Source: Aquidulcibacter paucihalophilus
GTDB lineage: Bacteria; Pseudomonadota; Alphaproteobacteria; Caulobacterales; Caulobacteraceae
Assembly: GCA_030285985.1 (NCBI GenBank)
Contig: CP127384.1
Location: 1,104,501-1,168,500, forward strand
Length of the DNA stretch: 64,000 bases
Direction of reading: 5' to 3'
This document shows positions 1-64,000 of the stretch, one piece after another; the stretch's first letter is position 1; each line of letters starts with the position of its first letter. Made by a program: the position numbers and the translations under genes. The notes under the pieces were generated by a model that saw only the letters and a program-made list of their open reading frames with translations, made no database searches and was not told the DNA's origin.

Positions 1-903
1 CTGCGGGACAGTATCGGCGACGCGGAAGCCCCCGTCCTGATCGACCAGGAGGGCGGCCGGGTGCAGCGGATGGGACCGCCGCACTGGCCGAAATATCCGC
101 CCGGCGAGGCCTATCTTAAGGCGACCAACGACGTGCTGACGGCCCGCGAGCTGGTCCGTCTCGGCGCGCGGCTGATGGCGCATGACCTGAAGGCGGTTGG
201 GATCAATGTTGATTGCCTGCCGGTGCTGGATGTTCCGGTGCCGGGCGCCCACGACATCATCGGCGACCGGGCCTATGCCCATGACCCGGCGACCGTGGCC
301 CAGCTGGGGCGGGCGGCGGCGGAGGGGATGCTGGCCGGGGGCGTCCTGCCGGTGATCAAACACATGCCGGGACATGGCCGGGCCTTCGCCGACAGCCACC
401 ATGACCTGCCGGTGGTGCATGCGGATTTCGCGGCCCTGGACGGCTGGGATTTCGCGCCCTTCAAGGCGCTGTCGGATATGCCGCTGGCCATGACGGCCCA
501 TGTCGTGTTCGACGCCATTGACCCGAAGCGGCCGGCCACGACCTCAAAGAAGGCCGTGAAGCTGATGCGGGCGCATCTCGGCTTCGGCGGTCTGATCATG
601 ACGGACGACCTGTCGATGAAGGCGCTGTCGGGCAGCTTGCGCGACCGGGCCGAGGCTTCGCTGAAGGCGGGTTGCGATGTGGTCCTGCACTGCAATGGCG
701 ACCTCGACGAGATGCGTCAGGTGGCCGAAGGAACCGGCCGGCTGAAGGGCGGGGCGGCGAAGCGGGCGGCGGCGGCCATGGCCCGGATCGTCCACACGGC
801 CGAACCACTGGATCCGTTCGAGGCCCGCCTGAGGTTCGACGCCCTGATGGCCGGAAAGCTCGATGCGGCGCGGGGGCCGGACGTGGGGGAGGCGCAGGCA
901 TGA
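1..903 (+). CDS. nagZ: Beta-N-acetylhexosaminidase NagZ (5' end outside window)
   Basis: The reading frame is open from base 1, so the start codon lies upstream. The product is a GH3 cytoplasmic enzyme that removes GlcNAc from anhydromuropeptides during peptidoglycan recycling. Visible motifs are IDQEGGRVQR at the very start of the window, the KHMPGHGR loop that in this family carries the catalytic histidine, and MTDDLSM with the nucleophilic aspartate. The C-terminal end is intact. The stop codon overlaps the scpA start (ATGA), so the two are probably translated together. nagZ-scpA-scpB is a familiar alphaproteobacterial order. Confidence 0.95.
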   Translation: MRDSIGDAEAPVLIDQEGGRVQRMGPPHWPKYPPGEAYLKATNDVLTARELVRLGARLMAHDLKAVGINVDCLPVLDVPVPGAHDIIGDRAYAHDPATVAQLGRAAAEGMLAGGVLPVIKHMPGHGRAFADSHHDLPVVHADFAALDGWDFAPFKALSDMPLAMTAHVVFDAIDPKRPATTSKKAVKLMRAHLGFGGLIMTDDLSMKALSGSLRDRAEASLKAGCDVVLHCNGDLDEMRQVAEGTGRLKGGAAKRAAAAMARIVHTAEPLDPFEARLRFDALMAGKLDAARGPDVGEAQA

Positions 904-1721
904 CCGACGCCTTCCAGCCCAATCTGGACTTCACCGCCGCCGAACAGGTGGATGAGCGCGAGGCCTTCGTCGTCGATCTCGACGGCTATGAAGGGCCGCT
1001 GCATGTGCTGTTGGCGCTGGCGCGGACGCAGAAGGTCGATCTGCTGAAGCTGTCGATCACCAGGCTGGCGGAACAGTATCTGGCCTTCGTGCACGAGGCA
1101 CGGCGCAGGAATTTCTCGCTGGCGGCCGACTATCTCGTGATGGCGTCCTGGCTGGCCTATCTGAAGTCGCGTCTGCTGTTGCCACGCACCGAAAAGGGCA
1201 AGGGCGACGAGATCCCGGCCGAGGAGATGGCCGCGGCCCTGGCCTTCCGGCTGCAGAAGCTGGAGGCGATGCGCAAGGCGGTGGAGGCGATCACGGCCCG
1301 GCCGCAGCTGAAGCGCGACGTCTTTGCCCGCGGCGACCCGCAGGCGACGGTGATCGTGCCCTCCGATCGCGTCGACGCCAGCCTGTACGAACTGATGGCC
1401 GCCTATGTGACCCAGCGCCGGCGCGAGGAGCAGCGCCACTACAATCCCGGCCAGCGGATCGAGGCCTTCGGGCTCGAGGCGGCGCGCGACTGGCTGCGTG
1501 ACGTCCTGCCCCGGCTTGAGCAGTGGACGCCGCTGGAGCAGGTGGCCCCGGCCCGACGGGGCGAGGATGGCCCGACCCAGGCCAGCTTTACCGCCTCGAC
1601 CCTGTCCGCCAGTCTGGAGCTGGTGAAGGAGGGGGCGATGGATGTGAAACAGGCCGAGGCCTTCGCGGACCTGTATCTGAAGCGGCGCGGACGGGGCCAG
1701 GTGCTGGAGCTGGTGCCGTGA
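900..1721 (+). CDS. scpA: Segregation and condensation protein ScpA
   Basis: ScpA is the kleisin subunit that bridges the SMC heads in the chromosome-condensing SMC-ScpAB complex. The 273-residue product has the kleisin N-terminal pattern FVVDLDGYEGPLHVLLALAR followed by KVDLLKLSITRLAEQY. Its C-terminal winged-helix part ends in EAFADLYLKRRGRGQV. The ATG at 900 is chosen because it overlaps the nagZ stop codon and gives the expected family N-terminus; longer upstream extensions are Arg/Gly-rich and not protein-like. The stop overlaps the scpB start, so the pair is likely made in fixed ratio. Confidence 0.94.
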   Translation: MTDAFQPNLDFTAAEQVDEREAFVVDLDGYEGPLHVLLALARTQKVDLLKLSITRLAEQYLAFVHEARRRNFSLAADYLVMASWLAYLKSRLLLPRTEKGKGDEIPAEEMAAALAFRLQKLEAMRKAVEAITARPQLKRDVFARGDPQATVIVPSDRVDASLYELMAAYVTQRRREEQRHYNPGQRIEAFGLEAARDWLRDVLPRLEQWTPLEQVAPARRGEDGPTQASFTASTLSASLELVKEGAMDVKQAEAFADLYLKRRGRGQVLELVP

Positions 1722-2377
1722 TCCAGTTCGCCCCCGACCACGGAGAGATCGAGCGCCGCGTCGAGGCCCTGCTGTTCGCGGCCGCGGGCCCGCTTTCGGC
1801 AGCCGAGATCGCGCGCCGCCTGCCCGAGGGGGCCGATGTCGGCGGGGCCATATCGGCCCTGCGCGAGCGCTATCATGGCCGCGGCGTCGAGCTGGAATGC
1901 GTGGCCGACCGCTGGCAGTTCCGCACCGCGCCCGACCTGTCCTTCCTGATGACCGAGGAGCGCGAGGAGCCGCGCCGGCTGTCGAAGGCGGCGCTCGAGA
2001 CCCTGGCCATCATCGCCTATCACCAGCCCTGCACCCGGGCCGAGGTGGAGAGCGTGCGCGGCGTGTCCCTGTCCAAGGGGACGCTGGACTTGCTGCTGGA
2101 GATGGGGTTCGTGCGGCTGCGCGGGCGGCGGCGGACGCCGGGACGGCCGGTCACCTATGGCACCGCCGACCGCTTCCTGGAGCATTTCGGCCTGTCCAAC
2201 CTGTACGACCTGCCCGGCGTGCAGGAGATGAAGGCCGCAGGCCTGCTGGACCTGTCGATCCCCGTCGGCTTCGAGGTGCCGGATCCTTCGCGCGCCTCGG
2301 ACGAAGACGATGCGCCGTTGCTGGCAGGCGAAGAGGACTCCCCCGAGTTCGCGCAGGATTTCGTGGCTGAGGACTAA
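1718..2377 (+). CDS. scpB: Segregation and condensation protein ScpB
   Basis: ScpB is the winged-helix partner of ScpA in the SMC condensin. The 219-residue product begins at a GTG that overlaps the scpA stop (GTGA). It carries the family segments VEALLFAAAGPLS, ALETLAIIAYHQPCTRAEVE and VRGVSLSKGTLDLLLEMGFV, and then a GRPVTYGTADRFLEHFGL block. An acidic tail rich in Asp and Glu follows. The gene is followed by murC after 48 bases rather than by the twin-arginine translocation genes that often follow scpB in related genomes. Confidence 0.93.
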   Translation: MIQFAPDHGEIERRVEALLFAAAGPLSAAEIARRLPEGADVGGAISALRERYHGRGVELECVADRWQFRTAPDLSFLMTEEREEPRRLSKAALETLAIIAYHQPCTRAEVESVRGVSLSKGTLDLLLEMGFVRLRGRRRTPGRPVTYGTADRFLEHFGLSNLYDLPGVQEMKAAGLLDLSIPVGFEVPDPSRASDEDDAPLLAGEEDSPEFAQDFVAED

Positions 2378-2425
2378 CCACGTCAGGGTGTCGCATTCCG
2401 CCGCGACCCTTGCTAATCCGCTGGG

Positions 2426-3856
2426 ATGATCGCTCGCCTTCGCCCCGTTCCGTTCGACCTCGGCCCCGTCCATTTCGTGGGCATAGGCGGGATCGGCATG
2501 AGCGGGATCGCCGAGATCATGCTCAAGATCGGCTATTCGGTGCAGGGCTCGGACGCCAAGGCGTCGGCCAATACCGAACGGCTGGAGAAGCTGGGCGCGC
2601 GGATCTTCATCGGCCACGATGCGGCGCACATCGGCGACGGCGTCTCGGCGGTGGTCTATTCGACCGCGGTCAAGCCGACCAATCCCGAGATGATGGTGGC
2701 CCGCGAGCGGCGCATCCCGCTGGTGCGGCGGGCCGAGATGCTGGCCGAGCTGATGCGGCTGCAGTTCTCGATCGCGGTCGGGGGAACGCACGGCAAGACC
2801 ACGACCACCTCGATGGTGGCGGCCATTCTCGACGCCGGCGGGCTGGATCCGACGGTGGTCAACGGCGGGATCATCAACGCCTATGGCACCAACGCCAAGG
2901 TCGGTGACGGCGACTGGATCGTGGTCGAGGCCGACGAGAGCGACGGCAGTTTCCTGCGCCTCAAGTCGACGGTGGCCATCGTCACCAACATCGACCCCGA
3001 GCACCTCGATCACTACGGCGACTTCGACGGGGTGCGGAAGGCGTTCGTGGACTTCGTCGAGAACATCCCCTTCTACGGCTTCGCCGCCGTCTGCCTCGAC
3101 CATCCCGAGGTTCAGCGGCTGGTGGCCTCGATCGATAACCGGCGCCTGGTGACCTATGGCGTCAATCCGCAGGCCATGGTCCGGGCTGACAATGTCGAGA
3201 TGAAGCCGGACGGCTGCCGCTTCGACGTCGTGATCCAGCCGCAGGGTCTGGCGGCCCTGGACGAGCCGATCCGGATCACGGGCCTGCATCTGCCCATGGC
3301 CGGCTGGCACAATGTCGCCAACGCGCTGGCAGCCATTGCCGTGGCGCGCGAGCTGGACGTTTCGGACGACTCGATCCGCGCGGGTCTCGCCGGCTTCGGC
3401 GGCGTCCGTCGGCGCTTCACCACCACGGGCGTGGTCGGCGGGGTCCGGATCGTCGACGACTACGGCCACCACCCGGTCGAGATCGCCGCCGTGCTGAAGG
3501 CTGCGCGTCAGGTCGCCGAGGGCCGGGTCATCGCCGTGGTCCAGCCGCACCGCTTCACCCGGCTGGAATCCCTCATGGAGGAGTTCTCCACCTGTTTCTC
3601 GGACGCCGACGCCGTGTTCGTGGCCGACGTCTATGCCGCGGGCGAAACGCCGATCGAGGGGATCGACAAGAACGCCCTGGTCGAGGGCATCCGCCGCTTC
3701 GGCCACCGGTCGGTGCAGCCGCTGGAAAGCGTCGAGGCCCTGCCCGGCGTGATCGCCGCCGAGGCGAAGGACGGCGATCTGGTGGTCCTGCTGGGGGCAG
3801 GGGACATCACCCAGTGGGCCTATGCCCTGCCGGGGCAGCTGGAGGGGCTGGGTTGA
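2426..3856 (+). CDS. murC: UDP-N-acetylmuramate--L-alanine ligase MurC
   Basis: MurC adds L-alanine to UDP-MurNAc, the first amino-acid step of peptidoglycan precursor synthesis in the cytoplasm. The 476-residue product shows the N-terminal Rossmann motif [16 protein letters not shown], the Mur-ligase ATP-binding loop [11 protein letters not shown], the [10 protein letters not shown] segment and the [10 protein letters not shown] motif of the C-terminal domain. Full length is normal for the family. No murG lies directly upstream, so this is the second half of a divided division/cell-wall cluster. The 3' end overlaps murB by four bases. Confidence 0.97.
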
Positions 3857-4767
3857 GCGCCTTGCCCGAGGTCCGCGGCAAGCTGCTGCGCGATGAGCCG
3901 CTGGGGCCGTTCACCTGGTTCCGGGTGGGCGGAAACGCCGACGCGCTGTTCATTCCGGCGGACGCCGATGATCTGGCGGACTTCCTCAAGGCACTCGACC
4001 CGGCTGTTCCGGTTACAGTGCTGGGCGTCGGCTCAAACGTCATCGTCCGCGACGGTGGCGTCGAGGGCGTGGTCATCCGGCTGGCCGGGCGGCCCTTCGC
4101 GGGCATCGCGACCGACGGCGAGACGATCAGCGCCGGAGCCGGCGCGCTGGACTCCATGGTGGCGCGGGCCTCGGCGAAGGCGGGGCTCGGCGGGCTGGAG
4201 TTCTATGCGGGTATTCCGGGGACCATCGGCGGGGCCCTGACCATGAATGCCGGCTGCTACGGTGCGGAGACCAAGGACATTCTGGTTTCGGCCTGGGGTC
4301 TGACGCGGTCGGGCGAGCGGGTCGACTATGCGCTGGCCGATTTCGGCTACACCTACCGCCACTCCGAGGCACCGGCCGACATCATCTGGATCGAGGCCAC
4401 CTATCGCGGCACGCCGGACGATCCCGAGGCCGTCGCCGCCCGCATCGCCGAAATCACCTCGCGCCGCGAACAGACCCAGCCGATCCGCGACAAGACCGGC
4501 GGTTCGACCTTCAAGAACCCGCCCGGCCATTCGTCGTGGAAGCTGGTCGATGAGGCGGGCTGGCGCGGGAAACTGTTCACCGCGCCGGATGGCAAGGGGG
4601 GCGGCGGGGCCATGTTCAGCGAGCTCCACTCGAACTTCATGATCAATCCCGGCGAGGCGACCGCCGCGGATATCGAGGGGCTGGGGGACGCCGTGCGCGC
4701 CGATGTACTGGCCAGGACCGGCGTCCAGCTGGACTGGGAAATCAAGCGCATTGGCCGGCCCGGCTGA
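3853..4767 (+). CDS. murB: UDP-N-acetylenolpyruvoylglucosamine reductase MurB
   Basis: MurB is the FAD enzyme that reduces UDP-GlcNAc-enolpyruvate to UDP-MurNAc. The product has [25 protein letters not shown], the [21 protein letters not shown] block, and the type-I catalytic region GSTFKNP and [13 protein letters not shown] chose the TTG at 3853 (304 residues) because it overlaps the murC stop (TTGA) and has GGAGG at 3841-3845, eight bases upstream. An in-frame ATG at 3814 would add 13 Gly/Ala-rich residues inside murC and is the alternative start. Confidence 0.94.
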
Positions 4768-5251
4768 GATCGCCGTCTGCCCGGGCTGCGGCTCGCGCCT
4801 GCCGGCCATCGAGGGGCCGGTCCACGCCTATCTGACCTCATCGCCCGCCTGCTGGGCCGCGTTCAATGCGGTGATGGCGCGGGAGTATTCCGATCCCGGC
4901 CTGATGGCCGTGCACCGGCTCAGCGTCGACGCCTGGACGGTTCAGCATCCGGGCGACGGCTCGAGACGGGCGATCCAGTCGGTCGGCCTGCATCTGGCGC
5001 GGCTGATGGTGCAGATCGAACAGGGGCTGGAAGGTGAGGCGGCCAATAAGGCCATGCTGGGCTTCGCCGCCCGCAAGGGCGATCTGCCCGAACTGTCGCC
5101 CCGCGGTGCCTACACCCTGACGGTGGCCGATGTTGTGGAGGCCGAAGCGCCCGATGCCCATCGCGCCGCCGTGCGCCGCTGGGCCGGGGCCGTCTGGGCC
5201 GACTGGCCGGACCAGCACGACTTTATCCGGGGCTGGGCGGAACAGGGTTGA
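4751..5251 (+). CDS. DUF5946 family protein, function unknown
   Basis: This is a small cytoplasmic protein of about 166 residues sitting between murB and ddl. It has a CPGCGSRLP motif near the N-terminus (a possible metal-binding CxxC), then [12 protein letters not shown], a [10 protein letters not shown] block and [13 protein letters not shown], which resemble the uncharacterised DUF5946 family. The start is uncertain: a TTG at 4751 overlapping the 3' end of murB gives a sensible N-terminus, and an ATG at 4703 inside murB is the alternative. Its place inside the cell-wall operon suggests co-expression, but no role in peptidoglycan synthesis can be read from the sequence. Confidence 0.75.
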
Positions 5252-5302
5252 GGCGTTGTTAAGGACATCTGCGGCAACTGGTCGGTTGATCCGGAGTCCG
5301 TC

Positions 5303-6238
5303 ATGAGCCGCCCCTTTTCCGACCTGCACGTCGCTGTCCTGATGGGCGGACTGTCGTCCGAACGGGAGGTGTCGCTGACATCCGGCAAGGGCTGCGCTGA
5401 TGCCCTGGAGGGTCAGGTCGCCCGCGTCAGCCGCGTCGACGCCGGGCGCGACCTCGCCCAGGTGCTGGCCGAACTGAAGCCCGATGTCGTCTTCAATGCC
5501 CTGCACGGCGAATGGGGCGAGGACGGTTGCGTCCAGGGCGTGCTGGAGACGCTGGGCATTCCCTATACCCATTCGGGCGTGCTGGCCTCGGCCCTGGCCA
5601 TGGACAAGGAGAAGTCCAAGGCGGTGCTCAAGGCGGCGGGCGTCGTGGTGCCCGGCGGCGGCCTGTTCGACCGGCATGTCGTGTCGCGCACCCACGTCAT
5701 CCCGCCGCCCTATGTGATCAAGCCCAACGCCGAGGGTTCCTCGGTCGGGGTCTATGTGGTGCGCGAGGGCGAGCCGCCCTGCGAGGCACCGGGCGAGGCG
5801 AGCTGGACCTATGGCGAGCGGGTGATGGTTGAGCCCTTCATCGCCGGCAAGGAACTGGCCGTCACGGTTCTTGGGGAAAAGTCGGGACCGCGTGCCCTGA
5901 CCATCACCGACATCACGCCCGCCAAGGGCTTCTATGACTATGAGGCCAAATACGCGCCGGGCGGCTCCAGCCACGTCCTGCCCGCGATTCTGCCGCCCCA
6001 TGTGTTCGAGGCGGCGCTGCGGGAATCGGAGCTGGCGCACACCGCCATGGGCTGCCGCGGGGTGAGCCGATCCGACTTTCGTTATGACGATGTTAAGGAC
6101 GAACTGGTCCTTCTGGAGGTCAATACCCAGCCCGGCATGACCCCGACTTCGCTCAGTCCCGAGCAGGCCGCCCATGTGGGGATGGACTACAAAGCCCTGG
6201 TACGGTGGATGGTGGAGGACGCCTCATGCCCGCGGTAG
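5303..6238 (+). CDS. ddl: D-alanine--D-alanine ligase
   Basis: Ddl makes the D-Ala-D-Ala dipeptide used by MurF in peptidoglycan precursor synthesis. The 311-residue ATP-grasp protein starts with VAVLMGGLSSEREVSLTSG. It continues with NALHGEWGEDGCVQGVLE, the ATP-binding YVIKPNAEGSSVGV, the EPFIAGKELAV region and the metal-binding LLEVNTQPGMTPTSL. A GGAG lies upstream of the ATG at 5303. The 3' end overlaps the ftsQ start by 13 bases, the classic ddl-ftsQ coupling. Confidence 0.97.
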   Translation: MSRPFSDLHVAVLMGGLSSEREVSLTSGKGCADALEGQVARVSRVDAGRDLAQVLAELKPDVVFNALHGEWGEDGCVQGVLETLGIPYTHSGVLASALAMDKEKSKAVLKAAGVVVPGGGLFDRHVVSRTHVIPPPYVIKPNAEGSSVGVYVVREGEPPCEAPGEASWTYGERVMVEPFIAGKELAVTVLGEKSGPRALTITDITPAKGFYDYEAKYAPGGSSHVLPAILPPHVFEAALRESELAHTAMGCRGVSRSDFRYDDVKDELVLLEVNTQPGMTPTSLSPEQAAHVGMDYKALVRWMVEDASCPR

Positions 6239-7113
6239 TTCGCGGCGGTCGGCGACAGAGTTCGAACCAGCCTGCAAAACGCGGCGCGGCTCCCAAATCC
6301 CAGGGACGCGGTCGCGCGCCCCGCAACGCCCCCGCAACCCCGGGCAAGCTGGCGGCGCTGGGCCGGCTGGATCTGTCCCCCCGCGCAGTCGTGATTTCAA
6401 TCGCCGCCGGCGTGCTGCTGCTGGCGGGCGTTCTGGCGACCGGCGCGCGGGCCGAGCGCATCGGCGCCTCGATCGGCCATGGCGTGGACGGGATGACCGC
6501 CGGCCTCGGCCTGAAACTCGAGAAGGTCTTCATCGAGGGCGAGAGCCCCGAGGCTACCCGCGCCATCCAGCAGGCCGTTCAGCTTTCGGCTGATCAGCCG
6601 ATGACCTCCATCGACCTCGACGCCGTGCGCGAGCGGGTCGAGCAGATCGGCTGGGTCAAGTCCGCGCGGGTAGTGCGCCTGCTGCCCGACACCCTGATCG
6701 TCCATGTCATCGAGCATGACCGGCTGGCCGTCTGGCAGACCGGCGGCGTCAACCAGGTCATCGACAGTCACGGCCAGGTTATCGCCGGGGCCGACGCCGG
6801 CCGTTACCCGAACCTGCCGCTGGTCGTCGGCAAGGGCGCCGAACAGGCCGCCTCCGAAGTTCTGCCCCTGATCGCCCAGCGCCCGCGGCTCGCCAGCCGG
6901 GTCGACGCCCTCGTGCGGGTCGATGAACGCCGCTGGGACCTGCGGCTCAAGGACGGCAGCCTGATCCAGCTTCCCGCGTCCAACCAGGAGGCGGCGCTGA
7001 TCCAGCTCGACGCCCTGGACCAGCGCGAGCGGCTGCTTGAGCTGGGCTTCGCCCGCATTGACCTGAGAACGCCCGAGGAGGTCGCCGTCCGGCCCTCCGC
7101 CGGCGAAGCGTAG
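6226..7113 (+). CDS. ftsQ: Cell division protein FtsQ
   Basis: FtsQ is the bitopic inner-membrane divisome scaffold that recruits FtsB and FtsL. The 295-residue product has a basic, Arg/Pro-rich cytoplasmic N-terminus and one membrane segment near residues 45-70 (VVISIAAGVLLLAGV). A periplasmic POTRA domain starting KVFIEGES and containing IGWVKSARVVRLLPDTL follows, and then a beta domain. The ATG at 6226 is preferred over one at 6205 because the purine-rich GGTGGAGGA at 6211-6219 is correctly spaced for it. Confidence 0.94.
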   Translation: MPAVVRGGRRQSSNQPAKRGAAPKSQGRGRAPRNAPATPGKLAALGRLDLSPRAVVISIAAGVLLLAGVLATGARAERIGASIGHGVDGMTAGLGLKLEKVFIEGESPEATRAIQQAVQLSADQPMTSIDLDAVRERVEQIGWVKSARVVRLLPDTLIVHVIEHDRLAVWQTGGVNQVIDSHGQVIAGADAGRYPNLPLVVGKGAEQAASEVLPLIAQRPRLASRVDALVRVDERRWDLRLKDGSLIQLPASNQEAALIQLDALDQRERLLELGFARIDLRTPEEVAVRPSAGEA

Positions 7114-7128
7114 AGTGAGGGGCGACTG

Positions 7129-8457
7129 ATGGCCGGACGTGCTGTGGACAAGTCTGTGGACGGCGTGGGGAAAACGCCCGGACGCGCGCCTGTGGTGGCG
7201 GCCCTCGACCTGGGCCAGTCCAAGGTCGCCTGCTTCATCATGAAGGCGGACGGCGTGCGCCATGCTGACCGCACCATCCGGGTCGCCGGCGCCGGCCACG
7301 TCCAGTCGCGCGGCGTGCGCGGCGGCGGCATCGTCAATATGGATGAAGCGGCCCAGGCCATCGGCCATGCCGTCGAACGCGCCGAGCGCGCCGCCGGTTC
7401 GCCGGTCTCGGGCGTCGTCGTCACAACGGCCATCGGCCAGATGGCCAGCCATCGCGTGCAGGCCCGGGTCTCGCTCGGTGCTACCCCGGTCGGGGACGCA
7501 GACCTGGCGCGGGCCATCGGCATGGCCCTGGCCCAGATTCGCCTGCCCAACCGCCGGCCGATTCATGTCCTGCCGATCGCCTGGTCGGTCGACGGCGCGC
7601 GCGGGGTCCATGATCCGCGCTCGATGCGGGGCCATTCTCTGGGACTGGACCTGCTGGTCGTGTCCATGGCCGAGAGCGCCTTCAACGGCCTGAGCCACTG
7701 TCTCGAGCTGGCCCATCTCGATCTTCAGGGCGTGGCGGCGGCGCCGGTGGTGTCGTCCCTCGCGGCGCTGGAAGACGACGAAATGGATCTCGGCTGCGTC
7801 TGTATCGACATGGGCGGCGGCTCGACCTCGGCCGCGGTCTGGGGCGGGCGGTCGCTGCTGCATATCGAAAGCCTGAACGTCGGCGGCGATCATGTCACGG
7901 CGGACATCGCGCGCGGCCTGTCGACCTCGCGGGCCGGGGCCGAGCGGCTCAAGACCCTGCACGGCTCGGCCATGGCCAATGCCCATGAGGACCGCGAGAT
8001 GCTGGAGGCCCCGCCGCGCGGCGAGGACGCCTCCGCCGGCCCTATCTTCGTCCAGCGCGCCATGCTCAAGACCGTTATCGCCCCGCGCGTCGAGGAGACG
8101 CTGGAGCTGCTGCGCGACCGGCTTCGTAACGCCGGCGTGGGCATGGAGCCCGGTGCCGGTCTGGTTCTGACGGGCGGCGCCAGTCAGTTGAACGGCGTCC
8201 GTGAGCTGGCGATCCGGGTGTTTGACCGTCCGGTCCGGCTCGGCAAACCCCAGCGGGCGCCCCACCTGGCCGACGCGGCCTCGGGTCCGGCCTTCTGCTC
8301 GGCGGCCGGCGTTCTGCTCCGGGCCGCCTATGGACCGCGGGAGGCCGTATCAGCCCGCAAGCTGATGTCGCGCCAGATTTCCGCCGCAGATGCCCCTCGT
8401 GTCCACCGCGGCGGGATTGTGGCGCGCGCGGCAGGCTGGCTGCGCGAAAACCTGTGA
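7129..8457 (+). CDS. ftsA: Cell division protein FtsA
   Basis: FtsA is the actin-like ATPase that tethers FtsZ to the inner membrane. The 442-residue product has the phosphate-1 motif ALDLGQSKVACF, the SHUT-like IMDEAAQAIGHAVERAE-type segment, the phosphate-2 motif CIDMGGGSTSAA, and the adenosine motif GLVLTGGASQLNG. A C-terminal amphipathic helix ending GWLRENL fits the membrane-targeting sequence. It is 16 bases downstream of ftsQ. Unusually, ftsZ does not follow directly: a TonB-dependent receptor gene intervenes. Confidence 0.96.
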   Translation: MAGRAVDKSVDGVGKTPGRAPVVAALDLGQSKVACFIMKADGVRHADRTIRVAGAGHVQSRGVRGGGIVNMDEAAQAIGHAVERAERAAGSPVSGVVVTTAIGQMASHRVQARVSLGATPVGDADLARAIGMALAQIRLPNRRPIHVLPIAWSVDGARGVHDPRSMRGHSLGLDLLVVSMAESAFNGLSHCLELAHLDLQGVAAAPVVSSLAALEDDEMDLGCVCIDMGGGSTSAAVWGGRSLLHIESLNVGGDHVTADIARGLSTSRAGAERLKTLHGSAMANAHEDREMLEAPPRGEDASAGPIFVQRAMLKTVIAPRVEETLELLRDRLRNAGVGMEPGAGLVLTGGASQLNGVRELAIRVFDRPVRLGKPQRAPHLADAASGPAFCSAAGVLLRAAYGPREAVSARKLMSRQISAADAPRVHRGGIVARAAGWLRENL

Positions 8458-8669
8458 GCCACGGGACGTTCACGCGAGTGACAGCCGCGCGATTTCCCCG
8501 ACATGGCGAGACTGTGTCCGGATTGTAACAACGTCGGGCCAGAGTGGTCGCCAAGCGGCCACAATCCCTTGCCGTTGCCGGCTTAGCTGCTAGCGTGAAG
8601 GTCCGAAGCAGAATCCGTCATCCGGCGGACGCTGCGTATTGCATCCACAACGGTTGGGGCCCAATCACC

Positions 8670-11600
8670 ATGCTTCTCAAGCGCAAGTACCTCTTTGGCA
8701 CGACGATCCTCGCGGGCGTCATGGCCGTCACGGCTCCGGCCTTCGCCCAGGACCAGCTCCCGGGCGTCAACGTTCAGGGTCAGTCCGACCGTGAAGCCAC
8801 CGAGATCGACGAAGTCGTCGTCACCGGTTCGCGCATCCGTCGTGACCCGACCAACGCCCCGACCCCGCTCATCCAGGTTTCGCGCGAAGCCCTGCTGACC
8901 ACCGGTCAGTCGACTGTTGTCGACTACCTGGCCACCATCCCCGCCCTGTCGAACTCGCTGGTTCCGTCGGACACGACCGGTTCCAACCTGAACGACGGTG
9001 GTCTGTCGTTCGCCAACCTGCGCTCGCTCGGCACCGGCCGGACGCTGACCCTGGTCGACGGTCGCCGCCACGTCGGCGCCGCCGCCGGTAACCTGGCCGT
9101 CGACGTCGACTCCATCCCGCGCCTGCTGATCGAGAACATCGAAATCGTCACCGGCGGTGCCTCGTCGGTTTACGGCGCTGACGCCGTCTCCGGCGTGCTG
9201 AACTTCCAGCTGCGCCGCGACTTCGAAGGCATGGAAATCGATGCCAACTACGGCATGATCAACCAGAACGGTGAAGCCAACCGCCGCGTTTCGGCGTTGA
9301 TCGGCACGAACCTGCTGGACGACCGCCTGAACCTGTACGCCTTCGCCGAGTACGAAGACATCGACGGCGTCGGCAGCCTGGACATCGACTGGCTGCAAGA
9401 AGCGCACGCCTTCGTCGGCATCGACGCCGATCCGACCAACGCGACCTACGACGGCATGCTGGACAACGCCGTGTTCAGCGGCGTCCGCACCCTGTCGCGT
9501 CCGCGTTGGGGCCAGACCACGCTCGCCAACTCGCAGCGCCCCAGCGCGCTGATCGACCCCGATGTGCCGCTGGCCTCGTGTACCGCTCTGACCAGCGCCA
9601 ACTGCTACAGCCTCGACCCCACCCGGACCTACGTCTACGAGGGCAACACGGCTCGCCTGGCCAACTTCGGCCAGCGCATCGGCAACGTCGGCTCGAACCG
9701 CACGCTGAACATCGGCGGCGACGGTGAAAACCCGAACAACTTCGGCCAGGAGTCGCGCGTTCCGGAGTCGACCTCGCAACGCTACCAGGTCGGTGCCAAC
9801 TTCGCCGTCGCCGACAACGTCGACCTGTCGGTTGAATACAAGTTCATCACCGAAGACACGTTCGACATCTCGCAGCCGACCTTCTTCGACATCTTCCTCG
9901 TCGGCCCGGCCGCGCAGACCTATCTGCCGACCTGGACCAACGTGATCCGCGCCGTGTCGCAGTTCGACCTGCTGTACGCCGACAACGCCTACCTGCCCCA
10001 GAACGTGAAGGACGCCATCACGGCGAACACCGTCACCAACTGGACCGCCAACACGAACACCGAAGGCACCGCCGCCACCACGACGGCGCGCCAGTGGGCC
10101 CGTCACTCGATGTTCGGCCCGCAGCGTACGCAGGACAACACCCGTGAAGTCGAACGCTATGTCATCGCGCTGAGCGGCGACCTGGACCAGGTCGGCTTCA
10201 TCAAGAACATCGACTGGGATCTGTCCTGGGTTTCGGGCGAAGCCCGCAACGAGAACGTCGAGCGTGGTGTTGACGTCCAACGCTTCGCCCTGGCCGCTGA
10301 CGCGGTCGTGGACACCGCCGGCGTCGTCAACGGCCGTCCGGGCGAGATCGTCTGCCGCGCCCGCCGCATCGAACGTTCGGGCGTGGGCGACCTGGACGAT
10401 TACGTCCGTGGCGTCTTCGGCGGCCGTACCTCGTACAACGCCAACCCCGAGTTCAAGGCCGCTGTTGACCAGTGCGTGCCGCTGAACGTCTTCGGTGAAG
10501 GCAACCAGAGCCAGGCGGCCCTGGACTATGTCGACGCTGCGATCACCGTCAGCCACGTCAACCAGCAGGACCAAGGCCTGGCCGTCATCTCCGGCCAGCT
10601 CTGGGACTTCTGGGGTGCCGGCGAAATCGGCATGGCCATCGGCGCTGAATACCGCAAGGAATACACCGAGGGCGTGGGTCGCTCGCGTACCACCGGCGAC
10701 CGCCTGCTGTTCCTCAACACCGGCGCTGACTTCGCTCCGGCGGAATACGAGTCGAAAGAATGGTTCGCCGAACTTTCGATCCCGCTGTTCCGTGACAGCT
10801 GGATGGGCGAGTACGCCGAACTGAGCGGTTCCTACCGTTCGTTCGACTACACCACCGCCGGCACCGGCGATGTGTACGGCGTGAACCTGGTGTGGCGTCC
10901 GATCCGCGACATCGCGTTCAAGACCAGCTTCAACACCTCGTTCCGTGCGCCGAACCTGGGTGAAAACTTCGCCCCGGCCAGCCAGACCTTCGCCAACGGT
11001 TTCGTCGACGCCTGCGCCACCCTGCAGATCGCCGCCCAGAACGCGGAAGTTCGTGCCAACCGGATCGCCAACTGTACGGCTCTGGCCACGGCCCGCGGCT
11101 TCACCTTCGACTTCGCCGGTGCCACCGCGACCAACCTGGACGACTACAACCCGATCTACTCCAGCGGCATCGCCGGCGTTAACTCCGGCAACCCGAACCT
11201 GACGCCGGAAGAGTCGGAAAGCTTCACCTTCTCGACCGTGCTCCAGCCCCGCTGGTTCCCGAACCTCAGCATCATTCTCGACTACTACGAGATCGAACTG
11301 AGCCGCGTGATCGTGTCGCCGTCGGCTGTCGCCCTGACCGCCGCTTGCGTCAGCGGCGCGTCGCTGAACCCCGATGCCTGCAACGTGGTGTTCCGTAACA
11401 ACCCGACCATCCCGTTCGGCGTCGGCGCTCCCAGCGGCGATCCGATCGGTGGCTTCATCCAGAGCCCGGTCAACCTGGCCGCCCTGACCACCCGTGGTCT
11501 GGACTTCTCGGCCCGCTACTCGCTGGACACCGAAGAAGTCTTCGGCCTGAACATGGGTCGCTTCGACTACCGCGTTGGTGGTCTGTGGCTGATCGAGCAG

Positions 11601-11999
11601 GAGAACTTCACCAACGTCGCCGATCCGACCGACGGTACGGAATCGTCGAGCACGATCTTCTTCCCGCGTGTTCGCCTGACCTCCTCGCTGACCTGGTCGC
11701 CGAACGATGTCTGGAGCGTCAACTGGAGCATGGACTGGCAGACTGCCCAGGACAGCACCAACTTCCGCGACAACATCGGCAACCTGGACACGCGTCCGTT
11801 CGACACCTACGACACCGGCAACTTCGCCCGTCACGACTTCACGGTGCGCTGGAACGCTGCGGATGACCTCTCGGTCCGCTTCGGTGTGGTCAACGCCTTC
11901 GACGCCGAGCAGCCGCGCTACCTGGGCGGCACCCTGCTCAGCAACATGGACCCCTACGGCACGCGCTTCTTCGTGGGCCTGAACTACCGTCCCTTCTAA
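8670..11999 (+). CDS. TonB-dependent receptor located between ftsA and ftsZ
   Basis: This is a large outer-membrane beta-barrel receptor (1,109 residues) that imports a substrate using TonB energy. The ATG at 8670 gives a clear signal peptide (LLKRKYLFGTTILAGV, cleavage after AFA). A TonB-box-like region IDEVVVTGSRI comes next, then a plug domain with the GGASSVYGADAVSGVLNF motif and a long barrel ending in an aromatic (YRPF). The plug resembles the Caulobacter/Xanthomonas type of receptor; the substrate cannot be told. Codon use is very biased (GGT, CGT and C-ending codons), suggesting strong expression. A strong terminator follows at 12,025, isolating it from ftsZ. Confidence 0.93.
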   Translation: MLLKRKYLFGTTILAGVMAVTAPAFAQDQLPGVNVQGQSDREATEIDEVVVTGSRIRRDPTNAPTPLIQVSREALLTTGQSTVVDYLATIPALSNSLVPSDTTGSNLNDGGLSFANLRSLGTGRTLTLVDGRRHVGAAAGNLAVDVDSIPRLLIENIEIVTGGASSVYGADAVSGVLNFQLRRDFEGMEIDANYGMINQNGEANRRVSALIGTNLLDDRLNLYAFAEYEDIDGVGSLDIDWLQEAHAFVGIDADPTNATYDGMLDNAVFSGVRTLSRPRWGQTTLANSQRPSALIDPDVPLASCTALTSANCYSLDPTRTYVYEGNTARLANFGQRIGNVGSNRTLNIGGDGENPNNFGQESRVPESTSQRYQVGANFAVADNVDLSVEYKFITEDTFDISQPTFFDIFLVGPAAQTYLPTWTNVIRAVSQFDLLYADNAYLPQNVKDAITANTVTNWTANTNTEGTAATTTARQWARHSMFGPQRTQDNTREVERYVIALSGDLDQVGFIKNIDWDLSWVSGEARNENVERGVDVQRFALAADAVVDTAGVVNGRPGEIVCRARRIERSGVGDLDDYVRGVFGGRTSYNANPEFKAAVDQCVPLNVFGEGNQSQAALDYVDAAITVSHVNQQDQGLAVISGQLWDFWGAGEIGMAIGAEYRKEYTEGVGRSRTTGDRLLFLNTGADFAPAEYESKEWFAELSIPLFRDSWMGEYAELSGSYRSFDYTTAGTGDVYGVNLVWRPIRDIAFKTSFNTSFRAPNLGENFAPASQTFANGFVDACATLQIAAQNAEVRANRIANCTALATARGFTFDFAGATATNLDDYNPIYSSGIAGVNSGNPNLTPEESESFTFSTVLQPRWFPNLSIILDYYEIELSRVIVSPSAVALTAACVSGASLNPDACNVVFRNNPTIPFGVGAPSGDPIGGFIQSPVNLAALTTRGLDFSARYSLDTEEVFGLNMGRFDYRVGGLWLIEQENFTNVADPTDGTESSSTIFFPRVRLTSSLTWSPNDVWSVNWSMDWQTAQDSTNFRDNIGNLDTRPFDTYDTGNFARHDFTVRWNAADDLSVRFGVVNAFDAEQPRYLGGTLLSNMDPYGTRFFVGLNYRPF

Positions 12000-12024
12000 G
12001 ACGGTCGGATCCAGACAAGACGGA

Positions 12025-12053
12025 AAGGGCGGCTCGCAAGAGCCGCCCTTTTT
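12025..12053 (+). terminator. Rho-independent terminator after the TonB-dependent receptor
   Basis: An 11-base perfect stem (AAGGGCGGCTC / GAGCCGCCCTT) with a GCAA loop is followed by a run of T. It sits 25 bases after the receptor stop codon. It should stop most transcription from ftsA and the receptor before ftsZ. Confidence 0.9.
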
Positions 12054-12112
12054 CGTTGGTCCACCCACGGAAAACTGCAATCAGGGTTAACGAAAATCGT
12101 GGCTTGTGCCGC

Positions 12113-12186
12113 GACTCACCCTATCCGGTAACACTCTCTTAAGCAGATCGGGCGTTTCCTTAACGCGCTCATAACCAATGCGAATC
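12113..12186 (+). promoter_or_regulatory. Two GANTC (CcrM-type methylation) sites in the ftsZ promoter region
   Basis: GACTC at 12113-12117 and GAATC at 12182-12186 flank the candidate CtrA box. In Caulobacter, CcrM methylates GANTC, and the methylation state of the ftsZ promoter affects its transcription together with GcrA. The presence of both sites within 130 bases of the start codon is consistent with the same cell-cycle control, which is an inference here. Confidence 0.5.
12160..12175 (+). promoter_or_regulatory. Candidate CtrA-binding box upstream of ftsZ
   Basis: The sequence TTAA-N7-ATAAC matches the Caulobacter CtrA consensus TTAA-N7-TTAAC with one mismatch, and lies 65 bases before the ftsZ start. 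In C. crescentus, CtrA represses ftsZ through such a site, which makes this position meaningful. The match is seen in the sequence; binding is inferred. Confidence 0.6.
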
Positions 12187-12239
12187 TGCGGGGTTTCGCA
12201 TCGGACTGCAGGGGCAGGGTCGGATAAGGTCGGAATAGA

Positions 12240-13820
12240 ATGTCTCTCTCGCTGGTGCGTCCTCAAGCCACGGATCTCAAGCCGCGGATCGTTGTCTTCG
12301 GTGTCGGAGGTGCCGGCGGAAACGCCGTGAACAACATGATCGATGCGGGTCTGGAGGGCGTCGAATTCGTCGTCGCCAACACCGACGCGCAGCATCTGTC
12401 GTTCGCCAAGACCGACCGCCGCATCCAGCTGGGTGAGACGATCACCCAGGGCCTGGGCGCCGGTGCCCATCCCGAGGTCGGCATGAATGCCGCCGAGGAA
12501 TCCGCCGAGGAAATCTACGGGCACCTTGAAGGTGCCCACATGGTCTTCATCACGGCCGGGATGGGCGGCGGCACCGGTACGGGCGCCGCGCCGGTCATCG
12601 CCAAATGTGCGCGTGACCGCGGCATCCTGACCGTCGGCGTCGTCACCAAGCCCTTCACCTTTGAAGGCCGTCATCGCATGCGTCTGGCCGATGCGGGCAT
12701 CGCCGAGCTGCAACGCTACGTCGACACCCTGATTGTCATTCCGAACCAGAACCTGTTCCGCGTCGCCAACGAGCGCACGACCTTCGCCGACGCCTTCGGC
12801 ATGGCCGACCAGGTGCTGCACTCGGGCGTGCGCTCGATCACCGACCTGATGATCCTGCCCGGCCTGATCAACCTCGATTTCGCCGACGTCCGCGCCGTCA
12901 TGTCCGAGATGGGCAAGGCGATGATGGGCACGGGCGAGGCCACGGGCGACGACCGCGCCCTGATGGCGGCCCAGAACGCCATCGCCAACCCGCTGCTGGA
13001 CGAGACGTCGCTGAAGGGTGCCAAGGCCGTGCTGGTGAACATCACCGGCGGCATGGACATGACCCTGCTGGAAGTCGACGAGGCCGCCAACGCCATCGCC
13101 GGCGAGGTGGACGCCGACGCCAACATCATCTTCGGCGCCGCCTTCGACCCGGCCCTCGAGGGCAAGATCCGGGTTTCGGTCGTGGCCACCGGCATGGAAG
13201 ACCTGGCCGCGGTCAAGGGCACGCCCAACACCACGACCTCCGCTTTCGACGCCCGTCGCCCGACCCCGGCCCACGCCGCGTCGCGCGCCGAGCCGGTGCG
13301 TCACGAGCCCGTGCGCGAGCCGGTCCGTGCGGAAACGTCGCGTCAGGCGGAAGCCGCTCCGGTCGTCCCGACCTTTCAGTCGAGCCAGTCGGCCTACGGA
13401 ACCGCTGCACGGGCACCCGAGCCCCGCTTCGAGCCGCGGCCCGAGCCGGTGATCCACGTCGCCGAAGAGCGCACGCTCGAGCCGATCGTCGATCCCTGGG
13501 TCGAGGAATATGAGTCCGCACCGCGCAGCCGCACGGCCGCCGAGGCCACCGCGCCGGTAGCCCAGGGCGACCTCTATGCTGGCCAGTCCGAGCCCCGGCA
13601 CGAAGAGCCGGCGCACGAGGACTATGACGATCGCGATCACCGCAAGTCGGGCTGGAGCCTGTTCGGACGCGGCAAGCGCCAGCCGGCGCAACCGACCTAT
13701 CCGCCGCAGTCGCGCACGACCGAAATGCGCGCGACCAGCCAGACGCAGCCCATGCCGGAACTGGGCGAGGCCGAGGATGACCTCGAAATCCCGTCCTTCC
13801 TGAGACGCCTGGCCAACTAG
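12240..13820 (+). CDS. ftsZ: Cell division GTPase FtsZ
   Basis: FtsZ is the tubulin-like GTPase that forms the division ring. The 526-residue product has [20 protein letters not shown], the tubulin signature [15 protein letters not shown] and the T7-loop region [15 protein letters not shown] in the first ~320 residues. A long linker rich in Pro, Glu and Arg (about 190 residues) follows, ending in the conserved peptide [12 protein letters not shown] that binds FtsA and ZipA-like partners. The long linker is typical of Caulobacteraceae. It has its own upstream region with candidate CtrA and GANTC sites. Confidence 0.98.
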
Positions 13821-13865
13821 GGCTTAGGGATCAGGGATTAGGGATTGGGGATTACGGATTAGGGA
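13820..13865 (+). repeat. Degenerate GGGATTA heptamer repeats after ftsZ
   Basis: About six imperfect copies of a GGGATTA/GGGCTTA-type heptamer run directly from the ftsZ stop codon to the terminator hairpin. A related, oppositely oriented array lies at 13943-13967, so the two flank the terminator as an inverted pair. Confidence 0.7.
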
Positions 13866-13892
13866 AGGGCGGCTCGCAAGGGCCGCCCTTTT
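13865..13892 (+). terminator. Rho-independent terminator after ftsZ
   Basis: The stem AAGGGCGGCTC / GGGCCGCCCTT (one G-T pair) with loop GCAA is followed by TT. It is nearly identical to the terminator at 12,025, as if copied from it. It separates ftsZ from lpxC. Confidence 0.82.
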
Positions 13893-13942
13893 CGCTGGCA
13901 AGAGGGTGGCGGGGCGTTGCGCCCGGCGCGCGGCCTGCCGTG

Positions 13943-13967
13943 CCCTAAGCCCTAAGCCCTAAGTCCC
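13943..13967 (+). repeat. CCCTAAG heptamer repeats upstream of lpxC
   Basis: Three tandem copies of CCCTAAG followed by a degenerate TCCC are visible. They are the reverse complement of the repeat type at 13820-13865. The rest of the ftsZ-lpxC gap (to 14111) shows no gene. Confidence 0.75.
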
Positions 13968-14111
13968 AAGACCTGCTCCTCGCCACCGGGGCGAAACAGT
14001 TACTGAAACCGAAACAATTCGAAACCCGACTTTCATTTCGCGCTTGCGGCAGGGTCGTTAGACGGTTCGTGGGGCGAACTCCGCACACAGAGGCGGGGCG
14101 CAAGAACTGCA

Positions 14112-15023
14112 GTGAGTTTGAGTTTGTCGGTCAGAATCGACCATCGCCAGAAGACGACCGTCGCCCCTGCGATCATCGCGGGCGTGGGCGTGCACACGGG
14201 CGACCGGGTGCGTCTGGCCGTGCGTCCGGCGCCGGCCGGGACCGGCATCGTCTTCGTGCGCACCGACATCAAGGACCGCGACAACCGTATTCCGGTGTCC
14301 GGCGAGGCCGTTGTCGACGCCCGCCTGAACACCATGATCGAGAACGCCGCCGGCGTCCGGCTGTCGACCATCGAGCATCTGATGGCGGCCTTTGCGGCCC
14401 TGGGCGTGTCGAACGCCGTGGTCGAGGTGGACGGCCCCGAGCTGCCGATCCTCGACGGCTCCGCGCTGCAGTTCGTCCAGCTGCTGGACCGCGCCGGCTT
14501 CCGCCGTCAGGAGGCCCCGGTCCGCTATATCGAGATCCTCGAGCCGATCCGGGTCCAGGAAGGCGACAAGACCGCCGCCCTTCTGCCCTGCGACCGCTAT
14601 GAGATGCGGTTCGAGATCGACTTCGACACGCCGGTCATCGGCAATCAGGTGGTGGACTTCGTCGTCGACGAGGAAACCTTCCGCAACGAGATCATGGCCG
14701 CCCGCACCTTCGGCTTCGCCCATGAGGTCGAGGCCCTGCGCCGCGCCGGTCTGGCTCGCGGCGGTTCGCTGGAGAATGCCGTGGTCATCGACGGCGACCA
14801 GATCCTGAACCCGGGCGGGCTGCGGATGGAGCGCGAGTTCGTGAGGCACAAGGCGCTGGACGCCATCGGCGACCTGTATGTGCTCGGTGCGCCCCTGCTG
14901 GGCCGCTACGAGGGCTTCAAGGCGGGTCACCAGATCAACAACCTGCTGGTCCGCGAACTGCTGGCCAATCCGCAGGCCTGGCGCGAAGTGACTCGCGTGC
15001 CCGAAATGGCGATGGCGGGCTGA
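14112..15023 (+). CDS. lpxC: UDP-3-O-acyl-N-acetylglucosamine deacetylase LpxC
   Basis: LpxC is the zinc deacetylase of the committed step of lipid A synthesis. The 303-residue product starts at GTG. It has GVGVHTGDRV, STIEHLMAAFAALG with zinc ligand His89, PELPILDGSA, EFVRHKALDAIGD with zinc ligands His246 and Asp250, and the catalytic His273 in AGHQINN. Length is normal. In many proteobacteria lpxC follows ftsZ closely, as here. It converges on pgeF. Confidence 0.97.
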   Translation: MSLSLSVRIDHRQKTTVAPAIIAGVGVHTGDRVRLAVRPAPAGTGIVFVRTDIKDRDNRIPVSGEAVVDARLNTMIENAAGVRLSTIEHLMAAFAALGVSNAVVEVDGPELPILDGSALQFVQLLDRAGFRRQEAPVRYIEILEPIRVQEGDKTAALLPCDRYEMRFEIDFDTPVIGNQVVDFVVDEETFRNEIMAARTFGFAHEVEALRRAGLARGGSLENAVVIDGDQILNPGGLRMEREFVRHKALDAIGDLYVLGAPLLGRYEGFKAGHQINNLLVRELLANPQAWREVTRVPEMAMAG

Positions 15024-15036
15024 ACAGCTCGCCCGG

Positions 15037-15807
15037 TCAGCCCAGGCTGATCGCGCTCATCAGCCGACCGAAATCGGCTTCCCCCGCCAGAAACGCCCGC
15101 CGGTTCGAATAGAAGCGCGCCGCGTCCGTGCGCGTGTCGTCGCCCGTCCAGGCGGCGTCGGCGACGCCGGCCTGTTCCAGCCGCCAGAGGACGAAGCCGG
15201 GCAGGTCGAACAGCCGCTTGTCGGCGGTTTCGCCGGGCGCGAAGAAGCGGGCGCTGCCGGGGTCGTGGTGGTCGAACCGGTCCTGGAAGTCGGCGCCGAC
15301 CTCATAGGACGATTGCGCGATACAAGGGCCGACGACGGCGACCATGCGGCGGGGATCGGCGCCGAGGGCCTGCATGGCGGAGACGGTTGAGTGGACGATG
15401 CCGTCCAGCGCCCCCTTCCAGCCCGCATGGGCCGCGCCGATGACGCCCGCCTCGGGGTCGGCCAGAAGCACGGGCGCGCAGTCGGCCGTCAGGACGGCAC
15501 AGATAACGCCCGGTGCGGCGGAGACGACGGCGTCGCCTTCGGGCCGGTCGCCCTGCCAGCCCGCCTCGGCGACCCGGGCGACGGCGGAGTGGATCTGGAA
15601 ACAGGCGGCGAGGTCATCGGGGCCGCCGCCGAAATGTCCGGCGATGCGGCGGCGGTTCTCGGCGATGGCGGCGGGGTCGTCCTTCGAGCCGACGCCGGTG
15701 TTCAGGCCTTCGTACAGACCGGTCGAGACGCCGCCCTGCCGCGTGAAGAAGCCGTGGCTGACGCCCGCGCGGTCAAGGAGAGGATGGGTGATCGGCTGCA
15801 GGCTCAT
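15037..15807 (-). CDS. pgeF: Peptidoglycan editing factor PgeF (laccase-domain / YfiH family)
   Basis: This is a cytoplasmic copper- or zinc-binding oxidoreductase/hydrolase of the YfiH family. It removes mis-incorporated amino acids from cell-wall precursors in E. coli and has purine-nucleoside activity in homologues. The 256-residue product has SHGFFTRQGGVSTG, AVLTADCAPVLLAD and the metal-ligand segment GAAHAGWKGALDGI. The start ATG at 15807 gives the family N-terminus. It is two bases from the methyltransferase gene upstream, with which it forms an lgt-methyltransferase-pgeF unit. Confidence 0.93.
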   Translation of the reverse strand: MSLQPITHPLLDRAGVSHGFFTRQGGVSTGLYEGLNTGVGSKDDPAAIAENRRRIAGHFGGGPDDLAACFQIHSAVARVAEAGWQGDRPEGDAVVSAAPGVICAVLTADCAPVLLADPEAGVIGAAHAGWKGALDGIVHSTVSAMQALGADPRRMVAVVGPCIAQSSYEVGADFQDRFDHHDPGSARFFAPGETADKRLFDLPGFVLWRLEQAGVADAAWTGDDTRTDAARFYSNRRAFLAGEADFGRLMSAISLG

Positions 15808-15809
15808 AG

Positions 15810-16883
15810 TCAGTCCTCGAAACCGGGAACCACCAGCGAGCGCGGCGAGAAGATCGCGCAGGCCTTGAACAGGGTTCCCATCTGGTCGGCGGCGGTCAGC
15901 CGGGCCAGCTGGCGGTCGATCACCGGCGCGGCGTCGGGCCGGCCGGCCTTCAACCGGTCCGCGCGGGCCTCGATGCCGAGCAGGCCCAGAAACTCGCCCT
16001 GACCCAGGGTTCCCGTCACGTCGGCCCCGGCATGGATGGCCGCCTCCAGCACCGAAGGGAAGTCGGCCCACTGGGTCAGGTCGACCTCGCCCGGTGCCTC
16101 CAGCGGGTCGACCTTCTGGTGCCGGCGCAGGCCCTGGAGCGTGTCTCCGGCTTCGCGCCGGGCGCGGCCGTAGTCGATCAGCAGGGCGGCCCCGCCCGCC
16201 TCGCGGACCAAGGCCCCGACGTCGCGGCCGAAGGCGGCCTGCTGGTCCGAGATCTCGACGGTCTGGCCGGGCTCGACCGCGAACTCCGGGCGTTTGAAGC
16301 CGCCGGTGATCTTCACGAGACCGAACTGCAGGGCACCGTCGTCGGTGACGCCGACGCGGCGCTCGGCCCAGCCGTCTTCGGTCTTCACGAACTGACGCGC
16401 GGGCAGACAGTCCAGCACCTCATTGGCGATCAGGATCACCGGAGCGTCGGTTTCGACCCGGTTCAGCGAGGCGACCCAGCGCGGGTGGATGTCGCTGTCG
16501 GCCAGCATCCTGCCTTGCGCCTCGCGCAGGGGCGGGCTGGGCTCGATCAGGATCAGGTCGACGGCACGGAGGAACTCCGGGTCCAGCCGGGCGGCGCGCA
16601 GGGCGTCGGCCATCAGGGTGCCGTCGCCGGGCCCGACCTCGACCAGCCGCACCCGTTCGGGCGCGCCGAGACGTCGCCACAGCTCCACCGCCCACAGGCC
16701 GATCAGCTCGCCGAACATCTGGCTGATCATCGGCGCGGTGATGAAGTCACCGGTCGCGCCGATGGCCGGGCGGGTGGCGTAATAGCCACCCTCCGGGTCA
16801 TGCAGGCAGCGGGTGACATAGTCCGCCACCGTCATCGGCCCGGTGAGGGCGATCTCTCGCGCCAGACGGTCTTTCAGCGACAT
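15810..16883 (-). CDS. SAM-dependent methyltransferase, MidA/NDUFAF7 (DUF185) family
   Basis: The 357-residue protein has the MidA-type N-terminus ending PEGGYYATRPAIGATGDFIT, then the SAM-binding loop VEVGPGDGTLMADALR, and LLIDYGRA later. Mitochondrial NDUFAF7 methylates an arginine of complex I subunit NDUFS2 and is needed for complex I assembly. A similar role on NuoD is a reasonable inference for this bacterial relative but is not shown by the sequence. The gene lies between lgt (4-base gap) and pgeF, a common order in alphaproteobacteria. Confidence 0.88.
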   Translation of the reverse strand: MSLKDRLAREIALTGPMTVADYVTRCLHDPEGGYYATRPAIGATGDFITAPMISQMFGELIGLWAVELWRRLGAPERVRLVEVGPGDGTLMADALRAARLDPEFLRAVDLILIEPSPPLREAQGRMLADSDIHPRWVASLNRVETDAPVILIANEVLDCLPARQFVKTEDGWAERRVGVTDDGALQFGLVKITGGFKRPEFAVEPGQTVEISDQQAAFGRDVGALVREAGGAALLIDYGRARREAGDTLQGLRRHQKVDPLEAPGEVDLTQWADFPSVLEAAIHAGADVTGTLGQGEFLGLLGIEARADRLKAGRPDAAPVIDRQLARLTAADQMGTLFKACAIFSPRSLVVPGFED

Positions 16884-16887
16884 GGGC

Positions 16888-17757
16888 TCAGGCGGCGACC
16901 GGCGGCCGGCTCCAGGCGCGCCAGATCAGCCAGGCGCCGACCAGCATCATCGGGATCGACAGCATCATGCCCATGGTCAGCCCCAGCGGCAGGTTCTCCA
17001 TGCCGAAGTCGGGCTGACGGAAATTCTCGAGCGAGGCCCGGGCCAGGCCGTAGCCGAACAGGAACAGACCGGTGACATAGCCGGGCTTGGTCAGCAGCCG
17101 CCACTTCCAGACGGCCAGCCAGAGGATGAGGAACAGGGCGATGCCCTCGAGGCCGGCCTCATAGAGCTGGCTGGGATGGCGCGGCACATCGCCGGCCGGG
17201 CAGAAGCCGTACATCTGCTCAATGCGGGCGTTGCAGAAGCGGATCGCCCAAGGAACCGTGGTTTCGCGGCCCCAGAGCTCGCCATTGATGAAATTGGCCG
17301 TGCGGCCGAAGAACAGGCCGAAGGGCGCGGCCGCCAGGGCCATGTCGCCGATGCTGAGCGTGCGCAGCTTGTTGCGCCAGGCGAAGATCACCACCGCCAG
17401 CGTCGTGCCGATCATGCCGCCATGGAACGACATGCCGCCGTCCCACAGCCGGAACAGCGCCAGACGGTCGCCCCAGTCCGCGCCCGTGAACAGGGCTCCG
17501 TACAGCTCCGGCTTGTAGAACAGCGCATAGCCGAACCGGCCGCCGAGGATGATGCCGAGCGTGATCCAGAGGATGAGGTCATCGAGCTGGGTCGTCGAGA
17601 TCGGCGGCTTGCCGGCGGGCCAGATGGCCGTGTTCCTGATCAGCTTCGACGCATACCACCAGCCGAGGACGATGCCCGCGACATAGGCGAGGGCGTACCA
17701 GCGGATATCCAGCGGGCCGATGCTGAACAGCACCGGGTCGAACTCGGGAAATTGCAC
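16888..17757 (-). CDS. lgt: Prolipoprotein diacylglyceryl transferase Lgt
   Basis: Lgt is an inner-membrane enzyme that transfers diacylglyceryl from phosphatidylglycerol to the lipobox cysteine of prolipoproteins. The 289-residue product has several membrane segments, DIRWYALAYVAGIVLGWW at the N-terminus, the signature GRTANFINGELWGRET, and HPSQLYEAGLEG near the C-terminal half. I chose the GTG at 17757 because AGGAG lies eight bases upstream and the family N-terminus QFPEFDPVLFSIGP follows. Longer forms up to 17883 lack support. Confidence 0.95.
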   Translation of the reverse strand: MQFPEFDPVLFSIGPLDIRWYALAYVAGIVLGWWYASKLIRNTAIWPAGKPPISTTQLDDLILWITLGIILGGRFGYALFYKPELYGALFTGADWGDRLALFRLWDGGMSFHGGMIGTTLAVVIFAWRNKLRTLSIGDMALAAAPFGLFFGRTANFINGELWGRETTVPWAIRFCNARIEQMYGFCPAGDVPRHPSQLYEAGLEGIALFLILWLAVWKWRLLTKPGYVTGLFLFGYGLARASLENFRQPDFGMENLPLGLTMGMMLSIPMMLVGAWLIWRAWSRPPVAA

Positions 17758-17882
17758 GGGCGCTCCTGCGAAGATGTTCCGATGCGGTTTAGCAAGCAGC
17801 GCGGGGCGCGTCCCTGAAATTTCGGCAAGACGCCGCGCAGCGCCCAAATCAGGCCATAGGTCACATCGACAGCAAGGTTTCA

Positions 17883-17930
17883 TTCACCATATCGGGTGAA
17901 CCTTCCTTAACCACGCTCGTTCGTACGAGC
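17883..17930. promoter_or_regulatory. Two short palindromes between lgt and ubiK
   Basis: TTCACC-N6-GGTGAA at 17883-17900 and GCTCGT-N4-ACGAGC at 17915-17930 lie in the divergent gap just before ubiK. Either could be an operator or a hairpin in the ubiK leader; the sequence does not decide. Confidence 0.35.
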
Positions 17931-17941
17931 CGGAGAGTGCC

Positions 17942-18229
17942 ATGCAGACGCGCAACCCCCTTCTCGACGAGTTCGCCAAGCTGACGACGGGCGCCATGGG
18001 GCTGGCCCAGGCGGCCGGGGAAGAGGCGAAGACGGCGTTCCGCGCGGGCACGGACCGCATGGCCGCCGACCTCGATCTGGTCCGCCGTGACGAGTTCGAC
18101 GCCCTGAAGGCCGAAATCGCTGCCCTTCGGGCCGAGGTCGCGGCGCTGAAGTCGCCCGCGAAGACGGTAAAGAAGCCTGCCACGGGAACGTCCACAGCGG
18201 GTTCTCCCCCTCAGGACGCAGCCGGTTGA
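17942..18229 (+). CDS. ubiK: Ubiquinone biosynthesis accessory factor UbiK (BMFP family)
   Basis: This 95-residue protein matches the membrane-fusogenic BMFP/UbiK family: an amphipathic N-terminal helix (NPLLDEFAKLTTGAMGLAQ) and a C-terminal coiled coil with alternating Leu and Ala (FDALKAEIAALRAEVAALK). In E. coli UbiK is needed for efficient aerobic ubiquinone synthesis as an assembly factor. A Lys/Ser/Pro-rich tail follows. GGAGAG lies upstream of the ATG. Confidence 0.85.
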   Translation: MQTRNPLLDEFAKLTTGAMGLAQAAGEEAKTAFRAGTDRMAADLDLVRRDEFDALKAEIAALRAEVAALKSPAKTVKKPATGTSTAGSPPQDAAG

Positions 18230-18293
18230 GCCGAATCTGCGAACCCGCCTACCGTCCGATGACAGGGCGTGAGTCGCGCCCGGAGAGTGCCTG

Positions 18294-18797
18294 ATGGACA
18301 TTGTTCGGCCCGAAGAAGTCGATGTTCCCTACGATCCTCTGGATGTCGTGGAGCACGTCCTGGTGGCTGAAAACCTGCCGTTCGACCGCACCGACGAGGG
18401 CGATCTCGCCTTCGCCCTGGCGGGCGACTGGAAGGACTATGAGCTGTGGTTCGCCTGGCGGCCCGAGGGTGACTGTCTGCAGCTTTGCTGCGCGCTGGAC
18501 CTGCAGGCGTCGAAGGCGCGGCGCGGGGCGGCCTATGAACTGGTCGGCCTGATCAACCAGCGGACCTGGATGGGCCATTTCGAGGTCTGGGCCGACGACG
18601 GCGAGATCGTCTTCCGTCATTCGCTGGCCCTGCCGATGGGCGAGCGCCCGACCCTGGCCCAGGCGGCTTCGATGATCGACGCGGCGGTCGAGGCGGCGGA
18701 CCGCTACTATCCCGCTTTCGACTTCATGATCCGCGGCAACAAGAAGCCACAGGAAGCGATCGACTCCTGCCTGTTCGAGACCGTCGGCACGGCCTGA
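18294..18797 (+). CDS. YbjN domain-containing protein
   Basis: The 167-residue cytoplasmic protein has the YbjN pattern, with Trp/Phe-rich strands such as YELWFAWRPEGDCLQL, ELVGLINQRTWMGHFEVW and FRHSLALP, and a C-terminal helix region with YYPAFDFMI. YbjN proteins are chaperone-like modulators of motility and stress in enterobacteria; the role in this group is unknown. It is four bases before proC and probably co-transcribed, an arrangement seen in related genomes. Confidence 0.85.
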   Translation: MDIVRPEEVDVPYDPLDVVEHVLVAENLPFDRTDEGDLAFALAGDWKDYELWFAWRPEGDCLQLCCALDLQASKARRGAAYELVGLINQRTWMGHFEVWADDGEIVFRHSLALPMGERPTLAQAASMIDAAVEAADRYYPAFDFMIRGNKKPQEAIDSCLFETVGTA

Positions 18798-18801
18798 GGC
18801 C

Positions 18802-19602
18802 ATGAACACTCCTTCTGCAGCCGGAACCGTCGTCCTGGTGGGATGCGGACGGCTGGGTTCGGCCATTCTCGAGGGCTGGCTGAAGACCGGTGCCGTCACG
18901 GCGCACGGCCTGATCATTCTGACCCCGTCGGACAAGCCGGCCGCAGATGCGGCGCGGGTGCAGGGCGCGCGGGTCAATCCGCCCGCCACGGTCCTGGGCG
19001 AGGCGCGGACGCTGGTGCTGGCGGTCAAGCCGGCGAAATGGCGTGAGGCCCTCGGTCCGCTGATCGGCACCCTGAGCCCGGAGATCCTGATTGTCTCTGT
19101 GATGGCGGGCGTGGCGGCCGCGGACATCCGCGCCGTGGCGGATCGTCCGGTCGCGCGGGTCATGCCCACCACGGCCGTGGCCCAGGGACGGGGCGTCGCG
19201 GCCCTGTGGTCCGATCACGCGACCGCCCGCGAGCGGGCGCGCGGTCTGTTCGGAGCCATGGCCGAGGTCGTGGATCTGGATCTCGAAGCCCATATCGACG
19301 TCGCCACCGCCACAGCCGGTTCGGCACCGGCCTTCATCCATGCTTTCGTGCAAGCGCTGGCCAAGGCCGGCGAGGCCGAGGGCCTGTCAGCCGAGGCCGC
19401 GACCCGGCTGGCGCGGGGAGCCCTGCGGTCGGCCGGTTCCGGGGTCGAGACCGGCGCGTCCCTGGAGACGCTGATCGCCCGTATCGCCTCGCCGGGCGGC
19501 ACGACACGGGCCGGGCTGGACGCCATGGCGGCGAGCGGCGACCTCGACCGGGCGGCCGAAGCCGCGGTCAGGGCCGCCGTGCAGCGGGCGCGCAGCTTCT
19601 AG
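18802..19602 (+). CDS. proC: Pyrroline-5-carboxylate reductase
   Basis: ProC reduces pyrroline-5-carboxylate to proline with NAD(P)H. The 266-residue product has the Rossmann motif VLVGCGRLGSAILEGW, VLAVKPAKW, the VARVMPTTAVAQGRGV segment and the C-terminal dimerisation domain with ATAGSAPAFIHAFVQAL and SPGGTTRAGLDAM. Length is normal. Its stop codon overlaps the stop of the convergent gene by four bases (CTAG). Confidence 0.95.
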   Translation: MNTPSAAGTVVLVGCGRLGSAILEGWLKTGAVTAHGLIILTPSDKPAADAARVQGARVNPPATVLGEARTLVLAVKPAKWREALGPLIGTLSPEILIVSVMAGVAAADIRAVADRPVARVMPTTAVAQGRGVAALWSDHATARERARGLFGAMAEVVDLDLEAHIDVATATAGSAPAFIHAFVQALAKAGEAEGLSAEAATRLARGALRSAGSGVETGASLETLIARIASPGGTTRAGLDAMAASGDLDRAAEAAVRAAVQRARSF

Positions 19603-20093
19603 CGTTTGACGTATCGGCCGTCGGCGATGTTCACCGCCAGCCGGCGATAGGCGCGGTCCGCGTCCGACCAGGTATCGATCCCGTGCACGTCGGCCAGACT
19701 GCTGGAATACCAGTCGTACTGGACCGGCAGGGTGCGGCCGTCCGCCGTGGTGATCTGGCCCTCGATGGTCGCGCCGCCGATCGACTGGCTGCGGTGTCCG
19801 TCCAGACCGGGGCGGTCGGCCAGCTGCTGGAAGGTCGGGCGGTTGGGCCGCAGGTCCGTCAGCACCAGTTCAATGCGGGCACCGTCCAGATCGCCGTCGC
19901 GGGCGAGGGCGCGTCCGACCAGTTCGGCCAGCCGGTCCGCCTGTTCCTGGACCTCGCGCGGCCCCAGTTCCTCGGCCTGCTCCTGAAGGTCGGGACCGAG
20001 GCTGACGCTGATCAGCGCGGGCTCGGCCATGGCCGGTGCGGCGCTGAAAGCCAGTACGGCGGCGAGTGGTGCGAAGGCGGCGAGTTTACGCAT
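19599..20093 (-). CDS. Secreted hypothetical protein
   Basis: The 164-residue protein begins with a signal peptide (MRKLAAFAPLAAVLAF, cleavage after AMA). The mature part has a pattern of short beta strands (ARIELVLTDLRPNRPT, SIGGATIEGQI, LPVQYDWY) and no recognised catalytic motif. I do not recognise a named family. It lies just downstream of a sensor kinase gene on the same strand, with a 78-base gap, and is probably periplasmic. Confidence 0.75.
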   Translation of the reverse strand: MRKLAAFAPLAAVLAFSAAPAMAEPALISVSLGPDLQEQAEELGPREVQEQADRLAELVGRALARDGDLDGARIELVLTDLRPNRPTFQQLADRPGLDGHRSQSIGGATIEGQITTADGRTLPVQYDWYSSSLADVHGIDTWSDADRAYRRLAVNIADGRYVKR

Positions 20094-20171
20094 GGAGTCC
20101 TCCAGTGGCCCTGTCTGGACTGAAGTTGGGGCCAATGGCTCCGCTTCGCCAGTGCCCGCCCGCAAATGTGA

Positions 20172-21515
20172 TCAGCCGGGAAGCCGGATCAGGGCCCGGA
20201 GGCCGCCCATGTCGCTGCGTTCGAGGGTGATGTCGCCCCCGTGGCCGCGGGCGACGTCGCGGGCGATCGCCAGACCGAGGCCCACGCCCTTGCTGTTCTG
20301 ATTGCGCGAGGCGTCCAGCCGGGAGAAGGGGTGGAAGGCCTCCTCATGCATGTCTTCGGGAATGCCGGGCCCGTCATCGTCGACCGCTACCTCAAGTCCG
20401 CCGGAGGGCAGGGGGCGGGCGCTGAGTCGGACATGCTCACCATGGGCGGCGGCGTTGCCGGCCAGATTGGTCAGGGCGCGCTTGAAGGCCAGCGGACGCA
20501 GGGTGGCGGTCAGGTCGTCGGGAGCGACCACCTCGACCTCGGCCCCGGCGCGGCGGACATCCTCGGCGGCGGCCGAGAGCAGGTCGGGGATCGACACCGA
20601 CTGGGCGGCCTCGCCGGCCTCGCCGCGGGCGAAGGCGAGGTATTCGTCAATCATATGCTCCATCTCGTCGAGGTCGCCCTCCATCGCCTTCGAGCGCTTG
20701 AATGGCGGTGCCAGCGCCAGTTCGAGGCGCAGACGGGTCAGGGGCGTGCGCAGGTCGTGGCTGACCGAGGCGAGCAGGGCGGTGCGCTGGTCGATATGGC
20801 GCTGGATCCGTTCGCGCATGGCGAGGAAGGCATTGGCGGCGGCGCGGACCTCGCGCGCGCCATGCGGCTTGAAATGCTCGCTCGTCTCGCCCCGCCCGAA
20901 GGCTTCGGCGGCGTCGGCCAGCCGCTCGATGGCGCGGACCTGGTTGCGGATGAACAGGATGGCGACGCTCATCAGCAGGACGGTGGCGATGGTCAACCAG
21001 AGGACGAAGATATGGGCCTGGGTCGCGACGGCGCGCTCGCGCGGGGCGATGATGCGCAAGACGCCCTGGGGCTGCTGGACACGGATGTCGACATAGGCGG
21101 GATAGCGGGTCGTATCGAACCAGAAGGGCTGGTCCAGCCGCGTGGCGAGGGCCTTCTCCAGGGTGCGGTCGACGACGCCGATCGGCCCGCGCCGGTCTTC
21201 CTCCGGCAGGACGTCGCCCTCGCGCAGCTGGACCGACAGCGACATCGAGCGTTCGGCCCGCTCCGAGATGACGGTCATGTTTTCAGGGGTCGGATCGTCG
21301 CGCCAGCTCTCGGCCGCCCAGGCGATGTCGCCGGCCAGACCGTCGGACAGGCGGGCGGTCACCGTCTGCCAGTGCATGTCGAAGAAGGCCCAGGTGACCG
21401 CCACCTGCATGACCAGCACGGGCAGGACGATGATCAGCAGCGACCGGCCCCACAGCGAGGTCGGCAGCCGCCGTTTCAGGAACCGCGGCCAGAGGCTGGC
21501 GGGAAGCAGCCTCAT
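20172..21515 (-). CDS. Sensor histidine kinase, EnvZ/OmpR-partner type
   Basis: The 447-residue inner-membrane kinase has a first membrane helix near residues 25-45, a periplasmic domain of about 120 residues and a second helix near 168-190. A HAMP domain comes next, then the H-box SVSHDLRTPLTRLRLEL, the N-box NLAGNAAAHG, and the G-boxes DDDGPGIPED and GVGLGLAIARD. It is the partner of the response regulator gene seven bases upstream. The domain order is that of EnvZ, but the signal sensed cannot be told from the sequence. Confidence 0.9.
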   Translation of the reverse strand: MRLLPASLWPRFLKRRLPTSLWGRSLLIIVLPVLVMQVAVTWAFFDMHWQTVTARLSDGLAGDIAWAAESWRDDPTPENMTVISERAERSMSLSVQLREGDVLPEEDRRGPIGVVDRTLEKALATRLDQPFWFDTTRYPAYVDIRVQQPQGVLRIIAPRERAVATQAHIFVLWLTIATVLLMSVAILFIRNQVRAIERLADAAEAFGRGETSEHFKPHGAREVRAAANAFLAMRERIQRHIDQRTALLASVSHDLRTPLTRLRLELALAPPFKRSKAMEGDLDEMEHMIDEYLAFARGEAGEAAQSVSIPDLLSAAAEDVRRAGAEVEVVAPDDLTATLRPLAFKRALTNLAGNAAAHGEHVRLSARPLPSGGLEVAVDDDGPGIPEDMHEEAFHPFSRLDASRNQNSKGVGLGLAIARDVARGHGGDITLERSDMGGLRALIRLPG

Positions 21516-21522
21516 CGCAGCA

Positions 21523-22254
21523 TCAGTCCGGAGCCAGCATATAGCCGACGCCGCGCACCGTCTGGAGGTAGCGCGGGTTCTTGGGGTCCGCCTCCAGCTT
21601 GCGGCGCAGGCGGGTCACCTGCACGTCGACGGCGCGGCCGGTGATGTCGGCGGTGTCGGGCGACAGGCTCATCCGCTCGACGGCCGAATGGGCGTGGATG
21701 GCGAGGGTCTTCAGAAGCTGGGCCTCGGCCTCGGTCAGGCGCTGCATCTTGCCGTCGCGCGTCAGTTCCAGCCGCTCCATGTCGAACACCGCCGGCCCGA
21801 GCTTGATCTCGCGGGGCGTCAGGGGCTTGCCGCCCGTGCGACGCAGGATGGCGTCGACCCGCAAGGCCAGCTCACGCGGGTCGAACGGCTTGGACATATA
21901 GTCGTCGGCGCCGCGCGACAGGCCCTCGATCCGGTCGTCGGGATCGCCGCGCGCGGTGAGCAGCAGGACCGGGGTCTTTGACGTCTCGGCCTTGGACCGG
22001 ACCCAGGTGGTCAGGTCGAAACCGCTCTCGCCCGGCATCATGACGTCCAGCACCACCAGATCGAACTCGATCAGCTCCATCAGGCGTTTGGCGGCGGCGG
22101 CGTGGGCCGCGCCGGTGACGCGATAGCCTTCGCGCGCGAGGAATTCCTTCAGCAGTTCGCGGATGCGATCGTCGTCATCGACGACCAGCAGATGCCGGCC
22201 GGCACCCGCGCCGGCGATCGGGCCCGAACGGCCGTGGGACCGGACGTCGCTCAT
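21523..22254 (-). CDS. OmpR-family response regulator
   Basis: The 243-residue protein has an N-terminal receiver with acidic pocket VVDDDDR, phosphorylation site in LVVLDVMMPGESG, and TARGDPDDRIEGL with the conserved switch positions. A C-terminal winged-helix DNA-binding domain ends QVTRLRRKLEADPKNPRYLQTVRGVGY in part. It is transcribed with the downstream kinase and is divergent from ilvE, so the shared 88-base gap may carry its control sites. Confidence 0.93.
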   Translation of the reverse strand: MSDVRSHGRSGPIAGAGAGRHLLVVDDDDRIRELLKEFLAREGYRVTGAAHAAAAKRLMELIEFDLVVLDVMMPGESGFDLTTWVRSKAETSKTPVLLLTARGDPDDRIEGLSRGADDYMSKPFDPRELALRVDAILRRTGGKPLTPREIKLGPAVFDMERLELTRDGKMQRLTEAEAQLLKTLAIHAHSAVERMSLSPDTADITGRAVDVQVTRLRRKLEADPKNPRYLQTVRGVGYMLAPD

Positions 22255-22342
22255 GCAGAAGCGACCGGACCGTGCGTCCAGGCGTTGACCTGAGCGATTC
22301 CGGCGGCTCTAACCCGGTAATCAGCGCGGGAGACGTTATTCA

Positions 22343-23224
22343 ATGGCCTTCGTTCCTATCGACGATCGTGACGGTTGGATCTGGTTGGACGGCGATTTTG
22401 TGCCCTGGCGGGAAGCCCGCGTGCACGTTTTGACCCACGCATTGCACTACGCGTCTTCGGTTTTTGAAGGCGAGCGAATGTACAATGGCCAGATCTTCAA
22501 ATTGACGGAGCATACGAACCGCTTGTTCCGTTCGGCCGAGGTGCTCGACTTCCAGATTCCGTTCACGGTGGCGCAGATCAACGACGCCTGCAAGGAGACC
22601 TGCGTTCGAAACGGCCTGACGGACGCCTATGTGCGCCCGATCGCCTTCCGCGGCTCCGAACAGGTCAGCGTCTCGGCGCAGCAGACCAGCACCCGCGTGG
22701 CCATCGCGGTCTGGGACTGGCCCAGCTATTTCGACGCCGAAACCAAGGCCAAGGGCATCCGTCTGTGCTGGGCACCCTACAAGCGGCCCTCGCCGGAAAC
22801 CGCCCCGACCGAGGCCAAGGCGGCGGGCCTGTACATGATCGGCACGATCAACCGCCACTTCGCCGAGGCGCGCGGCTATGCCGACGCCATGCTGCTGGAC
22901 TGGCGCGGCTATGTCGCCGAGGCGACCGGGGCCAATGTCTTCTTCGTCCAGGACGGCCGGCTGATCACCCCGCCCGCCGATGGCGCGATCCTGAACGGCA
23001 TCACCCGCCAGACGGTGCTGGAAATGCTGGCCGCGCGCGGGCTTGAGGTCGAGGTGCGCCACATCCTCCCGGAAGAACTGGCCGGGTTCAGCGAGTGCTT
23101 CCTGTGCGGCACGGCAGCCGAGATCACCCCGGTGAGCGAGATCGGCGACGATCGCTTCACCCCGGGTGACCTCAGCCTCAGCCTGATGGACGAATACAGC
23201 CGGCTGGTCCGCGGCCAGATCTAG
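22343..23224 (+). CDS. ilvE: Branched-chain amino acid aminotransferase
   Basis: IlvE is a fold-type IV PLP enzyme that interconverts branched-chain amino acids and their keto acids. The 293-residue product has LTHALHYASSVFEGERMY, YVRPIAFRG, the PLP lysine in PTEAKAAGLYM (Lys159) and EATGANVFFVQDG. The first ~100 bases are less GC-rich than the surroundings. The stop codon overlaps the convergent DUF4349 gene by four bases. Confidence 0.95.
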   Translation: MAFVPIDDRDGWIWLDGDFVPWREARVHVLTHALHYASSVFEGERMYNGQIFKLTEHTNRLFRSAEVLDFQIPFTVAQINDACKETCVRNGLTDAYVRPIAFRGSEQVSVSAQQTSTRVAIAVWDWPSYFDAETKAKGIRLCWAPYKRPSPETAPTEAKAAGLYMIGTINRHFAEARGYADAMLLDWRGYVAEATGANVFFVQDGRLITPPADGAILNGITRQTVLEMLAARGLEVEVRHILPEELAGFSECFLCGTAAEITPVSEIGDDRFTPGDLSLSLMDEYSRLVRGQI

Positions 23225-24111
23225 ACGGGCGCGGGCTTCCGCCGACGCACGGCCCACCAGACGGCGCCGCCGATGACGACGATCGGCAGCGAGACCGAGC
23301 CGACGGTGATCAGGATCGCCAGCATGCCCATGGACAGGCCGAAGGCGTCGCCCAGCGCGCGGGCGACGGGTCGCGTCGGGCTGTCGGCCGCCATGACCCC
23401 GCCCTGACGGTAGTCGAGCGTCAGACGGGCGGACCGGACCCGGTCGTTGAGCGCGCGCAGTTCGATCTGCTGGGCGTCGTACTGCTGTTGCAGCTCCGCC
23501 AGGTCACGTTCGATCTCGAGCCGCTGGGCCATGGTACCGCCGGACCGCGCCTGCAGCTGGCGGATGCGGTCGGCGAGGGAGGCGGTGGTCTGCGCCCCGG
23601 TGGCGGCCGTATCGATGTCGCGCGTGACGTCCTCGCCGTTGGTGGCGGCTTCGTCGAGGCGGCCGCCGGCGTTCTGCGCGTCCAGCGCCAGGCCGCTGCG
23701 GAAGCGGTTGATCCACTCGGGCTGGCCGCGCAGTTCCAGCCGTCCGCCGGGCTCACGCGCCGTCCAGTCGGCCTGGGCCGAGATCACCTGACAATAGCCG
23801 GGGCCGGCCGAGACACAGGCCAGCTCGTGCCGGCTCATCATCTCGGCACCGCGATCCTGCGGCAGGGACAGGGCATAGCTGTAGGCGTAGGCGATCTGGG
23901 CCACCGGGGCGAGCGGGGCCGGTCGTGGGGCGACCATCCGTGCCGGCGCGGCCGCATCCCGCGCCGTTGAGGCGGCATCTGACGGAGCCTCGGACGCCGC
24001 GTCGGCGGCGGGTGCCGTTTCGGCTGGAGCCATTTCCGCCTTGTCACTCGCCGGCGAACATCCGGCCAATACGATCAGGCCGGCCGAGGCCAGCATCAGA
24101 GCCTTGCGCAT
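23221..24111 (-). CDS. DUF4349 lipoprotein
   Basis: The 296-residue protein starts with a lipoprotein signal (LIVLAGCS, lipobox Cys). An Ala/Pro/Asp-rich linker follows, then the DUF4349 body with a central coiled coil rich in Gln, Arg and Leu (RLEIERDLAELQQQYDAQQ). One membrane helix near the C-terminus (ITVGSVSLPIVVIGGAVWW) is followed by a basic end. It should be anchored in the inner membrane at both ends; function is unknown. I prefer the second ATG (24111) because the GGGAG signal is correctly spaced for it; 24117 is the alternative. Confidence 0.82.
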   Translation of the reverse strand: MRKALMLASAGLIVLAGCSPASDKAEMAPAETAPAADAASEAPSDAASTARDAAAPARMVAPRPAPLAPVAQIAYAYSYALSLPQDRGAEMMSRHELACVSAGPGYCQVISAQADWTAREPGGRLELRGQPEWINRFRSGLALDAQNAGGRLDEAATNGEDVTRDIDTAATGAQTTASLADRIRQLQARSGGTMAQRLEIERDLAELQQQYDAQQIELRALNDRVRSARLTLDYRQGGVMAADSPTRPVARALGDAFGLSMGMLAILITVGSVSLPIVVIGGAVWWAVRRRKPAPV

Positions 24112-24266
24112 CGTCATTCTCCCTGTCCCGTGCTGATCACGGTTTCGTGATGACGCGCGTGGATCGCGACGGATTCAGGGCTGGAAACGAGCGAAACGGC
24201 GGCTTGCCATAATGGTCTGTGTGGCGTTCAACGGGGCAGGGCCGGCGGGGGAGCTGGCGGGGAAAT

Positions 24267-25544
24267 ATGTCCATGTTCAGTGTGCTGAACCTTCAGAGCC
24301 TGCTGGGGCTGCTGGTCATCGTGGCGGCCTGCTGGGGCCTGTCCGAGAACCGCAAGGCCTTTCCCTGGCGGCTGGCGCTGGGCGCTGTCGCGCTGCAGGC
24401 CGGTCTGGTGCTGGTGCTGTTCGGCATCCCCGGGTCCCAGGTCGTCCTGACGGCGATTACCGGCGCCGTGGACGGCCTGACCCGCGCCTCCGCCGTGGGG
24501 GCCCAGTTCGTGTTCGGCTATCTGGCCGGCGGTGATCAGCCCTATTCGGTCGAGAACCCTCCGGCCCTGTTCACCTTCGCCTTCAACGTCCTGCCGATGA
24601 TCCTGGTGATCTCGGCCCTGTCGGCCCTGCTCTGGCACTGGAAGATCCTGAAGTGGATTACCCATGGCTTCGGCATCCTGTTCCAGCGGACCATGGGTCT
24701 GGGCGGCGCCTCGGCGCTCGCGGTGGCGGCCAACATCTTCCTCGGCATGGTCGAGAGCCCGATCGTCATCCGCGCCTATCTGGACAAGCTGACCCGGTCG
24801 GAGCTGTTCCTCATGATGGTGGTCGGCCTGGCCACCGTCGCCGGCTCGACCATGGTCGCCTATGCCGCCATCCTCGCCCCGGTCATGCAGAACGCCGCCG
24901 GCCATGTGCTGGTGGCGTCGATCGTCTCGGCTCCGGCCGGCGTGCTGCTGGCCCGGATCATGATCCCCGAGACGGCGGGCGAGGGCGGAGCGAGCGCCGA
25001 CTACGCCTCGGCCCTGAAATACGACAGCGCCATCGACGCCATCGTCAAGGGCACGGCTGACGGTCTGATGGTGGTGCTGAACATCTCGGCGGTGCTGATC
25101 GTCTTCGTGGCCCTGATGGCCCTGGTCAACGTCATGCTCGGCGGCTTCTGGCTGTTCGACGGTCCGGTCACGATCGAGCGTCTGCTGGGCTGGGTCTTCA
25201 TGCCCGTGGCCTGGCTGTCCGGCGTCGAATGGGCCGAGTCCGGCAAGGCCGGCTGGCTGCTGGGCGTCAAACTGACCCAGACCGAGTTCAGGGCCTTCAT
25301 CGAACTGGGTGCGATCCCCGCGGGCGAGATGAGCGAGCGGACCCGGATGCTGATGACCTATGCGCTGTGCGGCTTCGCCAATATCGGCTCCGTCGGCATT
25401 ACGGTGACGGGCCTGAGCGTCCTGATGCCCGAACGACGCGAGGAAGTTCTGGGCATGGTCTGGAAGGCCCTGTTCGCGGGCTTTCTCGCCACCCTGATGA
25501 CGGCCGCCATTGTGGGTGCCATGCCCCTGGCCATGTTCCGCTGA
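24267..25544 (+). CDS. Concentrative nucleoside transporter (NupC/CNT family)
   Basis: The 425-residue inner-membrane protein couples nucleoside uptake to an ion gradient. The CNT features are present: FAFNVLPMILVISALSALLWH, the VAANIFLGMVESPIVIRAYL segment with the Glu-Ser-Pro substrate site, the GSTMVAYAAIL segment, and a C-terminal CGFANIGSVGIT. About ten membrane segments are visible. The ATG at 24267, preceded by GCGGGGAAA, gives the family N-terminus; longer forms are unlikely. Possibly co-transcribed with the GST 16 bases downstream. Confidence 0.93.
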   Translation: MSMFSVLNLQSLLGLLVIVAACWGLSENRKAFPWRLALGAVALQAGLVLVLFGIPGSQVVLTAITGAVDGLTRASAVGAQFVFGYLAGGDQPYSVENPPALFTFAFNVLPMILVISALSALLWHWKILKWITHGFGILFQRTMGLGGASALAVAANIFLGMVESPIVIRAYLDKLTRSELFLMMVVGLATVAGSTMVAYAAILAPVMQNAAGHVLVASIVSAPAGVLLARIMIPETAGEGGASADYASALKYDSAIDAIVKGTADGLMVVLNISAVLIVFVALMALVNVMLGGFWLFDGPVTIERLLGWVFMPVAWLSGVEWAESGKAGWLLGVKLTQTEFRAFIELGAIPAGEMSERTRMLMTYALCGFANIGSVGITVTGLSVLMPERREEVLGMVWKALFAGFLATLMTAAIVGAMPLAMFR

Positions 25545-25560
25545 AGCTGGAGACGGATCG

Positions 25561-26181
25561 ATGAAACTCTACACCTCCCACCGCGCGCCGAATCCGCGCC
25601 GGGTCCGCTGGGTCATGGCCGAAAAGGGGATCGAGGACGTCGAGGTGATCGAGGTCGACATCCTGACCGGCGAGCACAAGGCACCCGAATACCGCGCGCG
25701 CGTGGGCGTGCCGCACGTGCCGGCACTGGAACTGGATGACGGGACCACGATCTCGGAATCCGTGGCCATCTGCCGCTATCTGGAAGCCCTCTATCCCGAG
25801 CCCAACCTGTTCGGCCGCGACCCGCGGGAACTGGCGGTCGTCGAGATGTGGACGCGCCGCTGCGAATTCTATCTGGCCAATCCGATCATGCTGACCGTGC
25901 GCCATTCGCACCCGGCGCTGGCGGCGCTGGAAGCGGTCCAGATTCCGCAACTGGCCGAGTACAACAAGGTCGCCGCCGAGAAATTCATGAAGACCCTGGA
26001 CCGCAGGCTGTCGGAGCACGAGTTCCTCGCCGCGGACCGGTTCACCATCGCGGACGTCGTCGCCGTGGTCGGTCTGGATTTCGCACGGCTGATCAAATAC
26101 CGGCCGCCCGAGGAACTGACCCATCTGACGCGCTGGCTGGCGGAATGCCGGGCCCGGCCCGCGGCGGCGGCGGGCGCCTAG
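25561..26181 (+). CDS. Glutathione S-transferase family protein
   Basis: The 206-residue cytosolic protein has an N-terminal thioredoxin-fold domain (MKLYTSHRAPNPRRVRW, cis-proline in VPHVPALEL, then TISESVAICRYLEALYP). A helical C-terminal domain carries the FTIADVVAVVGLDFARL motif. It belongs to the broad GST group that conjugates glutathione or reduces peroxides; substrate unknown. A Ser near the N-terminus (Ser5) is the candidate catalytic residue. Confidence 0.92.
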   Translation: MKLYTSHRAPNPRRVRWVMAEKGIEDVEVIEVDILTGEHKAPEYRARVGVPHVPALELDDGTTISESVAICRYLEALYPEPNLFGRDPRELAVVEMWTRRCEFYLANPIMLTVRHSHPALAALEAVQIPQLAEYNKVAAEKFMKTLDRRLSEHEFLAADRFTIADVVAVVGLDFARLIKYRPPEELTHLTRWLAECRARPAAAAGA

Positions 26182-26185
26182 AACC

Positions 26186-27349
26186 TCAGTCCGGGGACCC
26201 GACCGGCGGCCCGTTCCACTCGATGTCGGCGGTCATGGCCGCGGTGAGCGAGCGGCCGGTCCGGAGCGCGCGAAGGGCAAAGGCGGCGGCGTCGGCCAGG
26301 GCGCCGAGGATCGGCCCCGGGTCGCCGGGCGCGGCGACGGCGTCGAAGCCCTGCTGTCCTTGTGCACGCCATGCCGCCAGCCGTCCGTCGCGCAGGGCGG
26401 TCGGCAGGCCGTGGAGCCAGAGCGCCGGGGACAGGTGGCGCGTCGCCGGGGCCGGCTCCGCCTCGCCGCGTCCCACCAGCGCCCGGCCGAATGCCGCGCT
26501 GCGACCGAACAGGTGGACGCCGCTGGTCGCGCGCGGATTGCACTCGATCAGCCACGGCTGTCCGTCGCCGTCGATAAGGACGTCGCAGGCGATCTGGCCC
26601 GTCCCGGCGAAGGCGGCCAGGGCCTCGGCCATGGGCCGTAGCCGCACGGTCACCTCCGGCGGCAGGGGCCGGAAGACGTAGCTGGCACCGCCGGACAGTC
26701 GCCAGTCCGAGCCATAGGCGCAGAAGGCGGTGACCCGTCCCTCGTTGCAGACGGCGTGGAAGCTGGCCTCCTCGCCGACGATGCGGCGCTGGGCGACCCA
26801 GGGTGCCGCCGGCGAGGGCGTAACGGCAGCGAGGGCGGCGGGCGTCGGCGCGATCAGGGTGCGGGTGCCGAAACGCGACCAGACCGGCTTGAACACATGG
26901 TCGGCGGCTTCGCCGGACAGGGCTTCCAGCGCCGCCCTGTCGGTGACAAGGGCGGTGTCCGGTACCGGCAGGCCGAGCCGACGGCACAGGGCGGCGAACC
27001 GGTCCTTGGCGTGCAGGGTCGCCAGCCGGTCCGGCGGCGGGGCGAACACCCGGTCGGAGATGCCGTCAGCCGCCGCCACGGCGGCGAGGTGGAACACCTC
27101 CTCGCAGGTCGGGATGATGCGCACGGGATCGAGCCGGTCGATCAGGTCGCGGATGTCGCGGGCGAAAGCGGCGGTGTGCTCGACCGGCGAGGCATGGCGA
27201 TGCACGGGGCCGGCGGTCCGGGACAGGCGCGCGACCCAGGCCGGACTGCAGTCGGCCAGATGCGGCTCATAGCCGGCGGCGCGCAGGCTGCGGGCGATGT
27301 CCAGCGCCGCCACGGCCCGGGCACCGGTGATCAGGACCCGCTCAGCCAT
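26186..27349 (-). CDS. ATP-grasp domain protein, last gene of the KAS III-MBL-adenylase cluster
   Basis: The 387-residue protein opens with a Rossmann-like pre-ATP-grasp domain (VLITGARAVAALDIARSL). It contains DHVFKPVWSRFGTRT and the metal-binding WLIECNPRATSG, so it should use ATP to join a carboxylate to an amine or another nucleophile via an acyl phosphate. The family resembles carbamoyl-phosphate-synthase-like ATP-grasp proteins, but no substrate can be assigned. It overlaps the adenylating-enzyme gene by eight bases and is the last of five coupled genes, so it probably performs a final ligation. Confidence 0.85.
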   Translation of the reverse strand: MAERVLITGARAVAALDIARSLRAAGYEPHLADCSPAWVARLSRTAGPVHRHASPVEHTAAFARDIRDLIDRLDPVRIIPTCEEVFHLAAVAAADGISDRVFAPPPDRLATLHAKDRFAALCRRLGLPVPDTALVTDRAALEALSGEAADHVFKPVWSRFGTRTLIAPTPAALAAVTPSPAAPWVAQRRIVGEEASFHAVCNEGRVTAFCAYGSDWRLSGGASYVFRPLPPEVTVRLRPMAEALAAFAGTGQIACDVLIDGDGQPWLIECNPRATSGVHLFGRSAAFGRALVGRGEAEPAPATRHLSPALWLHGLPTALRDGRLAAWRAQGQQGFDAVAAPGDPGPILGALADAAAFALRALRTGRSLTAAMTADIEWNGPPVGSPD

Positions 27350-28592
27350 CGGACCAGCGCACCCGCCGCCGTTTGACGCCGTCCCGCGTCGGGCGACCGC
27401 CGGCGGTCACGATGACATCCACGCCGTGCGCCGCCAGCAGGCCCGCGACGGCCGACCTTGCCGCTTCGACCCGATCCGGCTCGGCCTCGACCGTGACGCC
27501 TCCCGGCGAGGCGAGGGCGCGCCAGTCCTGGTCCGGACCGACGGCGGCGCTGACGACCGCTTCGACCTCGCGTGGGCAGATCGCGGCGCCCCGCCAGCGC
27601 CACAGGTCCTCCAGCCGGCCCTCGACCGGATGGACGGCGGTCCGCGGCGAGCCGCAGGGGCAGGGCGTCGCCAGCGGCTGCAGCAGGTCGGGCAGGCGGA
27701 CGCGGATCATCGGCTGGGTGGTGCGGCGCAGGTCGGTGACGATCGGCACGAACCGGCTGGTCCCTGGTACGGGTTCGCGCTCGACGATCAGGACGTCCTC
27801 ATTGAGGTGCAGCGTCCCGAAGCGACAGGCGGCACCGAGGAAGCCCTCGGTGGCCTGATAAATGGGGTCGGGCCGGACCCCGAGGGCCGCGCCGATCCAG
27901 CGGCGCTCGGCCTCGCCCATCGGCTCGGCACCATAGAACAGGCGGCGCAGCGGCCATGGCTGGGCCGTCCGGCGGGCGAGGTCCGCCAGAACCTGCGGGG
28001 GGGCGATCAGGGTGTCCGGGGCGAAGGCCCGCAGCCGTTCGAACCGCTGGGCGGCCGGGACATCGAGGCCGACGAACAGGAAGCGGATAGGGCCGGCCCT
28101 CTCCACATCGCCATACAGCCGGTTGTCTGCCCGCAGGCACAGGGCGATCCGCGTGGAGCGCAGCAGGGCGTCGGCCGGCAGCAGGCGGGCGAGGATGTGG
28201 CCGACCCAGCCGGCGCGCTCGACCGCGCTGGTCACGAACAGGCCGCGGCGTCCCGACGAGCCGGTGGAGAAGCCGGCGACGATCCCCGGCCGCACCTCGC
28301 CGGATCCGCCCGTCTCCGCCGTCAGGGCGGCGGTCTCGGTGCCGGGCCGTGTCAGGCCCAGGGTGTTCCAGGCGTCGAAGCGCTCGCGCAGGAGATCGGG
28401 CGACATGACCGGGAAGTCGGCCAGCGGACGGCCGGCGAGGGCGCTGACCGCCGGAGTGCGGGCGATGACAGGGGCCATGGCACGCCACAGCCGGGCCTGT
28501 CGCCGCGCAACATCGGCGGTGGTGCGCAGGCTCCAGCCGCTCCGGCGGGCGGCAAGCCAGGCCCGCAGAACCGCGAGGCGGTCAGTCTGCAC
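27342..28592 (-). CDS. PaaK/F390-synthetase-like adenylate-forming enzyme
   Basis: The 416-residue protein resembles phenylacetate-CoA ligase and coenzyme F390 synthetase-related proteins. It has the phosphate-binding loop FSTGSSGRRG, RLFYGAEPMGEAERR, the YQATEGFLG adenine motif and the VEGRLEDLWRWRG hinge region. A Cys-rich CPCGSP segment is present. It should activate a carboxylate as an acyl-adenylate. It starts with GTG at 28592 inside the 3' end of the MBL gene and overlaps the ATP-grasp gene. No F420 pathway is visible here, so F390 synthesis is unlikely. Confidence 0.82.
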   Translation of the reverse strand: MQTDRLAVLRAWLAARRSGWSLRTTADVARRQARLWRAMAPVIARTPAVSALAGRPLADFPVMSPDLLRERFDAWNTLGLTRPGTETAALTAETGGSGEVRPGIVAGFSTGSSGRRGLFVTSAVERAGWVGHILARLLPADALLRSTRIALCLRADNRLYGDVERAGPIRFLFVGLDVPAAQRFERLRAFAPDTLIAPPQVLADLARRTAQPWPLRRLFYGAEPMGEAERRWIGAALGVRPDPIYQATEGFLGAACRFGTLHLNEDVLIVEREPVPGTSRFVPIVTDLRRTTQPMIRVRLPDLLQPLATPCPCGSPRTAVHPVEGRLEDLWRWRGAAICPREVEAVVSAAVGPDQDWRALASPGGVTVEAEPDRVEAARSAVAGLLAAHGVDVIVTAGGRPTRDGVKRRRVRWSDG

Positions 28593-29430
28593 GGCCCGTC
28601 TCGACCTCGACCTCGACCTCGCCGCAGTGGGACGGGGTGATGAGCAGCTCGGGATTGCGCGCCCACAGCCGGTGCAGGGCGTTCAGGGTCTCTCGGTACG
28701 GGCCGGTCGCGCCCAGCAGGGCGGTGGTCAGGCGGGGCGGGGGGGCGTCGTCGCGTACGGCGCCGCTCGACCAGGCGGCGTCGGCGATCAGGAAGCGGGT
28801 CCGGTCATCGGCCTGCCGCACCAGAAGCCCCCAGTGGCCGGGGCAGTGGCCGGGCAGCTGGACCGCCAGCAGTGCGCCGTCTCCCAGCAGGTCCGCGCCG
28901 GTCTCGAACGGGGCCATGTCCGGGCCGAGGGGGACCTGCGGCCGGTCCTCGAAGAAGACCGCGCGAGCGGCGATGTCGGCCGGGGCGAGGGCGGCCAGTA
29001 CCCCGCGCCGGACGCGGTCGACCCGCCCCTTGCGCTGGACCTGCGCCAGTCCGGCGCGGGCGCAGACAATCCGGGCATTCGGAAAGCGGGTCAGACCCGC
29101 GATGTGGTCGCCGTGGAAATGGGAGACGACGACGGCGCGGATGTCGTCCGGCGCGAAGCCGAAGGCCGGCAGCTGGTCTGCGACGGCCTCGCCCGGGGCG
29201 AGGCTGACCGGCGTGGTCCAGCGGTAGAGGCGTTCCGGGAAGGGTTCGGTGGCGGTGAAGAAGGCGGGATCATAGCCGGTGTCGAACAGCATCGGGCCCT
29301 CATCCGGATGGACGATCAGGGCCGCCAGCGCCGGAAAGACGGCCGGCGCCAGACCTGCGTCATGGCGGGTCATGACGGCGGGATGCGAACAGGACCCGGC
29401 GCGCAGGATGTGGACGCGGCAGCGTTTCAC
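28582..29430 (-). CDS. MBL-fold metallo-hydrolase in the KAS III cluster
   Basis: The 282-residue metallo-beta-lactamase-fold hydrolase has the binuclear metal motif HFHGDH at residues 104-109, LFDTGYDP before it, LPGHCPGHWGL with the next histidine, and LIADAAW with the bridging aspartate. The group includes lactonases, thioesterases and other ester hydrolases, so release or lactone opening of a pathway intermediate is plausible. It starts with GTG at 29430 overlapping the upstream stop. The C-terminus carries a short Val-Glu repeat from a GACCTC hexamer. Confidence 0.88.
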   Translation of the reverse strand: MKRCRVHILRAGSCSHPAVMTRHDAGLAPAVFPALAALIVHPDEGPMLFDTGYDPAFFTATEPFPERLYRWTTPVSLAPGEAVADQLPAFGFAPDDIRAVVVSHFHGDHIAGLTRFPNARIVCARAGLAQVQRKGRVDRVRRGVLAALAPADIAARAVFFEDRPQVPLGPDMAPFETGADLLGDGALLAVQLPGHCPGHWGLLVRQADDRTRFLIADAAWSSGAVRDDAPPPRLTTALLGATGPYRETLNALHRLWARNPELLITPSHCGEVEVEVETGRAD

Positions 29431-30416
29431 GACGCCGCCAGCCCGGGCGCGACGGCCAGCGCCGTCTCCACCGCGTCGTGGGCCGGCTCATAGCCGAGCA
29501 GGCGACGGGCCTTGCCGAGATCAAAGGTCTGCGACCAGGCGAGGGTGGACAGGGTGTAGGGCGTCAGCACCGGCTCGGGCTGGCCCGGCAGGATGCGGCA
29601 CAGGGCGTCGGCCCCGACCGAAAGGGCCTGACCCAGGGCCAGCGGGAGGGAGACGATGCGGACCTCGACGCCAAGCGTCTGGCCCAGCCGGCCGACCAGC
29701 TCACGGACGGGCAGGGGCTGACCGCCGGTGATGTTGATCGCCTGCCCGCCGGCCGCTTCGCGGTGGACATCCGCCAGGCGGATCGCTCGGGCCGCGTCGC
29801 GCACATCGGTCATCTCGACCAGCGCCTGACCGTTACGGAAGAGGGGGAAGCGGCCTCGCTTCACCAGTCGCAGAATGCGCGGCAGCAGGACCGCGTCGTC
29901 GGGGCCGATAATGGCGCGCGGGCGGATGGAGATGGTGCGGAAGCCGGGCGCGTCCGCCGCGACCACGAGCCGTTCGGCCTCGCCCTTGGTGCGGGAATAG
30001 GCGTTCAGCGGCCGCGCGGGCCAGGGGGTGTCTTCGGTCAGTCCGGTCTGGTCGGCCCAGCGGGCGTAGACCGACGGAGACGAGACGAAGACGAACGACC
30101 CGACGCCCGAGCGGCGTGCGGCTGCCAGCAGGTCGCGCGTCAGATCGACATTGGCGCGCTGGAAGTCGGCGTCGGGACCCCAGGGGCTGGACAGGGCGGC
30201 GGCGTGGAAGACGACATCGATGTCCCTGCAGAGGGCGTCCGGACCGAGGTCGAAGAGATCGCCCTTCAGGGTCTCGGTGCCCATCGCGCCCAGGCGGGCA
30301 ATGGCAATGGGACTGCGGCCGGCGGCCCGCACCGAATAGCCGTCATCGAGCAGCGCCTGCGTCAGGGTCAGTCCGAGGCCGCCGGTCGCGCCGGTGACGA
30401 GCGCGCGCCGGGTCAC
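29427..30416 (-). CDS. NAD(P)-dependent epimerase/dehydratase (extended SDR) in the KAS III cluster
   Basis: The 329-residue extended short-chain dehydrogenase has ALVTGATGGLGLTL (nucleotide-binding), DVVFHAAALSS, VFVSSPSVY and the catalytic YSRTK. It is of the 3-beta-HSD/OleD-like type that reduces beta-keto acids or sterol-like ketones, so it likely reduces the product of the neighbouring condensing enzyme. The start GTG at 30416 overlaps the stop of that gene (GTGA); longer upstream extension is Arg/Pro-rich and not credible. The 3' end overlaps the MBL gene. Confidence 0.88.
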   Translation of the reverse strand: MTRRALVTGATGGLGLTLTQALLDDGYSVRAAGRSPIAIARLGAMGTETLKGDLFDLGPDALCRDIDVVFHAAALSSPWGPDADFQRANVDLTRDLLAAARRSGVGSFVFVSSPSVYARWADQTGLTEDTPWPARPLNAYSRTKGEAERLVVAADAPGFRTISIRPRAIIGPDDAVLLPRILRLVKRGRFPLFRNGQALVEMTDVRDAARAIRLADVHREAAGGQAINITGGQPLPVRELVGRLGQTLGVEVRIVSLPLALGQALSVGADALCRILPGQPEPVLTPYTLSTLAWSQTFDLGKARRLLGYEPAHDAVETALAVAPGLAAS

Positions 30417-31408
30417 GTCCTCAGCACCATGGCGGCGAGGCTGATCCCTGCCGCCGTGCCCAGCAGCAGGACGGTCTTGCCCGGACCGAGCCGCCCGGTC
30501 GCGTGCGCCTCGACCAGAACGGAGGGCAGGGAGGCCGCGATCTGGTTGCCCGTGGTGGCGAAGATGTCGACCACCCGGTCCGGATCGCCGCCCATCAGCC
30601 GGCGGGCGTGTTCGATCGCGGGCCGGCTGGCCTGATGGCCGACGATGACATCGACGCTCTCGCGGGTCAGGCCCGCCTCGCCGAGGACCCGATCGATCAG
30701 GGCGGGCAGGGTCCGCGAGGCTGCCTTGAAGATACCGAAGGGGTCCATCCGGAACCGGGCACCGTCGGCGAATGCTTCCAGTCCGTCGTCGAGGCGGACG
30801 CGGGTTCCGCCGGAGCGGACGGAGGCCAGATCCTTGCCCACGCCATAGGTCTCGAAACCGCGCGCCAGCAGACCCGGTCCGTGGGGGTCGGTACCGGCCT
30901 CGACACACACCGCGGCCGCGCCGTCGCCGAAGATGGCGGCGGAGGCGGGGGTGCCCCAGTCGAGGCCGCATGACGGAATGTCGCTGGAGACGATCAGGGC
31001 GCGCCGGAAGCGGCCGGCGGCGAAGCCCATGGCGACGACGTCGAGGGCGGCGACGAACGACAGGCAGGTCTGGTTGACGTCAAAGGCCCAGATGCCGGAC
31101 TGGCCGAGCCCCAGCGCCTCCTGGATCAGGACCGAGGCACCGGGGATGGGCTGTTCCATGACCCCGCAGGCGCCGACCAGCACGTCGATGTCGCCCGGCT
31201 CCCAGCCGGCCATCGCCAGGGCGCGTTTCGCGGCCTCGGCACCCATCATGGAGGTGGTCTCGTCCGGGGCGGCGACGCCGCGTGAGGCGATGCCGAACTG
31301 GGTCTCGGTCCAACCCGCCGGCTGGCCGAAGACGACGTCCAGCGCTTGCGAAGGCCGATGTTCACGCGGGGAATACGCCCCGAAGCCGGCCAGGATCATT
31401 GGCGTCAT
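30413..31408 (-). CDS. Beta-ketoacyl synthase III-like condensing enzyme
   Basis: The 331-residue thiolase-fold protein is related to FabH, OleA and other KAS III enzymes. The Cys-His-Asn triad is intact: Cys115 in NQTCLSF, His258 in VGHQASRP, Asn288 in TTGNQIA, and the glycine-rich end GTAAGISLAAM is present. It should condense an acyl thioester with a second acyl unit. It is the first of five overlapping genes. No acyl carrier protein gene is nearby, which argues for acyl-CoA or the housekeeping ACP as substrate. ATG at 31399 is an alternative start. Confidence 0.88.
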   Translation of the reverse strand: MTPMILAGFGAYSPREHRPSQALDVVFGQPAGWTETQFGIASRGVAAPDETTSMMGAEAAKRALAMAGWEPGDIDVLVGACGVMEQPIPGASVLIQEALGLGQSGIWAFDVNQTCLSFVAALDVVAMGFAAGRFRRALIVSSDIPSCGLDWGTPASAAIFGDGAAAVCVEAGTDPHGPGLLARGFETYGVGKDLASVRSGGTRVRLDDGLEAFADGARFRMDPFGIFKAASRTLPALIDRVLGEAGLTRESVDVIVGHQASRPAIEHARRLMGGDPDRVVDIFATTGNQIAASLPSVLVEAHATGRLGPGKTVLLLGTAAGISLAAMVLRT

Positions 31409-31456
31409 CGGGTCAGGTTAGCCTTGCCGTTGGACGGCGTCCATGCGCCCGCGGCG

Positions 31457-32164
31457 TCAGTCCTGATGCTCGATCACATGCTGTCCGCGCACCATCCGGA
31501 CATAGGGCAGGGGCCGGTCGGGGTGGGACAGACGCTCGCCCACCTCCCCCAGCACGAAGCGGGTGATGGCCGGCAGGTCCAGCGACCGGGTGTCGGCCAG
31601 CGGAAGCCAGGCGATCTCGTCCAGTTCGCCCGAACCGGCGGTCGGCTCGGGATGCAGCAGCGCCCGCGCGTCCGCCATGAAGAAGCGGGCGTCGAAGCGG
31701 CGGGTCCGTCCGGGCGGGGTGATGGCGCGGGCGACATAGGACAGGGCGGCCAGATCGGGCAGGGCCCCGACGGCCCGGAACTCGCGCCATGAACCGGCGA
31801 CGGAGGCGAAGGGCGCGGGCTCTGCCAGCAGCAGGCCGGTCTCCTCGAAGGTCTCGCGCACCGCGGTCAGGGCGAGGGCGCGGGCGCGGCGGGCGGGCAC
31901 CTCGCGCATCAGCCGGGCGGTGTCCGGTGCGGGCAGGTCATTGGCCGAGGCGGCGGTGAAATCAGAGCGATCGATCCGACCGCCCGGAAAGACCCATTTG
32001 GCGGCCATGAAGACGTGGCCGGGCGCGCGGCGACCCATCAGCACCTCGGCCTGCCCCTTGCGGACCCGGGTCAGGATCAGGGTGGCGGCGTCCTTGGGCG
32101 TCTGTCGGCCGCCCACGCGCGGGGCGTCGGTGAGGTCGCGGATCGAGTCGAAAGGCGTGGCCAT
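31457..32164 (-). CDS. NUDIX hydrolase
   Basis: The 235-residue protein hydrolyses a nucleoside-diphosphate-linked compound or CoA. The NUDIX box is present but split by an insertion of about 30 residues: VFPGGRID, then a variable segment, then ALTAVRETFEETGLLL with the metal-binding REXXEE core. This split is known in a subgroup of alphaproteobacterial NUDIX proteins. The start ATG at 32164 yields MATPFDSIRDL; upstream extension is not protein-like. It ends 48 bases before the KAS III gene and could be on the same transcript. Confidence 0.9.
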   Translation of the reverse strand: MATPFDSIRDLTDAPRVGGRQTPKDAATLILTRVRKGQAEVLMGRRAPGHVFMAAKWVFPGGRIDRSDFTAASANDLPAPDTARLMREVPARRARALALTAVRETFEETGLLLAEPAPFASVAGSWREFRAVGALPDLAALSYVARAITPPGRTRRFDARFFMADARALLHPEPTAGSGELDEIAWLPLADTRSLDLPAITRFVLGEVGERLSHPDRPLPYVRMVRGQHVIEHQD

Positions 32165-32211
32165 GCCCGGCCATAGCACGCGTGCCGGCCGGCGGAAGAC
32201 TGGCCGGACGA

Positions 32212-33210
32212 TCAGTCGTCGATCCGCGTTCCGGTCAGGATCAGAACGGAGAGGTCGTCGGTCGGCGTATAGTTGCGGCGCCGGATTTCGAACCGGGTCG
32301 AACTGATCTTGCGCACGCCCTCGCCGCAAAAACTGACCAGGTTGCGGGAAGACCCCTTGTCCACGACCAGCCGGAAGTCGCCGATGGGCTCAGCCCAGTT
32401 GGCGCCTGTGGTCAGGATGTAGTCGACCCAGGTCTCGCTCAGATACAGGCCGCGCGACCGCATGCGCCGCGCGCCGGCCTGGAAGGCGTCGTCAGTGCAA
32501 TACCGGGTGGCCTGCTCGTTGTTGTGCTCGTTCCCGGCCATCATGGGATCGCCGAACACGCTGCCCGCCGATCCGCCGACGGCCGGCGCATACTGGTGCC
32601 GGACGTCGAGTTCACGCCCCGCCGGAAAAACCTGGGTCCAGTAGTGGGTCGTCTTGAGCGTCCAGAGGGGGGCCAGCTCCACGGTGCGAACGCCCCGGTC
32701 GGTCCAGGAACGGTCCTCGACCAGACCCATCTCGATCAGCATCTCGATCTGGGGCCGGGGCAGGGTCGCCAGCGCCTGCATCGTCGCCTCACCGCGGGGG
32801 GAGAGCGGGACGCCCAGACCGCGCATCATGTCGGAGTGATCGACGCCGTTGAACACGGCCTTCTGCTCGACATTGGTCGCCACGCGGCGGCCGTTCACCG
32901 TGGTGGTGAAGGGCATCCGCAGCGGGTCCTCGATCGCAACGTCGCTCTCGATGCCGCCCTGCAGGTCGGGCATGGGAAAGGCCACGAGCGTCGCGATGTC
33001 GCGTTCGGTGCGATTGTAGAAGCGGTAGCGGACGCGGATCTCGGCGGCCGAGACATATAGGTCCTCGGACCGCATCTCGATGCCGTCGGTACGCTGCAGG
33101 ACGAGTCCGCCGGCGCCCATGGAGGCGACGCTGTCGTTTGCCGCGGCCGGCGCGGCGAGCAGGATGGCGGCCAGCACGGCGGCGACGCCCCGGTTCAGTC
33201 TGATCATCAT
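32212..33210 (-). CDS. DUF4424 secreted protein
   Basis: The 332-residue protein has a signal peptide (VAAVLAAILLAAPAAA, cleavage before NDS) and a DUF4424 body, recognisable from NDSVASMGAGGLVL, SEDLYVSAAEIRVRYRFYN, TTVNGRRV and WTQVFPAGRELDVRHQY. It is probably periplasmic and beta-rich. The function is unknown; in related genomes it is usually a stand-alone gene. An ATG three bases later (33207) is equally possible given the GGAGGAC signal. Confidence 0.87.
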   Translation of the reverse strand: MMIRLNRGVAAVLAAILLAAPAAANDSVASMGAGGLVLQRTDGIEMRSEDLYVSAAEIRVRYRFYNRTERDIATLVAFPMPDLQGGIESDVAIEDPLRMPFTTTVNGRRVATNVEQKAVFNGVDHSDMMRGLGVPLSPRGEATMQALATLPRPQIEMLIEMGLVEDRSWTDRGVRTVELAPLWTLKTTHYWTQVFPAGRELDVRHQYAPAVGGSAGSVFGDPMMAGNEHNNEQATRYCTDDAFQAGARRMRSRGLYLSETWVDYILTTGANWAEPIGDFRLVVDKGSSRNLVSFCGEGVRKISSTRFEIRRRNYTPTDDLSVLILTGTRIDD

Positions 33211-33266
33211 GTCCTCCCCGCGAAGAGACTAGCCGATCATGTGCGGCGAAGTCGTGACGATTTCCG

Positions 33267-35591
33267 TCAGCGTCGCTTGCCCTTGCGCACGCCCTTCAGG
33301 CCGCCGGACGGGCGTCCGCCCTTGGGCGGCTTGGGTCCGCCGGGCCTGCCGCCGCCGCGCTTCGGGAAGTCGCCCCCGCCTGCGCCCCGGCCGCGTTGGC
33401 CCAGACGGGGCGCGGGCGCATTGGGATCGCGCGGGGCTGGATCCGAGAGCATTTCGAAGACCAGCCCGCCGGTGATCGGCGTGGCCTCTTTCAACCGCAC
33501 CTCGACCGTCCGGCCGAGGGTCCAGCGGGCGCCGGTGCGCTCCCCGACCAGGGCGTGGGACTTGTCGTCGTGGGTGAAATATTCGGTGCCCAGGGAAGAG
33601 ACCGGGACCAGGCCGTCGGCACCGGTTTCCTCCAGCCGGACGAACAGGCCGAAGCGGGTGACGCCGGTGATCCGTCCTGGGAAGGTCGCCCCGACCCGCT
33701 CTTGCAGGAAGGCGGCCATATAGCGGTCCATGGCCGCGCGCTCGGCGGCCATGGAGCGGCGCTCGGTCATGGTCACCTGTTCGGCGATGGCGGGCAGTTC
33801 CGTGACTTCCCGGTCCGTCAATCCGTCCTTGCCCAGGCCCAGCGCCCGGATCAGGCCGCGATGGACGATCAGGTCGGAATAGCGCCGGATCGGCGAGGTG
33901 AAATGGGCGTAGCGGTCGAGGTTCAGCCCGAAATGGCCGACGTTCTCGGCCGAATAGATGGCCTGCATCTGGCTGCGCAGGACGACCTCGTTGACGACCT
34001 CGGCGTGGTCGCCGCCGCGGGTCTCTTCCAGCAGCTTGTTGAACCGTTTGGTCGTGGCCGGCTCGCCCTTGTTCCACGGCTTGCCAATGGTCTGGAGGAA
34101 GTCCCCGAGGTTGAACAGCTTCTCCTGACTGGGGGCGTCGTGGATGCGGTACAGCAGGGGCGTCTTCTTCTGCTCCAGCGTCTCCGCGGCGCAGACGTTG
34201 GCCTGGATCATCATCTCCTCGATCAGCCGGTGGGCCTCGAGGCTGACACGGGGCTCGATCGAGATGATCTGGCCCTCAGTGTTCATGCGGATGCGGCGTT
34301 CGGGGCTTTCGATCGCCAACGGGCTGCGCTTCAGCCGACCCTTGAGCATGGTGCGATAGGCCGCCCACAGCGGCTCGAGGATGGCCGCCATGATCGGGCC
34401 GGTGGTGTCGTCAGTCTGGCCGTCGATGGCGGACTGGGCCTGTTCGTAGCTGAGCTTGGCCTGCGACCGCATCAGGCCGCGCACGAATTTGTGGCCCGTC
34501 TTCCGGCCGTCCCGGTCGAAGACCATGCGCACCGCCATACAGGCGCGGTTCTCGCCCTCCTTGAGGCTGCACAGGCCGTTGGACAGGCGCTCGGGCAGCA
34601 TCGGTTCGACGCGGTCGGGGAAGTAGGTGGAGTTGCCCTTGTCGCGGGCTTCCCGGTCGAGGTTGGTGTTGGGGCGGACGTAGGCGGCGACATCGGCGAT
34701 GGCGACCCAGACGATCCAGCCGTCGGCGTTCTTCGGATCCTCGTCGCGCATCGCATAGACGGCGTCGTCGTGGTCGCGGGCGTCGGCGGGGTCGATGGTG
34801 ATCAGGGGCAGGTCGCGCAGGTCCTCGCGCCCCTTCAGCGAGGGCAACTCCTGATCCTCAGCTTCCTTTTCGACGGCCTCCGAGAAGCCCATCGGCACAT
34901 TGTGGGCGGCGATGGCGATCAGGGAGGCGGCGCGGGCGTCGCCCTCGTGGCCGATCTTCTCGAGAATCTTGCCGCGCTTCGGTCCGTAGCGCTGGTCGCC
35001 CTTCTCGATGGCGGCGAGGACCAGATCGCCGTCGCGCAGGCCCTCGGCCTGGGCGTGGGGGACGATCAGCACGTCCTTCGACTTGCGGTCGACGGGTTCG
35101 ACCCGGACCTCCTTGTTGGACTTGCGGATGACGCCCAGCACCTTGTTGGCACCGGCGTCGAGCTTCTTGATCAGCCGGGCTTCCCAGCCGTCCTCGGTGC
35201 GGGCGAATTTGACCAGGACACGGTCGCCCATGCCGGGGGCGGGGCCGGTCTTGCCGCCGTTGTCGGGAATCAGCAGGGCGCGCGGGGCGTCGGCCGAGGC
35301 CTCCACCAGGCGGACATAGAGTTCGCCGTCGAGGTCGCGCTCGACCACATCGGCGACGCCGACGGGGGGCAGGGCACCGACTTCGGAAAAGCCCTTGCGG
35401 CCGCGCTTGCCCAGTTTGCCGGCCTCTTCGAGGGCGCGGATCATCTCGCGCAGGGCGCGACGCTCTCCGCCCTTGAGGCCGAAATGGCGCGCGATATCAG
35501 TTTTCTCCGCTGATCCGGCTTCGCGGAGGAAGGCGATCAGCGTGGCTTCGTCGGGGAGTCCGGCGACGGGCCGGCGGGGTGATTTGCTCAT
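33267..35591 (-). CDS. rnr: Ribonuclease R
   Basis: RNase R is a 3'-to-5' processive exoribonuclease that degrades structured RNA. The 774-residue product has an N-terminal winged-helix region, cold-shock domains, and the RNB catalytic domain with TIDPADARDHDDAVY (the metal-binding aspartates). FGLNLDRYAHFTSPIRRYSD in part, an S1 domain starting GRITGVTRFGLFVRL and a Gly/Lys/Arg-rich tail that may bind RNA complete it. Full length. It is divergent from cystathionine beta-synthase. Confidence 0.97.
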   Translation of the reverse strand: MSKSPRRPVAGLPDEATLIAFLREAGSAEKTDIARHFGLKGGERRALREMIRALEEAGKLGKRGRKGFSEVGALPPVGVADVVERDLDGELYVRLVEASADAPRALLIPDNGGKTGPAPGMGDRVLVKFARTEDGWEARLIKKLDAGANKVLGVIRKSNKEVRVEPVDRKSKDVLIVPHAQAEGLRDGDLVLAAIEKGDQRYGPKRGKILEKIGHEGDARAASLIAIAAHNVPMGFSEAVEKEAEDQELPSLKGREDLRDLPLITIDPADARDHDDAVYAMRDEDPKNADGWIVWVAIADVAAYVRPNTNLDREARDKGNSTYFPDRVEPMLPERLSNGLCSLKEGENRACMAVRMVFDRDGRKTGHKFVRGLMRSQAKLSYEQAQSAIDGQTDDTTGPIMAAILEPLWAAYRTMLKGRLKRSPLAIESPERRIRMNTEGQIISIEPRVSLEAHRLIEEMMIQANVCAAETLEQKKTPLLYRIHDAPSQEKLFNLGDFLQTIGKPWNKGEPATTKRFNKLLEETRGGDHAEVVNEVVLRSQMQAIYSAENVGHFGLNLDRYAHFTSPIRRYSDLIVHRGLIRALGLGKDGLTDREVTELPAIAEQVTMTERRSMAAERAAMDRYMAAFLQERVGATFPGRITGVTRFGLFVRLEETGADGLVPVSSLGTEYFTHDDKSHALVGERTGARWTLGRTVEVRLKEATPITGGLVFEMLSDPAPRDPNAPAPRLGQRGRGAGGGDFPKRGGGRPGGPKPPKGGRPSGGLKGVRKGKRR

Positions 35592-35701
35592 TTGTATCCT
35601 TGATAACGCACGACTGGCCTCTTCGGAGGCGAAATCTTGCGCAGCTTGTGATGGGCAGGGGCTGCGCCTAGCTTTCGGCGCGAGCCCCCTGGAGTGATTG
35701 A

Positions 35702-37105
35702 ATGTCTTTGGCCGCCACGCCTGTCCTGTCCGGTCCGACCGGTTCGTTGCTGGACCTGATCGGCAAGACGCCGATGGTGGAGGTGACGAAGGTCGATACG
35801 GGCCCGTGCCGCCTGTTCCTGAAGCTGGAGGCGCAGAACCCGGGCGGATCGATCAAGGACCGGATCGCCCTGTCGATGATCGCGGCGGCGGAAGGCGAGG
35901 GGTTTCTGAAGCCCGGCGGCACCATCGTCGAGGCGACGGCCGGCAACACGGGTCTGGCGCTGACGCTGGTGGGCCAAGCCAAGGGCTATAAGGTGCTTCT
36001 GGTCATTCCGGACAAGATGTCCAAGGAAAAAATCCAGCATCTCAGGGCGATGGGAGCGGATGTTCGCCTGACCCGTTCGGACGTGCCGCATGGGCATCCC
36101 GAATACTACACCGACATGGCCGAGCGGCTGGCGCAGCAGATCCCGGGCGGATTCTACGTCAACCAGTTCGCCAACGATGCCAATTCGCTCGCGCATTTCC
36201 AGACCACAGGTCCGGAAATCTACGAACAGATGGGGGGCGACATCGACGCCTTCGTCGCCGGCATCGGGTCGGGCGGCACGATCACCGGCATTGCCCGCTA
36301 TCTGAAAAGCGTCGGCTCGGACGCGAAGATCATCCTCGCCGACCCCGTGGGATCCACGCTGGCGGGGGTCGTCAATGACGGCGTACCGGGACCGGAGGGC
36401 AGCTATACGGTCGAGGGGATCGGCCAGAATTTCGTGCCCGATACGGCGGACATGAGCCTGATCGACAAGGCCTATTCCATCCCCGACGCCGAGGCGATCG
36501 CCACCGTCCGGGAACTGCTGCTCAAGGAAGGCGTGCTTGCGGGGTCTTCGTCGGGGACGCTGATCGCCAGTGCCCTGCGCTGGTGCCGCGAGCAGACGGA
36601 GCCGAAGCGGGTCGTAACCTTCGTCTGCGACACCGGCGCCAAATATCTGTCCAAGGTCTACAACGACGCCTGGCTGGCCGATCAGGGGCTGAGCGGTCAG
36701 CCGATGCACGGCGACCTGTCCGACCTGATAAGCCGCAAATACGAGAACGGCGACGTCGTTGTTGCCGGGCCTGACGATACGCTGGACACAGCCTTCAAAC
36801 GCATGCGTGGCGCTGACGTCTCGCAGCTACCGATCATCCAGGACGGCCGGCTGGTCGGTATTCTGGACGAAAGCGACCTGGTCCATGTGATGAACACCGA
36901 CGAGATCACCCGGAAGGAAAGGTTCGCCCGTCCGGTCGCCTCGGCCATGACCCGCGACCTCGATACGGTTCAGGTGGGTGAGACCCTGGATGCCCTGATC
37001 CCCCTGTTTGACCGTGATCGTGTGGCGATCATCCTGGACGGCGAGCAGTTCGTGGGCCTGATTACGCGGACGGACCTGATCAACCATCTGAGCCTCAACC
37101 GCTAG
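35702..37105 (+). CDS. Cystathionine beta-synthase with CBS-domain pair
   Basis: The 467-residue fold-type II PLP enzyme has an N-terminal catalytic domain with the PLP lysine in GGSIKDRIA (Lys52), EATAGNTG, the phosphate-binding GSGGTITG and SSSGTLIASA. Two CBS domains follow in the last ~130 residues (DVSQLPIIQDGRLVGILDESDL and the final segment, partly). This architecture is that of cystathionine beta-synthase (homocysteine plus serine to cystathionine), although O-acetylserine sulfhydrylase activity is possible. A gene for the next step, cystathionine gamma-lyase type, lies 2.5 kb downstream. Confidence 0.9.
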   Translation: MSLAATPVLSGPTGSLLDLIGKTPMVEVTKVDTGPCRLFLKLEAQNPGGSIKDRIALSMIAAAEGEGFLKPGGTIVEATAGNTGLALTLVGQAKGYKVLLVIPDKMSKEKIQHLRAMGADVRLTRSDVPHGHPEYYTDMAERLAQQIPGGFYVNQFANDANSLAHFQTTGPEIYEQMGGDIDAFVAGIGSGGTITGIARYLKSVGSDAKIILADPVGSTLAGVVNDGVPGPEGSYTVEGIGQNFVPDTADMSLIDKAYSIPDAEAIATVRELLLKEGVLAGSSSGTLIASALRWCREQTEPKRVVTFVCDTGAKYLSKVYNDAWLADQGLSGQPMHGDLSDLISRKYENGDVVVAGPDDTLDTAFKRMRGADVSQLPIIQDGRLVGILDESDLVHVMNTDEITRKERFARPVASAMTRDLDTVQVGETLDALIPLFDRDRVAIILDGEQFVGLITRTDLINHLSLNR

Positions 37106-37233
37106 GCCGCGACGCGGGTCCGGTCGGCGGTTGTTGCAAACATGCAATGGAAATGAGGCGAGTTGACTGGACGGCGGCGAAAATGTGGTCCTGATTGGGC
37201 ATCACACCGTTCCACATGCTGTTGAGACCATCC

Positions 37234-38043
37234 ATGAAACGCTTCCCGACCCTGGCCATCGCCGCCGCGATCGCCGCCGCCACCCTTCTCGGTCCGGTTT
37301 CCAACGCTTCGGCCCAGGCGGCCGCACCCGCGGGCTGCGCCGACGATGTTCCGCAGCGGGCCACGCGGGGCCCGGCCGAGTTCATCAGCAACTCCCAGAC
37401 GGTTCGCGGCCTCATCTACAAGCCAACCGGTCCCGCCAACGGCGCAGCGGTGGTCATGCTGCACAGCTCGGAAGGCCTGTCCGTCGACGCCCATGCGTTC
37501 GACCCGCACGCCATCCAGCTCGCGGCCCGCGGCTATCATGTCCTGGTTCCGAACTATTTCGAGGCCCGGGCGCGCCAGGTTCCGTGGAACGGCCGTGACG
37601 TCCGGCTCTGGGAAGAGGCGGGTCATGCCGCCGTGGCTTATATGGGCACGCTGGAGGGCGTCGATCCGGCACGGGTCGGCATCTGGGGCTTCTCGCTCGG
37701 CGGGTTCGTCGCCACGGACGGATCGGCGCATCCGGATTCCACGGCGCGCGTGGCCATTGGGGTCGGGACCGGCCAGGACATTTTCGAGGCGAGCCGCGGC
37801 CGCAGGGAGGGCGTGTCGATGATGCTGATCGAGGGCTATTCGACCTTCCCCGTCATCTCCGCCGCCACCATGCGCGAACTGGCCGCCAACCTGCGCCGTC
37901 GCGGTGCGACCGTGGATGTGCAGATGCTCGATGCCCCCGGACGGTCGATGACCGGCCCGGTCTGGTGCGAGGTGTTCCAGCACACGCGGCGCTTCCTCGA
38001 CGCCAACCTGCTGCCGGCCGCCGCCGCCGCCCCGGCGTCGTAA
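37234..38043 (+). CDS. Exported alpha/beta hydrolase (dienelactone hydrolase-like), catalytic residues missing
   Basis: The 269-residue protein has a signal peptide (ATG at 37234; AAIAAATLLGPV, cleavage after ASA) and a dienelactone-hydrolase-like fold with VVMLHSSEGL and the nucleophile elbow GFSLGG (Ser154). When set against the two paralogues that follow, the position of the catalytic His holds Arg (APGRSMTG, Arg237). The acid position (GYSTFPV) has no Asp or Glu. It may therefore be a binding protein or use another mechanism. It is first of three tandem paralogues. Confidence 0.83.
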   Translation: MKRFPTLAIAAAIAAATLLGPVSNASAQAAAPAGCADDVPQRATRGPAEFISNSQTVRGLIYKPTGPANGAAVVMLHSSEGLSVDAHAFDPHAIQLAARGYHVLVPNYFEARARQVPWNGRDVRLWEEAGHAAVAYMGTLEGVDPARVGIWGFSLGGFVATDGSAHPDSTARVAIGVGTGQDIFEASRGRREGVSMMLIEGYSTFPVISAATMRELAANLRRRGATVDVQMLDAPGRSMTGPVWCEVFQHTRRFLDANLLPAAAAAPAS

Positions 38044-38050
38044 CGCCCGG

Positions 38051-38848
38051 GTGCGCTACAGTCTCATTGCGGCGCTGGGTCTGCTGGCGCTGACGGTGTC
38101 GGGCGACGGAGTTGTCGCCCAGACAGCGCCGCCGCCACCGCGCGTCGGCGTTCCCGGCTGCAGCGACGATGTCGCGGTCCAGGCGTCCAGAACCCTGGTC
38201 AGCTTCGAGAGCCGTGGCCGGTCGATCCGGGCGCATCTCTATGCGCCGCGGGGCGAGCCCAATGGCACCGCTCTCGTGATGCTGCACGGCGGGACCGGGT
38301 TCGAGATGAACGCGATCCTGTTCGACGCCCACGCCATCCAGCTGGCGTCGCGCGGCTACTGGGTGATGCTGCCGGCCTATTTCGATGCCGACGCCCCCGC
38401 CCAGGGGCGTCGGCTGGTGAACGCGCGGGCCTGGCGCCAGGCGGCGCTGGACGCGGCGACCCAGCTCGCCGGCACAGCGGGCATTACGCCCGATCGGGTG
38501 GCGCTTTGGGGCTATTCCCGCGGCGCCGGCGTCGCCCTGAACGCCGCGACGGCACCCGGAAGCCCGATCCGTTCTGCCGTTCTGGCGGCAGGGGGCGGGG
38601 CGGTCGAAGAGCGGCTGGCCGGACGCGACCTGTCCTTCCTGCTGATGCACGCCCGTCGCGACGAGGCCGTGCCGGTTCGCGCGACGCTGGACCTCGCAGC
38701 CGACCTGCGCGCGGCCGGTGCCATGGTTGAGGTCGAGGGCCTCGATTTTGACGGCCACCAGTATGATCTTCCCACCTGGTGCGCGGTCATGAGTCGGACC
38801 CGCACGTTTCTGGAAACCCGTCCGGAGCCGGGGCATGCACCGTCGTAG
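38051..38848 (+). CDS. Exported alpha/beta hydrolase (dienelactone hydrolase-like), second of three
   Basis: The 265-residue protein begins with GTG at 38051 and a signal peptide (LIAALGLLALTVSG, cleavage after VVA or AQT). It has VMLHGGTGFEMN, the nucleophile elbow GYSRGAG, a complete acid (HARRDEAVP) and histidine (FDGHQYD), so it should be an active hydrolase. The substrate is unknown. Strong similarity to the preceding paralogue in the PGCSDDV/AGCADDV and FDAHAIQLA/FDPHAIQLA segments shows a local duplication. Confidence 0.85.
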   Translation: MRYSLIAALGLLALTVSGDGVVAQTAPPPPRVGVPGCSDDVAVQASRTLVSFESRGRSIRAHLYAPRGEPNGTALVMLHGGTGFEMNAILFDAHAIQLASRGYWVMLPAYFDADAPAQGRRLVNARAWRQAALDAATQLAGTAGITPDRVALWGYSRGAGVALNAATAPGSPIRSAVLAAGGGAVEERLAGRDLSFLLMHARRDEAVPVRATLDLAADLRAAGAMVEVEGLDFDGHQYDLPTWCAVMSRTRTFLETRPEPGHAPS

Positions 38849-39575
38849 CGTTATCGCCGCTGTCGCGGCCGGTCTGACAGGCGGGGGCTGGGCCCGGCAG
38901 GCCGAGGTCCCGACCTGGGAAGGTCTGACCTTCATGAGCCACCGCAAGCCGATCCGCGCCATCCACTACCGGCCGGTCGGTGAGGGGCGGCGCTCGGCCA
39001 TCGTCATGATGCACGGCTCGGGCACGAACATCGTCAGCCGCGGGCCCTGGCATGAACTGGCGATGCGTTTCGCCGCGGACGGCTATGAGGTGCTGACGCC
39101 GCTGTTCACGGATGCCTGGCCCGATGACGGCATCCGCCCGCCGGCGATGATGGAGGCCTGGCGCGATGTCGGCGAGCATGCCATCGACTGGTTCATCGCC
39201 CGCGGTGTGAACCGTCGCCGGACGGCGATGTTCGGCTATTCGCTCGGCTCCTACGTCGCGGTCGACGGCGCGCTCGGAAACAGCCGGGCGGCGGCGGCGA
39301 TCGGGCTGGCCGGCGGTGTGGACGTCTATACCCCCCGGCCGCCGCGCAGGCGGATTCCGGTGCTGATGATCCGGGCCGAGGGCGATACCCATGTCCTGCC
39401 CCGGAACACCGCGCGGTGGGTCGAGTTTCTGAGGGAGCGCGAGGTCAACGTCAGGGTGGCTGTTCTCCGGGACTCCAACCACCTATTCACAGCGCCGAAA
39501 TGGCTGGAGATCTTCCAGCTGTCGTCAGCGTTCTACGCGGGCAACATCGGCCGCATCGATCGGGAAACAGAATGA
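38835..39575 (+). CDS. Exported alpha/beta hydrolase (dienelactone hydrolase-like), third of three
   Basis: The 246-residue protein starts with a twin-arginine-like signal (MHRRSVIAAVAAGLTGGG). It has VMMHGSGTN, the nucleophile elbow GYSLGS, the acid in IRAEGDTHVLP and the histidine in DSNHLF, so the triad is intact. It overlaps the previous gene by 14 bases and the downstream cystathionine enzyme gene by four (ATGA), so all are probably one transcript. Function unknown. Confidence 0.84.
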   Translation: MHRRSVIAAVAAGLTGGGWARQAEVPTWEGLTFMSHRKPIRAIHYRPVGEGRRSAIVMMHGSGTNIVSRGPWHELAMRFAADGYEVLTPLFTDAWPDDGIRPPAMMEAWRDVGEHAIDWFIARGVNRRRTAMFGYSLGSYVAVDGALGNSRAAAAIGLAGGVDVYTPRPPRRRIPVLMIRAEGDTHVLPRNTARWVEFLREREVNVRVAVLRDSNHLFTAPKWLEIFQLSSAFYAGNIGRIDRETE

Positions 39576-40735
39576 GTTCGCTCAAAAACAGCCAGGGCTT
39601 TTCGACCCGCGCCATCCACGCGGGCCAGCGGCCGGACCCGACCACAGGCGCGGTGATGACCCCGATCTACGCCACCTCGACCTACGCCCAGGAAAGCCCG
39701 GGCGTGAACAAGGGCTATGAGTATGCGCGCGGCAAGAATCCGACGCGCGAGGCGTTCGAGGCCTGCCTGGCCGATCTGGAAGGCGGGACCCACGGCTTCG
39801 GCTTCGCCAGCGGCATGGCCGCGACCTCGACCGCGCTTGAGCTGCTGGATGCCGGGTCGCACATCATCACCGGCGATGACCTGTACGGCGGCTCGTGGCG
39901 GCTGTTCGAGCGCGTGCGCCGCCGGTCGATGGGGCTGGACTTCGCCTATGTCGATCTGAGCGATCTGGCGGCCGTCGAGGCCGCCATCACGCCGAAGACG
40001 AAGCTGATCTGGGCCGAGACCCCGACCAATCCTCTGATGAAACTGGCCGACATCGCCGGCCTGTCGACGATCGCGAGGAAGCACGGCCTGCTGCTGATCG
40101 TCGACAACACCTTCGCCACGCCCTGGAGCCAGCAGCCGCTGAAGCTGGGGGCCGACGTGGTCATGCATTCGGCGACCAAATATCTGAACGGCCACTCCGA
40201 CATCATCGGGGGGGCGCTGGTGACGGCGAACCCGGACCTCGCGAAGGAGATCAAGTTCCTGCAGAACTCGGTCGGCGGGGTGATGGGGCCGTTCGACGCC
40301 TTCCTGGCCAACCGGGGCCTGAAGACGCTCGGCCTGCGCATGAAGGCGCACAACGAGAACGCCCTGGCCGTCGCGCGCTGGCTGGAGGAGCGGAAGGGGA
40401 TCGCGAAGGTGATCTATCCCGGCCTCATCAGCCACCCGCAGCACGAACTGGCCTCACGCCAGATGAACGGCCGCTACGGCGGCATGGTCACCGCCCTGAT
40501 CGACGGCGATCTGGAGCGGACCAAACGCGTGCTGGAGCGGGTTCAGGTCTTCACCCTGGCGGAGTCGCTGGGCGGCGTCGAAAGCCTGGTCAACCACCCG
40601 GCCATCATGACCCACGCCTCGGTGCCGAAAGAGGTGCGCGAGGCGGGCGGGGTGACCGAGAACCTGATCCGGCTGTCGGTGGGCGTGGAGGAGGTCGAGG
40701 ACCTGATCGCGGACCTCGATCAGGCGATCGGCTAA
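39572..40735 (+). CDS. Cystathionine gamma-synthase / gamma-lyase family PLP enzyme
   Basis: The 387-residue Cys/Met-metabolism PLP enzyme has GYEYARGKNPTREAFE, the PLP lysine in SATKYLNGHSD (Lys203), IVDNTFATPW and the C-terminal LIRLSVGVEEVEDLIADL. Sequence alone does not separate cystathionine gamma-lyase (cystathionine to cysteine) from gamma-synthase. The nearby cystathionine beta-synthase favours the lyase and a reverse transsulfuration route. It converges on the next gene with overlapping stop codons. Confidence 0.92.
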   Translation: MSSLKNSQGFSTRAIHAGQRPDPTTGAVMTPIYATSTYAQESPGVNKGYEYARGKNPTREAFEACLADLEGGTHGFGFASGMAATSTALELLDAGSHIITGDDLYGGSWRLFERVRRRSMGLDFAYVDLSDLAAVEAAITPKTKLIWAETPTNPLMKLADIAGLSTIARKHGLLLIVDNTFATPWSQQPLKLGADVVMHSATKYLNGHSDIIGGALVTANPDLAKEIKFLQNSVGGVMGPFDAFLANRGLKTLGLRMKAHNENALAVARWLEERKGIAKVIYPGLISHPQHELASRQMNGRYGGMVTALIDGDLERTKRVLERVQVFTLAESLGGVESLVNHPAIMTHASVPKEVREAGGVTENLIRLSVGVEEVEDLIADLDQAIG

Positions 40736-41247
40736 AAGGCGACGCGCCAGCCGTCGGCGGGGCGCACCCAACGGACGGTCCCGTCCAGATCGGGTCGCGC
40801 CACGCCGTCGACCCTTGCCGTCGACTTGAAGTCGCCATTGGCCAGGGGCTTGTAAGAAAAGCAGAGTTCGCGGCCCGACCCGTTTGCCTGGTCAATGATC
40901 GAGCCCAGAATCCTCCTGAACGACTCGAACTCGGACCCGCCCAGCTTTTCGCCGTCCTGATAGACGGCGGTGATCTGACCGGCGCTGGGGACCAGCCGGG
41001 TGCACTCCTCGTCGCCCCGAACGAAGACGGGCGCACTGGAGTGTACGAAAATCGCTGGAACGGCGCTGGCGGCGACCACGATGTCGCTGATGACGGTTCC
41101 ATCGCCCGGCCAGCGGTAGGACGCGGTCCCGTAACAGGTCTGGCGCGCCGCGTCGGGCTCATAGCAGAGCATCTGGCCCATGCGGGCCGGGGCCAGCGGA
41201 TCAGGCTGCTGGAGCGCCAGGATGACGATGACGGCGGCGAGGCTCAT
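40732..41247 (-). CDS. Hypothetical membrane-anchored or secreted protein
   Basis: The 171-residue protein has an N-terminal hydrophobic segment (SLAAVIVILAL) that may be an anchor or a signal. The remainder is polar with several Cys residues (QMLCYEPDAARQTCYG, EECTRL, ELCFSYK), suggesting disulfides and periplasmic location. I do not recognise the family. The ATG at 41247 is the first sensible start, 15 bases after the upstream S9 peptidase stop, so it is likely co-transcribed with it. Confidence 0.7.
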   Translation of the reverse strand: MSLAAVIVILALQQPDPLAPARMGQMLCYEPDAARQTCYGTASYRWPGDGTVISDIVVAASAVPAIFVHSSAPVFVRGDEECTRLVPSAGQITAVYQDGEKLGGSEFESFRRILGSIIDQANGSGRELCFSYKPLANGDFKSTARVDGVARPDLDGTVRWVRPADGWRVAF

Positions 41248-41261
41248 GGATAGACCGACGA

Positions 41262-43199
41262 TCAGTCCGCGCTCAGCAGGGTCTCGCGCCAGAACAGCAG
41301 ACTGGCCCAGAATTGGTAGTCCTGGTTCACTTTTTTCGCGAAGCCGTGCCCCTCGTCCTGGCCGAGAAGGTGCCAGGCGGTGCGGCCGTTGGCGCGGACG
41401 GCGGCGATCATCTGGTCGGCCTCTGACGCCGGGACGCGCGGGTCGTTGCCGCCGGTGACCACCATCAGCGGGATGTTGATCTCGTTGACCCGGGTCATGG
41501 GCGAGATCTCGAGCAGGCGGGCGCGCTGGCCCGGGTCGCGCTCGTCGCCGTATTCGACCCGGCGCAGATCGCGCCGATAAGCCTCGGTGTTCTCGAGGAA
41601 GGTCACGAAGTTGGAGATGGCGACCACGCAGTTCGCGCCGCGAAGACGATCGCCGTAGTGAATGGCCCCGGCGTAGCACATGTATCCGCCATAGGAGCCA
41701 CCGGTGACAGCGATGCGTCCCGCATCGATGGCCGGATCGGCACCCAGCCGGTCGAGGTAGGCACCGATATCCCGCACCGAATTCTCTCGCAGGTCGGGCC
41801 CGTTATCCAGGCTGACGAACCGCTTGCCGTAGCCGGTGGAGCCGCGGACATTGGGGAAGAAGATGGCCACCCCGAGCTCATTGATCAGGTAGTTGTTGCG
41901 GCCCATGAAGCCGGGGCGGCTCTGGCCCTCCGGCCCGCCATGGATATTGACGATCAGCGGACGGGGACCCGGGAAGCGGGCTGCGTCGGGGCGGTAGAGG
42001 AAGCCGGAGACGGGCTCACCGTCGAAGCTGGCGACCTCGATCAGTTCAGGCTCGACATTGCGCGTGACATCCAGCCCGCCGGTCTCGCTGCGGGTCCAGC
42101 GGGTGACCGCAAGGGATGTGGGGTCGATGGAGAAGGCGTCAGAGGCGCTGCGGGCCGAGGAGTAGGTCAGGCCGATATCGCCCCAGGGCGCGATGTCGAG
42201 GCCGCCGGCGATGCCCGCGGGCAGGCTGTCGACCCTGCGAACCTGACCAGACGCGGGGTCGAGCAGGCGCAGACGGGTGCTGCCGGCCTCGTTGATCGTA
42301 TAGGCGATGAAGGAACCGTCCTCGGCGATGTCGAAGTCCTCGACGTCCCAGCGCGGTTCCGCCGAGACGGCTGTGAAGGCACCGGTGGCGAGGTTGATCC
42401 GGCCCAGCCGCTGGAAGTCGCTGTCCTGGTCCGAGGTGACCCAAAGCGTCCCGTCAGCGGCGAACTGGGCACCACCATAGGCGATCGGCAGGCTGTGATC
42501 GCCGATCGGGGTCATGCGACCGCTCGCGAGGTCGAGGGCATGGAGGTTCGACTTGGTGACCTGGATCCCCTGCACGACAAGGGCGGTGCGACCGTCCGGC
42601 GAGAAATCCGCGATGCTCCAGCCGCCGCCGCTGACCTCGGCCACCATGCGGGCGGTCGAGGGATCTCGCGGGTCCATCACATAGAGGTCGCTGTCCCGGC
42701 CGTTGCGCCGGGTAGAGGAGTAGCCGATCAGGCGTCCGTCCTGACTCCAGGCCCCGAAGCTGTTGCGGCTGCGCCCCCCGTCCGTCAGCAGGGTGAGGCG
42801 GCCCTCGGCCAGCGTGTACAGCTGGAAGAACTCATCGCCCCCCCTGTCCTTGCTGACGACCAGCACGTCACCGGCGGGGGACCAACGGCCGCCGACGGGT
42901 TCCACCTCGAAGCTGAGCTGTTCGCGAGCGCCCATCGGCATGGCGACGCGATGGATCTGGGCCGTATTGCCGAAGCGGGTCGAAATCAGCATCGACCGGT
43001 CAGCCGCATTCCAGCCCGCGAAGCCGGCGGTACGGAATTCCATATACGGTCGGGTCTCGGCCGCCAGTGCCGCCGGAATGGCCGGGACGCCGTCGGCGAC
43101 CAGGGCTGCAGGCTTTTCGACGACACCGGAGGCCTGGGCCAGAACGGATGTCGGCACCAGGGTGCAGGCGAGGACAATGGCGAGCGACCGGATGCGCAT
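41262..43199 (-). CDS. Secreted S9-family prolyl oligopeptidase
   Basis: The 645-residue serine peptidase has a signal peptide (LAIVLACTLVPTSV, cleavage after VLA) and a beta-propeller N-terminal part with repeated SPDG/SQDG motifs. The alpha/beta-hydrolase domain has Ser502 in GGSYGGYM, Asp586 in GGNDPRVP and His618 in DEGHGF. It should cleave peptides in the periplasm, of the acylaminoacyl or dipeptidyl-peptidase type; the exact specificity is unknown. Typical length for the family. Confidence 0.93.
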   Translation of the reverse strand: MRIRSLAIVLACTLVPTSVLAQASGVVEKPAALVADGVPAIPAALAAETRPYMEFRTAGFAGWNAADRSMLISTRFGNTAQIHRVAMPMGAREQLSFEVEPVGGRWSPAGDVLVVSKDRGGDEFFQLYTLAEGRLTLLTDGGRSRNSFGAWSQDGRLIGYSSTRRNGRDSDLYVMDPRDPSTARMVAEVSGGGWSIADFSPDGRTALVVQGIQVTKSNLHALDLASGRMTPIGDHSLPIAYGGAQFAADGTLWVTSDQDSDFQRLGRINLATGAFTAVSAEPRWDVEDFDIAEDGSFIAYTINEAGSTRLRLLDPASGQVRRVDSLPAGIAGGLDIAPWGDIGLTYSSARSASDAFSIDPTSLAVTRWTRSETGGLDVTRNVEPELIEVASFDGEPVSGFLYRPDAARFPGPRPLIVNIHGGPEGQSRPGFMGRNNYLINELGVAIFFPNVRGSTGYGKRFVSLDNGPDLRENSVRDIGAYLDRLGADPAIDAGRIAVTGGSYGGYMCYAGAIHYGDRLRGANCVVAISNFVTFLENTEAYRRDLRRVEYGDERDPGQRARLLEISPMTRVNEINIPLMVVTGGNDPRVPASEADQMIAAVRANGRTAWHLLGQDEGHGFAKKVNQDYQFWASLLFWRETLLSAD

Positions 43200-43305
43200 G
43201 CAACCCCCTGTTCCGGCGGACCCGATCCGCCGATGCGGGAGGTTGTCAGCGAAAGGGGCTTGAGTCCAATCGAGGGGGCAGGAGCCGCCGCTCGCGGAGA
43301 AAGGT

Positions 43306-43572
43306 CTAGGCGGCCTTGCTGTCCGGCAGGGCGGTCTGGTGACCTGTCGCCGGGACGACCTTCTTCTTGGCCGGGGCGCGGGGCTTCTTGACGGCGATGG
43401 TCGTCTTGTCGGCGGCGCGGCGCGCGGTTTCGGCGTCGATCAGGGGCACCAGTTCGGCGGCGGTGGCCATCTTGGTGGGAGAGCCGCTTTCGGACAGACG
43501 GACCGCATTGAGGCGCAGGGCCTTCAGATCGGCGTCGGTCATGGTCGGGAGCTTTTCGGCCAGCGGGGTCAT
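43306..43572 (-). CDS. Small basic hypothetical protein
   Basis: The 88-residue protein has a helical N-terminal part (AEKLPTMTDADLKALRLNAVRL) and a Lys/Ala/Pro-rich C-terminal tail (KKPRAPAKKKVVPA) like a nucleic-acid-binding tail. No family was recognised. The second ATG (43572) is chosen because AGGAG lies six bases upstream of it; the first, at 43578, is too close to that signal. It sits downstream of the cold-shock gene but after a terminator. Confidence 0.7.
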   Translation of the reverse strand: MTPLAEKLPTMTDADLKALRLNAVRLSESGSPTKMATAAELVPLIDAETARRAADKTTIAVKKPRAPAKKKVVPATGHQTALPDSKAA

Positions 43573-43590
43573 CGGCATCTCCTGGAGTTG

Positions 43591-43628
43591 AAAAACAGTC
43601 GGGCCGGCGCCTGTTCGGCGGCCGGCCC
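43591..43628 (-). terminator. Rho-independent terminator after the downstream cold-shock gene
   Basis: Read on the minus strand, GGGCCGGC pairs with GCCGGCCC across an 11-base loop and is followed by GACTGTTTTT. It lies 46 bases after the stop codon at 43674. Confidence 0.78.
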
Positions 43629-43673
43629 TTCCGTCAGCCGGAAATCAATCCCGGCAGGGTCGCTTGTCGGAAA

Positions 43674-43886
43674 CTATTCGGCGGCCTTGAGGCGACCGGC
43701 CGATTCCTTGCCTGAACGCGAGTCGCGTTCGACTTCGTAGGAGATCTTCTGATTTTCGTTGAGCGTGCCCAGGTCGGACGTTTCAACGGCCGAGGCGTGG
43801 ACGAACACGTCCTTGCCGCCGTCATCGGGGGCGATGAAGCCGTAACCCTTGGTGGAGTTGTACCATTTCACAGTGCCGGTAGCCAT
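43674..43886 (-). CDS. Cold-shock protein, CspA family
   Basis: The 70-residue single-domain protein has the RNA-binding motifs KGYGFIAPDD (RNP1) and VFVHASAV (RNP2). It is an RNA chaperone. The tail KESAGRLKAAE is shared with the paralogue upstream (44140-44352) and separates both from the E. coli CspA tail. The 5' leader resembles that of the paralogue over about 130 bases, including a 14-base identity, which suggests shared post-transcriptional control. Confidence 0.95.
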   Translation of the reverse strand: MATGTVKWYNSTKGYGFIAPDDGGKDVFVHASAVETSDLGTLNENQKISYEVERDSRSGKESAGRLKAAE

Positions 43887-44016
43887 TTTGAGACCTCCGT
43901 TAGGCGTTGACCGCCGGAAGAGGTTCCGGGTCGGCCTGTCGGGTCTGAATGGGATCGGCTTTGGACCTCGGTGCGCGATGCAAAGGGGCAGCAGCGTTTC
44001 GCAGTGAGATCGACGA
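43887..44016 (-). repeat. Conserved leader of the downstream cold-shock gene
   Basis: This upstream region aligns with 44353-44474. Shared pieces are CTGTCGGGTCTGAA (plus-strand reading, 43936-43949), GACCTCGGTGCG near 43964 and GCGTTTCGCAG at 43994-44004. Their distances from the start codon are the same within about ten bases in the two copies, which fits a duplicated promoter and leader. Confidence 0.65.
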
Positions 44017-44068
44017 AGCCCCAGATGGGCGCTTTGCCCGGCAATAGCAAGCGGCGCGGTGCAGATAG

Positions 44069-44104
44069 CAAAACGGCGGCGAAGGCCTTCGCCCTCGCCG
44101 CCGT
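44069..44104 (-). terminator. Likely terminator after the upstream cold-shock gene
   Basis: On the minus strand the 10-base stem ACGGCGGCGA / TCGCCGCCGT is followed by TTTTGC. It lies 35 bases past the stop at 44140 and before the second cold-shock leader. The T run is short, so termination may be partial. Confidence 0.6.
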
Positions 44105-44139
44105 CGAAATCATGCGTCGGTAAGGCCCGACGCGTGAAC

Positions 44140-44352
44140 TCAGCCTTCGGTCTTCAGCTGACCAGCCGATTCCTTGCCCGAACGCTTGTCGCGCTCGATT
44201 TCGTAGGAAACCTTCTGGTTTTCATCGAGGCCGCGCAGGCCCGCTTGTTCGACAGCCGAGATGTGGACGAAAACGTCCTTGCCGCCGTCGTCAGGCTGGA
44301 TGAAGCCGTAGCCCTTGGTGGAGTTGAACCATTTAACAGTGCCGGTAGCCAT
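44140..44352 (-). CDS. Cold-shock protein, CspA family (paralogue)
   Basis: The 70-residue RNA chaperone has [10 protein letters not shown] and VFVHISAV as RNP1 and RNP2. It is about 80 percent identical by eye to the gene at 43674-43886, so the pair arose by tandem duplication. It has its own leader with the same conserved blocks, which argues for independent but parallel regulation. Confidence 0.95.
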
Positions 44353-44474
44353 TTTCAGGACCTCCGCTAGCAGTTGACCACAGGGAAAAGCCCCTGCGGT
44401 CTGTCGGGTCTGAAAGGAGCGGCTAGACCTCAGTGCGAAAGCAGAGGGTGGCGTTTCGCAGAGAGCTCGACAAA
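44353..44474 (-). repeat. Conserved leader of the upstream cold-shock gene
   Basis: This region is the second copy of the leader described for 43887-44016. The 14-base block is at 44401-44414, 49 bases from the start codon (50 in the other copy). The GCGTTTCGCAG block is at 44451-44461. Confidence 0.65.
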
Positions 44475-44526
44475 AACGCTTTTGGACTGGCGGCGCGTCA
44501 AAATCAAGACAGGCCTAAAGGCCCTG

Positions 44527-44739
44527 CTATTCGGCGGCTTCGCCCTCGGGCGTGGCGACATAGTGCTCCTGGCAGAGCTTGCGCAGGGCGGCTGTCAGGG
44601 TCGGGCCGTACAGGGAATCCTGTATCCGCTCGAAGCCTTCCGCCTGGAGGGCCTGTTTGATCTCGCCGACGGTGCGGCAGCCTCCGCCGCGCGCCAGCTC
44701 ATAGGCGCGTTCGAGGGTCGTGGGACGATGGCTGCTCAT
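44527..44739 (-). CDS. Small hypothetical protein
   Basis: The 70-residue protein looks helical, with a pattern like a small winged-helix or adaptor (TLERAYELARGGGCRTVGEI, then ALQAEGFERIQDSL). No family was recognised with confidence. It ends with an acidic tail. It lies alone between the second cold-shock gene and the porin gene; the codon pattern fits a real gene. Confidence 0.65.
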   Translation of the reverse strand: MSSHRPTTLERAYELARGGGCRTVGEIKQALQAEGFERIQDSLYGPTLTAALRKLCQEHYVATPEGEAAE

Positions 44740-44790
44740 TTGTCCTAGATAGGGACCCCGGCGCGAAATGCGAGGGGCCCTGTCGAAGGA

Positions 44791-45492
44791 TCAGAACGCC
44801 AGGCTGAGCGTGGCCACCAGGCTGTCGGCATATTGCTCGCCCGGAACTTCGGCGTCGGTGGCGTAGTAGCGCACGTCGGCGTCGATCCTGTCGGTCAGGG
44901 CGTAGGTCACCCCGGCGTTCCAGGCCGTGTAGTCGAGGCTGTTGTCCTGTTCGCGACGGCCGATGGCGGCCGTGCCTTCCAGACGGTCGGTGAAGTCCCA
45001 GCCGAGGCGGGCCTCGACCCAGGTCCAGGCCTCTGTCCCGCCCATGCCGTCGGGCGAATACTGGAAGCGGACGCGTCCGCTGGCCGGGCCGATCGAGCGC
45101 TTGACGTCGGCGGTCAGTTCCCAGGCGGTGTTGTCATAGCCGGAGGCCGCATCGATCTGGGACTTGTGGGTGGCGTTCAGGTCGAGGTCGAAGCCGGCGA
45201 TCTCGGGCCGCACGCCGAAACCCACTTCCGCCTCGAGCTCGGACCCGCTGGAGCTCTTGATGGTCTGCAATCCGGCCCCGCCATACAGCAGGCCGGAGGC
45301 GCTCTCCCATTCGGCCTCGCCCCAGGCATAGGCGTCACCGTCAGACTTGGACGCGCCCTTGGAGCGATTGTCCGTGCCCGCACCGACCGCGAAGGCCCAG
45401 CTGCCCGCTGCGGCGTCCTGGGCGGCGGCCGGAACGGCGAAGGCCAGCAGGGTGGTCGCCAGAACACCGGCGGTCGTCAGGGTGCGGAGCAT
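44791..45492 (-). CDS. TorF-family putative outer-membrane protein
   Basis: The 233-residue protein has a signal peptide (TAGVLATTLLAFAV, cleavage after AAA) and alternating hydrophobic strands with aromatic ends, finishing with Phe (VATLSLAF). This is typical of a small outer-membrane beta-barrel of the TorF/Gcw_chp type. The SKGASKSDGDAYAWG-like opening matches that group. Substrate and role are unknown. Confidence 0.85.
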   Translation of the reverse strand: MLRTLTTAGVLATTLLAFAVPAAAQDAAAGSWAFAVGAGTDNRSKGASKSDGDAYAWGEAEWESASGLLYGGAGLQTIKSSSGSELEAEVGFGVRPEIAGFDLDLNATHKSQIDAASGYDNTAWELTADVKRSIGPASGRVRFQYSPDGMGGTEAWTWVEARLGWDFTDRLEGTAAIGRREQDNSLDYTAWNAGVTYALTDRIDADVRYYATDAEVPGEQYADSLVATLSLAF

Positions 45493-45524
45493 GTGTGAAT
45501 CGCCTCGTTTGATCGAGGCGGGGT

Positions 45525-46451
45525 CTAGAGCCGCTTCTTGTCGAATTTGTTACAAGCCTGCGTAAATTCGTCCGTCAGCCGATGGATAAGCTGAGCCGTG
45601 GGCAGAACGTCACGCACCCCGGCCGAGCCCTGACCGGCGGACCAGACGGTTTTCCAGGCCTTGGCCTCGTCGGCCATGTCGAGCTTGTGTTCGGGCAGGG
45701 ATTTCGGGTCGATGCCATTGGCGACCAGCGAGGGCGTCAGGAAATTGGCCGGAATGCCCGAGACGGCGGGGGTGTAGGTGATGTCCGAGGCACCGGACTC
45801 GACGATCATCTGCTTGTACTCGGACTGGGCCATCGACTCGGTCGTCGAGATGAAGCGGGTGCCCATATAGGCGAAGTCGGCGCCCATCATGATGGAGGCC
45901 GCCACGTCGCCGCCGGTCGACAGGCAGCCGGACAGGATGATGGTCCCGTCGTAGAAGGACCTCACCTCCTCGACCAGGGCGAACGGATTGACCACGCCGG
46001 CGTGGCCGCCGGCGCCGTTGGCCACCAGGATCAGGCCGTCGACGCCCGCCTCGGCCGCCTTGCGGGCATGGCGGACATTGGCGATGTCGTGGAAGACCAC
46101 CCCGCCATAGCCGTGCACTGCCTCGACCACATCGCGCACCGCGCCCAGCGAGGTGATGATCAGCGGCACCTTCTCCTCGACCGAGACCATCATGTCGGCC
46201 ATCAGGCGCGGGTTGGTCGGATGGACGATGTGGTTGACCCCGAAGGCCGCGGCGTCGGGGTTCAGGCGCGCCTTGATCTCGTGCAGCCACTCCCGATAGC
46301 CCTCGGTCGTGCGCTGGTTCAGCGACGGGAAGGTGCCGATGACGCCGGCGTTACAGGTCTCGACCACCAGATCCGGTCCGGAGACCAGGAACATGGGCGC
46401 GGCGATGACCGGCAGTTTCAGACCGTGTTGCAGCGAAGTCGGAATGGCCAT
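45525..46451 (-). CDS. Nitronate monooxygenase (2-nitropropane dioxygenase family)
   Basis: The 308-residue FMN TIM-barrel enzyme has LPVIAAPMFLVSGPDLV at the N-terminus, GVNHIVHPTNPRLM, the phosphate-binding GAGGHAGVVNP segment and GADFAYMGTRFISTTES. It should oxidise nitronates or related compounds; some family members are enoyl-ACP reductase-like, so the substrate is not certain. The gene stands alone, divergent from nothing obvious. Normal length. Confidence 0.9.
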   Translation of the reverse strand: MAIPTSLQHGLKLPVIAAPMFLVSGPDLVVETCNAGVIGTFPSLNQRTTEGYREWLHEIKARLNPDAAAFGVNHIVHPTNPRLMADMMVSVEEKVPLIITSLGAVRDVVEAVHGYGGVVFHDIANVRHARKAAEAGVDGLILVANGAGGHAGVVNPFALVEEVRSFYDGTIILSGCLSTGGDVAASIMMGADFAYMGTRFISTTESMAQSEYKQMIVESGASDITYTPAVSGIPANFLTPSLVANGIDPKSLPEHKLDMADEAKAWKTVWSAGQGSAGVRDVLPTAQLIHRLTDEFTQACNKFDKKRL

Positions 46452-46517
46452 GACGTGTCCCCGGGTTGTCTTTCGCTACGGATAGCGGGCTGTCGCTGGG
46501 GAAGGCAAATGGAAGCG

Positions 46518-46886
46518 TCAGCGCGGCGGCTCGGGGGCTGCGGGCGGAGGGATTTCAAGTTCGTCCAGGGAGCGGAAGCGAAGCGTGTATTCCACCCGTG
46601 GGTCGCGGTTGAACGGATCCACGGTACCGGCTGACAAGCGTGACCGCTGCGCGGCGGCGAGCGCGGCCTCGCCGAACCCGGCACCCGCCGGCGTCTCGTT
46701 GACGATCCGGCAGTCTGTCAATGGACCATTCGGAGTCACCCCGCAGTTGACTGTGACCTGTCCTGCATACCCTTCGGGAAGGGATGGTATGGAATAGGCC
46801 GGAGCTGACAGGCCGCAGCCCGTTGCACCAACCGCCATCGCTGAAAGGCTCAGGATGATGCACGGCTTTTGAAATCGGTTCCCCAC
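46518..46886 (-). CDS. Small lipoprotein with TonB C-terminal-like domain
   Basis: The 122-residue protein has a lipoprotein-like signal (AMAVGATGCG) and a TonB-C-type fold recognisable from GQVTVNCGVTPNGPLTDCRIVNETP and FGEAALAAAQRSRL, including the paired Cys. It lacks the membrane helix and Pro-rich linker of a complete TonB, so it is probably a periplasmic lipid-anchored relative and not the energy transducer itself. A Pro-rich tail ends the protein. Confidence 0.8.
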   Translation of the reverse strand: MGNRFQKPCIILSLSAMAVGATGCGLSAPAYSIPSLPEGYAGQVTVNCGVTPNGPLTDCRIVNETPAGAGFGEAALAAAQRSRLSAGTVDPFNRDPRVEYTLRFRSLDELEIPPPAAPEPPR

Positions 46887-46959
46887 CGCCGTATCTCCCC
46901 GCTAATGTGCATTCATGCCTCGGGCCCTCCGAGGCCCGCAAGTTGAAACCCTCCCGGAC

Positions 46960-47421
46960 ATGACCACTGACACCTCAGGCCTGCACCAGCTCGGCCAGCA
47001 AACCGCCCAGCCCTCCAGCCCGGAAACGGCCGAGCTGGAACGGGTGCCCAATCCCCATCCGGGAATGCTGTATCTGACCCGCTTCACCGCGCCGGAGTTC
47101 ACCAGCCTGTGCCCGGTGACGGGCCAGCCGGACTTCGCCCACATCGTCATCGACTATGCGCCGGGCGACTGGCTGGTCGAGTCCAAGAGCCTGAAGCTGT
47201 ACCTGACCGCCTTCCGCAACCACGGTGCCTTCCATGAGGACTGCACCGTGGCCATCGGGCGGAAGATCGCCGACCTGCTGCAGCCGAAATGGCTGCGCAT
47301 CGGCGGCTACTGGTATCCGCGCGGCGGTATCCCGATCGACGTCTTCTGGCAGACCGGCACTGCGCCGGAAGGGCTGTGGCTGCCGGACCAGGGCGTGCCG
47401 ACCTATCGCGGTCGGGGGTAG
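46960..47421 (+). CDS. queF: NADPH-dependent 7-cyano-7-deazaguanine reductase QueF
   Basis: QueF reduces preQ0 to preQ1 in queuosine synthesis. The 153-residue product is of the short, single-domain type, with the catalytic Cys51 and Asp58 in [12 protein letters not shown], substrate-binding Glu74 in VESKSLKLY, and HGAFHEDC. The ATG at 46960 gives the standard N-terminus; ATG at 46915 is an alternative. No other queuosine gene is nearby in the window. Confidence 0.94.
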
Positions 47422-47437
47422 GCCGCCCGGTCTCCTC

Positions 47438-48253
47438 CTAAAGGTACGGTCCCCACATGAGGGCGATCGTTCCGAAGACTCCGATCGCCGTGAAGGCCGC
47501 GGCGAAGAGAACGAGGGCCGCGGTCAGAAGCTTCGGTGCCGCATGGGCGCTGCGCCCGGCCCTGAAATAGAGCTCCAGCAAGCCCAGCGGGATCAGATAG
47601 CTGCCGAAGACGAGGACGATGTCGGCCGGACCCGACAGGGTGCCCGACATGCCGACCGGTCCCTGGTTGACCAGCACCCAGCCCATGATGCCGATCCTGA
47701 GAAACCAGACGCCGCTGACCGCCATGAAGGTGCGCATCGCCCAGACCCGGTGCTGGTCGAACCGGCGCTTGACGGCATGCCGCCACGCCAGCGCGCCGAA
47801 GATGAGGATCAGCAGACCATCGATCACGATGGCGGCCGAGGAGACGTCGGACAACGAGGTCCCGCGGACGAGGGTCAGCCAGAAGCCGCTCAACGCCATG
47901 ACGCCGGCCACGAAGAGGAAGGTCCGTCCGCTCCAGCGGTGCAGGGCCGGGAAGGCGCGCCGGATCGCCGGGACCAGTTGCATGAGTCCGGCCAGGGTCA
48001 CGAGCGACGCCAGCAGCACATGGGCGGCGAAGACGAAATTCCCGGTCTGATCGCCGGAGATATAGCCGTCGATCAGCGGCTTGTCGTTCCAGCCGGCGTA
48101 GTTCCCGGCCACGGTCCGCGTGCCGTAGAAGGCGAGGATGAAGCCGACGAAGGCCGCCTGGCCGATGGCGGCGACGACGAACCAGAGAATGCCGGCCCAA
48201 CGCAGGGCTTTTGCGGTGCCGCCAGTGGGCACCGGTGTAGAAATGCTGGACAT
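47438..48253 (-). CDS. DUF2306 membrane protein
   Basis: The 271-residue inner-membrane protein has about seven hydrophobic segments. It also has the DUF2306 features FAAHVLLASLVTLAGLMQLVPAI (partly), RRAFPALHRWSGR, VMALSGFWLTLVRG and RFDQHRVWAMRTF with conserved His residues. The function is unknown; the conserved histidines recall heme-binding membrane families, but that is only a guess. It is divergent from an AraC-type regulator, a pairing that suggests control by that regulator. Confidence 0.85.
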   Translation of the reverse strand: MSSISTPVPTGGTAKALRWAGILWFVVAAIGQAAFVGFILAFYGTRTVAGNYAGWNDKPLIDGYISGDQTGNFVFAAHVLLASLVTLAGLMQLVPAIRRAFPALHRWSGRTFLFVAGVMALSGFWLTLVRGTSLSDVSSAAIVIDGLLILIFGALAWRHAVKRRFDQHRVWAMRTFMAVSGVWFLRIGIMGWVLVNQGPVGMSGTLSGPADIVLVFGSYLIPLGLLELYFRAGRSAHAAPKLLTAALVLFAAAFTAIGVFGTIALMWGPYL

Positions 48254-48437
48254 GATGTCTCCCGACCGGCCCCGGAAAGCGAGGCGTCGGCAGGGATGCG
48301 GGCGATCTGGGCCGGGCGTCTCGCCGATTTGGAAATCGGCCAGAAATTCCTGTGCCGGACCGGCAGGGACGGGCGGCGGCGCGCTGGACAGGGCCGTGCT
48401 GGCGGGTCATGAATCCGTCAGCGCCCCGGGAGGATCG

Positions 48438-49436
48438 GTGTCCACGCAGCCATTTCCCAGCGTTCCGGTCGTCAGCCGGGCCTCATGGCCCCGGCGGGCA
48501 CCCAGTCGTCTTGAGGCCTATGCGGCGCTCTGCGCGGTCTCCTTCGTCTGCTACATCGCGGGCCGTCTGACCGACGGAGGTACCGGAATCCTGTTTTCGC
48601 TCGTCGGCGCAGGGGCCTGCGGATGGGCCTGGCTGCTGACCCGGGCCCTGTTCGATCCAGCGCCCCGCGACGTCTGGTGGCCCCGCATGGTTGCGACGGT
48701 GGTTGCGGTCGCAGGCGCGCTGACGGTCCTCGCGCCGACCGAAGGCGGCCTCTACGGCTTCGCCGGGAACGTCTATGGGCTCAGCGGCTCGGCGGCCATG
48801 TTGTTGACCTTCATAGAGCCGTTCCAGCCGCGCCGGGGTGATATCGGGGTGCTGGAGAAGCGGTTCCGGCTCGCCTTCCTCGCGATCTATGCGGCGCAGT
48901 TGGTGACGGTTCTGGGGTCGGGAGTCTCCAGTGCGGGTCCCGCCGAGGCCTGGCGGACCGACCTGATCCGGATCGCCTGCTGTGTCGTCGGTCTGGTCGG
49001 GGCCTCGGCAGCGGTCTGGTATCGCCTGCGCCATCCCCTGGCCCCGTCGGACGGGACGCGGTCGGCGCGCCGGACGCCGACGGAAGAGGACAGACGCCTC
49101 GCCGAACGGCTTGAGCGGTTGCTGCGCGACGAAGCCATCGACGCTCGACCCGACCTCAGGATCGGCGATGTCGCGGCGCGCCTCGGCCAGCCGGAATACA
49201 AGGTGTCCCAGTGCATCAGCACCGTTCTGGGCTTCCCGAACTTCAACCGGCTGATCAACCACCACAGGATCGAGCGCGCGAAACGCCTGCTGGCCGACCC
49301 GGATCAGGGCCAGCCCATTCTGGACGTCGCGTTCGAGTGCGGCTTCGGCTCCGTCGGTCCGTTCAACCGGGCCTTCCGGGCGCAGGTCGGCGTGACGCCC
49401 CGGGCCTTCCGGGCGGCCAGTCGTCGGCCGTCTTGA
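48438..49436 (+). CDS. Membrane-embedded AraC-family transcriptional regulator
   Basis: The 332-residue protein has about six hydrophobic segments in the first ~200 residues (for example FVCYIAGRL, GILFSLVGAGACGWAWLL, ATVVAVAGALTVL, LIRIACCVVGLVGA). A C-terminal AraC DNA-binding domain with two helix-turn-helix units follows (RIGDVAARLGQPEYKVSQ and ILDVAFECGFGSVGPFNRAF). A one-component membrane sensor-regulator is implied. The GTG at 48438 with GGGAGG upstream is the start. It is divergent from the DUF2306 gene and overlaps the DUF817 gene (TTGA). Confidence 0.86.
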   Translation: MSTQPFPSVPVVSRASWPRRAPSRLEAYAALCAVSFVCYIAGRLTDGGTGILFSLVGAGACGWAWLLTRALFDPAPRDVWWPRMVATVVAVAGALTVLAPTEGGLYGFAGNVYGLSGSAAMLLTFIEPFQPRRGDIGVLEKRFRLAFLAIYAAQLVTVLGSGVSSAGPAEAWRTDLIRIACCVVGLVGASAAVWYRLRHPLAPSDGTRSARRTPTEEDRRLAERLERLLRDEAIDARPDLRIGDVAARLGQPEYKVSQCISTVLGFPNFNRLINHHRIERAKRLLADPDQGQPILDVAFECGFGSVGPFNRAFRAQVGVTPRAFRAASRRPS

Positions 49437-50296
49437 CCGAGCCGCGCCGCCTTCCCCTCGAAACCTGGGGCCGCCACTGGCTGGGCCGGCTGCAGACCTG
49501 GGCCGACCGCGCCGCATGGTCCCGCTACGGCTTCGAATTCCTGATGTTCGGGATCAAGCAGGCCTGGGCCTGCCTGTTCGGCGGGGCGATGCTGGCCCTC
49601 TTGCTGGCGACGCATCTGTGGTGGCCGGAGGGGGCGCCGGTCAGCCGGTATGACTTCCTCGTCGTCGCGGCGCTGGCCATCCAGGCGGCCATGCTGATCC
49701 TCAGGCTGGAGAGCTGGGAGGAGGCGAGGGTGATCTTCGTCTTCCACGTGGTCGGCACGATCATGGAGCTGTTCAAGACCCAGCACGGGTCGTGGATCTA
49801 TCCGGAGGACAGCCTGCTGCGCATAGGCATGGTGCCGCTCTTCTCGGGCTTCATGTATGCGGCGGTCGGCAGCTACATCGCCCGCATCTGGCGCATCTTC
49901 GACATCAAATTCCGCCACTATCCGCCGCTGTGGACGACCTGGGTTCTGGCCGCGGCGATCTACGTCAACTTCTTCGCCCACCACTGGCTGCCGGACATCC
50001 GACTGGCCCTGTTCGCCCTGACGGCGGTGCTGTTCGGGCGCGGCTGGTTCTATTTCACACCGGACCGGAAGCGTCGGACGATGCCGTTCCTGCTCGGCTT
50101 CTTCCTGGTCGCGGTCTTCATCTGGCTGGCCGAGAACGTCGGCACATACGCCCAGGCCTGGGCCTATCCGGGACAGGAGGACGGCTGGGAGCCAGTGTCG
50201 CTGGCCAAGCTGGGCAGCTGGTTCCTGCTGATGATGATCAGCGTGGTGCTGGTGTCGCTGGTGCACCGGCCGGAGGAAGAGCGGCTGCTCAGATAG
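49433..50296 (+). CDS. DUF817 membrane protein
   Basis: The 287-residue inner-membrane protein has seven or eight hydrophobic segments. It shows the DUF817 pattern YGFEFLMFGIKQAWACLFGG (partly), the EARVIFVFHVVGTIMELFKT segment, SWIYPEDSL and MVPLFSGFMYAAVGSYI. Function unknown; an enzyme-like role of the conserved His/Glu/Trp residues is possible. The start is a TTG at 49433 overlapping the regulator stop codon, so it is likely made with it. Confidence 0.85.
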   Translation: MTEPRRLPLETWGRHWLGRLQTWADRAAWSRYGFEFLMFGIKQAWACLFGGAMLALLLATHLWWPEGAPVSRYDFLVVAALAIQAAMLILRLESWEEARVIFVFHVVGTIMELFKTQHGSWIYPEDSLLRIGMVPLFSGFMYAAVGSYIARIWRIFDIKFRHYPPLWTTWVLAAAIYVNFFAHHWLPDIRLALFALTAVLFGRGWFYFTPDRKRRTMPFLLGFFLVAVFIWLAENVGTYAQAWAYPGQEDGWEPVSLAKLGSWFLLMMISVVLVSLVHRPEEERLLR

Positions 50297-50455
50297 CTCT
50301 CGTCATCCTCCGGCGAGCGCAGCGAGACCGGGGGACCCAGCGGCGCGCGAGAGCGCGAACCTGCCGGGAGCGCGGCTGGACAGGTCGCCTTCGGCGCCGC
50401 TGGGTCCCCCGGTCTGCGCCGCGAAGGCGCGGCTTGCCGGAGGATGACGATAGCT
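50295..50455. repeat. 161-base palindromic repeat element (REP/MITE-like)
   Basis: The outer arms match 19 of 20 bases as an inverted repeat (CGTCATCCTCCGGC inside 50295-50314, its complement inside 50436-50455). A second, inner inverted pair of 19 bases matches perfectly (50328-50346 with 50394-50412, core GGGGGACCCAGCGGC). The element has no open frame and fills nearly the whole DUF817-PYROXD2 gap. Such elements are usually scattered in many genomic copies. Confidence 0.85.
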
Positions 50456-50479
50456 TAGAGGAGAGGCGAGGGAGTTTTC

Positions 50480-52063
50480 ATGACCACCACCACCACCGAC
50501 GTCGTCATCCTCGGCGGAGGCCACAACGGCCTCGTCTGCGCCTTCTATCTGGCGCGGGCCGGGCTGAAGGTGACGGTGCTGGAGCGGCGGCATGTGGTCG
50601 GCGGGGCGGCGGTGACGGAGGAATTCCACCCCGGTTTCCGCAACTCCACCGCCAGCTACACGGTCAGCCTGCTGAATCCGAAGGTCATCGCCGACATGGA
50701 CCTGGCCCGGCACGGGCTGCGGGTGGTCGAGCGCAAGGTGTCCAACTTCCTGCCCTTCGACGACGGCCGCCATTTCCTGGCGGGCGAGGGGCGGACGCAA
50801 TCACAGCTGGCGAAATTCTCGACGCGCGATGCGGAGCGCCTGCCCGAATACGAGCGCCGGCTCGAGGTCATCGCGGCGGTGCTGCGCGACTGGATCCTGA
50901 AGGCCCCGCCCAACATGGTCGAGGGCGGCTGGATGGCCATGCTGCCCGAACTGCTGAAGGGCGCGTCGCTGGGCAAACAGGCCGCGGGGCTGGACACCCA
51001 GGGGCGCCGTGACCTGCTGGACCTGTTCGCCAAGTCGGCCGGCGACTGGCTGGACGGCTGGTTCGAGAGCGATCCGATCAAGGCGCTGTTCGGCTTCGAC
51101 AGCGTCGTCGGCAACTACGCCAGCCCCTACACGCCCGGCTCGGCCTATGTGCTGCTGCATCACGTCTTCGGCGAGGTGAACGGGCGCAAGGGCGTCTGGG
51201 GTCACGCGATCGGCGGCATGGGTGCCATCACCCAGGCCATGGCCGCGGCCTGCGCCGAGCAGGGCGTCGAGGTGCGGCTGGAGGCACCGATCGCCGAGGT
51301 CCTGACCGAGAAGGGCCGGGCCGTCGGTGCCGTCACCGAGGCGGGCGGTGTCGTGCGGGCGCGGGCGGTGGTGTCCAACCTGCATCCGCGCCTGCTGTTC
51401 GAACGGTTCGTCGATGACGCCGTGGTGCCTGCGGACTTCCGCGAGCGGATCGGAAACTACCAGTCAGGCTCGGGCACTTTCCGCATGAATGTGGCCCTGT
51501 CGGCGCTGCCCAACTTCACATCGCTGCCGGGGACCGGCGACCACCTGACCGCCGGCATCATCATCGCCCCGTCGCTGGCCTATATGGACCGGGCCCATGC
51601 CGAGGCGCGGCTGAACGGCTGGTCGTCGCAGCCGATCGTCGAGATGCTGATCCCCTCGACCCTCGACGACAGCCTCGCGCCCGCCGGCCAGCATGTCGCC
51701 AGCCTGTTCTGCCAGCACGTCGACCCCACGCTCGGTGACGAGCATCGCGAGACGGTGGCGGATCTGATGATCGACACCGTCGACCGCCATGCCCCGGGCT
51801 TCAAGGCCTCGGTGGTCGGGCGGCTGGCGCTGGGGCCGCGCGATCTGGCGCGGCGGTTCGGGCTTGTCGGCGGCGACATCTTCCACGGCCGGCTGACGCT
51901 CGATCAGCTGTTCAGCGCCCGGCCGGTGCTGGGCCACGCCGATCACCGCATGCCTGTTCCGGGGCTCTATCTGTGCGGTTCGGGGGCCCATCCGGGCGGC
52001 GGCGTCACCGGCGCGCCGGGGCACAATGCGGCGCGGGCCGTGCTGAAGGACCTCGGCCGCTAG
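50480..52063 (+). CDS. Phytoene-desaturase-like FAD oxidoreductase (PYROXD2/CrtI-like)
   Basis: The 527-residue flavoprotein has the FAD-binding VILGGGHNGLVCAFYLARAG and VLERRHVVGGAAVTEE. A central HAIGGMGAITQAMAAACAEQGVE-type segment (partly) is present, and the C-terminal GLYLCGSGAHPGGGVTGAPGHNAA completes the CrtI-like signature. The closest named relative in my knowledge is PYROXD2. No carotenoid genes are nearby, so carotenoid desaturation is not supported; an amine or lipid oxidoreductase role is possible. Confidence 0.87.
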   Translation: MTTTTTDVVILGGGHNGLVCAFYLARAGLKVTVLERRHVVGGAAVTEEFHPGFRNSTASYTVSLLNPKVIADMDLARHGLRVVERKVSNFLPFDDGRHFLAGEGRTQSQLAKFSTRDAERLPEYERRLEVIAAVLRDWILKAPPNMVEGGWMAMLPELLKGASLGKQAAGLDTQGRRDLLDLFAKSAGDWLDGWFESDPIKALFGFDSVVGNYASPYTPGSAYVLLHHVFGEVNGRKGVWGHAIGGMGAITQAMAAACAEQGVEVRLEAPIAEVLTEKGRAVGAVTEAGGVVRARAVVSNLHPRLLFERFVDDAVVPADFRERIGNYQSGSGTFRMNVALSALPNFTSLPGTGDHLTAGIIIAPSLAYMDRAHAEARLNGWSSQPIVEMLIPSTLDDSLAPAGQHVASLFCQHVDPTLGDEHRETVADLMIDTVDRHAPGFKASVVGRLALGPRDLARRFGLVGGDIFHGRLTLDQLFSARPVLGHADHRMPVPGLYLCGSGAHPGGGVTGAPGHNAARAVLKDLGR

Positions 52064-52137
52064 GCAGGCCTCCGGACAGGATTGCCGGGTCGGCAGGGCG
52101 CGTCTAGCGTCGAGCCTTTCCAGGGGGGAGAGCGGAC

Positions 52138-52968
52138 ATGAAACGACATCGATCGCGCGCGGGCATGGCGCGGGCCCTTCTGGTCGCGATGGTCGCCGGC
52201 CTTGTTGCGCCCGGGACGCCGGCCATGGCCCAGACCGCGGCGGGCTTCAATTCGACCCGCCCGACCGAACGGATCGAATACTGGCAGAAGCGCCTCGGTG
52301 AAATCAGCACCCGGATGGAGCAGCCGGACAGTCTCGAAGACGTGCGGCTGTTGTTCCTCGGGGATTCGATCACTGATTTCTGGACGATGGGAGACAATCC
52401 CTGGTTCCCTGGGGCGGTCGGCGGCCGTGCTGTCTGGGAAGAGAGTTTCGGCGGGGCCGACCCGTCCCGTCTGGGCCTGAATCTCGGCATTTCGGGGGAC
52501 CGGACCGAGCACCTTCTGTACCGCATCCAGCCACGTTCCGGGGGAGGCCTGGGGGAGCTGGACCGACCGGACCTGAATCCTGACGCCGTTGTCCTGATGA
52601 TCGGCATCAACAACAGCTGGGACGCCGAAACGCCCGCCGTAGACAGTGTGGTGGCAGGGGTTCGGGCGGTTGTCGCGGCGGTCCATGCGCGAAAGCCACA
52701 GGCGCGGATCGTGCTCCAGTCCCTGCTCCCCACACAGGAGCCCGAAAGGAATGCGGGGCTGGTTGTCCCTGTGAACGCGGCTTTGGCAGCCTTCGCCCTG
52801 GAGCCGGACCAGGCCGGTCATGTCCGATACCTCGACCTGTATCCGGCCTTCCTCGGCAGCGATGGCCAGCAGAACCGGGCCTTCTTCATGGACGCCGTGC
52901 ATCCGAACGAGGCCGGTTACCGGGCCTGGCGCGACCGGCTGGTGCCCTTCCTCTCGACGATCGAGTAG
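52138..52968 (+). CDS. Secreted SGNH/GDSL-type esterase
   Basis: The 276-residue protein has a signal peptide (ARALLVAMVAGLVAPG, cleavage after AMA). All four SGNH blocks are present: GDSITDFW with Ser77, NLGISGDRT with Gly, IGINNSW with Asn, and DAVHPN with Asp252 and His255. It hydrolyses an ester of unknown type in the periplasm or outside; similarity to platelet-activating-factor acetylhydrolase and rhamnogalacturonan acetylesterase types is possible. Confidence 0.91.
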   Translation: MKRHRSRAGMARALLVAMVAGLVAPGTPAMAQTAAGFNSTRPTERIEYWQKRLGEISTRMEQPDSLEDVRLLFLGDSITDFWTMGDNPWFPGAVGGRAVWEESFGGADPSRLGLNLGISGDRTEHLLYRIQPRSGGGLGELDRPDLNPDAVVLMIGINNSWDAETPAVDSVVAGVRAVVAAVHARKPQARIVLQSLLPTQEPERNAGLVVPVNAALAAFALEPDQAGHVRYLDLYPAFLGSDGQQNRAFFMDAVHPNEAGYRAWRDRLVPFLSTIE

Positions 52969-52979
52969 GGCGGGGTCGC

Positions 52980-53357
52980 CTAGACCTGCGCCACGCCCAT
53001 GGCCTTCATCAGCGCTTCGCGGATAGCGGCTTCGGTAAAGGGTTTCTGCACCGTGGCGTGGCCCCGCCACTCGTCCGGCAGGCCGCTCTCGCCATAGCCG
53101 GTCGAGAAGACGAAGGGCACGCCGCGGTCCCTGAGCGCTTCGGCGACCGGAAACACCTGCCGTCCGGCGACATTGACGTCGAGCAGGGCGGCGTCCAGCG
53201 GTGCCGGGTCGGCGACCAGGGCCAGCCCGTCCTCGATCGTACCCGCAGGCCCGACGGGCGTGCAGCCCATGTCCTCAAGGATGGTCTCCAGCAGCATGGC
53301 GACCAGGGATTCGTCCTCGACCACCAGAACGCGGCGACCCGTCAACGTCTGGGTCAT
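52980..53357 (-). CDS. Single-domain response regulator
   Basis: The 125-residue protein is a receiver domain only: VVEDESLVAMLLE, phosphorylation site in APLDAALLDVNVAG, FSTGYGESG and a C-terminal VQKPFTE with the conserved Lys. It has no output domain. It overlaps the HWE kinase gene by four bases (ATGA), so the two form a pair, with the receiver as the target or as a phosphate sink. Confidence 0.92.
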   Translation of the reverse strand: MTQTLTGRRVLVVEDESLVAMLLETILEDMGCTPVGPAGTIEDGLALVADPAPLDAALLDVNVAGRQVFPVAEALRDRGVPFVFSTGYGESGLPDEWRGHATVQKPFTEAAIREALMKAMGVAQV

Positions 53358-54856
53358 GATGATCTATCCCTCTGGAGCGGAACGGAGAATTCCGCGCTGA
53401 AACCGTCGCTTGCGTAGGCCAGTTTGACCTCGCCCGCCAGATCATGACGGACGTTTCGTTCGATCAGTCGACTGCCGAAGCCGCGGCGTTCGGGCGGCGC
53501 GACCGGTGGCCCGCCGATCTCCCGCCAGCTGAGCCTCAAAACCGGCCGGGTCTGGTCCGCGACGGCCCAGTCCACCATCACGCGGCCCTCGAGCGCGGAC
53601 AGGGCACCGTATTTGGCGGCGTTAGTGGCCAGTTCGTGGAAGATCATGCCCAGCGAGAGGGCTGCGGCCGGCTCCAGTGCGACGAGAGGGCCGTTCAGGG
53701 TGACGCGGTGCGAACCGTGCGCCTCGGTCTCGTGCTGGAGGATCGCGTCCAGATCGGCACCCTCCCAGTGGCTGCGGGTCAGCAGGTTGTGGGTGTGGGA
53801 CAGGGCCAACAGCCGGGCCTGGAAGCTCTCGGCGAAGGTGGCGGGATCGGCGTGGGAGCGCGCGGTCTGGACGGCGATCGACTGGATGGTGGCCAGGGTG
53901 TTCTTCACCCGGTGGTTCAGTTCGTCGATCATCAGCTTCTGCCGCTCGGCCGAACGGACCGTCTCGGTGACGTCGTGGCCCTGGACGAAGATGCCGGCGA
54001 CGGCACCCTGGGCGTCCCGGATGGGCTGGTAGATGAAATCGAGGAACCGGGACTCGAGCGGGGCATCCGGCGTCCGCTGCAGCAGGACACGGCTGGCGCG
54101 GCCCTCGTAGGGCTCGCCGGTCGCGTAGACGGTGTCCAGAAACTCGAAATAGCCCTGACCCTGCACCTCGGGCAGCGCCTCGCGGATCGGCTTGCCGCTG
54201 ATGTCGCGATGCCCGATCAGTTGGGCGTAGGCGCTGTTGTGGATCTGGATCACGTGTTCCGGCCCGCTCAGGACCGCAACGAAGCCCGGGGCCTGCATGA
54301 ACAGGTCCATCAGCCCCTGCCGTTCGGTCTCAAGCCGGACGTTGTCGGCCTGGACACTTCGGGCTCCGCTGAGCAGGGCCCCGCCGACGATGGCGTCGAT
54401 GGCGTGGAGCGCCCCCGCTTCTTCATGGGCCGCGGAACGACGGAGGTTCTCCAGTTCCGTGATGTCGATGGCGTACTGGAGAACATAGGCGACGACACCG
54501 TTGCGCAGCAGCGGCGTGTGGATGACGCTCCAGTACCGGTCCTCATAAGCCAGTTGCCCGTCTGCATCAGGAACGGGGATGGCGTAGTGGATCACCGGGA
54601 TGTCGTTGCGCACGCCGGTGGCGAAGACCTTTTCAAAGGACCCGCGCAGTTGTCGGGTGCTCTCGGGCGCGTCCTGACCCGGGCCGGCGTCGAACGCCTC
54701 GAACACCGGCGTGCCGATCAGTTCGGCGGCGGTGCGCTGGGTCACCGCCAGATAGGCCGGGTTCGCCCAGACGAATTTCAGCTCGGGGCCGACGATGAAA
54801 TAGGCGTTGGGCGAGGCGTTCAGCGCGGCCGCGAGGTCGGTTTCGATCGCTGTCAT
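53354..54856 (-). CDS. PAS-domain HWE-family sensor histidine kinase
   Basis: The 500-residue cytoplasmic kinase has two or three PAS domains (NAYFIVGPELKFVWAN; FMQAPGFVAVLSGPEHV; IRDAQGAVAGIFVQGHDVTE). The HWE-type catalytic core has H-box DELNHRVKNTLATIQSIA, N-box HELATNAAKYGAL and the SWREIGGPP motif that marks the HWE group. No membrane helix is seen, so it senses an internal signal. Related kinases act in the general stress or light response; here the partner is the receiver downstream. Confidence 0.92.
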   Translation of the reverse strand: MTAIETDLAAALNASPNAYFIVGPELKFVWANPAYLAVTQRTAAELIGTPVFEAFDAGPGQDAPESTRQLRGSFEKVFATGVRNDIPVIHYAIPVPDADGQLAYEDRYWSVIHTPLLRNGVVAYVLQYAIDITELENLRRSAAHEEAGALHAIDAIVGGALLSGARSVQADNVRLETERQGLMDLFMQAPGFVAVLSGPEHVIQIHNSAYAQLIGHRDISGKPIREALPEVQGQGYFEFLDTVYATGEPYEGRASRVLLQRTPDAPLESRFLDFIYQPIRDAQGAVAGIFVQGHDVTETVRSAERQKLMIDELNHRVKNTLATIQSIAVQTARSHADPATFAESFQARLLALSHTHNLLTRSHWEGADLDAILQHETEAHGSHRVTLNGPLVALEPAAALSLGMIFHELATNAAKYGALSALEGRVMVDWAVADQTRPVLRLSWREIGGPPVAPPERRGFGSRLIERNVRHDLAGEVKLAYASDGFSAEFSVPLQRDRSS

Positions 54857-54991
54857 CTGTCCCCGAATAGCCCCGACCGCCGTCGCGAGACAGCCTCAAA
54901 TCCCGTCCGTAGCAACGCTTGCCGGTGGGTACGGTTTCATCCCGGCAGCTACCAAGTGGGCCAAGTCCCCTGCTTTGGCTAGAGTGGTCGA

Positions 54992-56920
54992 ATGTCGCCA
55001 GTTTCCATCCTCGCCGCGGTCGCCCTGATGATGTCTCCCCCGCACTCCGATCGCCCAGACCCGCGGGCTCATACGCAGCAGGGGCTGCTGATCGGCCGGG
55101 CGGCGCAGGGGGTCGAGAGCTACAAGGGCGTGCCGTTCGCCGCCCCGCCGGTCGGGCCCCTGCGCTGGCGCGTGCCGGGTCGGCCGGAAAGCTGGCAAGG
55201 CGAGCGGTCGGCGACCGATTACGGGGCCATCTGCATCCAGCCGCCGGCCAACGGCGATCCCGGCGTCGGCCCCCTGCCCATGAGTGAGGATTGCCTGACG
55301 CTGAACGTCTGGACGCCGGAGCAGCGCGGCGTGGAGCCCTTGCCGGTCATGGTGTGGATCCATGGTGGGGGGCTGAACAACGGCTCCGGCACGGCGGCGC
55401 TGTACGACGGGACAAACCTGGCGAAGCGCGGGGTGGTCGTGGTGACGGTGAACTACCGGCTGGGGCGGCTCGGGTTCTTCGATCATCCGGCGCTGGCGGC
55501 GGAGCGGGTAGCGGGCGAGCCTGCGGCGAACTACGGCCTCATGGATATCATCAGGGCGCTGCGCTGGGTGCAGGATAACGCCGCGGCCTTCGGCGGCGAT
55601 CCGGGCAATGTCACGATCTTCGGCGAGTCGGCGGGCGGGACGATGGTGACCCGGCTGATGATCGCGCCCCAGGCGCGCGGGCTCTTCCACCGGGCGGTGG
55701 TGCAGTCCGGCCTCGGCCGCGACGAGGGCACGCCGCTGGACCGCCCGCGCCGCGACGGCGGCCTCTCCATGCAGGATCGGGGGCAGGCGTTCGCGGAAGC
55801 GCTGGCCCTCGAAGGGGCGACGGCGGCGCAGCTAAGGGACACGCCCGCGGAGAAGCTGCTCACCCCGGCTCCGAGCTTCTACGGCGGCGATCTGCTGGTG
55901 CGCGACGGCAATCAACCGGCGCGCCTGTTGTCGTTCCACCAGGTGGTTCAAGCGGGCTCTGCCGGTGCGATCGCTTTGCCTGACACGGCGGGCGAGCGGC
56001 TCTGGATTGACCCCGTCGCCGTGATTGATGCGGATCATATCGTCCGTGCCGAGCTCACGGATGGGGCGCAGAACCAGACGGCCATCGCCTTCCGGTTTGA
56101 CGGCTATGGCGCGCGCCGGTTCGCGCGCTTTACGGCGGCGCACGTGGGCGAGCGGTTCGCGATCGTGCTGGGCGGCAAGGTGATATCGGCCCCGATGATC
56201 AGATCGCCCATCACCGGGGGCAGTGGAATTATCGAGGGCCGGTTCAGTGCGGAAGAAGCCGCCGCCCTCGTGGGGCAGCTGAACATCGACAGCCGGGGCA
56301 CCCCCCTGGTCGCCGAAGACGTCGAAGCCGCCTTCGCCGCCGGTCGGGAAGCCACCGTTCCTCTGATCATCGGTGCGAACAGCGCCGAGTTCTGGTGGAT
56401 GAAGCCATCGGACCTGAGCCCGTATGGCGCGATCGATGATGCGATGACGCGCGAGGAACGGGCGGCCTTCCTCGACGCCTATGGCGGGCAGGCGGGCTAT
56501 GACGCTCATGTGCTGAGCGACCTGGTCTTCAACGAGCCAGCGCGGCATCTGGCGCGGCTGCACGCAGCCAACGGGCATCCGACGTATCTGTATCGATTTG
56601 ACGTCGTGCCCGAGTCCAACCCCGAGCCCAGTGGCGGTGCCACCCATGCTTCGGAGCGGCCCTATGTGTTCGACAATCTGCATACTGTCGGCCGGCCGAT
56701 GGGCGAGCGGGACGCGCGGGCGGCGACGGCCATGGCCGATTACTGGACGACCTTCGCGGCCAAGGGGAATCCCAATGGTCCGGGCCGTCCGGCCTGGCCG
56801 GAGTTCGGGGCCGGGCGCGACCGCCTGCTGGAGTTCACCAACGATGGTCCCGTGGCCGGGCCGGTTCCGGATGCGGCCCGGCTGGACCTGATCGAAGCCT
56901 TCTACGAACGGATCCGGTGA
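54992..56920 (+). CDS. Type-B carboxylesterase with inserted SecD P1-head-like domain
   Basis: The 642-residue protein is a carboxylesterase with VWIHGGGLNNGSG (oxyanion hole), Ser213 in GESAGG, the candidate acid Glu466 in NSAEF and His552 in GATHASE. Between residues ~303 and ~431 lies a stretch foreign to this family: IAFRFDGYGARRFARFT, the GERFAIVLGGKVISAPMIR block, and SPITGGSGIIEGRFSAEEAA, which closely matches the P1-head region of SecD. The esterase sequence resumes at about DSRGTPLVAEDVEAAF. The reading frame is unbroken, so this is an in-frame domain insertion. Whether the N-terminus (MSPVSILAAVALMM) is a signal is unclear. Confidence 0.88.
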   Translation: MSPVSILAAVALMMSPPHSDRPDPRAHTQQGLLIGRAAQGVESYKGVPFAAPPVGPLRWRVPGRPESWQGERSATDYGAICIQPPANGDPGVGPLPMSEDCLTLNVWTPEQRGVEPLPVMVWIHGGGLNNGSGTAALYDGTNLAKRGVVVVTVNYRLGRLGFFDHPALAAERVAGEPAANYGLMDIIRALRWVQDNAAAFGGDPGNVTIFGESAGGTMVTRLMIAPQARGLFHRAVVQSGLGRDEGTPLDRPRRDGGLSMQDRGQAFAEALALEGATAAQLRDTPAEKLLTPAPSFYGGDLLVRDGNQPARLLSFHQVVQAGSAGAIALPDTAGERLWIDPVAVIDADHIVRAELTDGAQNQTAIAFRFDGYGARRFARFTAAHVGERFAIVLGGKVISAPMIRSPITGGSGIIEGRFSAEEAAALVGQLNIDSRGTPLVAEDVEAAFAAGREATVPLIIGANSAEFWWMKPSDLSPYGAIDDAMTREERAAFLDAYGGQAGYDAHVLSDLVFNEPARHLARLHAANGHPTYLYRFDVVPESNPEPSGGATHASERPYVFDNLHTVGRPMGERDARAATAMADYWTTFAAKGNPNGPGRPAWPEFGAGRDRLLEFTNDGPVAGPVPDAARLDLIEAFYERIR

Positions 56921-56924
56921 CGGC

Positions 56925-58292
56925 TCAGAGCGTGTTCAGCACCTCGCCGTGGGTCTTGATGACCTCGGCGTAGAGCAGGCCCGAATCCTTGATGGTCCGC
57001 TCCTGCGTCTGGAAATTCACATGGGTGATGCCGAACCGCTTGGAATAGCCCAGCGACCATTCGAGATTGTCGAGCAGCGACCAGGCCATGTAGCCGCGGA
57101 TGTCGACGCCCTTGCCGATGGCGTCGTGCAGCGCCTTGAGGTGGTTCTTCAGATAGTCGACCCGCATCGGATCGTGGATCCGGCCGTCGATGGCGTGGGG
57201 CGGATCATACCAGGCCGAGCCGTTCTCGGTGATCATCAGCGGCAGGCCGTTGGTCTGTTCATGCAGCCAGACGAGGGTGTCGGTCAGGGCAGGGGGGTAG
57301 ACCTCCCAGCCGGTCTCGGTGTGGGCGTGCTCAATCTGTTTGACGGGGCGTGAGCGGGTCGGCCAGGCGTCCGGCGCGTTCTCGGGCACCGAGCGGGTGT
57401 ACCAGTTCAGGCCCATCCAGTCGGTCGGCTGGGCGATCAGGTCGAAATCTGCCTGCGGGAACTCGCGATAGGCTTCGCCGTAGACGTCCTTGAGCTCTTC
57501 CGGATAGCCGCGGCCCATCAGCGGGTCGAGGAACCAGCGGTTCATCTGGGCCTCGGCGCGCTTGCGCGCGGCCTCGTCCTCGGGCTTGTCCGAGGCGCTG
57601 TATTTCGGCTCGATATTGAGGACGATGCCGATCTGGCCCTCGCCGACTTCACGGAACCGCTTCACCGCCGCACCGTGGGCCCGCAACACATTGTGACCGG
57701 CGATCATGGCCTCGAAGGCCGACTTGTGGCCGGGCGCGAGCGCGCCGTGGAGATAGCCGCCGTCGACGATGACCCAGGGCTCATTGATCGTGCCCCAGGT
57801 CTTCACCCGGCCCTTGAATTTCTCGAACAGGACCTGCCCGTAGTCGGCGAACCAGTCGGCGATGTCGGGGTTCAGCCAGCCGCCGCGATCGTCCAGCGCC
57901 GCCGGCAGGTCCCAGTGATAAAGGGTGCACAGTGGCTCGATCCCCTTCTCCAGCAGGCCGTCGACCAGGCGGTCGTAGAAGTCGAGACCCTTCGGATTGA
58001 TGGCCCCGCGGCCCTCCGGCATGACCCGGCTCCAGCTGACCGAGAATCGGTAGGCCTGGAGGTTGAGTCGCTCCATCAGGGCGATGTCTTCACGCCAGCG
58101 ATTGTAGTGGTCGCAGGCCACGTCGCCGGTGTCGCCGTTCAGCATCATCCCGGGCGTGTGGCTGAATCGGTCCCAGATCGAGGCACCCGCGCCGTCGGCC
58201 ATGGATGAGCCTTCGATCTGATAGGCAGCCGTCGCGGCACCCCACAGAAAACCTTCGGGAAACCGATAGTTGCCTGTGTTTTGTGAAGTCAT
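56925..58292 (-). CDS. GH1 beta-glucosidase
   Basis: The 455-residue cytoplasmic glycosidase has FLWGAATAAYQIEGS at the N-terminus, the acid/base Glu171 in TINEPW and the nucleophile Glu356 in ITENGSAW. It hydrolyses terminal beta-linked glucose or galactose. The ATG at 58292 gives the family N-terminus; an upstream extension is basic and not credible. It is divergent from a LacI-family gene, with a candidate operator between them, and belongs to a sugar-uptake locus. Confidence 0.95.
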   Translation of the reverse strand: MTSQNTGNYRFPEGFLWGAATAAYQIEGSSMADGAGASIWDRFSHTPGMMLNGDTGDVACDHYNRWREDIALMERLNLQAYRFSVSWSRVMPEGRGAINPKGLDFYDRLVDGLLEKGIEPLCTLYHWDLPAALDDRGGWLNPDIADWFADYGQVLFEKFKGRVKTWGTINEPWVIVDGGYLHGALAPGHKSAFEAMIAGHNVLRAHGAAVKRFREVGEGQIGIVLNIEPKYSASDKPEDEAARKRAEAQMNRWFLDPLMGRGYPEELKDVYGEAYREFPQADFDLIAQPTDWMGLNWYTRSVPENAPDAWPTRSRPVKQIEHAHTETGWEVYPPALTDTLVWLHEQTNGLPLMITENGSAWYDPPHAIDGRIHDPMRVDYLKNHLKALHDAIGKGVDIRGYMAWSLLDNLEWSLGYSKRFGITHVNFQTQERTIKDSGLLYAEVIKTHGEVLNTL

Positions 58293-58426
58293 ATTCGAAG
58301 GCCTCGGTGAGCGTAAACGCAGACTGGAAGGGTGGATTGGCGGCGGTCGGTACGCGTGTCGGGCTGTCAGCACAACCTCGGTGTGGCCAAACTAGGGCAC
58401 TTGCGGGGCCCATGGCTAGTGTGTCA

Positions 58427-58440
58427 TGTAATCGGTTACA
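58427..58440. promoter_or_regulatory. Candidate LacI-family operator
   Basis: TGTAATCGGTTACA is an inverted repeat (arms TGTAA/TTACA around TCGG) of the kind bound by GalR/LacI-type sugar regulators. It lies in the gap between the beta-glucosidase and the LacI gene, which could put both under its control. Binding is inferred. Confidence 0.6.
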
Positions 58441-58548
58441 CGGTTTTTTCAGACGGACCCGCGCAAAGCGGGCCGGGACTGGAAACGCTCAGGGAGGATG
58501 GACTTTGGCGCCGAGGGCGATCCAGCACATCTGCGTGGGGACGGCGGC

Positions 58549-59628
58549 ATGAAGGCCGCCACGATCCGCGATGTCGCCGAGCGGGCCGACGTTTCCGTCG
58601 CCTCCGTTTCGCGCGTGCTGAATGGTGCCGGGCCGGTCACCGAAGCCACGAAGAACCGGGTCCTCGAAGCGGCCAAGGCGCTGCAATATGTGCCGCACTC
58701 CGGTGCCCGCAGCCTGTCCACCAGCAAGACCCAGACAATCGGCGTGATCCTGCCTGACCTGTACGGAGAGTTCTTTTCCGAACTGATCCGCGGCATGGAC
58801 GTGGCCGCCCGGTCGTTGGGCTATCATCTGATCGTCTCCAGCTCGCATGATGATGCGGAGGAGGCCTCGGCCGCCATTCGCTCGATGCGCGGCCGGGTCG
58901 ACGGCCTGATCGTCCTGTCGCCCCATCTGGACGCCGCCAACCTGGCCGCGGGCCTGGCCGGGCGGACGCCGATTCTCCTGATGAACGGCGGTGCCGCCGC
59001 CGGCCGGCCGTCCATCGTGGTCGACAATCATGGCGGCGCGGTCCTGGCGGTCGAGCATCTGGTGGCCACCGGCCGTCGCCGCATCGCCCATATTTCGGGT
59101 CCCGCCGGCAACCTCGAGGCCGAGGCACGCCTGGCCGGCTATCTTCAGGCGATGGCCCAGGCGGGCCTGCCGACGTCCGTGGTCGAGGGTGAGTTCACCC
59201 AGTCGTCCGGCCACGCCGCGGGCCTTGAACTGGCGCGGCGCGAACAGCGCCCGGACGCCGTCTTCGCCGGCAATGACAATATGGCCGTCGGTGCCATGCT
59301 GGCGCTCCAGGACGCGGGGCTTCGAGTCCCGGAAGACATGGCCATCATCGGTTTCGACGATGTGCCGATCGCCGGTCTGGTGCGGCCGGCCCTGACGACC
59401 CTGAGAATCCACATCGCTGAAACCGGCCGGAGCGCGCTCGAGCGCCTCGTCCGACTCATCAACGCAGCGGGCGAAGCTGTCGCCGACACCGCCTGCGAGA
59501 TCGTGCGCCCAGAACTGGTCGTACGCCCGTCAAGCAAACCGGCGACACAGAACCAAGCCCAATCCAACTCCGGCGGGCGTCTTCACGCCCTTGCCGACAC
59601 GCCATCTCTGAAGGGGGAGAAGACCTGA
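58549..59628 (+). CDS. LacI-family transcriptional regulator
   Basis: The 359-residue protein has the N-terminal helix-turn-helix and hinge IRDVAERADVSVASVSRVLN followed by AAKALQYVPHSGARSL, and a periplasmic-binding-protein-like sugar domain. It should repress or activate the surrounding glycan genes. The ATG at 58549 gives the standard family N-terminus. The stop codon overlaps the start of the TonB-dependent receptor by one base, so the receptor is coupled to the regulator. Confidence 0.94.
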   Translation: MKAATIRDVAERADVSVASVSRVLNGAGPVTEATKNRVLEAAKALQYVPHSGARSLSTSKTQTIGVILPDLYGEFFSELIRGMDVAARSLGYHLIVSSSHDDAEEASAAIRSMRGRVDGLIVLSPHLDAANLAAGLAGRTPILLMNGGAAAGRPSIVVDNHGGAVLAVEHLVATGRRRIAHISGPAGNLEAEARLAGYLQAMAQAGLPTSVVEGEFTQSSGHAAGLELARREQRPDAVFAGNDNMAVGAMLALQDAGLRVPEDMAIIGFDDVPIAGLVRPALTTLRIHIAETGRSALERLVRLINAAGEAVADTACEIVRPELVVRPSSKPATQNQAQSNSGGRLHALADTPSLKGEKT

Positions 59629-62599
59629 TGACCCGCAAATCCATCCAGTATCTGGGGGCCGCCTCGGCCCTCGCCATGGCCGTCTCTCTGGCCTGCGCCG
59701 GCGGGGCCTCGGCCCAGGGCGCCACGTCCACCCTCCGGGGGACGATCTATGAAGGCCAGGCGGTCGAGGCCGGCGGCACCATCACGGCGACCGAAGTCTC
59801 GACCGGCTATGTCAGCCGCGACCGCATCGGCGACGACGGTGGCTATGTGCTCTCGGGCCTTCGTCCCGGCACCTACCGGATCAACGTGACCTCGGCGGAC
59901 GGCCAGACGGTCGAGGATGTGATCACCATCGCCCTGGGCCAGGTGGCCACGCTCGATCTTGATGTGACCCCGGTTGTAACCGGTTCCACAGACGGTTCCG
60001 AACTGGACGACGTGATCGTCACCGGCCGCCGCATCTTCGAGGTGCGGACGTCGGAAGTGGCGACCAACGTCAGCCAGACCCAGATCAACAACCTGCCGCA
60101 GATCAGCCGCAACTTCCTGAATTTCGCGGCGCTCGCGCCCGGCGTGCGGGTGACCGAGGGTGAGACCGAGCGGACGATCTCCGCCGGCGGCCAGGGTGCC
60201 TCGGCGATCAACGTCTTCATCGACGGCCAGAACCAGAAGTCGACCATCATCGACGGCGGCGTCGGCGGTCAGGACGACAGCCGCGGCAACCCCTTCCCGC
60301 AGGTCGCCATCCAGGAGTTCCGGGTCATCTCCCAGAACTTCAAGGCCGAGTATGAGCAGGCCTCGTCCTCGATCATCACCTCGGTGACCCGTTCGGGCAC
60401 CAATGAGCTGACCGGCGACGCCTTCATCACCTACCAGGACAGCGACTGGACCTCGGAAGACGCTTCGGACGTGAAGTGGGCGTCGAGCGGCTGCAGTACG
60501 GCGGCTCCATCGGCGGCCCGATCATCGAGGACCGTCTGCACTTCTTCGGCGCCTACGAGCGCAAGGACGAGACCCGCTACAACACCGTGCAGTTGTTCCG
60601 CGCAGCCTATGCGCCGCTGTTCGGCGCGGACACGGGCACGTTCGAGGCACCGTTTGAAGAGGACCTGTTCTTCGGCAAGCTGTCGTGGTCGATCGATGAT
60701 CGCCAACGGCTGGACCTGAGCGCGACCTACCGCACCGAGGCTGACATCCGCGACTTCGGCGGCAACAACGCCTACAGCCGCGCCAACCAGATCAACACCG
60801 ACGTGGCCTCGATCGTCCTGCGTCACCAGTACCAGGGCGACGGCTTCCTGAACGAGGCCCAGTTCGACTTTTATGAGTACACCTACAACCCGACCGCGCT
60901 GAACTTCTCGGACTACGGCCGGTCGTACGTCATCTTCCGCGACGACAACGCCGGCACGGCGGGCTTCCAGTACAATGTGTTCAACCGCGAAGACACGGTG
61001 TTCAACACCGGCGGCCAGAGCAACAACCAGGACATCCGCCAGCGCAGCTTCACGTTCCGCGATGACCTGACGTTCAACGACATCGAATGGAACGGCAACC
61101 ACACCATCAAGATGGGCGTGAAGTTCTCTGCCCAGAACATGTATGTGAACAAGCAGTTCGGCCGGAACCCGCAGTTCATCTTCGACGTCGATGCGCGGCC
61201 GGAAATCAATGGCAGCCGCGACATTCCGGTCCGGGTTGAACTCGGTGCCGAGGTCGCGCCGGCCGATGTCGATAACAATGTCTTCGGCCTCTACATCCAG
61301 GACGACTGGCAGATCACGAGCCAGCTGGAAGTCAATCTCGGCCTGCGCTGGGACTATGAGGACAATGCGGTCAACAACGACTATTCGACGCCGCAGGCCA
61401 TCCGCGACACGCTGAACGCCATCCAGGCGCTGCCCGGCTATGACTTCCCGTCCTACTTCAACCCGGCGGACTACATCACCGACGGCCGCGATGCCTTCAC
61501 CGGTGCCTTCCAGCCGCGGATCGGCTTCTCGTTCGACGTCTTCGACGACGAGCGGACGGTGATCTTCGGCGGTGCCGGCCGCTACTACGACCGCGTCGGC
61601 TTCAACTTCGCCTTCGACGAGCGCTTCAAGGCCTTCCAGTTCAACAAGGAGATCTTCTTCTCCGTGGGCGGCGGCATGCGCGGCGGCGTCAACACCGTGG
61701 CCTGGAACCCGACCTATCTGACCCCGGCCGGTCTCGATCCGCTGCTCGACGCGGCCCCCGGGTCCGGCGAGATCTTCCTGCTCAACAACGACATGGAGCC
61801 GCCGCGGACCGACCAGTTCAACCTCGGTCTCCGCCAGAAGTTCGGCGACTTCCAGACCTCGCTGACCTTCGCCTACGGCAAGACCGAGAACCTGTTCGCC
61901 TGGTACATCGCCAACGCGGGTTCGGAGACGGGCAACCGCTTCTCCGGCCCCACGCCCGGTTCGGTCGGCCATCCGGAGTTCCGCAACCTGATCTTCTTCG
62001 GCAACAACGACGCCGAGCAGACCTTCAAGGCCATGTATCTGACAGTCGACAGGCCGTTCGACACCGATAGCGGCTGGGGCATGTCGTTCACCTACACCCT
62101 GTCGGAAGCCGAACGGAACGGCAGCCGTGACGGCGGCATCGGTGGCTTCGACTTCGACTACAACCGCCCGGGCCTGTCGCCGACCTTCCCGACCAACCAG
62201 GACGAGCGGCACCGGATCGTGGCCACGGGCATCGTCGCCCTGCCGATGGACTTCCGACTGTCGGGTATCCTGACCCTGGGTTCGGGCCTGCCCTTCCACC
62301 AGTTCGTCTGCCCGACCGCCTCGAACCCGGACATCTGCTGGAATGGCGGCCGGCCCGAGGGACAGGACTTCCTGTTCACGGATACCTTCGCCTTCCGCCA
62401 GATCGACCTGCGCCTGACCAAGTCGTTCGACGTGTTCAACGGCCAGACCGTCGAAATGATCTTCGACGCGATCAATGTGTTCAACTTCGAGAACTACAAC
62501 GGCTTCGAACAGTGCCTCTGCTCGCCCAACTATGGCGTGCCGAACAACCAGTACATCCCCACCCGCAGCTTCCAGCTGGGTCTGCGTTACCGCTGGTAG
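59628..62599 (+). pseudogene. TonB-dependent receptor with a one-base frameshift near 60,474
   Basis: Two reading frames together give one receptor of about 990 residues. The first holds the signal peptide (ALAMAVSLACAGG, cleavage after ASA), a carboxypeptidase-like regulatory domain (GGYVLSGLRPGTYRINV), the plug start and VTRSGTNELTGDAF. The second resumes with GVERLQYGGSIGGPI and runs to the barrel end (LRYRW). In GACGTGAAGTGGGCGTC at 60468-60484 one G appears to be missing; restoring it (AAG-GTG-GGC) joins the frames. It may be a sequencing error, a true null mutation or a phase-variable site. The receptor is of the Oar/carbohydrate type seen with glycan genes. Confidence 0.85.
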
Positions 62600-62617
62600 T
62601 TTCTCCCCGTGCCTGAT

Positions 62618-62659
62618 GGCCGCCCTCCGGATCCTGACCGGAGGGCGGCCAACTTTTTT
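62618..62659 (+). terminator. Strong Rho-independent terminator after the TonB-dependent receptor
   Basis: A 13-base perfect stem (GGCCGCCCTCCGG / CCGGAGGGCGGCC) with a seven-base loop is followed by AAC and six T. It lies 18 bases after the receptor stop codon and before the glucoamylase gene. Confidence 0.95.
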
Positions 62660-62693
62660 GACTGAGTTGCGTTAGAGTATGAGGATGGAGCCC

Positions 62694-64000
62694 ATGGATC
62701 GTCGCCGGTTTTTGATGGGTTCAACGGTCGCCGGCGCGGCGGCTCTCGGCCTGTCCGGCTGCGGGACCGCGGGCCTCGACTATTTCCGGCCGATGCCGCC
62801 GCGGGTCTATCCCGCCACGGACGAGCTGCAGGAACGCACGTTCCACTGGTTCACCCACGTCACCAACCGCGCCAATGGGCTGACACCCGACCGCTGGCCG
62901 ACCGAGTCCTTCTCGTCGGTGGCGGCCGTGGGCTTTGCCCTGACCTGCTGGCCGATCGGGGTCGAGCGGGGCTGGATGAGCCGCGACGAGGCGCGCGCGC
63001 GCACCCTGACCACGATCCGCTTCTTCCACGACGCGCCGCAGGGTCCGCAGGCCACGGGCGTCAGCGGCCACAAGGGCTTCTTCTATCATTTCCTCGACAT
63101 GCGGACCGGTCACCGCTTCGGCCGCACCGAGCTGTCGACGGTCGACACCGCCCTGCTGGTCGCCGGCATGCTGTTCTGCGCGCGCTGGTTCGACAGCGAC
63201 CACGCGGAGGAGGTCGAGATCCGGCGTCTGGCGCAGGCCGTCTATGACCGGATCGAATGGGACTGGGTCATGGTGCGGCCCAATCGCATCTCGATGGGCT
63301 GGCATCCGGAGACCGGCTTCATCGAGGCCGACTGGCACGTCTACAACGAGGGCATGCTGGTCCTGCTGCTGGCCATCGGCAGCGCGACCCATCCGGTTCC
63401 GGCGAGCGTCTGGGACGAATGGTGCAGCGTCTACGACCGCAGCTGGACCGATCGCTGGGGCCCCGCCCACCTGCATTTCCCGCCCATGTTCGGGCACCAG
63501 TACAGCCACATGTTCATCGACTTCCGCACCATCCAGGACGCCTGGATGCGCGCGAAGAACGCGGAAGTCGGCAGCCGCTCGCTGTGGACCTATCACCACA
63601 ACAGCATCCTCGCCGTGGCCGCGCAGCAGAAATACGCCATCGACAATCCGATGGGCTGGGCGGGCTATTCGGAAGACGTCTGGGGGCTGACGGCCTGTGA
63701 CGGGCCTGGCGACTTCAAACAGGTCATCGACGGGCGTGAGCGGGAGTTTTTCAGCTACTCCGCGCGCGGCCCCGGCGATCGGGATGACGGCACGATCGCC
63801 CCGACCGCCATGGCCGCCTCCATGCCCTTCTCTCCGGACGCGGTTGAACGGGGCGTGGTGGCGATGAAGGCCCGCTATGGGACCGGCATCTATACCGAGT
63901 TCGGCTTCCTCGACTCGTTCAATCCGACGCTGACCGAGCGGCAGGGCCGGCTGCAGCATGGCCGGATCGTGCCTGGCCTGGGCTGGGTCGATGGCGATTA
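62694..64000 (+). CDS. Glucoamylase-family lipoprotein (3' end outside window)
   Basis: The frame stays open to the last base of the window, so the C-terminus is missing (435 complete codons visible). It begins with a Tat/lipoprotein signal (DRRRFLMGS and LSGCG). The glucoamylase-like (PF10091-type) helical barrel has TFHWFTHVTNRANGLTPDRW, GFFYHFLDM, ELSTVDTALLVAGM, GHQYSHMFIDFR and, just before the window end, LGWVDGD. Such proteins process beta-glucans or alpha-glucans in the periplasm. ATG at 62694 is preferred over 62679 and 62685 on ribosome-site spacing. Confidence 0.9.
   Translation, partial: MDRRRFLMGSTVAGAAALGLSGCGTAGLDYFRPMPPRVYPATDELQERTFHWFTHVTNRANGLTPDRWPTESFSSVAAVGFALTCWPIGVERGWMSRDEARARTLTTIRFFHDAPQGPQATGVSGHKGFFYHFLDMRTGHRFGRTELSTVDTALLVAGMLFCARWFDSDHAEEVEIRRLAQAVYDRIEWDWVMVRPNRISMGWHPETGFIEADWHVYNEGMLVLLLAIGSATHPVPASVWDEWCSVYDRSWTDRWGPAHLHFPPMFGHQYSHMFIDFRTIQDAWMRAKNAEVGSRSLWTYHHNSILAVAAQQKYAIDNPMGWAGYSEDVWGLTACDGPGDFKQVIDGREREFFSYSARGPGDRDDGTIAPTAMAASMPFSPDAVERGVVAMKARYGTGIYTEFGFLDSFNPTLTERQGRLQHGRIVPGLGWVDGD

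Follow-up and report, generated by a model that had tools for sequence, protein, structure and literature searches.

A recurrent gene cassette of Aquidulcibacter paucihalophilus as a candidate short lipid or polyketide pathway with Ole and MxnB/CorB parallels

The cassette described here lies in the 3.10 Mb, single-contig genome of Aquidulcibacter paucihalophilus, within a 64,000-nucleotide stretch that was analysed as a whole (the window). It consists of five consecutive genes on the minus strand: KAS (30413..31408, start ATG), a condensing enzyme of the KAS III family; SDR (29427..30416, start GTG as read from the DNA), an OleD-like extended short-chain dehydrogenase and predicted beta-keto reductase; MBL (28582..29430, start GTG), a metallo-beta-lactamase-fold protein predicted to hydrolyse thioesters or lactones; ADE (27342..28592, start GTG), a PaaK/F390-like adenylate-forming enzyme; and GRASP (26186..27349, start ATG), a PRK06849-like ATP-grasp ligase. 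Successive genes overlap by 4 (KAS/SDR), 4 (SDR/MBL), 11 (MBL/ADE) and 8 (ADE/GRASP) bases, confirming the 4 to 11 bases given in a preliminary description of this DNA, which took the five genes for one unit; the recurrence of the same genes together in distant genomes, described below, backs that view. A NUDIX gene on the same strand stops 48 bases upstream of KAS, and the stop codon of a convergent GST gene lies 4 bases from that of GRASP.

KAS matches the Pfam families PF08541 and PF08545. Against the FabH model TIGR00747 (cut-off 292.1 bits) it scores only 169.7 bits, whereas a separate FabH at 1.609 Mb in the same genome scores 402.1, so that KAS is not the housekeeping FabH that the preliminary description had named as its possible refutation. 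A KAS profile run on five genomes gives 470-472 bits for the operon copy in the three that carry one, 228-232 bits for FabH in four, and at most 94 for other proteins; in the fifth genome a partial match reaches 149. The closest solved relatives are MxnB (340 bits) and CorB (330 bits), the next scoring 281; PqsD chains (3h76) are also among the structure matches. C115, H258 and N288 are conserved in all 77 aligned relatives, and position 88, which aligns with MxnB V94, is Ile in 61, Leu in 13 and Met in 3 of them, so the Cys-His-Asn triad and the non-acidic residue typical of MxnB and CorB are found in 77/77. The position is linked to E117 of OleA through MxnB V94, OleA itself lying outside the alignment. 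According to PMC4578411, OleA E117 and PpyS E105 are the base in head-to-head condensation, while MxnB and CorB have V94 in place of this glutamate and the alpha-carbon lies between two carbonyls; PMC5724707 has MxnB binding and joining two long chains. Because Ile, Leu or Met occupies the glutamate position, as V94 does in MxnB and CorB, we infer that the nucleophile of KAS is probably a malonyl or beta-ketoacyl unit.

SDR belongs to PF01370 and has OleD as its top NCBIfam model, at 179 bits against a cut-off of 580; S112, Y140 and K144 are conserved in 77/77. MBL (PF00753) is best matched by the models of the AHL lactonase AttM and of 4-pyridoxolactonase, and it falls far below the cut-offs of the lactonase models (41-75 bits against 325-475; best 75 against 390). 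AHL lactonases (AiiA, AttM, GcL) and 4-pyridoxolactonase are also its closest solved relatives, with which it shares HxHxDH, H195, D217 and H268. The metal-binding set is complete: H104, H106, D108, H109, H195 and D217 are conserved in 77/77 and H268 in all 76 sequences with a letter there, as dinuclear metal ligands. Position 220, where AiiA (not in the alignment) presumably has its catalytic Tyr, differs in being Trp in 76/77. An MBL profile gives 384-387 bits for the operon copy in the genomes compared and at most 70 elsewhere.

The top model of ADE is TIGR02304 ("F390 synthetase-related"), with 203.9 bits against a cut-off of 251.9, which relatives from E. coli and Streptococcus do pass; no Pfam family is matched at E 0.001. 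ADE has both domains of the PaaK fold, as in the PaaK-type AMP ligases (PaaK, NatL2, AjiA1, ClxA), with an identity of only 18% to the PaaK-like BT_0428. G107, S109, G111, Y245, E249, C256, H262, C311 and C313 are conserved in 81/81, and K407, close to the C-terminus, in all 78 with a letter there. GRASP scores 235.8 bits against PRK06849 (cut-off 406) and retains K154 in 44/44, D256 and N271 in 43/43, K115 in 43/44 and E269 in 42/43. The catalytic roles of the residues listed for the five proteins we take to be established, and their conservation across aligned relatives agrees with the earlier reading that the motifs of all five catalytic sites are intact.

Relatives of ADE were collected by scanning genome contigs for one peptide pattern, starting from 14 aligned ADE proteins. 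This gave 540, of which the best 80 were retained; since they were picked by ADE similarity, the sample is biased towards loci that resemble ADE. Profiles were seeded by the proteins of the window, refined on the 80 loci, and counted above 150 bits. KAS, SDR and MBL each occur in 76 of these best 80 of 540 loci, and all four core genes (KAS, SDR, MBL, ADE) are present in 62 of the 68 whose view extends 4.5 kb ahead of ADE and 2.5 kb beyond it. The core is not absolute, as the remaining six lack in view SDR and MBL (L066, L069, L070), MBL (L077) or KAS (L089, L103). The commonest gene order is that of the window, KAS-SDR-MBL-ADE-GRASP (29 loci), followed by KAS-SDR-MBL-ADE (18), SDR-MBL-ADE-KAS (10), KAS-GRASP-SDR-MBL-ADE (6) and nine others (17). 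SDR-then-MBL pairs overlap in 59 of 68 cases and are separated by less than 60 bases in the remaining 9, counts that are approximate because start codons in relatives were picked by rule.

The record titles of the 80 loci include Alpha-, Beta- and Gammaproteobacteria, Clostridium, Paenibacillus, Enterococcus, Streptococcus, Propionibacteriaceae, Gastranaerophilales and Verrucomicrobiales. Pairwise distances of the genes, compared across 37 to 66 dereplicated loci, correlate with r from 0.78 (MBL-ADE) to 0.93 (SDR-GRASP), to which shared species history contributes; for each of the ten gene pairs, 0 of 500 permutations reached the observed r. KAS, SDR, MBL and ADE thus recur as a set in distant genomes, which answers the question of joint conservation raised in the preliminary description, and they co-diverge. 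It is very probable that the cassette is a conserved biosynthetic unit. Literature searches, limited mostly to non-subscription papers, revealed no publication on the operon, in keeping with its earlier characterization as undescribed.

Neighbours within 6 kb of the core were clustered across the 80 loci, and one representative per family was annotated. The ATP-grasp gene, earlier regarded as an addition to an Ole-like set, proves instead to be one of several alternative neighbours: GRASP is present in 43 of the best 80 of 540 loci and belongs to one finishing set, not to the core. A GNAT-like protein (17 loci) and a Rieske/VanA_C oxygenase (25) occur exclusively at loci that have GRASP. The name GNAT-like rests on the RefSeq label of the gene at the same position; a member of the family has no Pfam or NCBIfam match, and the family profile finds no relative among solved structures (best E 0.4). 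A second set, never found with GRASP, comprises a fatty acid desaturase (11 of 80 loci), PAP2 (10) and FA_hydroxylase (12). The third, also never with GRASP, comprises GT28-like (14 of 80) and GT21 (5) glycosyltransferases and a family, f20 (5), to which no Pfam or NCBIfam model corresponds. The second and third sets co-occur once (L113), and 9/80 loci, some cut by contig ends, show none of the three. In the window's own clade GRASP is present and the Rieske gene is absent, while in the sister clade the Rieske gene follows the ATP-grasp gene; a search of the window's own genome for a Rieske partner gave partial matches only (E 2e-13 or weaker).

In E. coli, a search of plasmids detected the core in KE48, where the genes after it encode PAP2, a sterol-desaturase-family protein and an acyl-CoA desaturase. 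Of 5426 complete E. coli genomes, 672, about one in eight, contain this 6.9 kb stretch, 671 of them over at least 80% of its length. In EC958 (ST131) it lies between narI and tRNA-Tyr/purU, the site at which MG1655 has ychS, rttR/tpr and the tRNAs.

The preliminary description noted that no acyl carrier protein is nearby, and this holds: the host genome has two PP-binding matches, neither of them within 570 kb of the window. A regular expression that finds both genomic proteins was applied to the ORFs of 60-140 aa at the 80 loci and gave a single match, which by eye is not an ACP. An ACP hidden beside the genes was accordingly rejected. This sets the cassette apart from the interconnecting ketosynthases MxnB and CorB of myxopyronin and corallopyronin synthesis, which close large PKS/NRPS pathways with carrier proteins; no PKS, NRPS or ACP was seen with the cassette loci.

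The cassette is patchily distributed. Within the genus, 7 of 37 genomes have ADE, that of the window included, as does 1 of 24 others of the order. In a phylum draw of 398 genomes, the ADE profile has hits in 14 at E 1e-30, of which 10 exceed 390 bits, a count that may be low because few candidates were scored per genome. Among 30 NUDIX loci, KAS lies beside NUDIX in 4 and GST in 2 (L131, L132); in the remaining 24, none of the operon, GST and the next gene is seen. For L131 and L132, homology to the window stops at 31457 or 31459, at the upstream edge of the cassette (31409..31456, the gap that separates NUDIX from KAS), and restarts at 26211 or 26179, at the downstream edge (26179..26211, between the ends of GRASP and GST), with 20 and 226 other bases in between. 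Their genomes (G310, G119) contain no ADE, no KAS above the FabH level and no operon-type MBL; together with the break in homology, this indicates that a unit of about 5.25 kb is absent there as a whole. G325 carries the full set of five, ADE standing away from the rest and on the opposite strand; the reading of one genome (L041) as having ADE alone was rejected, since it holds the five genes in rearranged form. NUDIX was rejected as a functional part: the family is near the core in 4 of the best 80 of 540 loci, all close relatives, and 55 of 61 relatives contain it, just 8 of them with ADE. In a FastTree phylogeny built on concatenated sequences of the four core proteins from 72 loci, the window among them, Halomonas copies fall among alphaproteobacterial ones, a placement that suggests transfer. 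The GC3 of the five genes (0.88-0.90) is within the range of ten neighbours (0.83-0.91), and codon use therefore carries no mark of recent transfer.

The cassette is real, recurrent and, within the literature searched, undescribed, and we think that it works as a short lipid or polyketide pathway with Ole and MxnB/CorB parallels. A small lipid-type pathway is its best explanation, one we hold tentatively and at somewhat less than even chances. KAS would load a chain on Cys115 and condense it with a malonyl or beta-ketoacyl thioester; SDR would reduce the beta-keto group; MBL would hydrolyse the thioester to a free hydroxy acid; and ADE would adenylate this acid and pass it to a thiol or amine. 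In the window lineage the ATP-grasp enzyme might then ligate or prepare an amine-bearing head group. The chain would be modified instead by the desaturase, fatty-acid hydroxylase and PAP2 phosphatase in E. coli-type clusters, or glycosylated in streptococcal or actinobacterial ones; ACP or CoA belonging to the cell itself would serve as carriers. This order of steps is itself tentative, to a similar or slightly greater degree. The steps after KAS are deduced from enzyme families, and the lipid nature of the product from neighbours in other genomes, as the window itself has none of the lipid-type neighbour genes. Of the products guessed at earlier, an acyl-amide may still be made in the window lineage, and a lactone figures in a rival explanation below.

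MBL is the weakest point of this pathway, its sequence appearing lactonase-like where pathway logic calls for a thioesterase. Its resemblance to lactonases, with no likeness to known thioesterases, counts against the lipid-type pathway. So do the two carboxylate-activating enzymes, ADE and GRASP, in one cassette, the MBL-ADE correlation being the lowest, and the six loci without some core gene. In alkylquinolone synthesis the KAS III enzyme PqsD is followed by PqsE, an MBL-fold thioesterase. The cassette likewise has a KAS III and then an MBL-fold enzyme and differs in adding SDR and a re-activating ligase; the likeness to PqsE is one of pathway logic.

The preliminary description saw in the genes the logic of the OleABCD long-chain olefin pathway, a view that the analysis does not support. 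Condensing, reducing and adenylating steps are shared, and SDR is nearest the OleD models. However, KAS lacks the head-to-head glutamate, SDR is far under the OleD cut-off, ADE is of PaaK type without the PF00501 (AMP-binding) that OleC carries, and MBL stands in place of the alpha/beta hydrolase OleB, none of which is found among the five genes. Full Ole membership was rejected, and by the tests applied the cassette is not in the Ole family. A parallel version of Ole is unlikely. KAS would join two acyl chains, as MxnB does in the source cited above, SDR would reduce, ADE would close a beta-lactone and the lactonase-like MBL would open or decarboxylate it, giving a hydrocarbon or beta-lactone lipid. 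The nearness of SDR to OleD, the lactonase-like MBL and the kinship of KAS to MxnB and CorB speak for it. The missing glutamate, the PaaK-like ADE without a Pfam match and MBL in the position of OleB tell against it, and the amine-type finishing set needs a carboxylate that decarboxylation would remove.

About equally improbable is a diffusible signal or small lactone or pyrone made by KAS and SDR, with MBL as a lactonase that limits or recycles it. The nearest relatives of MBL, and of KAS the pyrone-forming MxnB and CorB, would suit this; but no conserved receptor or regulator gene is among the recurrent neighbours listed for the 80 loci, the desaturase, hydroxylase, PAP2 and glycosyltransferase sets fit a lipid better, and ADE, as well conserved as the rest, requires a free acid. 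A catabolic operon, in which a lactone opened by MBL would be oxidised at its hydroxyl by SDR, activated as the acid by ADE and cleaved by KAS, is very unlikely: both MBL and PaaK-like enzymes are frequent in catabolic pathways, but KAS III enzymes condense and it is thiolases that cleave, the neighbours are anabolic in type, and no transporter is among their annotated families. Chance neighbours with KAS as a spare FabH, conceivable since all five proteins belong to large superfamilies, we take as refuted by the recurrence in distant genomes, the co-divergence, the separate FabH and the KAS and MBL profiles that set operon copies apart from other proteins.

Returning to the lipid-type pathway, the core might make a new class of bacterial lipid scaffold common to distant phyla, its head group or chain modified per lineage. 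Lineages with the ATP-grasp set (GNAT-like, Rieske) would make it amine-linked, those of the E. coli type desaturated and hydroxylated, and those of the streptococcal and actinobacterial type glycosylated. This more speculative proposal we rate as possible, with rather less assurance than the pathway itself. A four-enzyme core for which no function was found in print recurs in distant phyla, including oral streptococci and the E. coli genomes described above, among them ST131 strain EC958; if its product is a lipid, that lipid has so far escaped notice in well-studied bacteria. Through the alternative finishing sets, one core has three predicted product classes, allowing direct comparison. An F390 synthetase appears as a row or list entry for a Pseudomonas syringae pv. 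actinidiae transposon screen (PMC9823363), Acinetobacter (PMC5501837) and P. aeruginosa (PMC5467263), and a ligase gene in FASII clusters is mentioned in PMC2649909.

All four core genes, encoding the KAS III-family condensing enzyme (KAS), the SDR, the metallo-beta-lactamase-fold protein (MBL) and the PaaK/F390-like adenylate-forming enzyme (ADE), are present on plasmids of Ketogulonicigenium (L125, 5509-7115) and Paracoccus (L126, 5499-7158). Upstream of the core, both plasmids carry a divergent TetR regulator and a sulfotransferase, possibly a fourth finishing set. Three Asticcacaulis loci (L066, L069 and L070) have the order KAS-ADE-GRASP, the last encoding the ATP-grasp ligase, with no SDR or MBL gene adjoining at the locus itself. 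The Pseudomonas amygdali plasmid pMPPla107 carries a single F390 synthetase-related gene (L123, 9893-11191) surrounded by hypothetical genes; no core partner genes are annotated within about 10 kb of it.

Five relatives of ADE (window 27342-28592), P0023, P0028, P0042, P0079 and P0112, are named "cell division protein FtsA" in the databases. In NCBIfam, true F390 synthetase is represented by a model named F390_ftsA, and the misnaming may stem from this model name.

The Aquidulcibacter genome encodes a third KAS III-like protein (G000:C1:2584522-2585346, L003; PF08541, 63 bits) in an open frame of 709 aa. Its counterparts score 90-94 bits and were found in all four other genomes searched.

Measured in 2 kb steps, GC content across the window is highest in the operon (0.747 and 0.736 over 26001-30000), yet the operon's GC3 is ordinary. 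Beyond the cassette, the listed start of the NUDIX ORF upstream of KAS (31457-32329) seems too early, judging from sequence comparison, because the match begins at about residue 53-58 in most of the relatives listed and the longer matches contain internal stops in several of them.
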